In this document: one piece after another, positions 1-47,740 of the stretch | How the letters are laid out: each line of letters opens with the position of its first letter | Numbering within the stretch: position 1 is the first letter of the stretch | DNA from: Clostridium sp. | GTDB lineage: Bacteria > Bacillota > Clostridia > Lachnospirales > Lachnospiraceae | NCBI GenBank assembly: GCA_023664775.1 | Contig: JAMPEW010000005.1 | Location: forward strand, 42,204 to 89,943 | Direction: 5' to 3' | DNA length: 47,740 bases | Translations under genes and position numbers: made by a program | The notes under the pieces: model-generated | Databases searched by the model: none | What the model was told of the DNA's origin: nothing | The model's input: only the letters and a program-made list of their open reading frames with translations

Positions 1-1058
1 TTGCTGACGACCAGGCAGCAGAGGAGCTTGATAGCATAAGCGACGGAACATTCGGAGCGCATACTCTTGGAAGCCTTGTTGCTGGAGAGGCAGGAACAGA
101 CTGTGAGCACGAGGGAACGGTAGACCACTATACCTGCTCAACATGTAACAAGAATTTTGCTGACGACCAGGCAGCAGAGGAGCTTGATAGCATAAGCGAC
201 GGAACATTCGGTTCACACACTGCAACAAAGACAGAAGCCAAGGATGCAACAGAGACAGAAGATGGAAACATCGAATACTGGCACTGTTCAGTCTGTGATA
301 AGTATTTCAGTGATGAAGCATTAACTACTGAAATCACGGAAGCTGATACAGTAATTCCAGCAACAGGAGCCGAAGGAGATAAGTTTGCAACTGCAGACGG
401 ATATGACTTCTATAAGGATGAAGACGGTAATATAACCTGTGTAGATGAATCAGGCAAAAAAGTTATCGACGAATTCAAGTGTGACGGCAAGTATACATAT
501 TATTTCCAAGGAGATGGAACTGCAATGAAAGATTATCTTTCATACCATCCGAATGGAGTAGATTTGATATACTTTGACAAAGACGGACATATGGTGTTTA
601 ATGACTTTGCATGTGCAGACGGTGTTTACACATACTATTTCCAGGCAGATGGAACTGCAATGAGAGATAGGCTTACATACCATCCTGACGGAGAGCATGT
701 CATCTATTTTGATGAAAATGGACATGAAGTATTCAGTGACTTCCATCATGTGGAAAGGTCCATTGCAGGAGAAACAGTGGACGACCTTTGCTTCTTTGAT
801 GTATACGGATATATGTATAAGGACGTTATGACCTATGATAAGGATGGAAAGGAACTTTACTATGTAAATCCATATGGTGTCATAGAACAGGGCGAGTGGT
901 TTGAATTTTCTGACACATGTGTATGGGCAGGAACGACAATCAAGGTCGGAAAAGGCTACGGCTATGCAAGGGAAGACGGAAGACTGATGGTAAACGAACA
1001 CACTTATGATTGGCGTGGAAACTTTGTATATTTGCAGGGTGACGGACATATACAGTAG
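1..1058 (+). CDS. Cell-surface protein, 5'-truncated, Cys-ribbon repeats plus C-terminal wall-binding module
   Basis: The gene enters the window already open; reading codons from base 3 gives one frame to the TAG at 1056-1058. The visible N-terminal part holds a 52-residue repeat (156 bp) whose segment FADDQAAEELDSISDGTFG occurs twice, beginning near bases 3 and 159. It contains CxxC-type pairs (CSTC, CSVC) like the small ribbon repeats of Clostridial surface proteins. From about base 470 come aromatic/Gly repeats of the choline- or glucan-binding type (YTYYFQ.DGTAM, VIYFDENGHEVF), then a ~95-residue terminal block ending YDWRGNFVYLQGDGHIQ. That block recurs almost unchanged in the next three genes. 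Probable role: an exported protein held non-covalently on the cell wall. The ligand cannot be read from the sequence. The start and signal peptide lie outside the window. Confidence 0.85.
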   Translation, partial: ADDQAAEELDSISDGTFGAHTLGSLVAGEAGTDCEHEGTVDHYTCSTCNKNFADDQAAEELDSISDGTFGSHTATKTEAKDATETEDGNIEYWHCSVCDKYFSDEALTTEITEADTVIPATGAEGDKFATADGYDFYKDEDGNITCVDESGKKVIDEFKCDGKYTYYFQGDGTAMKDYLSYHPNGVDLIYFDKDGHMVFNDFACADGVYTYYFQADGTAMRDRLTYHPDGEHVIYFDENGHEVFSDFHHVERSIAGETVDDLCFFDVYGYMYKDVMTYDKDGKELYYVNPYGVIEQGEWFEFSDTCVWAGTTIKVGKGYGYAREDGRLMVNEHTYDWRGNFVYLQGDGHIQ

Positions 1059-1151
1059 GTAATAACCGTTATGCATATATATAGTAATGGACATATGCAG
1101 TAGGCTTTAGATTATGTTTACATGCATAGTGGCAAACACATTATGAATAGG

Positions 1152-1198
1152 ACAGCCTCTATTTTACAGTATCAAACTGCAAATAGAGGCTGTTTTTT
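1152..1198 (+). terminator. Rho-independent terminator
   Basis: A perfect 13-bp stem (ACAGCCTCTATTT with 1181-1193) is followed by six T. It ends the first surface gene and is the first of four related terminators, at 1152, 5932, 7813 and 9406. Confidence 0.9.
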
Positions 1199-1302
1199 AT
1201 TGGGATTTCTTGGAAAAATTGGACAATATACAAAAGGCTAACCTGACTTTTTACAAAACCGTATTTTCCAAATGTATTTGAAACTGTATTTACATCAAAA
1301 GC

Positions 1303-1331
1303 TTGTAAGATGTAAATAAAAATGGTAGTAT
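1303..1331 (+). promoter_or_regulatory. Sigma-A-type promoter of the LRR surface gene
   Basis: TTGTAA at 1303-1308, a 17-bp spacer, then TAGTAT at 1326-1331 preceded by TGG (extended -10). The same promoter with the same spacing recurs at 6029-6057 before the paralogous gene, so the whole upstream region was duplicated. The RBS AGGAGG lies just before the ATG at 1384. Confidence 0.7.
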
Positions 1332-1383
1332 GAAAAAATAATGTAAAAAAGTAACAAAATAAAAATTTTTAGGAGGAAGCAAC

Positions 1384-3300
1384 ATGAAAAAGAAGATTGT
1401 ATCTTTAATTATGTCTGCAGCATTGCTTGCCGGTCTTGTGCCTGTAAACATAAAGGCACAGGAATTAGAAAAACAGATGCAGACGGAAGCAACCTCATCT
1501 GATGCGTATGAATTGGACGTAATAGAAGCTGAGGGGGAAACTTTAGTTGAGGACACTTTGGAAGTAGAAGCTAATCAGGTACAGATTAATGAAGACAACT
1601 TTCCTGATGAAAATTTTAGGAAATACATAAAAGAAAATTTTGATAAGAATAATGATGATATTGTTGATGATGTTGGAAGTATAACAACTATAAATGTATC
1701 TGCATGTGGAATATATAGTTTAAAAGGTATCGAGTTTTTTGGGGCTTTGGAAGAACTTTTCTGTAGTGGATGCCAACTGACAAGCTTGGACGTGAGTAAA
1801 AATACGGCATTAGAGTCGCTTATATGCTTTGGATGTAACTTGACAAGCCTAGATGTGAGTAAAAACACGGCATTGGAGCGGCTTGACTGCTATCAAAATC
1901 GGCTGACAAGTTTAGACGTGAGTAAAAACATGGCATTGGAGTGGCTTGACTGCGATGGTAATCAGCTGATAAATTTGGACGTGAGTAAAAACACGTCATT
2001 GAGACGGCTCGTCTGTGGATATAACCAATTGACAAGCCTAGATGTGAGTAAAAACGCATCATTGAGTCAGCTTGGTTGCAACGATAACCAACTGACAAGT
2101 TTGGATGTAAGTAAAAATACGGCATTGGGTCATCTTAACTGTGGAGGAAACCGGCTGACAAGTTTGGACGTAAGTAAAAATACAGCATTGGAGTGGCTTG
2201 AATGCTATGAAAACCAGTTGACAAGTTTGGATGTGAGTAAAAACATGGCATTGAAAGATTTTAATTGTTATCAAAATCAATTGACAAGCCTGAATGTGTG
2301 TAAAAATACGTCATTGACGAAACTTAACTGTGGTTACAATTCGCTGACAAGTCTAGATGTGAGTAAAAACGCATCATTGACGGAACTTAACTGTAGTCAT
2401 AACCCATTGACAAACCTAGATGTGAGTAAAAACGCATCATTGACGGAACTTAACTGTAGTCATAACCCACTGACAAACCTAGATGTGAGTAAAAACACAT
2501 TGTTGGATGTTCTTATGATTGACAGTAACATAACCACAGATATATCCAGTAAGAAGTTGATGATGTCGTTGTATATTTGTGTGCCGCAATTAAAAGGAAC
2601 AATTGACTTTTCTAACATTACAGGTATTGAAAAATATATGTCAGGTTCGGGCTGGGATGTGAATACTAAAAAGCTTACATATGAGCTGGAAATATACGAT
2701 GATTATAGCAGTGAATGGCATAAAATTGGTAGGACAACATTGTATTTAGATACAGGTCGCTTTTCAACTTATCAAGACTGCAATTTTTATAGAGATGTTT
2801 ATGGTGACGTCAGATGTTACGACAGTAACGGTGACCCTGTTATAGACGAATTTAAGTGTGACGGAACATACACCTACTATTTTCAGGCGGACGGAACAGC
2901 AATGAGAAACAGGCTTACATACCATCCTGACGGAAAGCATGTCATATATTTTGATGAAAACGGACATGAGGTGTTCAGCAACTTCCATCACGTGGAAAAG
3001 TCAATAGCAGGAGAGGCTGTGGATGACTTTTGTTTCTTTGATGTATATGGATATTTGTATGTGGATGTTATGACCTATGACCAGGCAGGAGAGAAGCTTT
3101 ATTATGTAAACCCATACGGTGTCATAGAGCAGAACAAATGGTTTGAATTTTCAGATACGTGTGTATGGGCAGGAACGACAAACAAGGTCGGAAAAGGCTA
3201 CGGCTATGCAAATGCAGACGGAACATTGATGGTAAACACATACACTTATGATTGGCGAGGAAACTTCGTATATTTGCAGGGTAACGGACATATGAAATGA
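1384..3300 (+). CDS. Secreted leucine-rich-repeat surface protein with C-terminal wall-binding module
   Basis: The product is 638 residues. Residues 1-25 form a clear signal peptide (Lys-rich start, hydrophobic core, cut near IKA-QE). Residues ~70-97 hold a segment NFPDENFRKYIKENFDKNND that precedes LRRs in many Firmicute surface proteins; its DKNNDDIV resembles a calcium-binding loop. From ~121 to ~385 run twelve 21-residue LRRs built on TSLDVSKNxxLxxLxCxxNxL, with Cys stacked at one position. Residues ~460-638 are the aromatic/Gly wall-binding module shared with the neighbours. LRRs of this kind usually bind protein or glycan partners, so a binding or adhesion role on the wall is likely; the target is unknown. 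RBS AGGAGG at optimal distance; own promoter and intact frame, unlike its paralogue at 6109. Confidence 0.9.
   Translation: MKKKIVSLIMSAALLAGLVPVNIKAQELEKQMQTEATSSDAYELDVIEAEGETLVEDTLEVEANQVQINEDNFPDENFRKYIKENFDKNNDDIVDDVGSITTINVSACGIYSLKGIEFFGALEELFCSGCQLTSLDVSKNTALESLICFGCNLTSLDVSKNTALERLDCYQNRLTSLDVSKNMALEWLDCDGNQLINLDVSKNTSLRRLVCGYNQLTSLDVSKNASLSQLGCNDNQLTSLDVSKNTALGHLNCGGNRLTSLDVSKNTALEWLECYENQLTSLDVSKNMALKDFNCYQNQLTSLNVCKNTSLTKLNCGYNSLTSLDVSKNASLTELNCSHNPLTNLDVSKNASLTELNCSHNPLTNLDVSKNTLLDVLMIDSNITTDISSKKLMMSLYICVPQLKGTIDFSNITGIEKYMSGSGWDVNTKKLTYELEIYDDYSSEWHKIGRTTLYLDTGRFSTYQDCNFYRDVYGDVRCYDSNGDPVIDEFKCDGTYTYYFQADGTAMRNRLTYHPDGKHVIYFDENGHEVFSNFHHVEKSIAGEAVDDFCFFDVYGYLYVDVMTYDQAGEKLYYVNPYGVIEQNKWFEFSDTCVWAGTTNKVGKGYGYANADGTLMVNTYTYDWRGNFVYLQGNGHMK
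1776..2530 (+). repeat. 63-bp tandem repeat array encoding 21-residue LRRs
   Basis: Twelve in-frame 63-bp units encode the LRR solenoid. Two neighbouring units at about 2367-2492 are nearly identical in DNA (both encode NASLTELNCSHNPL), a sign of recent unit duplication. Because the period is a multiple of three, unit number can change without loss of frame. Confidence 0.85.
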
Positions 3301-3360
3301 TTAGCATAAAAACGAGTAAAATATGTGCAAAATGTTTGTTTGAAAGGTGGCTTTGTTTAT

Positions 3361-5834
3361 ATGAAGAAAAGAATATTTGCTTATTTGATTAGTATAATGC
3401 TTATACTTTCGATTGTTTGTGCAGATAATCTGCTTGGGATAGCTGCATCTGCCAAAGAAGAATGTATTGAATATACTGGTACGAATGTGGATAACCAAAA
3501 TTACAGCAGATATGCTGCGCCAGTTTATTCTTACTTAACAAAGACTGCCGATAATAAGCTTATGGTTGTTCAGGCAGGAAACGGAATTGATGGGATTGGT
3601 GTTCTATATTATGATATGAACTATCAATTTCAAAATGAGTCAAGGATTAAGCAGGAGCTTCCTATTTTTGGAGGCTTTTACGAGACGGAAACAAATTATT
3701 ATCTGCTGACAGGACAAACTAATTCTGAAGAAAGTGCTAATGTAGAAGTTTATCGAATTACAAAATATGACAAGTCATGGAACAGAATATCATCGGTTGG
3801 ATTATATGATTGTAATACTACCACTCCTTTTAGTGCCGGTTCGGCAAGAATGACACATCAGGGCAAATGGCTTCTCATTCATACCAGCCATGAAATGTAC
3901 AAAAGTGATGACGGATATAACCATCAGGCTAATGTTACAATTCAGGTAGATACTGACAACATGACTATTACGGATTCTTTTACGGACGTTGCAAATGTTG
4001 GACGTGGTTATGTAAGTCACTCCTTTAATCAGTTTATCGAGCTTGAAAATAATAAAGCTGTTACGATAGACCATGGGGATGCGTACCCGCGTTCCATCGT
4101 ATTGGTTAAGTATAATTCTGATATTACCAGTGGTAAATTTTCTTCTAGTTGCAGCTCTGTGAATGTAATGAGCTTTCCGGGAGCAATTGGACAAAACGCA
4201 ACTGGTGCATCTGTGGGAGGCTTTGAAAATGCAGACAGTTACTACCTTGTTGCAGGTAATTCCGTTGTGCAGGACGCTGAAAATCTATCCCGAACAACAA
4301 GAAATATATTTGTGTCATCGGTAGATAAAAATACAAATGCCGTTTCTACTACATGGATTACAAACTATGCAGAAGGAGACGGAACGACATTAACGCCTCA
4401 TTTTATCAAGATAGCCTCAAATAAATATATGCTGTTATGGTCTAGGGGAAATACAGTGTCTTATACGATGATTGACGGAACCGGGAAACGCATAGATAAC
4501 AATATATATACGGCAGAGGCAAAGCTTTCAGATTGTGTTCCTCTTGTGATAAACAATAAAGTAGTGTGGTATACTTTTGAAAAATCAAAGCTTACATTTT
4601 ATGAAATTGATTTAGCAGATATGCATTCTGTAAATAAACAGGAAAAAACAGTTGGACATGACTATGTGAATAATGGCGTAGTAAATGGATATGCAGATAT
4701 GAGCTGTAAAAAATGCAGTATAACAAAAAGCGTAAAGGTAATTACATCTATAAAACCTTGGTTTAATACAACAGGAAGAAATGACACATATTATAGCTCT
4801 TTTCCATCTAACAGTCCTGTTGGTACAGACATATATTGTTGGTTAGTTCCTACACCGTCTGATAATGGAGATTCTTATGACGTAATTATAGATAATCGTG
4901 ATGTTGTGGATGTCAGTTCTATTAGTGGAGAATTTGTTACTTTGACGGTAAAAAACACGGGGATGCAAATATTACATTTCAATCAAAATTTAATCCTGAA
5001 GTCCGTAAGACAGTTACGCTCTCTTTACATGCATTTGGTAAAGAGTCATCACCTTTAGCAGCAAATCTTGCAAGTCCTTCAACCTGCACAGAGCCTGCAA
5101 AATATTATAAGGTATGTACAATATGTGGTGAAAAGAATGCGGAAACATATACATATGGAAGTGCGAAGGGGCATGATTATCAGACATATACAATTGAACC
5201 GAAGGATGGTCAGGATGGCGAAAAGGTTGTAAAATGTGTTACGTGTGGAATGGTAAGCTCCAGAGAGGTAATTCCATATACGACTTCGGGATTTTTTGCT
5301 GAATATGAGGGTGCTAAATTTTACAGGGATTCTGATGGAAATATAAGATGCAAAGATAAAAACGGAACTCCTGTTAAAAATGGATTTAGGTGTGACGGAA
5401 CATACACCTACTATTTTCAGGCAGATGGAACAGCAATGAGAAACAGGCTTACATACCACCCTGACGGAAAGCATGTCATATATTTTGATGAAGACGGACA
5501 TGAAGTGTTCAGTAACTTCCATCACGTGGAAAAGTCAATAGCGGGAGATGCAGTGGATGACCTTTGTTTCTTTGATGTATACGGATATATGTATGTGGAC
5601 GTCATGACTTATGACCAGACGGGTGAGAAGCTTTATTATGTAAACCCATACGGCGTCATAGAGCAGGGCAAGTGGTTTGAATTTTCAGATACGTGTGTAT
5701 GGGCAGGAACGACAAACAAAGTCGGAAAAGGCTACGGCTATGCAAATGCAGACGGAACACTGATGGTAAACACACATACCTATGATTGGCGTGGAAACTT
5801 TGTATATTTGCAGGGTGACGGACATATGCAGTAG
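3361..5834 (+). pseudogene. Surface protein with propeller-like N-terminal region, frameshifted near 4959
   Basis: The start ATG 3361 follows GAAAGGTGG and opens a signal peptide (KKRIFAYLISIMLILSIVCA). Frame 1 runs to 5058. Residues ~50-430 contain repeated YYDM/VYRITKYDKSW/IVLVKYN strands that look like a beta-propeller, followed by a Cys pair (CKKC). Near 4950-4962 the correct reading passes to another frame. One added base in the A6 (4950-4955) or G4 (4959-4962) run gives continuous coding through CTEPAKYYKVCTICGEKN and the wall-binding module to 5834, with no other stop. The downstream frame is intact and more than 93% like its neighbours, so the lesion is recent, a switchable tract, or a sequencing error. 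As read, the protein would end without its wall anchor. Confidence 0.75.
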
Positions 5835-5931
5835 GTTTTAGGTTATGCTTATATATAGTGATGAACATATATAGCATTAAAACATAATTGTCATGCTTAT
5901 ACACATGGTGACAAACATATTATGAAATAGG

Positions 5932-5978
5932 ACAGCCTTTATTTACAGGATATTAAACTGTAAATAAAGGCTGTTTTT
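5932..5978 (+). terminator. Rho-independent terminator, second copy
   Basis: A perfect 17-bp stem (5932-5948 with 5958-5974) is followed by T5. It belongs to the same sequence family as the terminator at 1152. Confidence 0.9.
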
Positions 5979-6028
5979 ACAAAACCGTATTTTCCAAATG
6001 CATTTAAAGCGATATTTACATTAAAAAC

Positions 6029-6057
6029 TTGTAAGATGTAAATAAAAATGGTAGTAT
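6029..6057 (+). promoter_or_regulatory. Promoter of the second LRR gene
   Basis: TTGTAA, 17-bp spacer, TAGTAT. It is nearly identical to the promoter at 1303-1331, and the surrounding leader is duplicated up to and into the signal-peptide codons. Confidence 0.7.
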
Positions 6058-6108
6058 GAAAAAGCAATGTAAAAAATAACAAAATAAAAATTTTTAGGAG
6101 GAAGCAAC

Positions 6109-7715
6109 ATGAAAAAGAAGATTGTATCTTTAATTATGTCTGCAACATTGTTTGCCGGTCTTATGCCTGTGAACATAAAGGCGCAGGAATTAGATGAAGA
6201 GCAGATGCAGACGGAAGCAACCTCATCTGATGCATACGCATTGGGGGGGTAGAAACTGAGGGAGAAATTTTGGTTGAGGACACATTGGAGGTGGAAGCTA
6301 ATCCGGTGCAGATTAATGCAACCAATTTTCCAGATGAGAATTTTAGGAAATATATAAAAGAAAATTTTGATAAAAATAATGATGATATTGTTGATGATAT
6401 TGGAAATATAACAGATATGTATGTAGTTGAAAGAGAAATATATAGTTTAAGGGGTATTGAGTTTTTTGGAGCATTGATAAACCTGAGTTGCTCGCATAAT
6501 AACCTGACAAGCCTTGATTTGAGCAAAAACACGTCATTGAAGTATCTTAATTGTTTTAATAATCCACTGATGAGCCTTGATTTGAGCAAAAACACGTCAT
6601 TGGAGGAACTTGATTGTGGTTGTTGTTCGTTGACGAGCCTTGATGTGAGTAAAAATATGTCATTGGAGGAAATTAACTGCGAGTATACCAATCTGACGAG
6701 TCTTAATCTAGGGGAAAACACATCATTGACGGTTTTGGTCTGCCGGCGTAGTCAATTGACAAGCCTTGATGTGAGTAAAAATACATCGTTGACATATCTT
6801 GATTGTCATAATAACCAACTGACGAACCTTAATATAGGTGACAATACGTCATTGTGGATGCTTGACTGTCATAATAATCAACTGACAAGCCTTGATGTGA
6901 GTAAAAGCACGTCATTGAAATACCTTGATATTGACTGTAACATAACCACGGATATATCCGATTTAAATGTGAAATCGTTGGCTATTTTTGTACCAAAATT
7001 AAAAGGATCAATTGACCTTTCTAACATTATGGGTATTGAAAAATATATGTCAGGGTCAGGTTGGAATGAGAGTACAAAAAAACTTACATATGAGTTGGAA
7101 TTACATGATGGTGGCGCAAAATATACAATTAGTTCAGGCATAAACGGAGGCACATATTTGATGTGGGATTCAGATTATTTTGCCATATATCAAGGTTGCT
7201 ATTTTTATAGAGATTCTTATGGTGATGTTAGATGTATCAGCAACGGCAATCTTGTTATAGATGAATTTAAGTGCGACGGAACATACACCTACTATTTTCA
7301 GGCAGACGGAACTGCAATGAGAAACAGGCTTACATACCACCCTGACGGAAAGCATGTCATATATTTTGATGAAGACGGACATGAAGTGTTCAGCAACTTC
7401 CATCATGTGGAAAAGTCAATAGCGGGAGATGCTGTGGATGACCTTTGCTTCTTTGATGTATACGGATATATGTACGTGGACGTCATGACCTATGACCAGG
7501 CAGGTGAGAAGCTTTACTATGTAAATCCATACGGCGTCATAGAGCAGAATAAGTGGTTTGAATTTTCAGACACATGTGTATGGGCAGGAACGACAAACAA
7601 GGTCGGAAAAGGCTACGGCTATGCAAATGCAGACGGAACACTGATGGTAAACACATACACCTATGATTGGCGTGGAAACTTTGTATATTTGCAGGGTGAC
7701 GGACATATGCGATAG
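6109..7715 (+). pseudogene. Second LRR surface protein, switched off by a G7 tract
   Basis: The ATG at 6109 has the same RBS and signal peptide as the gene at 1384 (MKKKIVSLIMSATLFAGLMP). After 46 further residues the frame reads TTG GGG GGG TAG and stops at 6250-6252. Adding one G to the run at 6243-6249 joins it exactly to the frame that stays open to 7715 (VETEGEILVEDTLEVE, matching the paralogue's EAEGETLVEDTLEVE). The downstream part is complete: EF-like segment, seven 21-residue LRRs and the wall-binding module, with no further lesion. This is the pattern of a phase-variable gene caught in the OFF state; a fixed mutation or a homopolymer sequencing error gives the same picture. A TTG at 6270 could start the rest, but without a signal peptide. 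Confidence 0.75.
6243..6249 (+). repeat. G7 homopolymer, candidate phase-variation tract
   Basis: Seven G within codons 45-47 of the second LRR gene. G8 (or G5) would keep the frame open and G7 stops it at once. The paralogue at 1384 has no G run at the matching place. Confidence 0.75.
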
Positions 7716-7812
7716 GTTTTAGGTTATGCTTATATATAGTGATGAACATATATAGCATTAAAACATAATTGTCATGCTTATACGCATGGTGACAAACATA
7801 TTATGAAATAGG

Positions 7813-7859
7813 ACAGCCTTTATTTACAGGATATCAAACTGTAAATAAAGGCTGTTTTT
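7813..7859 (+). terminator. Rho-independent terminator, third copy
   Basis: A perfect 17-bp stem (7813-7829 with 7839-7855) plus T5. It ends the surface-protein cluster and is also the first part of a ~95-bp direct repeat (7813-7909) copied at 9406-9500. Confidence 0.9.
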
Positions 7860-7909
7860 ATTGGATTTCTTGGAAAACTTGGCTCACAGACCAGAGGATA
7901 ATCTGATAT
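7813..7909 (+). repeat. ~95-bp direct repeat, left copy
   Basis: The terminator hairpin and the following ~45 bp (TTGGCTCACAGACCAGAGG and flanks) recur at 9406-9500 with few changes. The two copies bracket the broken Rpn gene, as expected for a cassette inserted by recombination between repeats or duplicated with its terminator. Confidence 0.8.
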
Positions 7910-7964
7910 TTAAAATATATTTTGTAAATGTTTTTTAGTTGGAAATGTTCTGTATAAAAATATA

Positions 7965-7993
7965 TTGCATTATATACAATTCTATGTTATCAT
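7965..7993 (+). promoter_or_regulatory. Possible promoter before the Rpn gene
   Basis: TTGCAT, 17-bp spacer, TATCAT in an AT-rich stretch. Only moderate consensus match. Apart from this and the small ORF at 8136, I see nothing definite in 7910-8255. Confidence 0.4.
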
Positions 7994-8135
7994 CTCATTA
8001 AAGCATAAATCTTTCAATTCTGTTTTGGGGTGCAAGCCTCGTTCAAAAATCAGAAAAATTCGGAACTTCGATGCTTTGAGTTCATTACATTACAATTTAA
8101 GCAGAGAGGTTGTCCGTATTTGAGAAGGACGCTGT

Positions 8136-8252
8136 ATGCAGATGTTTAACTGGGGATTTTGTTGTGGTATGGATGACATTCCAATACAAACGGAATTTTA
8201 CGACAAGAATAATCCGGCAAGACAGATTTGGGTAACCTCCTGCGGCATTTAG
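8136..8252 (+). CDS. Small ORF of 38 codons, doubtful
   Basis: An ATG with GAAGGA about seven bases upstream opens MQMFNWGFCCGMDD... and ends at 8250-8252, just before the RBS of the Rpn gene. I recognise no family. It contains CC and acidic residues and no signal peptide. It may be a leader peptide, a remnant or chance. Confidence 0.25.
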   Translation: MQMFNWGFCCGMDDIPIQTEFYDKNNPARQIWVTSCGI

Positions 8253-8269
8253 TTAAAGGAGGAAACCAT

Positions 8270-9356
8270 ATGAAAAACAATGAGAAATCGAAACAAGACA
8301 TAAAACAAAAGCTGCTTACGTGGGAGCAGTGGCAGGAGCTTACAGGCGTACAGGCTGTGATATGGGAATACAGAGATACGGTGTTCCGTATGCTCCTCAG
8401 GGATAAGAGAAAGCTGCTTGCACTTTACAACGGCATAAACGGAACAGACTACGATAACCCTGACGATTTGGAGATTGTCACGCTTGAAAATGCCATTTAC
8501 ATGAGCTGTAAAAATGACGTTGCATGCGTCATAGATTTTACCCTTGACATGTACGAACAGCAGTCAACGGTAAACCCAAACATGCCATTTCGCTATCTGC
8601 GGTATGTTTCAAGGGTATTTGAAAAGCTTACGATATATGATAATATTTATTCAAGGAAATTAATTAAGCTTCCGACACCTAAGTTTATCGTATTTTATAA
8701 TGGAAGCGAGCCACAGCCTGAATATAGGGAATACAGGCTGTCAGACGCATATATAACAAAGACGGCAAAGGTAAGCCTTGAGCTTATTGTGACGCAGCTT
8801 AATATCAATGAGGGGTACAACAGCGAGTTGATGGAAAAGTGTCCTGACCTTTGGGAGTATATGCAGTATGTTTCAAAAATCAGGGAATATAATAAGGATA
8901 TGCCCCTTGAGGAAGCAGTGCCAAAGGCTGTTGATGAATGTATCAATGAGGGAATATTAAAGGAATTTCTTTTGTTAAATATATTGTGTCAAGTTTTCTA
9001 TGAAAACTTGACATGCAGCGTCAGCCCATTTGCTGAAAGCAAATTTTGAATGGGCTGACGTTCAAAGGGCGGAGGTAGTGAATATGAGTATATTTGAATA
9101 CGATGCGGAATTACATATGCAGATGGAGCGTGAGGAAGCTTTTGAGGACGGCAGGGAAGATGGAAAAACAAGAACGCTTATTACCCAAGCTTGCCGTAAG
9201 TTAAGAAAATCAAAAGAAGCAGATGTTATAGCCGAGGAGCTAGAGGAGGATATTGAGGTTATATCAGAAATATGTAAAGCGGCAGAATCCTATGCCCCTG
9301 AGTATAATGAGGAGCTTGTATATGAAGCCTATAAGAAACAGTATATGGTAGTTTAA
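8270..9356 (+). pseudogene. Rpn-family PD-(D/E)XK nuclease/putative transposase, interrupted by an 85-bp insertion
   Basis: The start ATG 8270 follows AAAGGAGG. The N-terminal part (WEYRDTVFRMLLRDKRKLL, LEIVTLENAIYMSCKNDVA, LDMYEQQSTVNPNMPFRYLRY, TPKFIVFYNGSEPQPEYRE) matches the Rpn recombination-promoting nuclease family; the ExQ in YEQQS sits where the nuclease core motif is expected. At codon AAT 8978-8980 the conserved continuation (F-L-x-x-N-R-A-E-V-V-N-M-S-I-F-E-Y-D) is broken, and it resumes at AGG 9066 as RAEVVNMSIFEYDAELHMQ. Removing 8981-9065 (85 bp) rejoins the frame exactly. As it stands, the first part ends at 9049 with foreign residues and the C-terminal part could start only at ATG 9084 behind GGAGG. 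Family members act in RecA-independent recombination; this copy is probably dead. Confidence 0.85.
8981..9065 (+). mobile_element. 85-bp double-hairpin element inserted in the Rpn gene (copy 1)
   Basis: Hairpin 1: a perfect 12-bp inverted repeat 8987-8998/9002-9013 around TAT. Hairpin 2: a stem of 10-12 bp (CGTCAGCCCA with TGGGCTGACG) capped by TTTGCT-GAA-AGCAAA at 9029-9043 and carrying a 7-nt bulge on its 3' side. The first 31 nt of its core (from 8984) are identical to the element at 44772-44851. There is no ORF, so it would be a non-autonomous or structural-RNA element. Its ends are set by restoration of the interrupted reading frame. No target-site duplication is evident. Confidence 0.75.
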
Positions 9357-9405
9357 ACATAGTGGTAGCGTGCTGCTATGACATTGATAAAGATGTGGAA
9401 ATAGA

Positions 9406-9449
9406 ACAGCCTTTATTTTCAGGATATCAAACTGTAAATAAAGGCTGTT
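9406..9449 (+). terminator. Terminator-like hairpin, fourth copy
   Basis: The same ACAGCCTTTATT stem family as at 1152, 5932 and 7813, but the T-tract is interrupted (TTCTTATT). It opens the right copy (9406-9500) of the direct repeat flanking the Rpn gene. Confidence 0.65.
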
Positions 9450-9500
9450 CTTATTGGATTTCTTGGAAAATTTGGCTCACAGACCAGAGGATAATCTGAT
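9406..9500 (+). repeat. ~95-bp direct repeat, right copy
   Basis: Matches 7813-7909, including TTGGCTCACAGACCAGAGG after the hairpin; the similarity stops at about 9500. Confidence 0.8.
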
Positions 9501-9544
9501 TTTTTGTAAAAAAATATTGCTATTACATTATAAACATTATTACC

Positions 9545-9573
9545 TTGCAAATATACTGTCATAATGATAAAAT
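9545..9573 (+). promoter_or_regulatory. Promoter of the tubulin-like gene
   Basis: TTGCAA at 9545-9550, 17-bp spacer, TAAAAT at 9568-9573. The transcript would carry a ~80-nt leader before the RBS GGGGGA at 9647-9652. Confidence 0.6.
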
Positions 9574-9659
9574 ATCATGTGGTGGGGTATTTATACGATT
9601 ATTTTTAATACGATAAATTTTGATGTGGTAACGTTCAATGGATAGTGGGGGAATGTATA

Positions 9660-12170
9660 ATGATACTGATTGATACTCAAAAGGAAGAATTTAGTAAATT
9701 AAAGGATATTCGTATTTTCGGCAAAGAGGATGACGAGAATAAGTTTAACGGTGACTTCCTCGTTATCGGTTTAGGCGGAGTAGGAGGAAAGGTTGTCACC
9801 AGTCTTAAGGGTCGGCTGATGAATGAGATTACGCCTGAGGATAATATCAGCTTTCTTCTCATAGATTCAGACATACCATCCATGGAGGACACCATTGAGG
9901 AAAGCAAAATGGGCGTAGGTCTTAACGCTCTTGAGGTCTTTAGTATTTACAGACCTAATCTTGAAACTATACTCGCAGACGGAATTAAAAATAATCTGGT
10001 TCACCCAAATCTTGCAAACTGGATGCAGGAGGATTTCCCTGAGCTTACAATTGGAACGGGAGGCGCTGAGGGCAACAGACAGATAGGACGTCTTATGTTC
10101 TCAAACGCATATGAGGATATTCGTATCCTTTTATTTGAGCGCCTTCAGGAACTGTATGACAAATCTGCTGCGGGAAAGCTGGATGTGCTTATTGTTTCAA
10201 GCGTGGCAGGCGGAACGGGAAGCGGCATTATTTCAGACGTTACATATAATATAAAAGCGTTTGCAAGGTCGAGAAAGTGGACGAATTTCCGGATAGGCGC
10301 TTGCCTTCTCATGCCTGATGTGCTCTACGGAAATCTGAAACTTAGGGAGGATGCTGAAAAGGTATCGCTTCTCAATGCAAATGGTTGTGCAACCCTAAAG
10401 GAAATAAACTATTTCATGCATCTTGTAGAGAAGGATGAGGCATACAGATTTGAGAGTACAACCCACAGATTAAGTATGAAGGATAACATTTTCGATTCCT
10501 GTATGCTTGTCTCAGGCAAAAAGGATGAGCAGGGGTATCTTCCGGAGGAAAGCATATACAGTGATGTTGCAGAGTTTTTATACAAAATTGCAAGCAACAA
10601 ATATATTGGAAACGATGACGGTTCGGGAGAACGCAGGCTGTTAAGGGATGTTTTGTTGGATAAATCGGCAAATGGCGGCTTTAAGGTTATAAGCTCTGTG
10701 GACTACAGAATACCTGTCAGGGAGATGGAGAACATTTGCGAATATCAAATATTTAACGAAAGCTTCAAGGAATTGTTTGCGTCCCCTATGGATAAGCCCC
10801 AGGTAAAAGAGGACGTTGACATGCTGTTTTCTGAGCTTAAAATATTTTTGGAGGGTAAGCCGGGAGATGACATAGGTCTTAATATGCCCGGCATTATAAA
10901 GATACGGCAGTACGAAAAGCCGGCTTATAAATTTATAAAAAAGGGACAGGATAATTTGAGAATCCGTTTGGCAAATAGTCTTGCAAGCTTTGAAAATGAC
11001 ATTAACATAACAATAAAATCACTAAAGAACAGGATTCGTATTTCTGTGGATGAGTTTATTACAAAGTGTCTGAAGGAGTACGGACCATTTGGCGTCATTG
11101 AGCTTATCGGAGCCGCAGGAATAGGAAACGGCGAGCAGGACAGAAATCTCATTGCGGAAGTCAAAAAGATGTCGGAGCTGCACAAATCATATCAGCACAA
11201 TAACGAATATTCGAGAATCATTGAATCCATAAAGGATATGGTGGCAAAAAGATTTTTCACGTTTCCGAATGCAAAAAAGGAGACGGAAAACGGATATTAT
11301 GACGCGTGCATCAAGGAAACCTTGGCAAAAGAGCGGAGCATCCTGATTGACGAGATGGATAAGCAGGATGTTTTTGGCGATATAGTAAGAGCACTTAGGC
11401 AAAAGGCGGAAAGCCTGCAGGAAATTTATTCCCAGTTTGGAGATGACCTGAAATATGCAGTAGAGGATCTTAGCACCGCAGGCGAAGTAAAGGTTAAGAA
11501 AATACTGAGAAATCCTGTAAACCGTAAATATCTTCCTTCAGATTATGTAACACAGGCGAAGATTACTGAGCTTAAGGAAGGGCTTATCAGGCTTATGGTT
11601 GAAAATGAGTCCAATATAGATAATGGCAGAATTGTCATGGTGAAGCAGGAGATGGAAAAGCTATACAGGGATTTCCTTATCGGCGTGGGGACCTATGCAC
11701 CTGAAAAAATGCTTGCGGTTGCGTATTCTGAAAAGATACCGACACTTCAAAATCTTAACGTAATGTTTTTGTCCACGACAAATGAAAACCGTGATACGGT
11801 CATGCACTTGGCAGCTACCGATTTTGTACGTGCGATAGGAGAGGGAGATAAGCTCTGCGTTCTCAAGGAGGACTATAAGGAAAGAACGGCAAATCAAAGG
11901 TACATTTCACTTCCAAAGGCTGCGCCAAGCTTTAGCCAGGAGGTTAAAAAGCTTCTTGTAAATGAGCCATACAATGAGCCGGAGGATGCAATAACCACAA
12001 ATGCAGGCGAATTTGAAATATCAATTGACGATATAACTACGGGTGTTTCTCTTGATATGCTTCAAACCGCAGAGGCTATGCAGACGGCATATAACATGGT
12101 TGACGGTTACAAGGGACTTCATATTGATGAGGTAAACAAAAATATGAGGGAATATACGAACATTATTTAA
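9660..12170 (+). CDS. Large tubulin-like GTPase (Tubulin_2-type)
   Basis: The product is 836 residues. The N-terminal third has a Rossmann-type start with a glycine-rich loop GLGGVGGK (~36-43), an acidic LIDSD strand, GTGGAEGNRQIGR (~139-151) and the tubulin/FtsZ signature VAGGTGSGI (~181-190). These are the phosphate-binding loops of the tubulin superfamily as found in the bacterial tubulin-like family (Pfam Tubulin_2). The remaining ~500 residues are mostly helical and charged, with no membrane segment, and are unlike FtsZ, which is ~380 residues. It probably binds GTP and may polymerise in the cytoplasm; the cellular role is unknown. Start chosen at ATG 9660 because the GTG at 9645 lies within the GGGGGA RBS. 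It has its own promoter and no partner gene of the kind sometimes seen near such proteins. Confidence 0.8.
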   Translation: MILIDTQKEEFSKLKDIRIFGKEDDENKFNGDFLVIGLGGVGGKVVTSLKGRLMNEITPEDNISFLLIDSDIPSMEDTIEESKMGVGLNALEVFSIYRPNLETILADGIKNNLVHPNLANWMQEDFPELTIGTGGAEGNRQIGRLMFSNAYEDIRILLFERLQELYDKSAAGKLDVLIVSSVAGGTGSGIISDVTYNIKAFARSRKWTNFRIGACLLMPDVLYGNLKLREDAEKVSLLNANGCATLKEINYFMHLVEKDEAYRFESTTHRLSMKDNIFDSCMLVSGKKDEQGYLPEESIYSDVAEFLYKIASNKYIGNDDGSGERRLLRDVLLDKSANGGFKVISSVDYRIPVREMENICEYQIFNESFKELFASPMDKPQVKEDVDMLFSELKIFLEGKPGDDIGLNMPGIIKIRQYEKPAYKFIKKGQDNLRIRLANSLASFENDINITIKSLKNRIRISVDEFITKCLKEYGPFGVIELIGAAGIGNGEQDRNLIAEVKKMSELHKSYQHNNEYSRIIESIKDMVAKRFFTFPNAKKETENGYYDACIKETLAKERSILIDEMDKQDVFGDIVRALRQKAESLQEIYSQFGDDLKYAVEDLSTAGEVKVKKILRNPVNRKYLPSDYVTQAKITELKEGLIRLMVENESNIDNGRIVMVKQEMEKLYRDFLIGVGTYAPEKMLAVAYSEKIPTLQNLNVMFLSTTNENRDTVMHLAATDFVRAIGEGDKLCVLKEDYKERTANQRYISLPKAAPSFSQEVKKLLVNEPYNEPEDAITTNAGEFEISIDDITTGVSLDMLQTAEAMQTAYNMVDGYKGLHIDEVNKNMREYTNII

Positions 12171-12186
12171 AATAATAGTATATGAT

Positions 12187-12263
12187 AGGCAATTGCGAAA
12201 CTTAGCGGTTTCAAAAAGTAAGTTGCAACGTATTATTAAAAAAACATAGTTTCGCAATTACCT
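12187..12263. repeat. 77-bp inverted-repeat element
   Basis: A 16-bp inverted repeat with one mismatch (AGGCAATTGCGAAACT with AGTTTCGCAATTACCT) encloses 45 AT-rich bases. It ends 33 bp before the start of the next gene. There is no T-tract. It may be a small palindromic mobile element or a terminator/processing structure. Confidence 0.6.
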
Positions 12264-12295
12264 AAAAATATATGAGCAAGTATAGAGAGGTTTTT

Positions 12296-12796
12296 ATGGA
12301 AATGCGGAGAAAAGACAGACAGCTTACGGATTTGAAGGATATAAAGGAAATACTTGAGAACTGTAAGGTATGCCGCATCGGATTTTCCTATGATGAAAGA
12401 ATACATATCATTCCGATGAACTACGGTTATGATTTTGATGCCGATGGAAGCCTCGTATTTTATCTGCATGGCGCAATTGACGGCACAAAAATAAAGGCAA
12501 TAAAATCCACAGGTGAAAATGGTCTTTTGGTTACAGTGGAATTAGATATGGAGCATGGACTTGTTGCAGGCAATACGGCATGCAGCTACGGTTACGCATA
12601 CAAAAGCATCATGTGTGACGGAAAAGCGTTTCTGCTTTCCGACGTGGAAAATAAAACGTATGGACTGAAAAGGCTGATGCTTCACCAGACGGGAAAGGAT
12701 TTTGATTTTACAGAGGAAATGCTTGCAAATGTTTCCGTTATAAAAATAGATGTTTGTACTTATACGGCAAAAGCGAGATTACCGATAAAAGCTTAA
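12296..12796 (+). CDS. Pyridoxamine 5'-phosphate oxidase-fold flavoprotein, NimA-like
   Basis: The product is 166 residues, the usual length of this split-barrel FMN-binding family. MRRKDRQLTD at the start, IHIIPMNYGYDF, the FMN-loop-like FYLHGAIDGTKIKAI and ACSYGYAYKSIMCDGKA are the recognisable motifs of the subgroup annotated as NimA-like or 5-nitroimidazole resistance proteins. Most members are general flavin reductases or oxidases with unknown substrates, so resistance should not be assumed. The start ATG 12296 is preferred over 12272 because AGAGAGG lies five bases before it. The gene's end overlaps by 4 bp the end of the convergent small membrane gene. Confidence 0.8.
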   Translation: MEMRRKDRQLTDLKDIKEILENCKVCRIGFSYDERIHIIPMNYGYDFDADGSLVFYLHGAIDGTKIKAIKSTGENGLLVTVELDMEHGLVAGNTACSYGYAYKSIMCDGKAFLLSDVENKTYGLKRLMLHQTGKDFDFTEEMLANVSVIKIDVCTYTAKARLPIKA

Positions 12797-13032
12797 TAGT
12801 TTAAAAGATAAACGAAAAACTGTCCGAGGCCAAACATAACCATGCATATCACAACGCTTATGTACCAGTGGCCAAGTGACAAAATATAGGATGCCGTAAG
12901 AAGCAGTAATATAAGCATACCAGCAGTCATTACAGTGAGCGGTCTGACCATTCTTCCGTCACGGTGTGCAAGTATGTATATGGCAAGATATATCACGCTG
13001 TATATCATGATAAGTAAAAGTAAAAATAACAT
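12793..13032 (-). CDS. Small membrane protein, unknown
   Basis: 79 residues with three hydrophobic segments (LLLLIMIYSVIYLAIYILA, VMTAGMLILLLLTASYIL, WYISVVICMVMFGLGQFFVY) and a short basic loop HRDGRMVRP. The minus strand has a good RBS, GGGAG nine bases before ATG. It converges on the NimA-like gene with a 4-bp overlap. No family recognised. Length, RBS and topology make it a likely real gene. Confidence 0.6.
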   Translation of the reverse strand: MLFLLLLIMIYSVIYLAIYILAHRDGRMVRPLTVMTAGMLILLLLTASYILSLGHWYISVVICMVMFGLGQFFVYLLNY

Positions 13033-13278
13033 GTCTAAATTCTCCCGAAAAAAATAACATACCTAGTGTACCACAGTATATGATTTTTTCCTAGTAAAAT
13101 TTTAATTTTTTTTTACAAATTTTTACAAATGTTTTACGAAAGTCCTAAATATGCGTCTTTTCGAGTGGTTATCAATAACCTCAAACTATAATATCCATAT
13201 ACAATTCCTAATCTTATAAACGACGTCAAATAGTCTTGAAAACCACGTAAAATAAAGGGTTTCAGCCCTTTCGCCGTA

Positions 13279-13307
13279 TTGACTTTTAATTGACTACATG
13301 GTAAAAT
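13279..13307 (+). promoter_or_regulatory. Promoter of the acc-fab operon
   Basis: TTGACT at 13279-13284, 17-bp spacer ending TGG, TAAAAT at 13302-13307. It is the strongest promoter match in the window. Upstream 13040-13275 holds no gene; AAAGGG(TTTCAG)CCCTTT near 13254 is a small hairpin. Confidence 0.75.
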
Positions 13308-13314
13308 TAGTCAA
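13290..13314 (+). promoter_or_regulatory. Candidate operator over the -10 box of the acc-fab promoter
   Basis: TTGACTA (13290-13296) and TAGTCAA (13308-13314) form a perfect 7-bp inverted repeat with an 11-bp centre that contains the -10 element. Bound protein would block RNA polymerase. FabT/FapR-type repressors bind such palindromes at fab promoters in other Firmicutes. No regulator gene lies beside this operon, so the identity is inferred. Confidence 0.5.
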
Positions 13315-13387
13315 ATATTGTCCTGCCATGTTTCTATGGCAGACGAAAAAGGTTTCCTATCAAATAAAGACAAAGGTGGAATTTAAA

Positions 13388-14293
13388 ATGAAATTAGGAA
13401 TCAGTGCGCTGTTTCAAAAAAACGGCAAAAAGGAGGAGTCTCCTGCTGATACAGCCTTCGGCAGTGACAATGCGGAGGAGGATGTAGCTACAAATACGAA
13501 AGAGGAAATATCGGCAGATGACACGCTGAATTGTCCAAAATGTAAGCAGTCATTCAAAAAGGCTGATATTAAGGATAATATGAATGTCTGTATGGCATGT
13601 GGCTATCATTTTGTAATGCCTGCTGACAGACGTGTGAGATTTCTTGTGGATCCGGGTACCTTCAAACCACTCAAATGCAGGGTAGCATTTTCAAATCCCT
13701 TAAATTATCCTGAGTATGAGGAAAAAATAAAATCCCTTCAGGAAAAAACAGGACTGGAGGAGGCTGTTTATACAGGCGTAGGAAAGATTGACGGATATGA
13801 AGCTGTAATTGCAGTTATGAGCAGTAAATTCCTCATGGGAAGCATGGGAATGGCTGTAGGTGAAAAAGTTACCAATGCAGTGGAATATGCTGACAAGAAG
13901 AAGCTCCCCCTTATTATTTTTACGGCAAGCGGCGGGGCAAGAATGCAGGAGGGAATCATATCACTGATGCAGATGGCAAAGACAAGTGCCGCAGTGGAAC
14001 GCTTTAACAGACATGGGGGCTTGTACATTTCAGTGCTCACCCATCCGACAACGGGCGGTGTGACGGCAAGCTTTGCAACACTCGGAGATATAACCCTTGC
14101 AGAGCCTGAAGCACTGATTGGCTTTGCGGGACCGAGAGTAATAGAGCAGACGATAGGCGAGAAGCTTCCTGAGGGCTTTCAAAGGTCAGAATTTCAGGAG
14201 GAACACGGCTTTGTAGACCAAATCGTTCCAAGAGATAAAATGCGAGAGGTGCTGGCGCATATTCTCCGACTTCACTGTAAGAGAGGTAAGTAG
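13388..14293 (+). CDS. accD: Acetyl-CoA carboxylase carboxyltransferase beta subunit
   Basis: 301 residues. AccD with AccA transfers the carboxyl group from biotin to acetyl-CoA to make malonyl-CoA, the first step of fatty-acid synthesis. A variable N-terminal tail is followed by the zinc ribbon CPKC...CMAC (~54-74), then the crotonase-fold core with FTASGGARMQEG, HPTTGGVTASFA and GFAGPRVIEQTIGEKLPEGFQ. The start ATG 13388 is preceded by AAAGGTGG; the in-frame ATG at 13298 lies inside the promoter. First gene of the operon; accA follows after 2 bp, fitting equal expression of the two subunits. Confidence 0.93.
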   Translation: MKLGISALFQKNGKKEESPADTAFGSDNAEEDVATNTKEEISADDTLNCPKCKQSFKKADIKDNMNVCMACGYHFVMPADRRVRFLVDPGTFKPLKCRVAFSNPLNYPEYEEKIKSLQEKTGLEEAVYTGVGKIDGYEAVIAVMSSKFLMGSMGMAVGEKVTNAVEYADKKKLPLIIFTASGGARMQEGIISLMQMAKTSAAVERFNRHGGLYISVLTHPTTGGVTASFATLGDITLAEPEALIGFAGPRVIEQTIGEKLPEGFQRSEFQEEHGFVDQIVPRDKMREVLAHILRLHCKRGK

Positions 14294-14295
14294 CT

Positions 14296-15237
14296 ATGGT
14301 AAAAGTAATTGATGAGAGAATAATGGCAATTGACAAGGAAATAGAAAATATTATGTCGCAGGAATGTAAGGACGAGGCACAAATGTATGTCCTGAAAAGA
14401 GAAAGACATGACCTTATAAAGATGTGCAAAAACCTTGAGCCGCACGACAAGGTTTATCTTGCAAGACATAAGAAAAGACCTAAGGTTACGGAATATATAG
14501 ACGCCATATTTGAGGATTTCTTTGAACAGAAGGGAGATGCGCTCGGCAAGGAGGACGGAAGCATATTTGGCGGCATTGCCCTTTACAAGGGACTTCCCGT
14601 TACTGTTTTAGGACACAGAAAAGGAAATGACTTAAACGAAAATATTAAATGTAATTTTGGAATGCCGGGTCCGGAGGGCTACCGTAAGGCACTCAGGCTT
14701 ATGAAGCAGGCAGAAAAATTTGGACGTCCCATTATTACATTTATAGATACACCGGGCGCTTATCCGGGACTTGAGGCTGAGACAAACGGACAGGGAAATG
14801 CAATTGCAGTAAATCTTGCAAAAATGAGCGGGCTGAAGGTGCCTGTGATTGCGATTGTAACAGGGGAAGGAAGCAGCGGAGGTGCGCTTGCAATTGGCGT
14901 TGCAAACAGTGTTCTCATGCTTGAAAATGCAGTTTATTCCATACTGTCTCCTGAGGGATATGCAAGTATTCTTTGGAAGGATTCTACAAAAAGCAATGAG
15001 GCATGCAGCATGATGAAGCTTACGGCACAGGATTTAAAGGAATTTCACGTGATTGATGAGATTATTCCTGAGCCTGTAGGGGGAGCGCACATTAATCCAA
15101 AGGCCGTATTCAAGGTTACTGACAGATATATCGGCAGGGAGCTTGAGAAGTACAGCAGGATGAGCCCTGATGATTTAAGCAGGCACAGATACAAAAAGTT
15201 TAGAAATATCGACCAGGATTTTCTGAATGTGCTTTAA
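14296..15237 (+). CDS. accA: Acetyl-CoA carboxylase carboxyltransferase alpha subunit
   Basis: 313 residues, normal AccA length. A helical N-terminal region (IDKEIENIMSQECKDEAQMY) leads into the core with GHRKGNDLNENIKCNFGMP, FIDTPGAYPGLEAE and GEGSSGGALAIGVANSVLMLE. These loops form the acetyl-CoA/carboxybiotin site of the alpha-beta complex. It starts 2 bp after the accD stop, with the RBS (GAGAGG) inside accD, so the two are translationally coupled. The biotin carrier accB and the carboxylase accC needed for the full enzyme are not in this window. Confidence 0.93.
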   Translation: MVKVIDERIMAIDKEIENIMSQECKDEAQMYVLKRERHDLIKMCKNLEPHDKVYLARHKKRPKVTEYIDAIFEDFFEQKGDALGKEDGSIFGGIALYKGLPVTVLGHRKGNDLNENIKCNFGMPGPEGYRKALRLMKQAEKFGRPIITFIDTPGAYPGLEAETNGQGNAIAVNLAKMSGLKVPVIAIVTGEGSSGGALAIGVANSVLMLENAVYSILSPEGYASILWKDSTKSNEACSMMKLTAQDLKEFHVIDEIIPEPVGGAHINPKAVFKVTDRYIGRELEKYSRMSPDDLSRHRYKKFRNIDQDFLNVL

Positions 15238-15307
15238 GCTATAATGCTAAATAATTCAGGTACGCATTGGTGTGCCATATATATTTTAGAGGGGAAATAA
15301 AAAAGTT

Positions 15308-16252
15308 ATGTTAAAAGAAGGATTACGAATTGTATCTACGGGTCATTACGCACCGCCTAAGGTTGTTACAAATGATGATTTAAGCAAAATTGTAGATACA
15401 AACGATGAATGGATATCATCAAGGACAGGCATTAGGAGAAGACATTTTGTTGAGGAGGAAACAAATTTATCAATGGCGCTTGTGGCAGTAAGTGAAGCCC
15501 TTGACAGGGCAGATATTGACAAGTCCGAGATTGGAGTCTGTATCGTTGCCACGGTTAAGCCGGACAACCTTACGCCCTCCATGGCATGTATGATACAGGC
15601 GAGGCTGGGGCTTCCTGAGAAAATACCATGCATGGATATAAATGCCGCCTGCTCGGGCTTTACATATGCAATGGTAACGGCGAGAGGACTTCTGATGCAG
15701 AGCGGCAAAAAATATGGTGTCATTGTTGGAAGTGAAACCCTTTCACGTATGCTTGACATGACGGACAGAAGTACATGTGTGCTGTTTGGTGATGGTGCAG
15801 GGGCAGCGGTAATTGAGCTTACCGATTCAAATAAATTCTGTTATGTTCTTGGTTCAAGGGGAAATGACGAGGTTCTTGTTTGTCCAAATGAAAATACGAC
15901 AGAAAGATTTGTACATATGGTGGGAAGCGAAGTGTTTAAGTTTGCAGTCAGCACAGTTGCAAAAGCCATAAATGAGCTTTTGGAAAAGGCTTCCGTTTCG
16001 GCTGACGACATAGATTATTTTATATGCCATCAGGCAAATCTGAGAATAATCGAGTCGGTTGCAAGGAAGGTAAAGCAGCCGCTTGATAAGTTTTATGTAA
16101 ACCTTGACGAATATGGAAATACGTCATCTGCAAGTATTCCGCTTGCTATAAATGAGATGAATGAAAAGGGAATGCTGAAAGCAGGAATGAAGATTATTTG
16201 TGTCGGCTTCGGCGGCGGACTTACATGGGGCGGCGCATATCTTGAGTGGTAA
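15308..16252 (+). CDS. fabH: Beta-ketoacyl-ACP synthase III
   Basis: 314 residues. FabH starts chain building by condensing acetyl-CoA with malonyl-ACP. The Cys-His-Asn triad is visible: Cys115 in NAACSGFTY, His in FICHQANLRI and Asn in YGNTSSASIP. The N-terminal NDEWISSRTGIRRRHF is typical. It follows accA by 70 bp with AGAGGGG upstream of the ATG at a slightly long distance. The Gly-rich end (GFGGGLTWGGAYLEW) is the usual C-terminus, so the gene is complete. Confidence 0.95.
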   Translation: MLKEGLRIVSTGHYAPPKVVTNDDLSKIVDTNDEWISSRTGIRRRHFVEEETNLSMALVAVSEALDRADIDKSEIGVCIVATVKPDNLTPSMACMIQARLGLPEKIPCMDINAACSGFTYAMVTARGLLMQSGKKYGVIVGSETLSRMLDMTDRSTCVLFGDGAGAAVIELTDSNKFCYVLGSRGNDEVLVCPNENTTERFVHMVGSEVFKFAVSTVAKAINELLEKASVSADDIDYFICHQANLRIIESVARKVKQPLDKFYVNLDEYGNTSSASIPLAINEMNEKGMLKAGMKIICVGFGGGLTWGGAYLEW

Positions 16253-16318
16253 GCGCTCTTTGTTCTATTATTTGTTCTGAGGATTGTCATATAAAATAAT
16301 ATAAAAAGGAGTATATGT

Positions 16319-17254
16319 ATGAGATTAGATGAATTTCTTGGTATAAAATACCCGATTATTCAGGGCGGTATGGCAAATATTGCGCTTGGAGAATTTGCTG
16401 CGGCGGTTTCAAATGCCGGCGGGCTTGGGCTTATTGCGTCAGGCGGCTTTGACGCTGCAAGGATAAAGGAGGAAATTGATAAGTGCCGTGCGCTTACGGA
16501 CAAGCCCTTTGGCGTGAACCTGATGCTTATGAATCCTGATGTTGACAATATTGCAAAAATGCTTACGGAGGAAAAGGTTGACGTTATTACAACAGGAGCA
16601 GGAAGTCCTGAGAAATATATAGCGGACTGGAAAGCTTCAGGAAGCAAGGTCATTCCGGTTGTTGCAAGCGTAGCTTTGGCGAAACGCATGGAGCGTATGG
16701 GCGCTGACGCAGTGATTGCAGAAGGCGGCGAAAGCGGCGGACACGTGGGAGAAATGACAACAATGGCGCTTGTTCCGATGGTTGTTGATGCTGTGGACAT
16801 TCCTGTTATCGCGGCAGGCGGCATTGCAGACGGAAGGGGAATGGTTGCGGCATTTGCGCTTGGAGCCATCGGCGTGCAGATAGGCACATGCCTCCTTGCA
16901 AGCAACGAATGTCCGATACATGACAATTACAAGCAGGCGGTTGTAAAGGCAAAGGATAACGGAACGGCAGTTACGGGACGTTCGGCGGGAGCGCCTGTCA
17001 GGGTAATTAAAAATAACATGACAAGGGAATATCTGAAAATGGAGTCACAGGGCGTTACAAGGGATGAGCTTGAACAGCTTACCCTCGGCTCCTTACGGAA
17101 GGCAGTGCTTGACGGAGACACAAAAAACGGCTCCCTTATGGCAGGGCAGGTTTGTGGACTTGTCAAGGAGATAAAGCCTGTTGCCGAGATACTAAAAGAG
17201 CTTTATGAGGGTGCGGCAAGAGAGCTGGAACGGATTTATGGAGAGTTGAAATAA
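16319..17254 (+). CDS. fabK: Enoyl-ACP reductase II (FMN-dependent)
   Basis: 311 residues, TIM-barrel flavoprotein. It reduces trans-2-enoyl-ACP in the last step of each elongation cycle. Motifs: YPIIQGGMANIALGEFAAAV near the start, AEGGESGGHVGE (~138-149), VIAAGGIADGRG and ALGAIGVQIGT, which hold the FMN phosphate. No fabI is seen, so FabK is likely the main reductase; FabK enzymes are insensitive to triclosan in studied species. RBS AAAAGGAG before the ATG. Operon gene 4, followed by a 155-bp structured gap. Confidence 0.95.
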   Translation: MRLDEFLGIKYPIIQGGMANIALGEFAAAVSNAGGLGLIASGGFDAARIKEEIDKCRALTDKPFGVNLMLMNPDVDNIAKMLTEEKVDVITTGAGSPEKYIADWKASGSKVIPVVASVALAKRMERMGADAVIAEGGESGGHVGEMTTMALVPMVVDAVDIPVIAAGGIADGRGMVAAFALGAIGVQIGTCLLASNECPIHDNYKQAVVKAKDNGTAVTGRSAGAPVRVIKNNMTREYLKMESQGVTRDELEQLTLGSLRKAVLDGDTKNGSLMAGQVCGLVKEIKPVAEILKELYEGAARELERIYGELK

Positions 17255-17286
17255 AGACGAAGTAATATGATATCTGAAGATATAAA

Positions 17287-17381
17287 TAGCCATGAGCGAC
17301 AAGCAGCGAAAGCGTGTCTTGTGGTGATTTGTCTATATTGTACAATGAGCGTTTGCGAAAACAGAGTTTTGCACATGGCTA
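17287..17381. other. Branched inverted-repeat structure between fabK and fabD
   Basis: Outer stem TAGCCATG.GC with GC.CATGGCTA (17287-17297 with 17371-17381) encloses two smaller hairpins, one in ACAAG...CTTGT and one in GCGAAAAC...GTTTTGC. A three-way-junction-like fold results. It could be a structured leader of fabD, a processing site or a small palindromic mobile element. Confidence 0.5.
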
Positions 17382-17409
17382 AAGATATATAAAATAAACG
17401 GAGGTTACT

Positions 17410-18354
17410 ATGAAGGTAGGATTTTTATATGCAGGACAGGGCAGCCAGCATGTTGGCATGGGTAAGGATTTGTATGATGCATACCCTGAATTTAAAGAGG
17501 TTTTTGACAATATTACGCTTGATTTTGACGTGAAAAAATGTTGCTTTGAGGGACCGATTGAGCAGCTTGGACAGACAAGGTACACACAGCCTTGTATGGT
17601 TGCATTTGCAGTTGGGGTTACAAAGCTTCTTTTTGCAAAGGGAATTAAGCCGTCCATTGCAGCAGGACTTTCCCTTGGAGAATATTCTGCGCTTTACGCA
17701 TCGGGCGTGTTTGATGAAAAGCAGGTAATAGACCTTGTGGCATACAGGGGAAAATCCATGGAGGAGGCTGTTACGGGACGTGATACAGGAATGATAGCAG
17801 TTATGAGCTTAGACAGGGAGATAATCAAGGAATGCTGTAAGCAGGCAGAGGAGGAATTTGCAGACAATCCATGCCATGTTGCAGAGGTTGCAAATTACAA
17901 TACGCCGGTTCAGGTTACCGTTGCAGGTGACACGCCTGTCATTACAAGAGCAGGAGAGCTTATGATGGAAAAGGGTGCAAGAAGAATTGTACCGATAGCT
18001 GTAAGCGGACCGTTCCACACATCACTTATGAAGCCTGCGGGAGATAAGCTTGCCGAGAGATTTAAGCGTGAAAGCTTTGGCGAAATGTCCTTCCCTGTAC
18101 TTTTCAATGCAACGGGAAAGGAGCTTGAGCAGGGTAAGACGATACCGGAAATGCTGGAGCTTCAGGTACAGAGCAGCGTATATTTTGAGGACTCCATAAA
18201 ATATATGATTGAGCAGGGTGTAGATACATTTGTTGAGATTGGACCGGGTAAGACATTAAGTGGATTTGTCAAGAAAATTGACCGGGCGCTTACGACATAC
18301 TCCGTAGAGGATGTGGACAGTCTGAATGCGGTGCTTGCTGCCCTTGGTGTTTAG
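17410..18354 (+). CDS. fabD: Malonyl-CoA:ACP transacylase
   Basis: 314 residues. FabD loads malonate from CoA to ACP. Motifs: FLYAGQGSQHVGMGKDLY at the start, the nucleophile elbow GLSLGEYSAL with Ser88, the catalytic His in SGPFHTSLM, and the C-terminal EIGPGKTLSGFVKK. Start ATG 17410 with GGAGG just upstream. Complete and of typical length. The 260 bp after it hold several palindromes and no ACP gene, although acpP is often nearby in Firmicute fab clusters. Confidence 0.95.
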   Translation: MKVGFLYAGQGSQHVGMGKDLYDAYPEFKEVFDNITLDFDVKKCCFEGPIEQLGQTRYTQPCMVAFAVGVTKLLFAKGIKPSIAAGLSLGEYSALYASGVFDEKQVIDLVAYRGKSMEEAVTGRDTGMIAVMSLDREIIKECCKQAEEEFADNPCHVAEVANYNTPVQVTVAGDTPVITRAGELMMEKGARRIVPIAVSGPFHTSLMKPAGDKLAERFKRESFGEMSFPVLFNATGKELEQGKTIPEMLELQVQSSVYFEDSIKYMIEQGVDTFVEIGPGKTLSGFVKKIDRALTTYSVEDVDSLNAVLAALGV

Positions 18355-18370
18355 CTTTGGCATTTTTATT

Positions 18371-18421
18371 TTATAAGAAAGTTCTTCGAACTTTCTTATA
18401 AGGCAGGATTAAAAATCCTGC
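18371..18421 (+). repeat. Bipartite palindromic repeat, copy 1
   Basis: Hairpin A is a perfect 14-bp stem TTATAAGAAAGTTC-TTC-GAACTTTCTTATAA (18371-18401); hairpin B is GCAGGATT-AAA-AATCCTGC (18403-18421). The same pair occurs in inverse orientation at 35412-35459. A third small hairpin, AGCGTC-GAA-GACGCT, follows at 18437-18451. No T-tract, so probably a REP-like element rather than a terminator. Confidence 0.7.
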
Positions 18422-18462
18422 TAGGATTCGAACTACAGCGTCGAAGACGCTTTGTTCTAAAG

Positions 18463-18527
18463 CTTGACATGTAACGTGTCATAGGACAAGGAGACTGCCT
18501 ATTTGAAAAGATGAAGCCAAATGGGCA
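18463..18527 (+). repeat. Diverged relative of the double-hairpin element
   Basis: CTTGACATGTAACG resembles CTTGACATGCAGCG of the element at 8981. A second hairpin TGCCTATTTG...CAAATGGGCA (18497-18527) stands where the element's second stem would be. As in the other copies, a purine-rich RBS (AAGGGGAG) and an ATG follow at once. Similarity is only partial. Confidence 0.35.
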
Positions 18528-18538
18528 AGGGGAGTAAT

Positions 18539-18589
18539 ATGCTGATTATTATTATTTTGATATTATTATATCTTAACTATATGCTATAA
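18539..18589 (+). CDS. Hydrophobic 16-residue micro-ORF, doubtful
   Basis: An ATG five bases after AAGGGGAG encodes MLIIIILILLYLNYML and stops at 18587-18589, 26 bp before fabG. A one-helix membrane peptide or leader peptide is possible; AT-rich chance is the alternative. Confidence 0.25.
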   Translation: MLIIIILILLYLNYML

Positions 18590-18614
18590 AAATTTTTAGA
18601 AAGGAATAAAAAGA

Positions 18615-19358
18615 ATGGGTTTGGAAAATAAAACGGCAATTGTAACAGGCGGAAGCCGCGGCATTGGAAGGGCAATCTGCCTCGCACTTGCAAAGGCAGG
18701 GGCAAATGTTGTTACCTGCTATGCACATGGTGCTGAGGGAGCAGATGAAACAGTAAAGCTTTGTGGGGAGCTTGGTGTTCAGGCTATGGCTGTGCAGGCT
18801 GATGTTGCCGTTTCGGAGGATGTAACAAGACTGATAGATACCGTAAAAGAGAAATTTGGCAGCATCGACATACTTGTAAATAATGCAGGCATCACAAGGG
18901 ACAACCTTATCCTAAAAATGAATGAGGCAGATTTTGACCAGGTAATTGACACCAACCTAAAGGGCGCATTTTTATGTATCAAGGGTGTGTCTAAGCTGAT
19001 GCTGAAACAGAGGGCAGGAAGAATAATAAACATAAGCAGTGTTGTCGGCGTGAGAGGCAATGCAGGACAGGTTAATTATTCAGCCAGCAAGGCAGGACTT
19101 ATCGGCATGACAAAATCGGTTGCAAAGGAGCTTGCTTCAAGAGGGATAACCGTAAACGCAGTGGCGCCGGGCTTTATTGAAACGGACATGACTGCAAAGC
19201 TTCCGGAGCCGGTAATTGAGGAAACCATGAAATCCATACCTATGCGCTCAATCGGCAAGGGTGAGGATGTGGCAAATCTCGTGGCATTTCTTGCATCTGA
19301 CGAGGCAAGATATATAACGGGACAGGTAATATGTGTTGACGGCGGCATGGCAATGTAA
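18615..19358 (+). CDS. fabG: 3-oxoacyl-ACP reductase
   Basis: 247 residues, classical short-chain dehydrogenase. It reduces beta-ketoacyl-ACP with NADPH. The cofactor loop TGGSRGIGRA is at 11-20, NNAG near 90, catalytic Ser141/142 in NISSVVG, and Tyr155 with Lys159 in YSASK. The C-terminal ITGQVICVDGGMAM is the family ending. RBS AGAAAGGAA. fabF follows after 24 bp. Confidence 0.95.
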   Translation: MGLENKTAIVTGGSRGIGRAICLALAKAGANVVTCYAHGAEGADETVKLCGELGVQAMAVQADVAVSEDVTRLIDTVKEKFGSIDILVNNAGITRDNLILKMNEADFDQVIDTNLKGAFLCIKGVSKLMLKQRAGRIINISSVVGVRGNAGQVNYSASKAGLIGMTKSVAKELASRGITVNAVAPGFIETDMTAKLPEPVIEETMKSIPMRSIGKGEDVANLVAFLASDEARYITGQVICVDGGMAM

Positions 19359-19382
19359 TTTATGAGTGAAAAGGAGTTTTGT

Positions 19383-20621
19383 ATGAAAAGACGAGTAGTT
19401 ATAACAGGCATGGGTACGGTAAATCCATTGGGAAACAATCTTAAGGATACGTGGGAAAACGTAAAAAAGGGCGTGTGCGGAATCGGACCTATAACAAGAA
19501 TAGACGTTACGAACCATGCAGTTAAGGTGGCAGGCGAGGTCAAGGAGTTTGATTCGTCAGCTGTGATAGATAAAAAGGAAGCTAGAAGGCTGGACCGATA
19601 TTCCCAGCTTGCGCTTGTGGCGGCTGACGAGGCATTTAACAACAGTGGACTTGACATGGAAAAAGAGGACCAAGCTCGTTGTGGTGTCATTTTTTCCAGT
19701 GGAATCGGCGGCTTGGAAACGACAGAGGCAAATATGGTTACCGGTCAGAGACGTGGCTTTGACAAGGTTTCACCATTTTACATTCCTATGACAATCGCTA
19801 ATATGGCAGCAGGAAACATTGCAATACGTTTTGGCTTCAAGGGCATGTGTACTTGTGTTGTTACTGCATGTGCCAGTGGAAATAATGCAATCGGAGACGG
19901 GTTTCATTATGTAAGGGATGGATATGCTGATGTTATGATATGCGGCGGCTCTGAAAGCTGTATAACAGATCTTGGAATCGGCGGCTTTACAGCTATGCAG
20001 GCACTTAATACGACTGACAACCCTAGCAGGGCTTCCATTCCTTTTGACAAGGAGAGAGCCGGTTTTGTTATGGGAGAAGGTGCTGCGGCGCTTGTCATTG
20101 AGGAATATGAGCATGCCAAAGCCCGTGGGGCAAAAATCTACGGCGAGCTTGTCGGCTATGGTGCAACCTGTGATGCGTACCATATCACTGCACCTGAACC
20201 AAATGGTGCAGGCGGAGCTGCATGCATGACGATGGCAATGAAGGATGCGGGCATACAGCCTTCTGATATTGGATATATAAATGCGCACGGAACATCAACA
20301 CATTTAAATGATTCAGGTGAGACAAAGGCAATAAAGGCAGCCTTTGGCGACCACGCATATAAGCTTATGGTAAGCTCCACAAAGTCTATGACAGGACACC
20401 TTCTTGGAGGAAGCGGGGCTGTGGAGGCTGTATTTACCACAATGGCTCTGCATGACGGATTTATACCTGCAACAATAAATTATCAGGTTCCTGATGAGGA
20501 GTGCGACCTTGACATTGTTCCAAATGAGGGAAGAAATGTGCAGGTGGAGTATGCCGCATCAAATTCCCTTGGTTTTGGTGGACACAATGCATGTATCATT
20601 ATTAAGAAGTGGGAGGAATAG
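19383..20621 (+). CDS. fabF: Beta-ketoacyl-ACP synthase II
   Basis: 412 residues. FabF elongates acyl-ACP by condensation with malonyl-ACP. The Cys-His-His triad is clear: Cys163 in VTACASGNNAIG, His in NAHGTSTHLND and His in TKSMTGHLLGGSG; the end NSLGFGGHNACIIIKKW is typical. Start placed at ATG 19383 because AAGGAG sits six bases before it and the protein then begins MKRRVVITGMG; the ATG at 19362 lacks an RBS. fabZ follows with 2 bp between stop and start. Confidence 0.95.
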   Translation: MKRRVVITGMGTVNPLGNNLKDTWENVKKGVCGIGPITRIDVTNHAVKVAGEVKEFDSSAVIDKKEARRLDRYSQLALVAADEAFNNSGLDMEKEDQARCGVIFSSGIGGLETTEANMVTGQRRGFDKVSPFYIPMTIANMAAGNIAIRFGFKGMCTCVVTACASGNNAIGDGFHYVRDGYADVMICGGSESCITDLGIGGFTAMQALNTTDNPSRASIPFDKERAGFVMGEGAAALVIEEYEHAKARGAKIYGELVGYGATCDAYHITAPEPNGAGGAACMTMAMKDAGIQPSDIGYINAHGTSTHLNDSGETKAIKAAFGDHAYKLMVSSTKSMTGHLLGGSGAVEAVFTTMALHDGFIPATINYQVPDEECDLDIVPNEGRNVQVEYAASNSLGFGGHNACIIIKKWEE

Positions 20622-20623
20622 AT

Positions 20624-21052
20624 ATGGAGCTTAATTCAAATCAAATTCAGGAGATACTTCCACATAGATACCCATTTCAGCTTGTTGACAGGGTTACGGA
20701 TTATGAGCCGGGGAAATGGGCAAAGGGTGTCAAATGTGTTTCCGTAAATGAAATGCAGTTTTTGGGACATTTCCCACAGCAGCATGTTATGCCCGGCGTG
20801 CTTGTTGTTGAGGCACTTGCACAGGTAGGCGCAATCGCCATTTTGACGGAAGAAGAAAATAAGGGCAAAATTGTTTTCTTTGGCGGCATAAAGAATGCAA
20901 GGTTTAAAAAGCAGATTGTTCCGGGTGATGTCATAGAGATGGAATGTGAGCTTACGGAACGGAAGGGACCTGTGGGCTACGGAAAGGCAACTGCAAGGGT
21001 AGATGGAAAGGTTGCGGTAATTGCAGAGCTTACATTTGCAATACAAAGCTAG
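20624..21052 (+). CDS. fabZ: 3-hydroxyacyl-ACP dehydratase
   Basis: 142 residues, hotdog fold. FabZ removes water from 3-hydroxyacyl-ACP. LPHRYPFQLVDRV near the N-terminus is the family signature; His49 in GHFPQQHVMPG and Glu63 in VVEALAQ are the catalytic pair. The RBS GGGAGGAA lies within the last fabF codons, which fixes the start at 20624 and implies coupling. It is the last fatty-acid gene of the operon; no accB stands between fabF and fabZ as in many relatives. Confidence 0.95.
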   Translation: MELNSNQIQEILPHRYPFQLVDRVTDYEPGKWAKGVKCVSVNEMQFLGHFPQQHVMPGVLVVEALAQVGAIAILTEEENKGKIVFFGGIKNARFKKQIVPGDVIEMECELTERKGPVGYGKATARVDGKVAVIAELTFAIQS

Positions 21053-21108
21053 GATGACGGTGCTTGAATTGGATGCGGGCGGCCCAATTAAGAATAAGGA
21101 GTCAGCGT

Positions 21109-21762
21109 ATGGATATTACAGATAAATATGATATTTTTTTGTTTGACCTTGATGGGACGCTTACAGATACGGGACCAGGCATCAGAAATTCGGTTGCGTT
21201 TGCGTTGAAGCAGCAGGGCATTGACGTTGACGATATGTCAGAATTAAACAAATTTATAGGTCCGCCCCTGTTTGATTCCTTCCAAAGCTTTTATGGAATG
21301 AATGATGAACAGGCGGCTAAGGCTGTAGCTGATTACCGCAGCGTTTATGCAAAAAAAGGCATTTATGAAAATAATATATATGACGGCATGAGGGAGCTGC
21401 TCAAGGCTCTTTTTGACATGGGAAAAACCCTTGCAGTTGCAACCTCAAAGCCTGAAAAATTTGCCGGGCTTATTGTGGATGACCTTCAAATCAGTCAGTA
21501 TTTTAAGCTTGTAGCAGGTGCCGACATGGAGGGAAAGCGGAACAAAAAGCGCGTGGTTATCGAATATGCCCTTGATGCCCTTCGTGCTACAGATAAAGAT
21601 AAGGTGCTTATGATTGGAGACACAAGGTTTGACGTCATTGGAGCTAAGGAATGTGGTGTTGACTGCCTCGGGGTTTTGTTTGGATATGGAAGCAGACAGG
21701 AGCTTGAGGACGCAGGGGCAGCATATATTTGTGGAGATGTTCCGTCTATCCTTATGCTCTGA
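21109..21762 (+). CDS. HAD-superfamily phosphatase, phosphoglycolate phosphatase-like
   Basis: 217 residues. Motif I FLFDLDGTLTDTGPGI (nucleophile and acid Asp), motif II VATSKPEKF, and motif IV MIGDTRFDVIGAKECGVDCLGV are intact, with a four-helix cap between I and II, as in subfamily IA enzymes (Gph, PpaX, 5'-nucleotidases). Substrate cannot be told from the sequence. Start at ATG 21109, nine bases after AAGGAG; the in-frame ATG 21064 lacks one. It follows fabZ by 56 bp and may be carried on the same transcript, ending at the terminator that overlaps its stop codon. Confidence 0.85.
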   Translation: MDITDKYDIFLFDLDGTLTDTGPGIRNSVAFALKQQGIDVDDMSELNKFIGPPLFDSFQSFYGMNDEQAAKAVADYRSVYAKKGIYENNIYDGMRELLKALFDMGKTLAVATSKPEKFAGLIVDDLQISQYFKLVAGADMEGKRNKKRVVIEYALDALRATDKDKVLMIGDTRFDVIGAKECGVDCLGVLFGYGSRQELEDAGAAYICGDVPSILML

Positions 21763-21785
21763 TAAGCAGGAGAGCATATTTTTTT
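21754..21785 (+). terminator. Terminator overlapping the HAD gene stop
   Basis: ATGCTCT and AGAGCAT form a 7-bp stem around GATAAGCAGG, followed by ATTTTTTT. It probably ends the acc-fab-HAD transcript. Confidence 0.7.
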
Positions 21786-21918
21786 AATGCATAATCTGAC
21801 CATATAAAAAATAATTAAAATGGGGCTTTTCAATAATGTCAAACAAGGTTAAACTTGTGAGAAATGAAAAGCAAAACCACAGTGCCGAAGTCATTGTGTT
21901 GTAAAGGAGGATTATGCT

Positions 21919-22749
21919 ATGTCATATAAAAGAATACTTACAATTCAGGATATTTCATGCTTGGGACAGTGCTCGCTTACGGTCGCACTTCCAATTTTGT
22001 CTGCATGCGGTCATGAAACCTGTGTGCTTCCTTCAGCAGTTTTATCTACCCATACAGGAGGCTTTACAGGCTATACCTTCAGAGATTTAACCGAGGATAT
22101 GCCTGATATTTTAAACCATTGGAAAAAGGAAAGCATTACCTTTGATGCATTTTATACAGGCTATCTTGGAAGCATAAAGCAGATTGATTATGTCACTGAA
22201 ATTATGAAATCAGTTGGAAAAGAAGCTAGTATGCGTATTGTTGACCCTGCAATGGCAGACGGCGGCAAGCTCTATCCGGGCTTTGATGATGAATTTGCCA
22301 AGGCAATGGGACGGTTGTGCGAGGAGGCGGATATTATACTTCCAAACATAACGGAGGCATGCTTTATAACAGGTATGCCATATGAGGAAAATTATGACAG
22401 GGAATATATTGATGCTTTGATTGCGAACCTTATTAAAAATAAAGAAAAGACAGTTATTTTGACAGGCATAGGCTTTGATGCCGACAGCACTGGCGTAATG
22501 GTGTATGAGGCAGGAGAAACGAAATATTATAAGCATGAGAAGATAAGCAATGGCTGTCACGGAACGGGTGACATATATGCATCTGCATTTGTAGGAGCAC
22601 ATTTAAAGGGGAAATCCCCATATGATGCGGCTGTGATTGCGGCTGATTATACCGTTGAATGTATTAAAGAAACAATATCGGATAAAACACATTGGTATGG
22701 TGCAAAGTTTGAGCCTGTGCTCGGAAATCTTATAAAAAAACTTTCATAA
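21919..22749 (+). CDS. Pyridoxamine/pyridoxal kinase
   Basis: 276 residues, ribokinase fold. It phosphorylates B6 vitamers in the salvage route to pyridoxal phosphate. QDISCLGQCSLTVALPILSA with the STHTGGF substrate loop, DPAMADGGKLY, LPNITEACFITG and the anion-hole/catalytic GCHGTGDIYASAF are all present, as in PdxY-type enzymes. RBS AAAGGAGG before the ATG. It stands alone between a terminator and a long hairpin. Confidence 0.88.
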   Translation: MSYKRILTIQDISCLGQCSLTVALPILSACGHETCVLPSAVLSTHTGGFTGYTFRDLTEDMPDILNHWKKESITFDAFYTGYLGSIKQIDYVTEIMKSVGKEASMRIVDPAMADGGKLYPGFDDEFAKAMGRLCEEADIILPNITEACFITGMPYEENYDREYIDALIANLIKNKEKTVILTGIGFDADSTGVMVYEAGETKYYKHEKISNGCHGTGDIYASAFVGAHLKGKSPYDAAVIAADYTVECIKETISDKTHWYGAKFEPVLGNLIKKLS

Positions 22750-22752
22750 GCA

Positions 22753-22810
22753 ATGAATCGCCGCAGTAGGGATTTTATGTGTGCCTAAAATCCTTGCTGC
22801 GGCAGTTCAT
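22753..22810. other. Long hairpin after the pyridoxamine kinase gene
   Basis: ATGAA, GCCGCAG and GGATTTTA (22753-22777) pair with TAAAATCC, CTGCGGC and TTCAT (22786-22810), giving 20 bp with small internal loops. There is no T-tract; the RBS of the next gene follows. It may be a REP-like palindrome or an mRNA stabiliser. Confidence 0.6.
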
Positions 22811-22834
22811 CGTACATACGAAAGGAGCTTTTAG

Positions 22835-23038
22835 ATGGCAGAAAAAAAGAAAAAGAAGGAAAGGCAGTCAAGCTGTGATTCCTGTGCATACTATATGTAT
22901 GATGATGAATATGAGTGTTATGTCTGCGACGTGAATCTTGACGAGGACGAGATGTCAAGATTTATGTCGGATACGTTTTATAATTGTCCTTATTATAAAT
23001 ATGGGGACGAATACAGCGTTGTAAGAAAACAGATGTAG
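22835..23038 (+). CDS. Small Cys-rich protein, DUF6472-like
   Basis: 67 residues: a Lys-rich start, then CDSC, CYVC and a single Cys in YNCPYY, among acidic residues (LDEDEMSRFM). The spacing suggests a small zinc site. I recall similar Lachnospiraceae proteins as family DUF6472, but this was not checked. RBS AAAGGAG. Cytoplasmic by composition; function unknown. Confidence 0.7.
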   Translation: MAEKKKKKERQSSCDSCAYYMYDDEYECYVCDVNLDEDEMSRFMSDTFYNCPYYKYGDEYSVVRKQM

Positions 23039-23075
23039 CACATATATGAATTAAAACATAAAAACTGTATAACCT

Positions 23076-23216
23076 ACTCCTTATCTATTTGTTTTTAGGA
23101 TGAGAAAACGTACTATTAAAGTGCAGTTGTACAACACAGGCAATATCACAAGAAAGATATTGTACGTCCTAAGAACAATATACGTCACTGTACGTTTGCA
23201 AAAGTAGATAAGGAGT
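23076..23216 (+). promoter_or_regulatory. Structured leader or IR element that pairs with the gpr ribosome-binding site
   Basis: A perfect 12-bp inverted repeat, ACTCCTTATCTA (23076-23087) with TAGATAAGGAGT (23205-23216), bounds 141 bp. Its right arm contains the RBS AAGGAG of gpr. Inside are AAACGTAC/GTACGTTT (23106-23113 with 23190-23197), CAATATC/GATATTG (23141-23162) and the palindrome GTTGTACAAC. A further pairing, TTAGGATG/CGTCCTAA (23095-23102 with 23165-23172), crosses the second stem and so gives a pseudoknot or an alternative fold. Confidence 0.6.
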
Positions 23217-23223
23217 TATTTTT

Positions 23224-24126
23224 ATGGATAGATTTATACGAACTGACCTTGCCGTTGAACTGAAGGAGGATTTGAATCAGGAGGACTGCCTTGACGGAGT
23301 AAGCCTGTCCTCTTATGTGGAATACGGAGTAAATGTCAGTAAAATCACAGTAAAAAATAAAGCGGGAGCCAAGCTTTTAGGAAAACCTATAGGAAATTAC
23401 ATTACCCTTGAAAATAAGGAGCTTTTGCAGGCGGATGAAAGCATACATGAGCAGTTTCTGCAGGTGCTTTACAATAATTTGGAGGACATGCTTCAGGATG
23501 CAAAAAATATACTTGTTGTCGGACTTGGAAACAGGGATGTAACGCCCGATGCACTTGGACCATATGTTGTTGATAATCTTTTTATTACAAGACATTTGAT
23601 ACAGGAAAAGCTTATAAAGGATACGAAAGTTTTAAGTGCAATTTCTCCGGGTGTTATGGCACAGACAGGCGTGGAAACCTTGTACATTTTAAAGGGCATC
23701 TGCAAGGAGGTTCAGCCCGATGTTATCATTGCAGTTGACGCACTGGCGGCCAGGGAGCCGTCAAGGCTTAACACTACAATACAGCTTTGCGATACAGGCA
23801 TAAGTCCCGGTTCAGGGGTGGGAAACCACAGGTTATCTTTAAATGAGGAAACCTTGGGAGTAAAGGTAATTGCAATCGGCGTTCCCACAGTTATTTCCGT
23901 CACATCGATTATAAGCGAGGCAATGGAAGCCATGGTGAATGAGCTTTCCACGAGAGAGGACAAGCATTACGAAATGGATTTCGACGACAGTGAAAAATTC
24001 GATTTGGTAAGCAGGCTTGTGTCACCTGAGCTTGCAACGATGTTTGTGACGCCAAAGAATATAGATGAGTCCGTAAAAAGAATAAGCTATACAATATCTG
24101 AGGCAATAAACAGCTTCATAGAATGA
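23224..24126 (+). CDS. gpr: Germination protease, GPR endopeptidase
   Basis: 300 residues. GPR degrades small acid-soluble spore proteins at germination; it is made in the forespore as a zymogen that cuts its own N-terminal propeptide. The start FIRTDLAVELKED fits the propeptide region. VVGLGNRDVTPDALGP, ISPGVMAQTGVET, DALAAREPSRLNTTIQLCDTG and SPGSGVGNHR are family motifs that include the active-site Asp residues. spoIIP and lepA follow in the order common in Clostridia. Its RBS lies in the right arm of a strong inverted repeat, so translation may be controlled by leader folding. Confidence 0.93.
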   Translation: MDRFIRTDLAVELKEDLNQEDCLDGVSLSSYVEYGVNVSKITVKNKAGAKLLGKPIGNYITLENKELLQADESIHEQFLQVLYNNLEDMLQDAKNILVVGLGNRDVTPDALGPYVVDNLFITRHLIQEKLIKDTKVLSAISPGVMAQTGVETLYILKGICKEVQPDVIIAVDALAAREPSRLNTTIQLCDTGISPGSGVGNHRLSLNEETLGVKVIAIGVPTVISVTSIISEAMEAMVNELSTREDKHYEMDFDDSEKFDLVSRLVSPELATMFVTPKNIDESVKRISYTISEAINSFIE

Positions 24127-24184
24127 TAAGACAATCTTCCAAAGTTTTATAGAATGATAAAATAAATCAGGCATATAATTAAAT

Positions 24185-25366
24185 ATGGAAAAAATCAGGT
24201 CAGGAATTATAATTATTTTCATATTGCTTTCTTGTATTACATGTATGCTTCTTATCGCAACTGATTTGTCTGCTATGGTGCTTACCGATTTAAAAAATGA
24301 AATGCTTATCTGCTCCGAGGATGTGGAAAGGAAAGAGCAGTGGCTTCTCAATAACATTGTGCCTATTGTTGCCGTGGAGGATCATGCATTTGCTGACAGC
24401 TTTCTGTTTGGGGACAGAGGATTTGTATCCGATGAGGATATTATGAATCCTGCGGACTATATTTCCACACAGTCAGATGCAATACTTACAATGGAGACGG
24501 GCACTTCTACCTCTGCGTCAAAGGAGGAAAACGGACAGTCAGATGTAACGGAGGCTTCTGCAATTTCAGATATCGTTGGTATTCATTATACGATGGAGCA
24601 GCTTATGGATTACGAATTTTTAGTATCTAACTGCTATACTGTAGCGCAATCCACCAGCATAAATCCTGATGAGATAAACGGCGAGGCACTTATGTCAAAG
24701 GATTTTAGCATTGACCTTTCAGGAGACGAATATAAAATTTTAATCTATCACACCCATGGAAGCGAAGCTTTTGCTGACAGCCGTGAAGGGGTTACGGAGG
24801 ATACTATAATAGGGATAGGTGATGAGCTTACAAGAATACTTGAGGAAGACTATGGCATAAGGGTTTATCACGACAGAACGGTGTATGATATGGTTGACGG
24901 TGTTTTAGACAGAAGCTACGCATACGATTTGTCCCGTGAGGGAGTAAAAGCTATATTGGAGGAGTATCCGTCCATCGAGGTTATCATTGACCTTCACAGG
25001 GACGGCGTGCGGGAGGATCTGCATCTTGTCAGGGTTATCAATGGAAAGCCTACGGCACAGATTATGTTTTTCAATGGCGTAAGCAGGCTGAATGTGAACG
25101 GTGATATTGAGTCAATGAATAATCCAAATAAAATCGACAATCTTGCCTTCAGCCTTCAGCTTCATTTATCGGGAAAGGCAAAATATGGGGATTTAATGCG
25201 CCGCATATACATAAGCGGTTATAGGTATAACCTTGATTTGATGCCGAGAGCAACCTTGATTGAGCTTGGGGCGCAGACGAATACCGTTGAGGAGGCAAGA
25301 AATGCAATGATACCGCTGGCAGATATTTTAAATGATGTTTTGAGTGGACAAAATAAAGTTCAGTAG
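24185..25366 (+). CDS. spoIIP: Stage II sporulation protein P
   Basis: 393 residues. SpoIIP is the membrane-bound amidase/endopeptidase that, with SpoIID and SpoIIM, thins septal peptidoglycan during engulfment. One N-terminal membrane segment (IIIIFILLSCITCMLLIA) is followed by a low-complexity Ser/Thr/Glu linker and the amidase domain with ILIYHTHGSEAF (zinc His and Glu), IDLHRDGV and the Glu in ATLIELGAQTNT. The RBS before ATG 24185 is weak. The gene is complete and shows that the host lineage keeps sporulation genes. Confidence 0.92.
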   Translation: MEKIRSGIIIIFILLSCITCMLLIATDLSAMVLTDLKNEMLICSEDVERKEQWLLNNIVPIVAVEDHAFADSFLFGDRGFVSDEDIMNPADYISTQSDAILTMETGTSTSASKEENGQSDVTEASAISDIVGIHYTMEQLMDYEFLVSNCYTVAQSTSINPDEINGEALMSKDFSIDLSGDEYKILIYHTHGSEAFADSREGVTEDTIIGIGDELTRILEEDYGIRVYHDRTVYDMVDGVLDRSYAYDLSREGVKAILEEYPSIEVIIDLHRDGVREDLHLVRVINGKPTAQIMFFNGVSRLNVNGDIESMNNPNKIDNLAFSLQLHLSGKAKYGDLMRRIYISGYRYNLDLMPRATLIELGAQTNTVEEARNAMIPLADILNDVLSGQNKVQ

Positions 25367-25416
25367 TTGTAATTAACGTGCCGAGTATGATAGAATGAAC
25401 GCATAAATGCGAACGC

Positions 25417-25470
25417 AGTTACGAAGAACATTCGATGACGGCTTGCAGTCAATCGAATGTTCAAGTAACT
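25417..25470. other. Long hairpin before the lepA repeat array
   Basis: AGTTAC + GAACATTCGAT + GAC pair with GTC + ATCGAATGTTC + GTAACT around GGCTTGCA: 20 bp with small internal loops. No T-tract. It directly precedes the 51-bp repeats and may be the edge of the same element. Confidence 0.65.
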
Positions 25471-25482
25471 ATGTGAGTGTAA

Positions 25483-25715
25483 CGAACACCGAAAAACCGG
25501 AGGTTTTGAGGTGAGCGTTTATGCGAAAGGGAACGAACACCGAAAAACCGGAGGTTTTGAGGTGAGCGTTTATGCGAAAGGAAATAAGCACCGAAAAACC
25601 GGAGGTTTTGAGGTGAGCGTTTATGCGAAAGGAAATAAGCACCGAAAAACCGAAGGTTTTGAGGTGAGCGTTTATGCGGAAAGAAATAAGCACCGAAAAA
25701 CCGAAGGTTTACAAA
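25483..25715 (+). repeat. Five 51-bp tandem repeats encoding coupled micro-ORFs
   Basis: CACCGAAAAACC recurs at 25487, 25538, 25589, 25640 and 25691, a strict 51-bp period. Each unit contains AAAACC-GGA/GAA-GGTTTT, a 6-bp hairpin, and the order RBS-like GAGGTGA, then ATG, then 14 codons, then TGA. The ORFs MRKGTNTEKPEVLR (25521-25565) and MRKEISTEKPxVLR (25572-25616, 25623-25667) are followed by a longer last one, 25674-25742, that ends 10 bp before lepA. Each stop TGA overlaps the next RBS. The first unit has GTG instead of ATG. Because 51 is divisible by three, long ORFs also run through in other frames on both strands; I do not count those as genes. Confidence 0.85.
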
Positions 25716-25752
25716 TACCTAAAATTTTGCGCTAACATATGAGGATAAGGAA

Positions 25753-27567
25753 ATGGCACATTTAGATCAGAAAAAAATAAGAAATTTTTGTATTATTGCA
25801 CATATAGATCATGGCAAATCTACATTGGCAGACAGAATTATACAGAAAACAGGACTTTTGACAGACAGGGAAATGCAGGCTCAAGTGCTCGACAACATGG
25901 ATTTGGAGCGTGAGCGCGGCATAACCATAAAGGCGCAGTCCGTCCGTATTGTATACAAGGCGGAGGACGGCGAGGAATATATATTCAACCTGATTGATAC
26001 GCCCGGACATGTTGATTTTAACTATGAGGTTTCAAGAAGCCTTGCGGCATGTGAGGGGGCAATTCTTGTCGTGGATGCGGCACAGGGGATAGAGGCACAG
26101 ACGCTTGCAAATGTATATCTTGCCGTTGACCATAATCTTGAGGTCATGCCTGTAATCAACAAGATTGACCTGCCGTCAGCAGAGCCGGAACGGGTGATAA
26201 ATGAAATTGAGGATGTAATAGGAATAGAGGCGGCAGATGCACCGCTTATTTCTGCCAAAAATGGAATTAACATAGAGCAGGTGCTTGAGCAGATTGTGAA
26301 GAAAATACCTGCTCCGTCAGGGAAGCTTGACAGTCCGTTAAAAGCAATTATATTTGACAGCTTATATGATGCATACAAGGGCGTAATTATTTTCTGCCGT
26401 ATCTTTGACGGCGTAGTTACAAAGGGAACTAAAATCCGCATGATGGCAACAGGCGCAGAGGCAGAGGTTGTGCAGGTCGGCATTTTTGGTGCAGGACAGT
26501 TTATACCTTGTGACGAATTAAGTGCAGGCATGGTCGGATATATTACGGCAAGCCTTAAAAATGTTAAAGACACAACGGTGGGAGATACGGTAACAGATGC
26601 TGAAAACCCATGCGACGTGGCATTGCCGGGCTACAAAAAGGCAAACCCTATGGTTTATTGTGGACTTTACCCTTCAGACGGAGCAAAATATCCTGATTTA
26701 AGGGACGCTTTGGAAAAGCTGCAGTTAAATGACGCCGCATTAAGCTATGAGCCTGAAACGTCCATTGCCCTTGGCTTTGGGTTTCGGTGTGGATTTTTGG
26801 GACTGCTTCATTTGGAGATAATTCAGGAAAGGCTTGAAAGGGAGTATAATCTTGACCTTGTTACAACTGCACCCGGAGTCGTTTACAAGGTGCATAAGAC
26901 GGACGGCGGAGTGATTGAGCTTACAAATCCGTCCAATCTTCCTGACCCCTCCACAATTGATTATATGGAGGAGCCTTTTGTTGCAGCAGAGATTATGGTT
27001 ACAACAGAGTATATCGGAGCCATTATGCAGCTTTGCCAGGAAAGACGGGGCATTTATAAAAGCATGGAATACATGGAGGAAACAAGAGCACTTATCAAGT
27101 ATGACCTTCCGTTAAATGAGATAATATATGACTTTTTTGACGCTCTGAAATCCCGTTCAAGGGGATATGCCTCCTTTGATTATGAGCTGAAGGGCTATGT
27201 GAAATCCGACCTTGTGAAGCTTGACATCCTTATCAACAAGGAGGAGGTTGACGCACTTTCATTTATTCTCCACAAGGACACTGCCTATGAGCGTGGAAGA
27301 AAAATGTGTGAGAAGCTCAAGGAGGAGATACCGAGACATTTGTTTGAGATACCGATACAGGCGGCAATCGGCTCCAAGGTAATTGCAAGGGAAACCGTAA
27401 AGGCAATGAGAAAGGATGTGCTTGCCAAGTGCTATGGCGGAGATATAACAAGAAAAAGAAAGCTTTTGGAGAAGCAGAAGGAAGGAAAGAAGCGTATGCG
27501 TCAGGTGGGAAATGTTGAGATACCACAAAAAGCTTTTATGAGTGTACTTAAATTGGATGAGGAGTAA
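25753..27567 (+). CDS. lepA: Elongation factor 4
   Basis: 604 residues, the usual length. This ribosome-dependent GTPase back-translocates or remodels stalled ribosomes. G1 [15 protein letters not shown], switch [11 protein letters not shown]3 DTPGHVDF and G4 NKIDLPSA are intact; the C-terminal domain with [22 protein letters not shown] is specific to LepA. RBS GAGGATAAGG upstream. hemW follows after 8 bp. The leader carries the tandem micro-ORFs described at 25483, notable for a translation factor. Confidence 0.96.
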
Positions 27568-27575
27568 TATGACAT

Positions 27576-28775
27576 ATGAAAAAATTTTTAAGCTTATATA
27601 TTCATATACCGTTTTGTGCCGTCAAATGCAAATATTGTGACTTTCTTTCCTATGACGGCGAAAGCTATGGCACAATGCTACGGTATGTGGATTGTCTTTG
27701 TCAGGAGATAAAGCTTTATGCACCTATCGCAGACGAATATATGGTAAGGTCCATTTTCATAGGCGGAGGAACGCCGTCCCTGCTTGATGAGTCGCTGATA
27801 GTAAACATAATGGCATTTATAAAAAAGACCTTTACACTTGAAAAAAATGTGGAGGTTACGATAGAAGCAAATCCGGGAACGCTGCGCCACCAGAAGCTGA
27901 ACGGCTACAAGCAGGCAGGCGTAAACCGTATCAGCATAGGACTTCAATCTGCTGATGACAGCATGCTGAAGCGTTTGGGCAGGCTTCACAATTACGACCA
28001 GTTTGTGGCAAGCTATAAGGCGGCAAGACGGGCAGGCTTTGACAACATCAATATTGACGTAATGTCGGGGCTTCCGGGGCAAAGTATTCACTCCTACGTG
28101 GACACGCTGTCGAAGGTTATTGAGTATGGGCCGGAGCACATTTCCGCATATTCATTATCCATAGAGGAGGGAACGCCATTTGCAAATGATGCTTCTATTT
28201 TGGACTCGCTGCCTCCTGAAATGATAGAAAGAAGAATGTATGAGATTACAAAGAAGCTTCTGTCTGCAAACGGATATGACAGATATGAAATATCCAACTA
28301 TGCAAAGCCGGGCTATGAGTGCAGGCACAACATGGTATATTGGACAGGGGGAGAGTATGTCGGCTTTGGACTTGGCGCATCTTCTTATTTTCAGGGAAAG
28401 CGTTTTAGCAATCTCAGAGACATATTTAAGTATCTTAATCTGATGGAGGATTTATCGGACAGATTTGTGGAGACGGATAATCTTGAGACGCTTTACAATG
28501 AAACAACGAGAATTTTAAGGGAAAATGTAACGCCGATTTATATTGATTCACGCATGGAGGAATTTATGTTCCTCGGGCTTCGGATGATGTGCGGGGTAAG
28601 CAGGGAGGATTTTGCCGAGCGGTTTAAGAAGGATATATATGAGGTATATGCCCCTGTATTAAATAAATATATTGATGAGGGCTACATGGCAACTGACGGA
28701 GACAGGATTTATCTTACTGATATGGGAATCGATGTGAGCAATGTAATACTTGCAGACTTTCTGCTTGATAAGTAA
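27576..28775 (+). CDS. hemW: Radical SAM heme chaperone HemW
   Basis: 399 residues. The SAM/4Fe-4S motif CxxxCxxC (FCAVKCKYCDF) is near the N-terminus, followed by FIGGGTPSLL, EANPGTL, GVNRISIGLQS and the C-terminal HemW domain. Proteins with this short N-terminus were often called oxygen-independent coproporphyrinogen oxidase, but they act as heme-binding chaperones. The RBS GAGGAG lies in the last lepA codons. Position directly after lepA is typical for Clostridia. Confidence 0.9.
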   Translation: MKKFLSLYIHIPFCAVKCKYCDFLSYDGESYGTMLRYVDCLCQEIKLYAPIADEYMVRSIFIGGGTPSLLDESLIVNIMAFIKKTFTLEKNVEVTIEANPGTLRHQKLNGYKQAGVNRISIGLQSADDSMLKRLGRLHNYDQFVASYKAARRAGFDNINIDVMSGLPGQSIHSYVDTLSKVIEYGPEHISAYSLSIEEGTPFANDASILDSLPPEMIERRMYEITKKLLSANGYDRYEISNYAKPGYECRHNMVYWTGGEYVGFGLGASSYFQGKRFSNLRDIFKYLNLMEDLSDRFVETDNLETLYNETTRILRENVTPIYIDSRMEEFMFLGLRMMCGVSREDFAERFKKDIYEVYAPVLNKYIDEGYMATDGDRIYLTDMGIDVSNVILADFLLDK

Positions 28776-28868
28776 GCAGTTATGAAATGTGCAAAAATGG
28801 GTATTATATATAGTGATTTTGGAAAAAACATTTTATGTGCATAATTTACATTTTTTGGAAAAAATCTA

Positions 28869-28897
28869 TTTAACAATTGGTAAATTTATGGTATAAT
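28869..28897 (+). promoter_or_regulatory. Promoter of ppdK
   Basis: TTTAAC at 28869-28874, 17-bp spacer ending TGG, TATAAT at 28892-28897. The 5' leader carries a small hairpin GAGTCT-GCC-AGACTC (28914-28928) and the RBS TAGGAGG. Confidence 0.7.
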
Positions 28898-28971
28898 TTT
28901 GGACAGCGTGGTGGAGTCTGCCAGACTCTAAACTACAAATAATACAAAAAATACTTAGGAGGTATAACTAA

Positions 28972-31608
28972 ATGGCAAATAAGTGGGTATACACTTTCAA
29001 GGAAGGTAACATGTCCATGCGTAATCTTCTTGGTGGTAAGGGTGCAAACCTTGCTGAGATGACTGAGATCGGTCTTCCGGTACCACAGGGATTTACAATT
29101 ACAACAGAGGCATGTACTCAGTATTACGAGGACGGTCGTAAGATTAATGACGAAATTATGGCACAGGCTATGGAAGGTGTAGCTTGGATGGAGGAGGTAA
29201 ACGGTAAGAAGTTTGGTGACCTTGAAAATCCACTTCTCGTTTCTGTTCGTTCAGGTGCCAGAGCATCTATGCCGGGTATGATGGACACAATCCTGAACCT
29301 CGGTTTAAATGATGATGTTGTAGCTGCTATGATTAAGGGTAACCCGGATCCGGCATTTGCCCGTTTCGTATATGATTCCTACAGAAGATTTATCCAGATG
29401 TTCTCCGATGTCGTTATGGAGGTTGGCAAGAAGTATTTTGAGCAGCTTATCGACGAGATGAAGGAGAAGAAGGGCGTTAAGTTTGACGTTGAGCTTACGG
29501 CAGATGACCTTAAGGAGCTTGCAGGTCAGTTTAAGGCTGAGTACAAGAAGCAGTTAGGACAGGATTTCCCTTCAGATCCGGTAGAGCAATTAAAGCTTGC
29601 TATTGAGGCAGTATTTAAGTCATGGGACAACCCAAGAGCAAACGTATATAGGAGAGATAACGATATTCCATATTCATGGGGTACTGCAGTAAACGTAATG
29701 CCTATGGTATTCGGTAACTTAAATGACCAGTCCGGTACAGGCGTTGCATTTACACGTGACCCTGCAACAGGTGAGAACAAGCTTATGGGTGAGTTCCTTA
29801 TCAATGCACAGGGCGAGGACGTTGTTGCTGGTGTCCGTACACCTATGCCAATTGCCCAGATGGAGCAGGAATTCCCAGAGGCATATGCAGAGTTCATCAA
29901 GGTTTGTGATATACTTGAAAATCACTACCATGATATGCAGGATATGGAGTTTACTGTTGAGAATAAGAAGCTTTACATGCTTCAGTGCCGTAATGGTAAG
30001 AGAACAGCTCCTGCAGCATTAAAGATTGCCTGTGACCTTGTTGACGAGGGACACAAGACAGAGGCTGAGGCTGTTGCAATGATTGACCCACGTAACCTTG
30101 ATACGCTTCTTCACCCACAGTTTGATGCAGCAGCTCTTAAGGCAGCTACACCACTTGGAAAGGGACTTGGAGCTTCTCCTGGTGCAGCATGTGGTAAGGT
30201 TGTATTTACTGCTGATGATGCAGTTGCATGGGCTGACAGAGGAGAGAAGGTTGTTCTTGTAAGACTTGAGACTTCACCTGAGGATATCACAGGTATGAAG
30301 GCTGCTCAGGGTATTCTTACAGTTCGTGGTGGTATGACAAGCCATGCTGCCGTTGTTGCCCGTGGTATGGGTACCTGCTGTGTATCCGGTTGCGGCGACA
30401 TCAACATGGATGAGGAAAACAAGAAGTTTACACTTGCAGGACAGACATTTACAGAGGGCTCAGAGATTTCAATTGACGGTACAACAGGTAACATTTACGC
30501 AGGTCTTATCCCTACTGTAGACGCTCAGATAGCAGGTGAGTTTGGACGTGTTATGGCTTGGGCTGACAAGTTCAGAAAGCTTAAGGTTCGTACAAATGCA
30601 GATACGCCTGCTGATGCGAAAAAGGCAAGAGAGCTTGGTGCCGAGGGTATCGGTCTTTGCCGTACAGAGCATATGTTCTTCGAGGAGGACAGAATTGCAG
30701 CATTCCGTGAAATGATTTGTTCAGATACAGTTGAGGAGAGAGAAGCAGCACTTGAGAAGATTCTTCCATATCAGCAGGGAGACTTCAAGGCACTTTATGA
30801 GGCACTGGAAGGAAATCCTGTTACAATCAGATTCCTTGACCCACCACTTCATGAGTTTGTTCCTACTGAGGAGGCTGACATTAAGAAGCTTGCTGATGCT
30901 CAGGGCAAGTCCGTTGAGGCAATTAAGGCTCTCATCGCATCACTCCATGAGTTTAACCCTATGATGGGTCACAGAGGATGCCGTCTTGCAGTCACTTATC
31001 CTGAGATTGCCAAGATGCAGACGAAGGCAGTTATCCGTGCAGCTATCGAGGTTAAGAAGGCTCATCCTGATTGGAATGTTAAGCCTGAAATCATGATTCC
31101 GCTTGTATGTGAGATTAAAGAGCTTAAGTATGTTAAGAAGGTTGTTGTTGAGACTGCTGACGCAGAAATCGCAAATGCAGGCGTTTCACTTGAGTATGAG
31201 GTAGGTACTATGATAGAAATTCCTAGAGCTGCCCTTACTGCTGATGAAATCGCAAAAGAGGCTGACTTCTTCTGCTTCGGTACAAATGACCTTACTCAGA
31301 TGACATTTGGCTTCTCAAGAGATGATGCAGGTAAGTTCCTTGATGCTTACTATGACACGAAGATCTTTGAGAATGACCCATTTGCTAAGCTTGACCAGAC
31401 AGGTGTAGGCAAGCTTATGGAGATGGCGATTAAGCTTGGTAAGCCGGTTAATTCAAAGCTTCATGTTGGTATTTGCGGAGAGCACGGTGGAGATCCTTCA
31501 TCCGTTGAATTCTGCCACAAGATTGGTCTTGATTATGTATCATGTTCACCATTCAGAGTACCAATCGCAAGACTTGCTGCTGCACAGGCTGCAATCGCTG
31601 AGATGTAG
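28972..31608 (+). CDS. ppdK: Pyruvate, phosphate dikinase
   Basis: 878 residues, standard length. It interconverts pyruvate + ATP + Pi and phosphoenolpyruvate + AMP + PPi; in anaerobes it often works in glycolysis with PPi. Domains in order: N-terminal ATP-grasp (LLGGKGANLAEMTEIGLPVP, SVRSGARASMPGMMDT), central phosphohistidine domain with catalytic His in GGMTSHAAVVARGMG, and C-terminal PEP/pyruvate barrel (GLCRTEHMFF, GTNDLTQMTFG, GICGEHGGDPSS). Codon use is biased to GGT, AAG and CTT, unlike its neighbours, as expected for a highly expressed gene. It has its own promoter and the terminator at 31780. Confidence 0.97.
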   Translation: MANKWVYTFKEGNMSMRNLLGGKGANLAEMTEIGLPVPQGFTITTEACTQYYEDGRKINDEIMAQAMEGVAWMEEVNGKKFGDLENPLLVSVRSGARASMPGMMDTILNLGLNDDVVAAMIKGNPDPAFARFVYDSYRRFIQMFSDVVMEVGKKYFEQLIDEMKEKKGVKFDVELTADDLKELAGQFKAEYKKQLGQDFPSDPVEQLKLAIEAVFKSWDNPRANVYRRDNDIPYSWGTAVNVMPMVFGNLNDQSGTGVAFTRDPATGENKLMGEFLINAQGEDVVAGVRTPMPIAQMEQEFPEAYAEFIKVCDILENHYHDMQDMEFTVENKKLYMLQCRNGKRTAPAALKIACDLVDEGHKTEAEAVAMIDPRNLDTLLHPQFDAAALKAATPLGKGLGASPGAACGKVVFTADDAVAWADRGEKVVLVRLETSPEDITGMKAAQGILTVRGGMTSHAAVVARGMGTCCVSGCGDINMDEENKKFTLAGQTFTEGSEISIDGTTGNIYAGLIPTVDAQIAGEFGRVMAWADKFRKLKVRTNADTPADAKKARELGAEGIGLCRTEHMFFEEDRIAAFREMICSDTVEEREAALEKILPYQQGDFKALYEALEGNPVTIRFLDPPLHEFVPTEEADIKKLADAQGKSVEAIKALIASLHEFNPMMGHRGCRLAVTYPEIAKMQTKAVIRAAIEVKKAHPDWNVKPEIMIPLVCEIKELKYVKKVVVETADAEIANAGVSLEYEVGTMIEIPRAALTADEIAKEADFFCFGTNDLTQMTFGFSRDDAGKFLDAYYDTKIFENDPFAKLDQTGVGKLMEMAIKLGKPVNSKLHVGICGEHGGDPSSVEFCHKIGLDYVSCSPFRVPIARLAAAQAAIAEM

Positions 31609-31629
31609 TATATCTGAGAGAAAAACGCT

Positions 31630-31675
31630 GAAGTCAGATATATGTACGTTACAGAATTTAATTAGTTTTAATAAA
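31630..31675 (+). repeat. 46-bp direct repeat, left copy
   Basis: Identical for 46 bp to 33227-33272 (starting GAAGTCAGATATATGTACG). Weaker similarity continues ~50 bp into a hairpin in both copies. It lies 21 bp after ppdK and has no gene. Confidence 0.85.
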
Positions 31676-31779
31676 AGTAGAAGTCCCTGCTTCTGTTTAA
31701 CTGCATTAGCAGGACCTACAAAAATTAAATATTGGCCGTCTATTTTCCTGAAATAGGCTAACATTGCAGATAGCTTTGA

Positions 31780-31845
31780 GGCATTAAAGTATTTACCCAA
31801 AAGATTATTCCTGATATTCCTATGGGTATGCTTTAATGCCTTTTT
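31780..31845 (+). terminator. Terminator after ppdK
   Basis: GGCATTAAAG (31780-31789) pairs with CTTTAATGCC (31831-31840), with an inner ACCCA/TGGGT; T5 follows. Confidence 0.75.
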
Positions 31846-31939
31846 ATTCTGTTAAGAGGTGCCATTAAAGCTGTAGTAGCATAAGGGAGCAAAGGCACTT
31901 TGTTCCTAAAAAATAATTTAAAATAAAGGAGATTTTAAA

Positions 31940-32959
31940 ATGAAAGAAAATACGCTTATAAATGGTGAGAAGAAGATAGCTCTTTTAATAGATGCAGAAA
32001 ATACAAATGCAAAATATATAGATGTTATTTTTTCAGAAATAAAGAAATATGGAAATATTACTTATCAAAGAATGTATGGTAATTTTCGTAATAATGCTCT
32101 TGCAAAATGGGATGAAAAAGCAAAAGAATATGCAATTGTTCCCATTTATCAACAAAATTATACATCGGGGAAAAATGCAGCGGACATAATGCTTGTGATA
32201 GATGCAATGGATATTTTATATCGTCAAAATGTAGATATGTTTTGCATTGTTTCATCAGACAGCGACTTTACCCGACTTGTAAACAGGATAAAAGAAGATG
32301 CAATATATGTAGTTGGTATGGGGCAGAGCATGGCGTCGAAAACATTTGTAAAAGCATGTAATGAATATAAATTCCTTGATAAAATTATTGATGAAGAAGA
32401 ATCTGATGCTAAAGATGACAAAATGGCGGATATGGAAGAGCCTGAGATGAAAGATGCTAAAGTGTCTGATAAAGAAGAAAATGCTAATTTAGAACCCGAA
32501 AAAAATGCGATTACACCAATAGAAGAAATTAAAAGTGCAATTAATTCTTTGGTGATTGAGGCAGAAAATAAGGGGCTGAGAGCTAATTTAGGTTCAACAA
32601 AAAGTCAACTGCAACGTACATTTCCTGATTTTGATGAAAGAAATTATGGATATACGCTTTTTAGAAAATTCATTGAAGATGGAACAAAATTTAAAACTGA
32701 ATCAGAAGGAAACAGTATGTATATTGTAAGAAAAAACAATAATGATATTGAAAAGAAAGTTTGCAACTTTATAAAAGAAAAGGCAAAAGAGGATATTGCT
32801 TTAGATATGCTGGGGAATGAAATACATACTAAGTTTCCAAAATTTAGCTATAAAGAGTCAGGATATTCGCAGCTCTCCAAATTTGTTGCAAGTGTTGAGG
32901 GAGTGGAGGTTTATGCCAAAGCCAAAAACAAATGTTATATAAGACCAAAGAAAAAGTGA
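31940..32959 (+). CDS. NYN-domain putative ribonuclease with two OST-HTH/LOTUS domains
   Basis: 339 residues. Residues ~10-150 form a PIN-like NYN domain with the acidic residues of the metal site: LLIDAENTN, KNAADIMLVIDAMDIL and VSSDSDFTRLVNRIK. An acidic linker (~155-195) follows. Then come two similar winged-helix blocks (~198-268, LGSTKSQLQRTFPDFDERNYGYTLF; ~272-339, MLGNEIHTKFPKFSYKESGYSQL) ending in short YI(V/R) strands, as in LOTUS domains that bind RNA. Likely an RNA-acting nuclease. RBS AAAGGAG. The gene stands between two identical 46-bp repeats beside gene debris, so it may be in a movable segment. Confidence 0.82.
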   Translation: MKENTLINGEKKIALLIDAENTNAKYIDVIFSEIKKYGNITYQRMYGNFRNNALAKWDEKAKEYAIVPIYQQNYTSGKNAADIMLVIDAMDILYRQNVDMFCIVSSDSDFTRLVNRIKEDAIYVVGMGQSMASKTFVKACNEYKFLDKIIDEEESDAKDDKMADMEEPEMKDAKVSDKEENANLEPEKNAITPIEEIKSAINSLVIEAENKGLRANLGSTKSQLQRTFPDFDERNYGYTLFRKFIEDGTKFKTESEGNSMYIVRKNNNDIEKKVCNFIKEKAKEDIALDMLGNEIHTKFPKFSYKESGYSQLSKFVASVEGVEVYAKAKNKCYIRPKKK

Positions 32960-33135
32960 TACTACACTAAATGTTCGTCAATTGTATTATTGATGATAGT
33001 CTTGATAAAATTGAACCTTGACTTACGAAGTTACGATGGAAATCAAGAATTAGTATTGTTTTTTCTTTTTGTGATACATAATAATATCAAATCACGATTT
33101 AGTAAATTTAGATTTGAGTTATGGAGGCGCTTGCT

Positions 33136-33258
33136 ATGTTTATCGGTAGAGAAGCCGAATTGCAATTTTGCAGGATAAATACGAGGAGAAGAAAGGACAG
33201 CTTGTGGTGCTTTACGGCAGGCGGCGGAAGTCAGATATATGTACGTTACAGAATTTAA
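33136..33258 (+). pseudogene. Remnant of an AAA-type ATPase gene (ATPase_2-like)
   Basis: The RBS GGAGG and ATG 33136 give MFIGREAELQF, then one missing base shifts the frame; the other frame continues LQDKYEEKKGQLVVLYGRRR. This is the start of the Firmicute/archaeal ATPase family in which RRR is followed by the Walker A VGKT. Coding similarity stops exactly where the 46-bp repeat begins (33227). Only ~30 codons remain; non-functional. Confidence 0.65.
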
Positions 33259-33272
33259 TTAGTTTTAATAAA
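33227..33272 (+). repeat. 46-bp direct repeat, right copy
   Basis: Identical to 31630-31675. It truncates the ATPase remnant just before its Walker A codons and is followed by a terminator-like hairpin. Confidence 0.85.
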
Positions 33273-33275
33273 GTT

Positions 33276-33324
33276 AGAAGCCTCTGCTACTGTTTAACCG
33301 CAGTGGCAGGGACTTCTTTATTTT
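33276..33324 (+). terminator. Terminator-like hairpin behind the right repeat
   Basis: AGAAG, TCTGC and TACTG pair with CAGTG, GCAGG and CTTCT around a TTTAACCG loop; TTATTTT follows. Confidence 0.6.
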
Positions 33325-33348
33325 AGGTATAAATGTTTTACTATCAAT

Positions 33349-33689
33349 ACTGACATGATTTATGCCAATGCTATTGATGCAGACAAAATCACTTTAAATG
33401 ATGAATGGATGCAGGACAATAAATGGGATGAAATCTATCATAAAGAGGTAAGTGGCAATCAAAAATTCTGAATATAAATTTTTGCAGTTGTATGATGTTT
33501 GTTGGGAGTGCTGACCATTGCAAATATTCAGAAAGCGATGATGTATATAAGGTTTATCATCATAAGTTATGTAAATATACAATAAATGATATCCCTGATA
33601 GAATGAAAGCTGAGCAATTTGAAATTGCAGGAAGACAATATAAGTGGATATCATTCAATGAAATGGAAAATGATTCTTTCATTATTTGA
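33349..33689 (+). pseudogene. Degenerate gene fragments, unknown
   Basis: Two short open stretches in different frames: one ending at 33471 (DMIYANAIDADKITLNDEW and following) and one at 33492-33689 (SDDVYKVYHHKLCKYTIND, ending ENDSFII). Neither has a good RBS, and I recognise no family. The protein-like composition suggests remnants of one or two genes in a decayed region. Confidence 0.35.
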
Positions 33690-33763
33690 AATAAAAATAT
33701 CATTGTTTTTTCATTTTCGCTGACGTAAAATAATATCAAATTTTAATTTGCGGAGGTTATCTG

Positions 33764-34354
33764 ATGGCACTTTTTGATAAATTTAAGAAAGAGAAAAAAG
33801 GCGAAAAGGGACTGGAAGCATTATATAATATACCATGTGATTATGATGGATATGATGTTGTTTTTTTACAGGGACATACAAAACCGGAAATATATGGTGA
33901 AATCAGCCTTATTGTATCAAATTTCAAATATGATATAAAAAAATTAAAAGAATACAACAGACTGAAGGTGGACTCATCATTAGATGAGTTTTATGCGTTT
34001 TATGATATATGGACAGATGATTTAAAAAGTGAGAATTTTATGGTGCATTTGGATAATGATGTTTCTATTCAGGAATTTGCAAATAAAATTATTGAAATAC
34101 TGGATAAAAATAAATACAAAACTGATATAACAGCAGATATGCTGATTAAGGAATACCAAGATTATTTAGTAAGTATTAATCTAAGTGATACAATTAAATA
34201 TGATGTTTTAGAGGCAAACATTGCAGCACAGGAATTAAGAAAATATAATCTGGAGTTAATTGTCTTGTTTGCTGGGGTTGGTAATACGGAATTTGCGATT
34301 GTACAGGCTTCAGAAATTGAAAAACTGAAACAATTGGAAAGTGAAATTAAGTAA
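33764..34354 (+). CDS. Hypothetical protein
   Basis: 196 residues, acidic and Lys-rich, no signal peptide or membrane segment. Starts MALFDKFKKEKKGEKG, then alternating strands and helices (NIPCDYDGYDVVFLQGHTK, SSLDEFYAFYDIWTDDL). The late LELIVLFAGVGNTEFAIVQ is hydrophobic. No family recognised. RBS CGGAGG. AT-richer than the acc-fab region. Its upstream AT-rich stretch (33699-33741) resembles the one before the ATPase remnant (33054-33097), so the two gene starts may share a duplicated leader. Confidence 0.65.
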   Translation: MALFDKFKKEKKGEKGLEALYNIPCDYDGYDVVFLQGHTKPEIYGEISLIVSNFKYDIKKLKEYNRLKVDSSLDEFYAFYDIWTDDLKSENFMVHLDNDVSIQEFANKIIEILDKNKYKTDITADMLIKEYQDYLVSINLSDTIKYDVLEANIAAQELRKYNLELIVLFAGVGNTEFAIVQASEIEKLKQLESEIK

Positions 34355-34450
34355 ATGCCTATCGTCGAAATTATAGCGTTGTGAGCCAGGAAAACTTGCC
34401 TTATAATAAAAAAGAAGCTTTTTGATAATAGCACTGGGAGGGAATACAAA

Positions 34451-35404
34451 ATGAGCGACGATAAAATTATAAAAACAATAAAGCAATATCAAATGAAAGA
34501 ACAAAGCATTTCCGGCGTGCATAAGCTGATGACAGTGATTGCATGTATTATACCGTTAGGCTTGCTTTTTTTGATGGTAAATGTGATTACGGGAGGGATA
34601 AAGCCTTTCCATAAATATATATTTATTGCAGCTATTGTCTATCTTTTCTGTATGTTTCTTGTGGTTCAAGGTATCAAAGGCGTGAAAAGAAAGCTGAAAC
34701 AATTTGTGGGGGAAACGGTTGTACGGGAGATTATTGCCGAGCGGCTTACTATTTCTAAATACGAGCCAAATGGCTCCTTTGATGAAGATTTTTTTAGAAC
34801 GTCAGGCGTGCTTCCAAGCTATTCAAAAAGCTATGGGTCAGATTATATAAAGGGTACATATAAGGGAAAACAAATTACCTATTGTGACATTAAGCTTGAG
34901 TCACAAAAAAATGACAAAACGGTCACGGTATTCAATGGCTTTGTTATTAGTCTTGCGCTTGACAAACCCATCGGAAATAAGCGGGTCAGAATTTTGGAGC
35001 GTGGAAGTAAAATAGGAGAAGCCGTTACAAATGCATATATAAATTTTTGGAGTAAGCTTGGCATTGCCCTTTCGGAGCACACGGTTAAGCTTGAAAGTGT
35101 AGAATTTAATGAGAAATTTGAGGTGCAAACCACAGATGACGAGTTTGCATTTTATATATTAACGCCGCAGTTTATGGAAAATATCATAAAGATAGACCGT
35201 TTGGCAGCGGCACGTACAAATATCTGCTTTGGAAATGACCATGTCAATATAGCGCTCAACAGTGGACATGATGCATTTGAGATTGGAAGCAGCCTGCAAA
35301 ATGTGAATCAATTGGAGGAGTGCAGGCAGAAAATGCGGACAGATTTGAATATGATTTGTCTGATTATGGACGAGATACTGAGCAAAGAAAGATTGTTTGG
35401 TTAA
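34451..35404 (+). CDS. DUF3137-type membrane protein
   Basis: 317 residues. Two membrane segments near the N-terminus (~28-48 and ~57-75: VIACIIPLGLLFLMVNVI, YIFIAAIVYLFCMFLVVQGI), then a large soluble domain with SYGSDYIKGTYKGKQITYCDIKLE and VFNGFVISLALDKPIG, the pattern of DUF3137. Such proteins stand near LemA-type genes in other bacteria, but not here. RBS GGGAGGG. Function unknown. The frame ends just before a palindromic repeat. Confidence 0.75.
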   Translation: MSDDKIIKTIKQYQMKEQSISGVHKLMTVIACIIPLGLLFLMVNVITGGIKPFHKYIFIAAIVYLFCMFLVVQGIKGVKRKLKQFVGETVVREIIAERLTISKYEPNGSFDEDFFRTSGVLPSYSKSYGSDYIKGTYKGKQITYCDIKLESQKNDKTVTVFNGFVISLALDKPIGNKRVRILERGSKIGEAVTNAYINFWSKLGIALSEHTVKLESVEFNEKFEVQTTDDEFAFYILTPQFMENIIKIDRLAAARTNICFGNDHVNIALNSGHDAFEIGSSLQNVNQLEECRQKMRTDLNMICLIMDEILSKERLFG

Positions 35405-35411
35405 AGTTCTA

Positions 35412-35459
35412 GCAGGATTTTTAATCCTGCTTATAAAAATTCAGAGGAATTTCCTATAA
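35412..35459 (-). repeat. Bipartite palindromic repeat, copy 2 (inverse orientation)
   Basis: GCAGGATT-TTT-AATCCTGC (35412-35430) is followed by the imperfect palindrome TTATAAAAATTC...GGAATTTCCTATAA. Read on the minus strand, this matches the order and sequence of 18371-18421. Confidence 0.65.
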
Positions 35460-35464
35460 AATAT

Positions 35465-35486
35465 AAAAGTGCCGAAGGCACTTTTT
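35465..35486 (+). terminator. Terminator with GAA triloop
   Basis: AAAAGTGCC-GAA-GGCACTTTTT, 9-bp stem with T5. It ends the DUF3137 transcript. Confidence 0.85.
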
Positions 35487-35487
35487 C

Positions 35488-35559
35488 TTGTTAATTGTAC
35501 TATATAAGGTTATAAGAAGGCACTTTTTTCTTGTTAATTGTACTATATTAGATTATAAT
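35488..35559 (+). promoter_or_regulatory. Duplicated promoter before the chemotaxis receptor
   Basis: A ~42-bp unit starting GGCACTTTTT is repeated (35475 and 35517). Each copy holds a promoter: TTGTTA-17-TATAAG (35488-35516) and TTGTTA-17-TATAAT (35531-35559). The second is the better match and lies 29 bp before the TTG start. Confidence 0.7.
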
Positions 35560-35588
35560 AAGACATATCGCAAAAAGGGGGGATTCAT

Positions 35589-37676
35589 TTGAAATCCATA
35601 AAGACAAAAATTACGGCTGCCATTGTTGTTTGCTCCTTGATTTGTGCAGTCACAATAAGCTTTTTAAGCATATCTAATTCAAGAAATTTATCAAATGCAG
35701 ATGCTGAAAAGGAGCTTGTTCTAAACAGTGAGAATGCGGGAGCTAAAATCAATGCATTAATATCAAGGATTGAACAGTCTGTAGATACCCTTACGGATAT
35801 TTCCATAGAGCGTTTGGAATTTTCAAATTTTAAGAATAATAATTCTTACGTTACGGCTTATACGGATGGCTTGATGGAGGATTTTGTCAAATTTTCCGAG
35901 CATACGGATGGCGCCATCACAGCCTATATACGTTACAATCCGGATTTCACGGAGCCTACATCAGGTATTTTTCTTACAAGAAATGACACGACAGCACCAT
36001 TTGAAAGTGTGACGCCGACAGATTTCAGCATGTATGAAAAGGATGATTTGACACATGTAGGCTGGTATTACATACCTGTTGAAAATAAGGCGCCTATTTG
36101 GATGGACCCATACTTAAATGAAAATATAAATGTATATATGATTTCTTATGTTGTCCCTGTATACATAGATGATACGTCTGTCGGCATTATTGGCATGGAT
36201 ATTGATTTTGGACAGATAACAGATTATATTGATGAGGTTGCCGTTTTTGATTCAGGATATTCTTTTTTGGTAAATGCAGAGGGAAAAATACTGCATCACA
36301 AAGAAATTTCTGCTGGAACGGATTTAGCGCAGTATAACAATGGGGAGCTTGCAGAGGTTAAGGACTTTTTAATGGATAATTCCAATGTGGGAAAAACACT
36401 GGAGTACAGCTATAATGGGGAAAAGAAATATCTTGCGTTCACGGAGTTAAGTAATGGAATGAAGCTTGTGCTGACGGTTCCGTTTGACGAAATAAAGGCA
36501 AGTGCCAATAAGCTTTCCTTACAGATTTTAGGATTTTTGCTTCTTGGAATTATCATATCATTTGTACTTGGTTTTATCATAAGCAATAACATTGCAAGTC
36601 CTATCAGCCGCATAACACGTGTTATTAAGCAGACGGCAGGGCTTGATTTCCGTAAGTCTGATGAATTAGACATGCTTGTAAAAAAGAATGATGAAACGGG
36701 TACAATGGCAAAAGCCGTCGGGGAGATGCAGGAGGTTTTGCGTCAGTTTGTAAATGATATGAACAGGGTCAAGGATAGTCTCCTTGCCCATATGGACAGC
36801 CTGGATGGTGTAATGAAGGAAAATAATGCCGTAGCTGAGGATAATTCTGCAACGACACAGGAGCTTGCGGCAGGCATGGAGGAGACAACTGCCAACACAG
36901 CATTGATTGTGGATAACGTAAGTGCGATTAGAGATAACGTAAATGATATACAGAGCCTTTCTGATGCAGAGCAGAAAAAATCAAGAGAAATTAAGGCAAA
37001 TGCAAGAAAGCTTTATGAGGGGACGCTTACATCAACGGATAAGGCAATGCGGATTTATGGTACGATGAAGGCAAGGACTGAGGAGGCAGTGGAGAAATCC
37101 ATGGTAGTCGCAAAGATTAATGAGCTGACTGACAATATACGCAATATTTCTGAGCAGACAAATCTGCTTGCGCTGAATGCCAATATAGAGGCAGCAAGAG
37201 CAGGCGAGGCAGGAAAAGGCTTTGCCGTTGTTGCTACAGAGATTGGAGCCTTGGCAAGTCAGACCTTTCAAACGGTTGACGATATAAATGCAATTGTAGG
37301 CGAGGCGAATGACGCCGTACAGAATATGACAGAGTGTATACAGGTAATCATGGGATTTCTTGAGGAAACTGTTGTTCAGGATTACGATGCATTTAAAAAT
37401 GTAGGCGAACAATATGAAAAGGATGCAGAAAATTTTGCCGTTGCCATGGAACAAATATCCACAGAGGTATCTGATTTGAATAGCAAGCTTACGCATATTG
37501 CAACGACAATTGAAACTGTAAATGCAACAATTCATGAGTCTGCGGATGGCATAAGTTTTATTGCAGAAAAGTCGGAGTCTACCGTGGCGAAAACCATGGA
37601 GGGATATGACCATCTGAAGGACAGCACGGACAACATTCAGAGGTTTAAGGAATTAATTGAAGGCTTTGAGGTCTAG
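35589..37676 (+). CDS. Methyl-accepting chemotaxis protein
   Basis: 695 residues. Membrane segment ~9-31, extracellular Cache-type sensor ~35-300 ([40 protein letters not shown]), second membrane segment ~308-335, HAMP, then the long coiled-coil signalling domain with the conserved tip [20 protein letters not shown] at ~520. The sensor type often binds amino acids or small organic ligands; the actual ligand is unknown. It would work with CheA/CheW to steer flagella. The start is a TTG behind AGGGGGG. Alternate-frame ORFs on the other strand are shadows. Confidence 0.92.
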
Positions 37677-37719
37677 CACTGAGGAGGGACCCAGCGAAGC
37701 TGGGAGGAGTCCTGAGTGC
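37676..37719. other. Hairpin with purine-rich internal loop and GAA triloop
   Basis: GCACT/AGTGC, AGGA/TCCT and CCCAGC-GAA-GCTGGG (37690-37704) stack with a GGGA/AGGAG internal loop. It starts on the last base of the receptor stop codon. No T-tract, so not a standard terminator. A second hairpin ATGCTAC/GTAGCAT follows at 37748-37766. Confidence 0.6.
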
Positions 37720-37802
37720 AACAGTTTATATATGATAATATAAGTGGATGCTACGTAAAGTAGCATAGAAAAAATGTAGAAAGTAAACAATTGTTGCTAG
37801 AA

Positions 37803-37859
37803 GAAATACCGTCTTTTTTGCATACTAATATAAAAAGTATAAAAAGGCGGTATTTTTTT
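37803..37859 (+). terminator. Terminator/attenuator touching the ABC transporter start codon
   Basis: AAATACCGTCTTTTT and ATACT (37803-37825) pair with AGTAT and AAAAAGGCGGTATTT (37835-37854): 20 bp with a 3-nt bulge and a 9-nt loop, then T5 directly before ATG 37860. The only RBS (AAGGCGG) lies in the 3' arm. Expression of the transporter should need read-through or refolding. Confidence 0.7.
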
Positions 37860-38618
37860 ATGGACAAAAAAACGATTATTCAGGCAAAGCATCTGAAGAA
37901 AAGCTTTGGAAAAGGGGACAGCTTACAGACAATATATTCAGATTTGAATGTAGATATTTATGAGGGCGACTTTACTGTTATCATGGGCTCCTCAGGAGCG
38001 GGAAAGTCAACGCTCATGTATTCCCTTTCGGGGATGGATAAGCCTGATGGCGGTGAGATTGATTTTGCAGGAACGGATATAACGAAGCTTACAAGTGACA
38101 AGCTGGCTGTATTCCGCAGGGACAAATGTGGATTTGTGTTCCAGCAGATTTATTTGATTGATAAAATGAGCCTTATGGATAATGTAATAACGGCAGGCGT
38201 GCTTACATCTAAGGACAAGGCGGATATTGTAAAGCGGGCAAAGGAGCTTTTTGGGCTTGTAAATATACCTGAAAACACACAGAAAAAAATGCCTTCGCTT
38301 ATTTCAGGCGGCGAGGCGCAGCGTGCAGGAATTGTACGTGCAGTTATAAACAATCCTAAGGTTTTGTTTGCGGATGAGCCGACAGGAGCGCTTAATTCAG
38401 CAAATTCAGCAGCAGTGCTTGATGTTTTTTCCTCCCTTCATAAAAAGGGACAAAGCATAGTTATGGTAACCCATGATAAAAAATCTGCGCTAAGGGGAAG
38501 CAGGATTTTATACATAAAGGATGGTCAGATTTTTGGCGAGTGCGACCTTGGAAATTATAGTGAAGACCCTGAACGTACAGCAAAGTTTGAGGCTTTTATT
38601 ACGGAAATGGGGTGGTAA
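37860..38618 (+). CDS. ABC transporter ATP-binding protein (MacB/LolD type)
   Basis: 252 residues. Walker A GSSGAGKST (~42-50), Q-loop FVFQQIYLI, signature SGGEAQR (~147, here LISGGE), Walker B VLFADEPTGAL and H-loop VTHDK are present. This family pairs with FtsX-like permeases and uses ATP to drive movements that export or detach peptides and lipoproteins, or to signal peptide antibiotics. The start ATG 37860 gives the family-typical N-terminus (IIQAKHLKKSFGKGDS). The permease follows after 1 bp. Upstream lies an attenuator-like hairpin that ends at the start codon. Confidence 0.9.
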   Translation: MDKKTIIQAKHLKKSFGKGDSLQTIYSDLNVDIYEGDFTVIMGSSGAGKSTLMYSLSGMDKPDGGEIDFAGTDITKLTSDKLAVFRRDKCGFVFQQIYLIDKMSLMDNVITAGVLTSKDKADIVKRAKELFGLVNIPENTQKKMPSLISGGEAQRAGIVRAVINNPKVLFADEPTGALNSANSAAVLDVFSSLHKKGQSIVMVTHDKKSALRGSRILYIKDGQIFGECDLGNYSEDPERTAKFEAFITEMGW

Positions 38619-38619
38619 G

Positions 38620-40923
38620 ATGAGGCTTGCAATGCATAATCTGAAAAAATCAAAGGGGCAGTACATATCCTTTGGCGTTATGCTTCTTATTACTGCGCTC
38701 ATTATGAATATTGCCCTTGTTCTTGCCTTTCAGACGCAGAATGCATATGACGATTATTTTGAACGCTTAGATACGGCAGATGTAAATGTACTGATTCCTA
38801 AGCTTCAGGATTATGACGGGCTTGCAGATAAAATTGCTAAGGTAAACGGTATTGTGGAAATAGAGGAACATGAGGGTGTATTTGTTTCAGCTACCGTCCG
38901 TGATTTTGCCGATTCGGATTTTGATATGAACACGGTTTTTTACAATGCAGACAGTGAGAGAAGGCTGAACCGTCTTGAGGTCAGCGAATGTACGGGCATG
39001 ACGGACAAAACGGTACAGGTACCAATGTATATGACGGCGCTTGGCGGTTTTTCGGCAGGGGAAGACATTACCTATTCCATAGACGGAACGGATTACACAT
39101 TTACAATAGACGGCGTGGTTTCTGAAATGCAGTATGGCAATTATGGTACGGGTCTTATCGGCGCATATCTTCCGAAGGAAACGTATGATGATTTTGCAAA
39201 GGAACATGAAGCAGGACTTGTCATGGAATATTCCATGAAGGTAACGGACAAAGCGGATTTAACGGATGTAAAAAATGATATTACAAAGCTTCTTTCCGAT
39301 GAAGGAATTGCAATGCTCAAGATAAATGACCGTGACACCTCAAAGCAGGCACGTACAATGGTCTGTAATCTTCTGATTGTAATATTTATTGCTCTTGCGG
39401 CAATCATACTGATTGTCAGCATATTTTTAAGCAATTTCCGTATCAGGAATACAATTGAGGAAGAAATGACGGATATGGGTGTTTTAAAGGCGCTTGGCTA
39501 CACAAGCAGCATGATTATACGCTCATCGGTTATTCCATATACGCTGGTGGGTGGAATTTCTGCGCTTGTGGGAACGATTATTTCCATATTTTTAATTCCT
39601 TCAGTTGCCAATATATTGGCAGTGCAGTCGGGATTTTCCTTTACGCCTGACCTTGATATTGCGGCTGCGCTTTTGACAGTCCTAATTCCGACTATCGTAA
39701 TACTTGCCTTTGCATATATTTCAGCGAAAAAGATACGCATTCTCCAGCCGATAAATGCAATCAGGGGAATTACAGGTACGGGTGTGGACAAAAATCATTT
39801 TCCACTTGAGAGCACGAAAACAGGAATTAGCTTTACGCTGATATTGAAGCAGATTGCCTCGTCAGCAGGTCAGAATGTGCTGCTTTTCGCAGTTTCATTT
39901 GGCATCACGGTACTGCTGGCATTTGCGGGTACACTCTTTTATAATGTAAATATTAAGCCTGATAATTTTATGGATACGCTTTCTGAGGAAACGCCTGCCG
40001 TTATAATTACGGCGAAGGAGGGCAAGCTTGAGGAATTAAAAGCAAGGCTTGAAAATGATGCGGATGTGGAGCTTGTGCTTGAATATGCGACTGTACAGGC
40101 AAGCTATGCAGACGGAAGCCTTACTACATTTGTGTGCGAGGATTTCTTCCTTGTTACAAATGATATATGCTATGAGGGAAAAAATCCTGTGGCAGATAAT
40201 GAAATTGCAATCGGAAGCGCCCTGGCAGACAAGTACGATATCGGAAGTGAAATTGAGCTTACGGTTGGAGATCATTCTGCCATGTATACCGTTACGGGAT
40301 ATGTGCAGAGCATAAATAATACCGGTGAGGTATGCGAGTTAAGCAAAAAGGGCTATGAAAGGATAAGTGAAAATGCTTTAAGCACCCTTAATGTTTACGC
40401 AGACCATGTTGTCGTAGAGGATTTTATTGATAAATGGGAAACGGATGCCCCGGAGCTTATATCCGATACGCTTAATTATAAAAAATTGGCGGAAAACGGA
40501 CAGAAAATGTATTCCGGCATTGTTTCGGTCGTGACGATTGTTCTCTTTATCATTTCTGTGCTTGTTGTGCTGCTTGTCATGTATATTATCATAAATTCAA
40601 TGCTTACACGCCGCAGGCAGGAGTTTGGAATTTATAAGGCAATCGGTTACTCCAGCAGACAGCTTGTTACGCAGTCAGCGCTTGGCTTTGTGCCGGTAAT
40701 CGGTCTGGCATCGGTTATATCTGCTGTTATGGGACTTTTGTATATGCCTGCAATTGATGGTGTAATTTTTGGTATGCTCGGGGCAATGAAAAACCATTTT
40801 GAGGTACCGCTTTGGTTTCTGCTTATTTTCTCGTTGCTCTTCACATTTGCAAGCTTTATAATTAGTGTATTGCTTGCGGCGCCAATTAAGAAAATAACTG
40901 CATATTCACTTTTGAAGGAGTAA
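38620..40923 (+). CDS. FtsX-like ABC permease
   Basis: 767 residues. Membrane segment ~18-40 (SFGVMLLITALIMNIALVLAF), a large extracellular domain (~45-250), three segments with the FtsX core (IRNTIEEEMTDMGVLKALGYTSSMI), a second FtsX half after ~430 (VLLFAVSFGITVLLAFAGTLF) with another extracellular domain, and final segments with RRRQEFGIYKAIGYSSRQLV. This double-FtsX layout is that of MacB/BceB-like permeases in Firmicutes. Start ATG 38620, with GGGGTGG overlapping the ATPase end. The XRE regulator follows after 5 bp, so the three genes form one unit. Confidence 0.9.
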   Translation: MRLAMHNLKKSKGQYISFGVMLLITALIMNIALVLAFQTQNAYDDYFERLDTADVNVLIPKLQDYDGLADKIAKVNGIVEIEEHEGVFVSATVRDFADSDFDMNTVFYNADSERRLNRLEVSECTGMTDKTVQVPMYMTALGGFSAGEDITYSIDGTDYTFTIDGVVSEMQYGNYGTGLIGAYLPKETYDDFAKEHEAGLVMEYSMKVTDKADLTDVKNDITKLLSDEGIAMLKINDRDTSKQARTMVCNLLIVIFIALAAIILIVSIFLSNFRIRNTIEEEMTDMGVLKALGYTSSMIIRSSVIPYTLVGGISALVGTIISIFLIPSVANILAVQSGFSFTPDLDIAAALLTVLIPTIVILAFAYISAKKIRILQPINAIRGITGTGVDKNHFPLESTKTGISFTLILKQIASSAGQNVLLFAVSFGITVLLAFAGTLFYNVNIKPDNFMDTLSEETPAVIITAKEGKLEELKARLENDADVELVLEYATVQASYADGSLTTFVCEDFFLVTNDICYEGKNPVADNEIAIGSALADKYDIGSEIELTVGDHSAMYTVTGYVQSINNTGEVCELSKKGYERISENALSTLNVYADHVVVEDFIDKWETDAPELISDTLNYKKLAENGQKMYSGIVSVVTIVLFIISVLVVLLVMYIIINSMLTRRRQEFGIYKAIGYSSRQLVTQSALGFVPVIGLASVISAVMGLLYMPAIDGVIFGMLGAMKNHFEVPLWFLLIFSLLFTFASFIISVLLAAPIKKITAYSLLKE

Positions 40924-40928
40924 CTATT

Positions 40929-41798
40929 ATGGATTTTTCAGAAAAAATTAGAAATATACGAAAAAAACAGGGGTTGTCCCAGGAACAGCTTGCAGAAAAA
41001 ATAGGCGTGTCAAGACAGGCAATAACAAAATGGGAAACAGGAAAAGGACTTCCCGACATGGAAAATATGATAATCATGTCAGAGATATTTAAGACGACAA
41101 TTGATGAGCTTGTTTCATCTGAAGTACCTGATAAGGAGGAGGTTAAGATATACGAAAGTGAGACGGTATATGACATTGACTGCGAAAATCACTTTGACAT
41201 TAATCTCGGAAGTGCAAACGCAGTTACCTTATCCTCAGGTACGGACGAAAAGCTGCATATATGCTTGAAATCAGATAAGTTTTCCGACATTGGAAGCATA
41301 TTTAAAATAAAGCTTAACGGCAAGAAAAATAAGCTGGACATAGAATGTATCAATAAAAATAAAATAAGCCGTTTTGAGGCGGAGGAGGCTTTGAATGTCG
41401 ACATCAGGCTGCCTGAAAAATATGCCGACCACTGCGAGCTTGCCGCTTCGGTGCGGTATTTGGATATCAAGGGGCTTAACATAAGAAGGCTTGAATATGA
41501 TGGGGATGCCGCGCAGGTTATGATAACAAACAGCAAAGGGAGTCTTGAGTTTACCTCTAAGACCGATTATGACGTAACCGTTGACTGTATAACGGGAAGG
41601 CTGGATTTTTATCAATTTAACGCAAAAGCGATTGTCCATATCAGGCGGGAAAATTGTCCGAAGCTGGTAAATAAGGGTAGACGGTGTAAGACCTATTTTT
41701 TGCAAGGCGGGGAAGGCGAACCGGATTTGAAAACCGATACGGAAAATGTGTTGAGTGTTTCAGGCATAGGCTCGGAGCTTATTGTTGACCTAATATAG
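40929..41798 (+). CDS. XRE-family regulator with C-terminal beta-rich domain
   Basis: 289 residues. Residues ~5-60 are a helix-turn-helix (IRKKQGLSQEQLAEKIGVSRQAITKWETGKGLPDMENM). The rest is a long beta-strand-rich region (LDIECINKNKISRFE, VDIRLPEKYADHCELAASVR, VTVDCITGRLDFYQFNAK) resembling DUF4097-type beta-solenoids usually found on surface proteins. It probably regulates the ABC genes just upstream, with which it is co-transcribed; the beta domain may sense a signal or mediate oligomerisation. No membrane segment. Confidence 0.8.
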   Translation: MDFSEKIRNIRKKQGLSQEQLAEKIGVSRQAITKWETGKGLPDMENMIIMSEIFKTTIDELVSSEVPDKEEVKIYESETVYDIDCENHFDINLGSANAVTLSSGTDEKLHICLKSDKFSDIGSIFKIKLNGKKNKLDIECINKNKISRFEAEEALNVDIRLPEKYADHCELAASVRYLDIKGLNIRRLEYDGDAAQVMITNSKGSLEFTSKTDYDVTVDCITGRLDFYQFNAKAIVHIRRENCPKLVNKGRRCKTYFLQGGEGEPDLKTDTENVLSVSGIGSELIVDLI

Positions 41799-41952
41799 GT
41801 AATAAAACGCAAATAAAACAACATAATAACTATAGAAAAATATTTTCATGTATGGTAAAATTGTTAGCATATAATTTTTATGGGATTTTTTATCTTTTGA
41901 AAAAGCAGGATGGTTTTTCACTAAGGTTGTATTAGACATTGGAGGAATAACT

Positions 41953-43521
41953 ATGTATCATCATTCTTTTTTATTTAAAATTATAAGCGATAACAATAAA
42001 GTTGAAACTGTACTAAAGGATGTTATGCCTTTAGAGGACTGTGATTATACGTTTGAGACGGTTCCGGCTGTGGCGGCAGATACAGGTAAGCCTGATTTGG
42101 CTTACATTTATGACTGCGTTGGCAAATCAGAGTTTCATGGACGTGATATAAGCAGTGATGAATGCGTTTTACTTATTGATAACGAAAATCCTTTGCTCAA
42201 GAATAAGAATATTTTATCTGGCGTAAGTGATTTGTGGGTTGTATCGGCAGGATATGACAGCGAGCTTCTGCAAATTCATTTTGGGCGTCTTGCTAATAGA
42301 ATGAAGAAGGACGCTGACGCAAGAAAGTACGGAATTTGTTTTGATACCATTCTTAACAGCGTGCCTGATATTGCGTGGTTTAAAGATACTGTGGGCTCCC
42401 ATCTGATTGTCAATGACAGCTTTTGCGATATGGTTGGAAAAACAAAGGAGCAGATATATAAAAAAGGACATTGTTACATATGGGATGCAAGCAAGGAGGA
42501 CGAGGAGGTCTGCCTGAAAAGCGATGCCATTATTATGGAAAGCAGACGGACAAATACATTTGAGGAAAGTATAAAGGCTAAGCATGAAATACGTCTGTTA
42601 AAGAGCTATAAGTCAGCATTGATTGATACGGATGGGGAAATTTTCGGAACTTGTGGAATTGCCCATGATGTAACAGAGCTTAAAAATATAAGCACAGAGC
42701 TTGATATGATCCTTGACAGTATGCCTTATGCTGTTCTTGTGGAATCTGTTGATAATATTGTTTTCAATAAAAATAAAAAATTTGATGAGTATTTTCCTGC
42801 ATTTGGTGATATTATTGGAAAATCAAGTGATGCATGGAAGAAAAGCCTGGCAAAGAAGCTTTTAGTTGAGGATGAAATTAAAGAAATTGTTACATTAGCT
42901 GGTGATGATGAGCGTGTGCTTGTATTTGACGAGGAGTCGATTATGGATGGGGCTGGTGGAACGATAGGTAAGCTGGTTACGCTTACGGACATTACCCTGG
43001 AGCGGAGCATTTCCCGCAGAAATGAATACAGGGCCAATACGGACTTCCTTACAAAATTAAGTAACCGCAGAGGTCTTATGAGCTTCCTTGAGGAGGTATA
43101 CGAACAAAAAAATATTACCCTTATTATGCTTGATCTTGATAATTTCAAGCAGGTAAATGACACGTATGGCCATGAGGCAGGTGATAATGCATTGGTAAAA
43201 ACAGCCGAAATTCTGAATGAATGTTTTTCAGGAGAATTTATTTCCAGAATGGGCGGCGATGAATTTTTGATTGTTGTATGTGACAAGGAAGAATCACAAA
43301 TAATCAGAGATACAAAGCATCTGCTTTATACAATGAAAACTGAGTATGAAAGTCAAAAAGAATTTCAGGGTATTACTGCCAGTGCCGGCATTGTTTCCAA
43401 GGATAAGCTTGATACAAAAGAGAAAAATGTATCTGATATTTTACAGCTGGCAGACGAGATGCTTTACAAGGCAAAAAACAACGGAAAGAATTGCTGCTTT
43501 GTTTATGGCGAAGACAATTAA
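41953..43521 (+). CDS. PAS-GGDEF diguanylate cyclase
   Basis: 522 residues. An N-terminal ~125-residue region without clear assignment (possibly receiver-like) is followed by a PAS domain (~130-240, FDTILNSVPDIAWFKDTVGS), a second PAS-like segment (~250-350, LDMILDSMPYAVLVESVDN) and a GGDEF domain (~355-522) with intact active site ISRMGGDEFLIV near 434. It should make cyclic di-GMP from GTP. The usual RxxD inhibitory site before GGDEF is absent (FSGE at that place), so product feedback by that site is unlikely. No membrane segments: a cytoplasmic sensor. RBS TTGGAGGAA. The 150-bp gap before it is AT-rich with a TATAAT but no clear -35. Confidence 0.9.
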   Translation: MYHHSFLFKIISDNNKVETVLKDVMPLEDCDYTFETVPAVAADTGKPDLAYIYDCVGKSEFHGRDISSDECVLLIDNENPLLKNKNILSGVSDLWVVSAGYDSELLQIHFGRLANRMKKDADARKYGICFDTILNSVPDIAWFKDTVGSHLIVNDSFCDMVGKTKEQIYKKGHCYIWDASKEDEEVCLKSDAIIMESRRTNTFEESIKAKHEIRLLKSYKSALIDTDGEIFGTCGIAHDVTELKNISTELDMILDSMPYAVLVESVDNIVFNKNKKFDEYFPAFGDIIGKSSDAWKKSLAKKLLVEDEIKEIVTLAGDDERVLVFDEESIMDGAGGTIGKLVTLTDITLERSISRRNEYRANTDFLTKLSNRRGLMSFLEEVYEQKNITLIMLDLDNFKQVNDTYGHEAGDNALVKTAEILNECFSGEFISRMGGDEFLIVVCDKEESQIIRDTKHLLYTMKTEYESQKEFQGITASAGIVSKDKLDTKEKNVSDILQLADEMLYKAKNNGKNCCFVYGEDN

Positions 43522-43543
43522 GTGTTAAATCAGGAGAGCAGTT

Positions 43544-44518
43544 ATGGATGGGATAAAGAAAATAGCAGTATTAGCAAGCGGAGGAGATGCGCCGGGCATG
43601 AATTCAGCCATTCGTGCCGTTGCATTTAGTGCGTATAATTTTGGCATAGAGGTTGTAGGTGTTTTAAGAGGCTATGACGGACTGATTGATTGGGAGACAA
43701 TGCAACTATCCTTAGATGACGTCCGCAATATCAATAATCAGGGCGGCACAATTCTTTTCACAAGCAGAAGCGAGCGGTTTTTAAAGCCTGAGTACAGAAA
43801 GCAGGCTGCCAAAAATCTGAAGGAAAATAATATAGATGCTGTTGTGGCAATCGGTGGTGACGGAACCTTAAGGGGCGCTATTGAGTTTCAAAAGGAAGGC
43901 GTTAATATCATCTGTATTCCGGGAACCATTGACCGTGATGTGGCATGTACGGAATACACCTTGGGCTTTGACACGGCGGCCAATACAGCCATGGAGGCAA
44001 TAGACAGAATCAGGGATTCCTCCGTATCACATGGAAGATGCAGCGTTGTTGAGGTCATGGGAAGAAAGCGGGGCTACATTGCGCTTTGGGCAGGCATGGC
44101 AACCTCCGCCGATGCTATTGTTCTTCCTGAAAAATGGGACGGAAATTTTAACAGTGTAATCGATGCCATAAAAAAACGTCATATTGACGGAAGAAACAGC
44201 TATCTTGTTGTTGTGGCAGAGGGCGTAATTGATGCTGCCGAGTTGGCAGAGATGATACAGGAAAAAACAGGCATAGAATCCCGTGTATCTGTTTTAGGGT
44301 ATATCCAAAGAGGCGGACAGCCGACTGCAAAGGACAGAATGTATGGCTCGCTCATGGGCGCATATGCAATGGAGATAATCAAATACGGAAAAAGCAACCG
44401 TATTGTAGCCATAAAAAATGACCTTCTCATCGATTATGACATAAAGGACGCAGTAAACATACATAACAATATGTTAGATACGTTCCAATATGAGCTTAGC
44501 TTAAAGCTGTCGGAGTGA
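43544..44518 (+). CDS. pfkA: 6-phosphofructokinase, divergent
   Basis: 324 residues. It phosphorylates fructose 6-phosphate in glycolysis. LASGGDAPGMNSAIRAV, AIGGDGTLRGA (Gly as in ATP-dependent enzymes, not the Asp of PPi enzymes), PGTIDRDVACTEYTLGFDTA with the catalytic Asp, VEVMGRKRGYIAL and GYIQRGGQPTAKDR are visible. Three places differ from the classic enzyme: TIDND is TIDRD, LGHIQRGG is LGYIQRGG, and MGR is followed by KRG. The substrate site is therefore altered and this may be a specialised paralogue. RBS AGGAGAG. A terminator follows at 44598. Confidence 0.85.
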   Translation: MDGIKKIAVLASGGDAPGMNSAIRAVAFSAYNFGIEVVGVLRGYDGLIDWETMQLSLDDVRNINNQGGTILFTSRSERFLKPEYRKQAAKNLKENNIDAVVAIGGDGTLRGAIEFQKEGVNIICIPGTIDRDVACTEYTLGFDTAANTAMEAIDRIRDSSVSHGRCSVVEVMGRKRGYIALWAGMATSADAIVLPEKWDGNFNSVIDAIKKRHIDGRNSYLVVVAEGVIDAAELAEMIQEKTGIESRVSVLGYIQRGGQPTAKDRMYGSLMGAYAMEIIKYGKSNRIVAIKNDLLIDYDIKDAVNIHNNMLDTFQYELSLKLSE

Positions 44519-44597
44519 GTGTAAATGCCACGGCACATACTTTTTTATGTAAACTATTTTACAACAACATATAAGAAAGACTTTCTGATAAAAGTTC

Positions 44598-44649
44598 AAG
44601 GGCTGTTGCAATAAGGGTTAATTCCCTTAGTGCGACAGTCCTGTTTTTT
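44598..44649 (+). terminator. Terminator after pfkA
   Basis: AGGGCTGTTGCA and TAAGGG pair with CCCTTA, TGCGACAG and CCT around TTAATT, followed by T6. A smaller TGCC-AC-GGCA hairpin with T6 lies just after the stop, near 44527-44550. Confidence 0.75.
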
Positions 44650-44771
44650 CCGTTTACGTCATTTAAGGTGCTTTTCACGCTATTTCCCGTTTTTCCATAA
44701 AAATCCTGCCGATATAAATTTTGGATTTGATAGTGCTGTTGCAGTATGTCATTTCCACAAAAAATGAGAGG

Positions 44772-44851
44772 TTGTGTCAAGTTTTCTATGAAAACTTGAC
44801 ATATAGCGTCGCCGCTTTTGCGAAGCAAAATTAGGATGCGGCGATGTTCAA
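44772..44851 (+). mobile_element. 80-bp double-hairpin element (copy 2)
   Basis: The first 31 nt equal those of the element in the Rpn gene (from 8984), including the perfect 12-bp hairpin 44775-44786/44790-44801. AGCGTC and the terminal GTTCAA are also shared. The second stem has other bases (CGTCGCCGC with GCGGCGATG) but the same fold: a GAA-capped top stem TTTTGC/GCAAAA (44816-44830) and a 7-nt 3' bulge. The RBS AAGGAGG of the next gene starts four bases after its end. Confidence 0.75.
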
Positions 44852-44868
44852 CATAAGGAGGTGAAAAA

Positions 44869-45552
44869 ATGAACTTAGGCATGGCGGACATAGCTTACAT
44901 TGCAAATCAGTGTTATGTAAACTCAAAGACAAATTCGGCAGAACAAAAGGAGGGTGTCAGTTTTAATTCTGTTTTAGCGGCAAAGGAAGCCCAAGGTACA
45001 GAATTGTCAAAGGTTGATGCATATACCGAATATTTAAGGGCAAGGTTTGGCAATGTGATGATTTCTTCCGTTGGCAAGGATCAAAAAAGCATGGATGCTT
45101 TGGGAGCACAAACCTTTGGAACAGGAAATGTCGTTATTGCACCAAATATTTTAAGGGAAATGGCAAATGACCCTGAAAAAGCAGCTTACTATGAAAAAAA
45201 GATACAGGAGCATTTTGATTCCATTCCTGAAACAAAAGCATTTATGGCATCAATCGGACATAGAATAACGTCCTGCGGTGTTGTTATTCATGCTGACGGA
45301 ACAGTTACATACTATTTATGTGGTGAAGAAACACCTGAAAAAAAGGCAAAGGTGGAGGCTGACAATAAGGCGAAAAGAGAGAAAAAAGAGAAACAACAAA
45401 AAGCCTCATTGGAGCACCTTAGAAAATTGCGGGAACAGCAACAGCTTATGATTGAAAAATATAACCACGAACAATTTTTTAAGGACACGGTTACGGTATA
45501 CGGCAGTACCTTTGCTGAAATATTTGAAAAAGGGTTTTATAACAAAAAATAA
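44869..45552 (+). CDS. Unknown protein, DUF6033-like
   Basis: 227 residues, no signal peptide. A polar N-terminal part is followed by VDAYTEYLRARFGNVMISSV and a core GTGNVVIAPNILREMANDPE, AAYYEKKIQEHFDSIPETKA and SCGVVIHADGTVTYYLCG, then a charged coiled coil (~160-205, KAKREKKEKQQKASLEHLRK). I recall this core as Lachnospiraceae family DUF6033; unverified. The next gene has the same order of parts (IPDALQKKMDADPAYAEEIY, then DENGDV and a Lys-rich coil), so the two are likely relatives in one operon. RBS AAGGAGG directly behind the double-hairpin element. Confidence 0.7.
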   Translation: MNLGMADIAYIANQCYVNSKTNSAEQKEGVSFNSVLAAKEAQGTELSKVDAYTEYLRARFGNVMISSVGKDQKSMDALGAQTFGTGNVVIAPNILREMANDPEKAAYYEKKIQEHFDSIPETKAFMASIGHRITSCGVVIHADGTVTYYLCGEETPEKKAKVEADNKAKREKKEKQQKASLEHLRKLREQQQLMIEKYNHEQFFKDTVTVYGSTFAEIFEKGFYNKK

Positions 45553-45637
45553 GCGCTTGGACCTTTTAGGGAAGCGGCAAGGCTTTTGAACGACAGAGAA
45601 AGCCGAAAAATTGTATAAGTGAAAGGAGCAATATTTT

Positions 45638-46513
45638 ATGGGTGTGATAGGAGTAAACAACATACCAGAGGAGCTGTACCCAAATATCGAAGGGTATAAA
45701 AATAAGAGAAGAACCAGTCATTATTTTACGGATATGCTTGAGGGCGCATACAACGAAGCATATTATAAGATGGCGTCCAAGGTAAGTTCTGCTGATAACG
45801 TCAATAAAACGAATAACGTAAGTAACGTCAATCAGACAGCAGGAGCAAACGACATACAAGGCTTTGATAACTATTTTCCAGGCTATCATGTTATTACAAA
45901 GGTAGGAAACTGTGACATTTCAAGTGCAAACTGGCAGAGAAACGATTTTCCATATTGGAACTATTTTAGGGAAAATACTTCGGCAGACTGCAATAATGAT
46001 TGGAAACCAAAGGGTGCAAATCCAAGTCAGATGGAGGGCTGGCTGCAAAGACAGATGGGAACGGTAGCTTCGGGACAGGTAAGCATTTTAATACCTGATG
46101 CGCTTCAGAAAAAGATGGATGCAGACCCTGCCTATGCTGAGGAGATATATAAAAAGGTGGCAAAGTGGAAGGAGGATTACGACAGAAGGGATAATGCACT
46201 TGCCGCCTCTTATGGAATGGATGTATTTGAGCATCAGGCAAGCAAAAGCTATGTAATGCAGCTTGACGAAAACGGTGACGTTAAAAATGCTACAGTTTGT
46301 GGCGGCGGACGCATTACAGGACCGTCAGAGGAGGAGCTTCGGGAAATTGAGGCGGAACAGAAGAAAAAACGGGCAAAAAGGCTTCAGTATACGGAGCAGC
46401 TTCAGGAAAATGCAATGGAGCGGGCTGACATTATAAAGCTGATGCAGCTATATTATTATAAGAGTATATTTTCAAACAGCCTTGGAGGCTTTGGCAGCTT
46501 TGGATTGTTTTAA
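45638..46513 (+). CDS. Unknown protein related to its upstream neighbour
   Basis: 291 residues. An N-terminal Asn-rich segment (ADNVNKTNNVSNVNQTAG), then WQRNDFPYWNYFRENTSADC, the shared core VSILIPDALQKKMDADPAYA with a following helix, a short beta stretch (YVMQLDENGDVKNATVCGGG) and a charged coiled coil (EEELREIEAEQKKKRAKRLQ), ending in a Gly/Phe-rich tail (SLGGFGSFGLF). No signal peptide or membrane segment. The core parallels the neighbour at 44869. RBS AAAGGAGC. Function unknown. Confidence 0.65.
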   Translation: MGVIGVNNIPEELYPNIEGYKNKRRTSHYFTDMLEGAYNEAYYKMASKVSSADNVNKTNNVSNVNQTAGANDIQGFDNYFPGYHVITKVGNCDISSANWQRNDFPYWNYFRENTSADCNNDWKPKGANPSQMEGWLQRQMGTVASGQVSILIPDALQKKMDADPAYAEEIYKKVAKWKEDYDRRDNALAASYGMDVFEHQASKSYVMQLDENGDVKNATVCGGGRITGPSEEELREIEAEQKKKRAKRLQYTEQLQENAMERADIIKLMQLYYYKSIFSNSLGGFGSFGLF

Positions 46514-46565
46514 TTGGAGGCGCTTTTTTTATGAGAGAGCCTTGCTATGGGGAGGCAGCATAGAC

Positions 46566-46691
46566 ATGGCTGACCCATATGCATTAAAAAATCAGGGTGG
46601 AGCGATAAATATTAGGGAAGCGGATAAAATCGCCCATCAGGCGGCGAGGGATAAAATAGATGAGCTTATAATAAGAAGGGTGCATATTTGA
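46566..46691 (+). CDS. Small 41-residue protein
   Basis: MADPYALKNQGGAINIREAD, then a Lys/Arg-rich helix ending IDELIIRRVHI. Start chosen at ATG 46566 behind GGGGAGG. A 10-codon ORF (MREPCYGEAA, 46531-46563) with its own RBS GGAGG ends 2 bp before it and contains that RBS, so the small protein is probably coupled to a leader ORF. Same strand and likely same operon as the two genes before it. The terminator follows at its stop codon. No family recognised. Confidence 0.55.
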   Translation: MADPYALKNQGGAINIREADKIAHQAARDKIDELIIRRVHI

Positions 46692-46706
46692 TGCACCTTT
46701 CTTTGT
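46676..46706 (+). terminator. Terminator of the DUF6033-like operon
   Basis: GGTGCAT-ATTTG-ATGCACC with flanking A/T pairs, then TTTCTTT. The stem overlaps the last codons of the small protein. Confidence 0.65.
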
Positions 46707-46811
46707 GGTATTTTAGAATAAAGTATGTTAAAATAAAGAACAATGAAAGTGAATTGGTGTGTTCAATATAAGTGATGATTATGAGGTGTAATAAATTTAA
46801 GGAGGCGCAGT

Positions 46812-47201
46812 ATGTTATTAGCATGTCCAACCTGGGAAGGGCAGAGGGATTTACGTTGTATTTTTCCTGTAATTTGTGAGGCTCCGGATATTGATATACA
46901 GTATGTGTACCCTTTACAACAACGTGCAGTGTGTAGAATACATGAGGCTCTGAAAAATGATAATCGTGTAATTGCTGTGGTTTTATTTGGCAGCTCTGTA
47001 AATTTACGTTGCACAAAAAATAGTGACTTAGATTTGGTTGTCCGATTGGCAGATAAATATATTAATAATTCTGTGAAAAGCGAAGTATCAGAAACTATAC
47101 AAGAGGCGGCTGACTGGAATGCTGATGTTTTATGGTTCGACCGTATACATCCAACAGATAGAATATATGACAGTATACTGAAAGGGGTTCGTATCGTATG
47201 A
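46812..47201 (+). CDS. Minimal nucleotidyltransferase (MNT) of an MNT-HEPN pair
   Basis: 129 residues. The polymerase-beta-type motif is intact: VLFGSSVNLRCTKNSDLDLVV has GS, then ten residues, then DxD; a third acidic residue follows in ADVLWFD. In known MNT-HEPN pairs the nucleotidyltransferase acts as antitoxin, adding AMP to the HEPN partner. An N-terminal ~35-residue extension (CPTWEGQRDLRCIFPVICEA) is unusual for such short proteins. RBS AAGGAGG. It overlaps the HEPN gene by 4 bp (ATGA), so the two are coupled. Confidence 0.82.
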   Translation: MLLACPTWEGQRDLRCIFPVICEAPDIDIQYVYPLQQRAVCRIHEALKNDNRVIAVVLFGSSVNLRCTKNSDLDLVVRLADKYINNSVKSEVSETIQEAADWNADVLWFDRIHPTDRIYDSILKGVRIV

Positions 47202-47620
47202 GCAAATTACTGAATAGAGCAAAAGTGAATCGTAAAATTGTAGCAGATAATTATGCATTAATAAATACGGATGACGCTTACTTAGACAGTTGTTGTTATA
47301 ATATTCAGCAAGCGATAGAACTAACATTGAAATTTTTGGTAGAAATGAATGGTGATGTATACGTTGAGAATCATGATATACGGGCACAATTAAATAAGCT
47401 GTCAAAGCTGCCTGTGAAGCTTCCTAGGGAAAACGAATTGCGAAATATGGCTGTTACGTTAAATAGTTGGGAGGCTGAATCACGTTATTTAGACTCATTT
47501 ACAGCTGTTATAGCAGACTTGGATGCTGCTATTGAAATTGCAGATGCTCTTATTGCTTTTGCGGACAATAGCGTGAAACAAGCAAGCCTGAGTAAGATGG
47601 AGATATTTCCAGATGCATAG
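47198..47620 (+). CDS. HEPN-domain protein, partner of the nucleotidyltransferase
   Basis: 140 residues, all helical. CCYNIQQAIELTLKFLVEMN, NHDIRAQLNKL and NSWEAESRYLDSF fit the HEPN family (PF05168 type) that pairs with small nucleotidyltransferases. In HEPN toxins an Rx4-6H motif cuts RNA; here the arginine in ESRYLDSF has no histidine at the expected distance, so RNase activity is doubtful, or the pair has another role. The start overlaps the upstream stop (ATGA). Confidence 0.78.
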   Translation: MSKLLNRAKVNRKIVADNYALINTDDAYLDSCCYNIQQAIELTLKFLVEMNGDVYVENHDIRAQLNKLSKLPVKLPRENELRNMAVTLNSWEAESRYLDSFTAVIADLDAAIEIADALIAFADNSVKQASLSKMEIFPDA

Positions 47621-47698
47621 TGGTTGTTGAAATCACGAGATAAGGTATGTTATCATAGCATTGTTTCTAAATGAATTTATTATTTGGAGGTGAAGCAA

Positions 47699-47740
47699 AT
47701 GCTTTGTCATTTAATTATAGATTTGAGCATTTTGCTCTGT
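47699..47740 (+). CDS. Start of a further gene, 3'-truncated by the window
   Basis: GGAGGTG lies seven to eight bases before ATG 47699; 14 codons are visible (MLCHLIIDLSILLC). Too short to identify. Confidence 0.5.
   Translation, partial: MLCHLIIDLSILLC

Follow-up and report, generated by a model that had tools for sequence, protein, structure and literature searches.

We found that two short double-hairpin sequences in the window, the whole 47,740-nucleotide stretch of Lachnospiraceae DNA analysed here, belong to a family of mobile elements which in this genus lie nearly always just 5′ of Shine-Dalgarno (SD) motifs and whose stems covary between copies. The reading which best fits these observations, and towards which we lean, is that of a non-autonomous mobile element of approximately 80–150 nt with SD-directed insertion. 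The window lies on contig 55 of a 2.65 Mb draft genome of 60 contigs (G000). A first-pass annotation of the window had described two copies; that observation was confirmed as a whole, and the family is much larger than it had suggested.

Copies in the window and evidence for mobility

Both copies were found where they had been described, at 8981–9065 and 44772–44851 on the forward strand. Their first 31 nt (TTGTGTCAAGTTTTCTATGAAAACTTGACAT) are the same and both end in GTTCAA (at 9065 and 44851), with a GGAGG 5 nt further on and an ATG 18 nt (copy 1) or 17 nt (copy 2) past the element end. Both are short forms consisting of hairpins H1 and H2. Copy 1 scores 65.2 bits at 8984–9065, with a net insertion of about 8981–9065 (85 bases). 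Its H1 (8987–9013), identified by folding and by an inverted-repeat search, has perfect 12-nt arms and a 3-nt loop, and its H2 (9019–9060) has 12-nt arms (CGTCAGCCCATT/AATGGGCTGACG), a GAA-capped inner stem and a 3′ bulge.

Copy 1 interrupts an Rpn-like gene. In the ORF list one forward-strand frame (8228–9049) runs into the element, and a second (9084–9356), which begins at an internal ATG, represents the C-terminal part of the gene; before this ATG lies the native SD GGAGG (9071–9075), known from uninterrupted relatives. The claim that copy 1 splits an Rpn gene held as regards the split, with 13 distinct uninterrupted places of the gene among the examined loci of G000, G014, G043 and G042 and about 85 extra bases at the filled site, but the Rpn label is weak: TIGR01784 scored 24.6 bits on an intact paralogue, below its cut-off of 52.1 bits, the interrupted N-terminal part had no profile match and a credible Pfam match for the gene family was not found. 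In the uninterrupted relatives the internal SD is GGAGG in 11 and AGAGG in 2 (both in G043), and the internal ATG is kept in 13/13. PMC10327210 describes rpn genes in which an internal start yields a separate C-terminal protein, RpnS, and reports such a start also for a Clostridioides difficile rpn gene. By analogy with those genes, the internal ATG behind copy 1 is probably a real start site, and the frame at 9084–9356 would occupy an RpnS-like position. The Rpn-like gene is multicopy in G000 and G014, with close paralogues (window 8228–9356; loci L151, L152, L156, L157 and L158), and the conserved internal SD-ATG of this gene family fits Rpn-type genes-within-genes.

Copy 2 (44772–44851, 72.3 bits) has an H1 of the same sequence as copy 1 (44775–44801; fold and inverted-repeat search) and a folded H2, CGTCGCCGC/GCGGCGATG, at 44807–44846. 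It is followed on the same strand by a native SD, GGAGG (44857–44861), which is present in the element-free allele, and by a gene (44869–45552) encoding a DUF6033 protein (Pfam match to PF19498). At the corresponding site in G014 the leader and SD are the same, the element is absent and the downstream gene is lost. The DUF6033 gene has there been deleted between two AAAAAAT repeats, leaving an orphan SD (L180 about 1465–1490, G014:C16). A third sequence, at 18463, had been taken for a diverged relative and is not a member: with filters off it scored 20.2 bits (18371–18489) through the pairing of unrelated hairpins, and the genome scan gave nothing there at E up to 0.01. The region 18371–18489 is a cluster of other hairpins between two genes, outside the element family.

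The H1 pattern (26 bases, up to 3 mismatches) gave 29 matches in G000, which reduce to 25 distinct places since some palindromes are matched on each strand; a control with the pattern reversed gave 0 matches in this genome. We also sought further copies with a covariance model built from 15 copies (R1). At E up to 0.01 there were at least 67 matches in G000 and at least 43 in its close relative G014, many of the weak ones being the palindrome read on the opposite strand, while at ≥ 45 bits there were at least 38 and at least 21 copies respectively; copy numbers from the covariance-model genome scans are lower bounds. Matches at E up to 0.001 occurred in 9 of the 37 genus genomes: at least 52 in G000, 44 in G042, 40 in G014, 29 in each of G043 and G048, 26 in G021, 19 in G010, 2 in G050 and 1 in G049. 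None were found in the remaining 28 at this threshold. A full copy has the hairpins H1, M, I and H2, in this order, before the 3′ end GTTCAA. H1, M and I are each dispensable, and the parts that vary least are H2 and the 3′ end. Whole-hairpin differences are frequent, with H1 absent in some orthologues (for example L014/L168, which has H1 in G000 and lacks it in G014). The copies L001 and L169 contain an extra I-type hairpin: inner modules, like boxB in BOX elements, are able to multiply.

The element moves, as had been proposed, and both window copies are insertions, given the 13 uninterrupted relatives for copy 1 and the absence of copy 2 from G014. For 17 G000 sites, which include copy 2, we joined the two flanks and searched for them in G014, G043 and G042; the reading of empty alleles covered 30 loci of 54 search rows. 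A contiguous, base-level empty allele was present in at least one genome at 12 of the 17 sites and was not found at L013 (copy 2), L022, L146, L147 and L150. Among these five, L022 appears empty by coordinates alone and copy 2 is settled by the element-free G014 allele. Clean empty sites at orthologous or paralogous positions, a general mark of mobile elements, were thus observed. The right junction comes after GTTCAA or a closely similar sequence. The left end is less strict: of the 48 copies in which it is intact, 27 have a G at −2 and 30 have one at −1. Junction duplications at the 12 empty-allele sites vary from 0 to about 4 nt and are ambiguous, so that they give no clear enzymatic signature, and two sites, L003 and L142 (at 4155), lack a few bases of the empty allele. 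Head-to-tail copies occur, that is, tandem insertion: at L015 the tail of an older copy, ending in GTTCAA, is present in both G000 and G014, and a new copy behind it only in G000. At L218 in G042 there is a possible scar, GACGTTCCG before AGGATGGGAGG, at a site with a full copy in G000 and none in G014 and G043; the gene downstream is one which we take to be glgA.

Placement within and beyond the genus

We scored the placement of 90 copies of ≥ 45 bits from the genus (38 from G000, 21 from G014, 13 from G042 and 18 from others) with a fixed test, which required an ATG 12–22 nt downstream, an SD motif before it and an open frame of ≥ 60 codons. On the element's own strand 81 of the 90 copies passed, and outward from the other end on the opposite strand none did (0/90). 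By chance about 1% of positions pass (635 of 50,000 random positions; 186 of 16,772 random non-coding positions). Placement is therefore non-random, yet SD-distant copies exist in three other genera (see below). An ORF start lay within 45 nt of the element in 85 of the 90 copies, accompanied by an SD motif in 83, and the commonest spacing between element end and ATG was 16–18 nt (49/83). Of the nine failures, some combine an SD with a TTG start or with a frame that is short, and others are truncated or are inner tandem copies. In 32/90 copies an upstream frame of ≥ 50 codons stops no more than 30 nt from the element or slightly within it, and many copies therefore probably lie within operons.

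The first-pass annotation had suggested that the element targets or replaces translation-initiation regions. It is indeed located there, but replacement is contradicted by the native SD in the empty alleles: the element adds to the leader just 5′ of the SD. The idea that it supplies its own SD was ruled out, as the right flank matches the native empty allele. Conceivably the element end sits where the 3′ end of 16S rRNA would pair.

In a collection of 84,980 species the H1 pattern matched at least 101 stretches, yielding 80 loci, the titles of which are mostly Lachnospiraceae and also include Agathobacter sp., Eubacterium sp. MSJ-21 and Clostridiales or Clostridia. Eubacterium sp. MSJ-21 has at least two copies, in a record whose title does not mark it as metagenome-assembled. 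Element-bearing records also include metagenome-assembled genomes titled Bacteroides or Clostridium. The JAMPBO loci L235, L243, L267 and others, and the JAMPFU loci L240, L251 and L255, have flanks identical to those of loci in G048 and G014; their Bacteroides sp. and Clostridium sp. titles are probably wrong. For assemblies found by H1 alone a looser placement test was applied to the best 92 of 143 rows (approximately 46 bits or more), the other rows being weaker or the palindrome on the opposite strand. Twelve of the 92 were inner tandem copies and 3 lay at contig ends, which left 77 scorable copies from 22 assemblies. An SD and a start were found behind 74 of these 77 in this test, which about 15% of random positions also pass (3,008/20,000), and 72 of the 74 starts were 13–24 nt from the element. 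When 7 assemblies matching already-counted genomes of the genus were removed, 42/44 passed.

A second model, R2, found matches in 11 of 397 genomes of the family (11 of 334 genera) and, in a class-wide draw, in 2 of 391 genomes, both of the same family; both scans used stricter filters. The placement count for these other genera used 77 of 83 rows, those dropped again being weaker or the palindrome on the opposite strand. A divergent subfamily ending in CTCTCAA occurs in three other genera (G244, G312 and G383) and was SD-adjacent under a similar loose test in 11/11, 8/8 and 4/5 copies (23/24), with the start 13–23 nt away in 20 of the 24. Copies of the same architecture lie mostly away from SDs in G387 (0/8 SD-adjacent), G317 (1/8) and G229 (3/13), or 4/29 together, and placement is mixed in G152 (5/9) and in G259 (7/13, several misses being inner tandem copies). 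Because the copies in G387, G317 and G229 are mostly SD-distant, SD placement is a trait of some lineages of the family and not of all. Some copies in G229 and G317 (L362–L378) and in G387 (L382–L388) are inside longer repeated sequences or tandem arrays.

It is conceivable, although in our judgement unlikely, that insertion is near random and that purifying selection keeps only those copies just 5′ of an SD, where neither gene breaks. The related elements located elsewhere in G387, G317 and G229 would fit this, as would the nature of the downstream genes. Besides the Rpn-like pieces we scanned 18 of these, 15 of which had a Pfam match above the cut-off, and they are varied and largely housekeeping, including a class I tRNA synthetase, a GlgB-like enzyme, aconitase, MntP, a ZIP transporter, SpoIIR and a cytidylate kinase-like protein, so that insertions elsewhere there would hurt. 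However, the avoidance of damage alone should equally spare copies that lie between convergent genes, occupy long gaps or are reversed, whereas no reverse placement was seen among the 90 copies and just 186 of the 16,772 random non-coding positions pass the fixed test. BOX, RUP and SPRITE elements, which the authors of PMC3049150 regard as possibly parasitic, are according to that paper over-represented between convergent genes. The copy within the Rpn-like gene, moreover, sits exactly at an internal SD. We regard targeting as a better explanation than selection after looser insertion, though an unproven one.

Covariation and decay of the fold

The two-hairpin fold of the window copies is well below the energy of 200 shuffles (z = −6.4 for copy 1 and −5.7 for copy 2), and the 12-nt arms of H1 are perfect in both. 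The fold had been thought to be kept through paired changes, and such compensatory substitutions hold family-wide. Among 86 aligned copies 35 of 45 pairs show a two-sided change and 95.7% of cells pair, against only 34–48% when partners are slid by 1–3 columns, in an alignment which was fitted to a model structure drawn from G000 copies and so favours the covariation figures. A structure-free alignment of 32 copies from many assemblies (A5) gave two-sided changes in 9 of 28 pairs, with 96.5% of cells pairing; the 12 H1 pairs are invariant in it because these copies were found by the H1 pattern.

Copies shared at the same site behave differently from copies compared across sites. In 18 comparisons at shared sites there were 47 disrupting, 41 one-sided compatible and 19 two-sided compatible pair changes, and in the eight judged cleanest 25, 23 and 2 respectively; these are raw counts, given without a neutral expectation, to which rows lacking H1 add noise and in which three comparisons share copies. 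We read them as decay with at most weak constraint. Because pairing is kept from copy to copy yet is eroded at shared sites, mobility is probably what the fold is for.

This bears on the suggestion that the element is a cis-acting leader RNA which owes its spread to selection for a benefit to the downstream gene, be it insulation from upstream structure, processing by RNase, mRNA stability or a shared regulator. Sense orientation, a near-fixed distance to the start and covarying stems would all be expected of such an RNA. The SD was also more open in silico with the real element than with a shuffled one (means of 0.52 vs 0.46, p = 4e−5, 86 copies), but removing the element left its openness unchanged (0.52 vs 0.51, p = 0.32), and the element is predicted to fold on itself and leave the SD alone. 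Shared copies gather disrupting changes and lose hairpins, the scanned genes have no function in common and close relatives differ in their sites. We therefore think it improbable that benefit to the downstream gene accounts for the family.

Mobilisation and significance

We searched 15 carriers for Y1 transposases (PF01797) and reverse transcriptases (PF00078), leaving out G049, G050, G088 and G181, and found no mobiliser attributable to either family. PF01797 was not found in 12 of the 15, including the window's genome and all 7 same-genus carriers searched (of 9 in the genus), which have polymorphic copies; these are drafts, in which a single gene could be missed. PF00078 was not found in 10 of the 15, including the window's genome and G014, nor in 6 of the 7 same-genus carriers.

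The first-pass interpretation stood in part: mobility, a fold kept through paired changes and placement at initiation regions were upheld, and a REP/RAYT nature was not. The outcomes that it had named as refuting it, namely a lack of further copies, or further copies without covariation and placed at random, did not occur. An element of REP or PATE type moved by a Y1 transposase (RAYT or IS200/IS605) would account for the hairpins near both ends, the oriented insertion and the little or no clear target duplication, and Y1 genes do occur in 3 of the 15 carriers, but with PF01797 absent from the other 12 we consider it very improbable. Like REP sequences, the copies are palindromic multicopy repeats outside genes, with one copy inside a gene. 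REP/RAYT systems have a GTAG tetranucleotide at the hairpin foot; here the bases ahead of H2 are GTAG, GCAG, ATAG and others. A terminal inverted repeat was not found at the settings used, which would likewise suit an element moved by Y1; the only arms of ≥ 8 nt were those of H1 and H2 in copy 1 and of H1 in copy 2. The mobile structured RNA of the first-pass annotation, in the form of a bacterial SINE-like retroelement copied by reverse transcriptase, would explain the precise 3′ end, the variable 5′ junction and the placement in mRNA leaders, but it is the least credible of the alternatives, given the distribution of PF00078 and the H1-less copies at shared sites, which in our reading resemble hairpin deletions and not fresh 5′ truncations.

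Other identities were also rejected. Viral contigs, phages and plasmids gave no match, either in an exact search with the H1 pattern or in blastn with copy 1, so carriage on these was discarded. A known Rfam family was set aside: the window gave no covariance-model match at the gathering score, and five member loci gave none even at E up to 1. A promoter or terminator identity lacked any sense-strand match in the two window copies; the opposite strand of copy 1 had a single terminator-like match and a single promoter-like one, the latter at chance level. No description of the element or of SD-directed insertion was found in Rfam or among the papers listed in searches of the open-licence full-text literature, and among the matches listed for H1 sequence strings no title concerned bacterial repeats.

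The element can be compared to several known systems. BOX, RUP and SPRITE of Streptococcus pneumoniae are likewise small, modular, hairpin-forming, multicopy and gene-free, with optional inner modules, but belong to another bacterial family and are described in PMC3049150 as over-represented between convergent genes, whereas this element lies 5′ of SDs in the sense orientation. REP, BIME and REPIN sequences with their RAYTs are also short, multicopy, non-autonomous palindromes, for which recognition of a folded strand is plausible. Our element differs from them in its position at SDs, its two different hairpins, its fixed 3′ end and the lack of Y1 in 12 of 15 carriers. MITEs and the PATEs derived from IS200/IS605 are non-autonomous and mobile with clean empty sites as well, while for this element a terminal inverted repeat was not found, nor a partner transposase in the Y1 search, and the junction duplications are ambiguous, at 0 to about 4 nt. 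The main text of a 2024 review of prokaryotic MITEs contains 0 mentions of "ribosome binding", "Shine-Dalgarno" or "start codon". Structured RNAs in Rfam share covarying stem-loops in mRNA leaders and gave no match.

The element inserts with its 3′ end (GTTCAA or a close variant) a few bases 5′ of an SD and is sense to the gene behind. Under SD-directed insertion, the machinery would recognise the A-rich SD region in an oriented way. The SD could thus act as a safe-haven target, in which reading frames are spared and the native SD is still used. The paired stems may be recognition signals for mobility, because they covary between copies, yet disrupting changes accrue after fixation. Older copies lose whole hairpins, and newer ones also insert behind the GTTCAA of old ones. 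The mobiliser would work in trans or be lost by now, and the downstream gene may possibly be affected, for example through translational insulation or mRNA processing. Against SD-directed insertion we count the SD-distant relatives (G387, G317 and G229), the mixed placement in G152 and G259, the lack of a mobiliser in the Y1 and RT searches, the variable and ambiguous junction duplications and the 5 of 17 sites without a base-level empty allele. More tentatively, the ribosome-binding site itself might be the integration site, with machinery that is neither Y1 nor RT placing the folded pair of hairpins, always in one orientation, against the 5′ edge of the SD. Such machinery might read the SD region as DNA, or act when that region is exposed by mRNA or ribosomes. 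If so, this would be a new safe-haven strategy and a new mechanism of mobilisation.

Near gene ends, small palindromic repeats are commonly dismissed as junk. This element has time and again altered the leaders of many different genes, immediately 5′ of the SD. As filled and empty alleles exist in close relatives, its effect on translation and its mechanism of insertion are directly testable. Known safe havens for mobile DNA include tRNA genes, glmS and terminators, and ribosome-binding sites would join them if it is truly the SD that is targeted.
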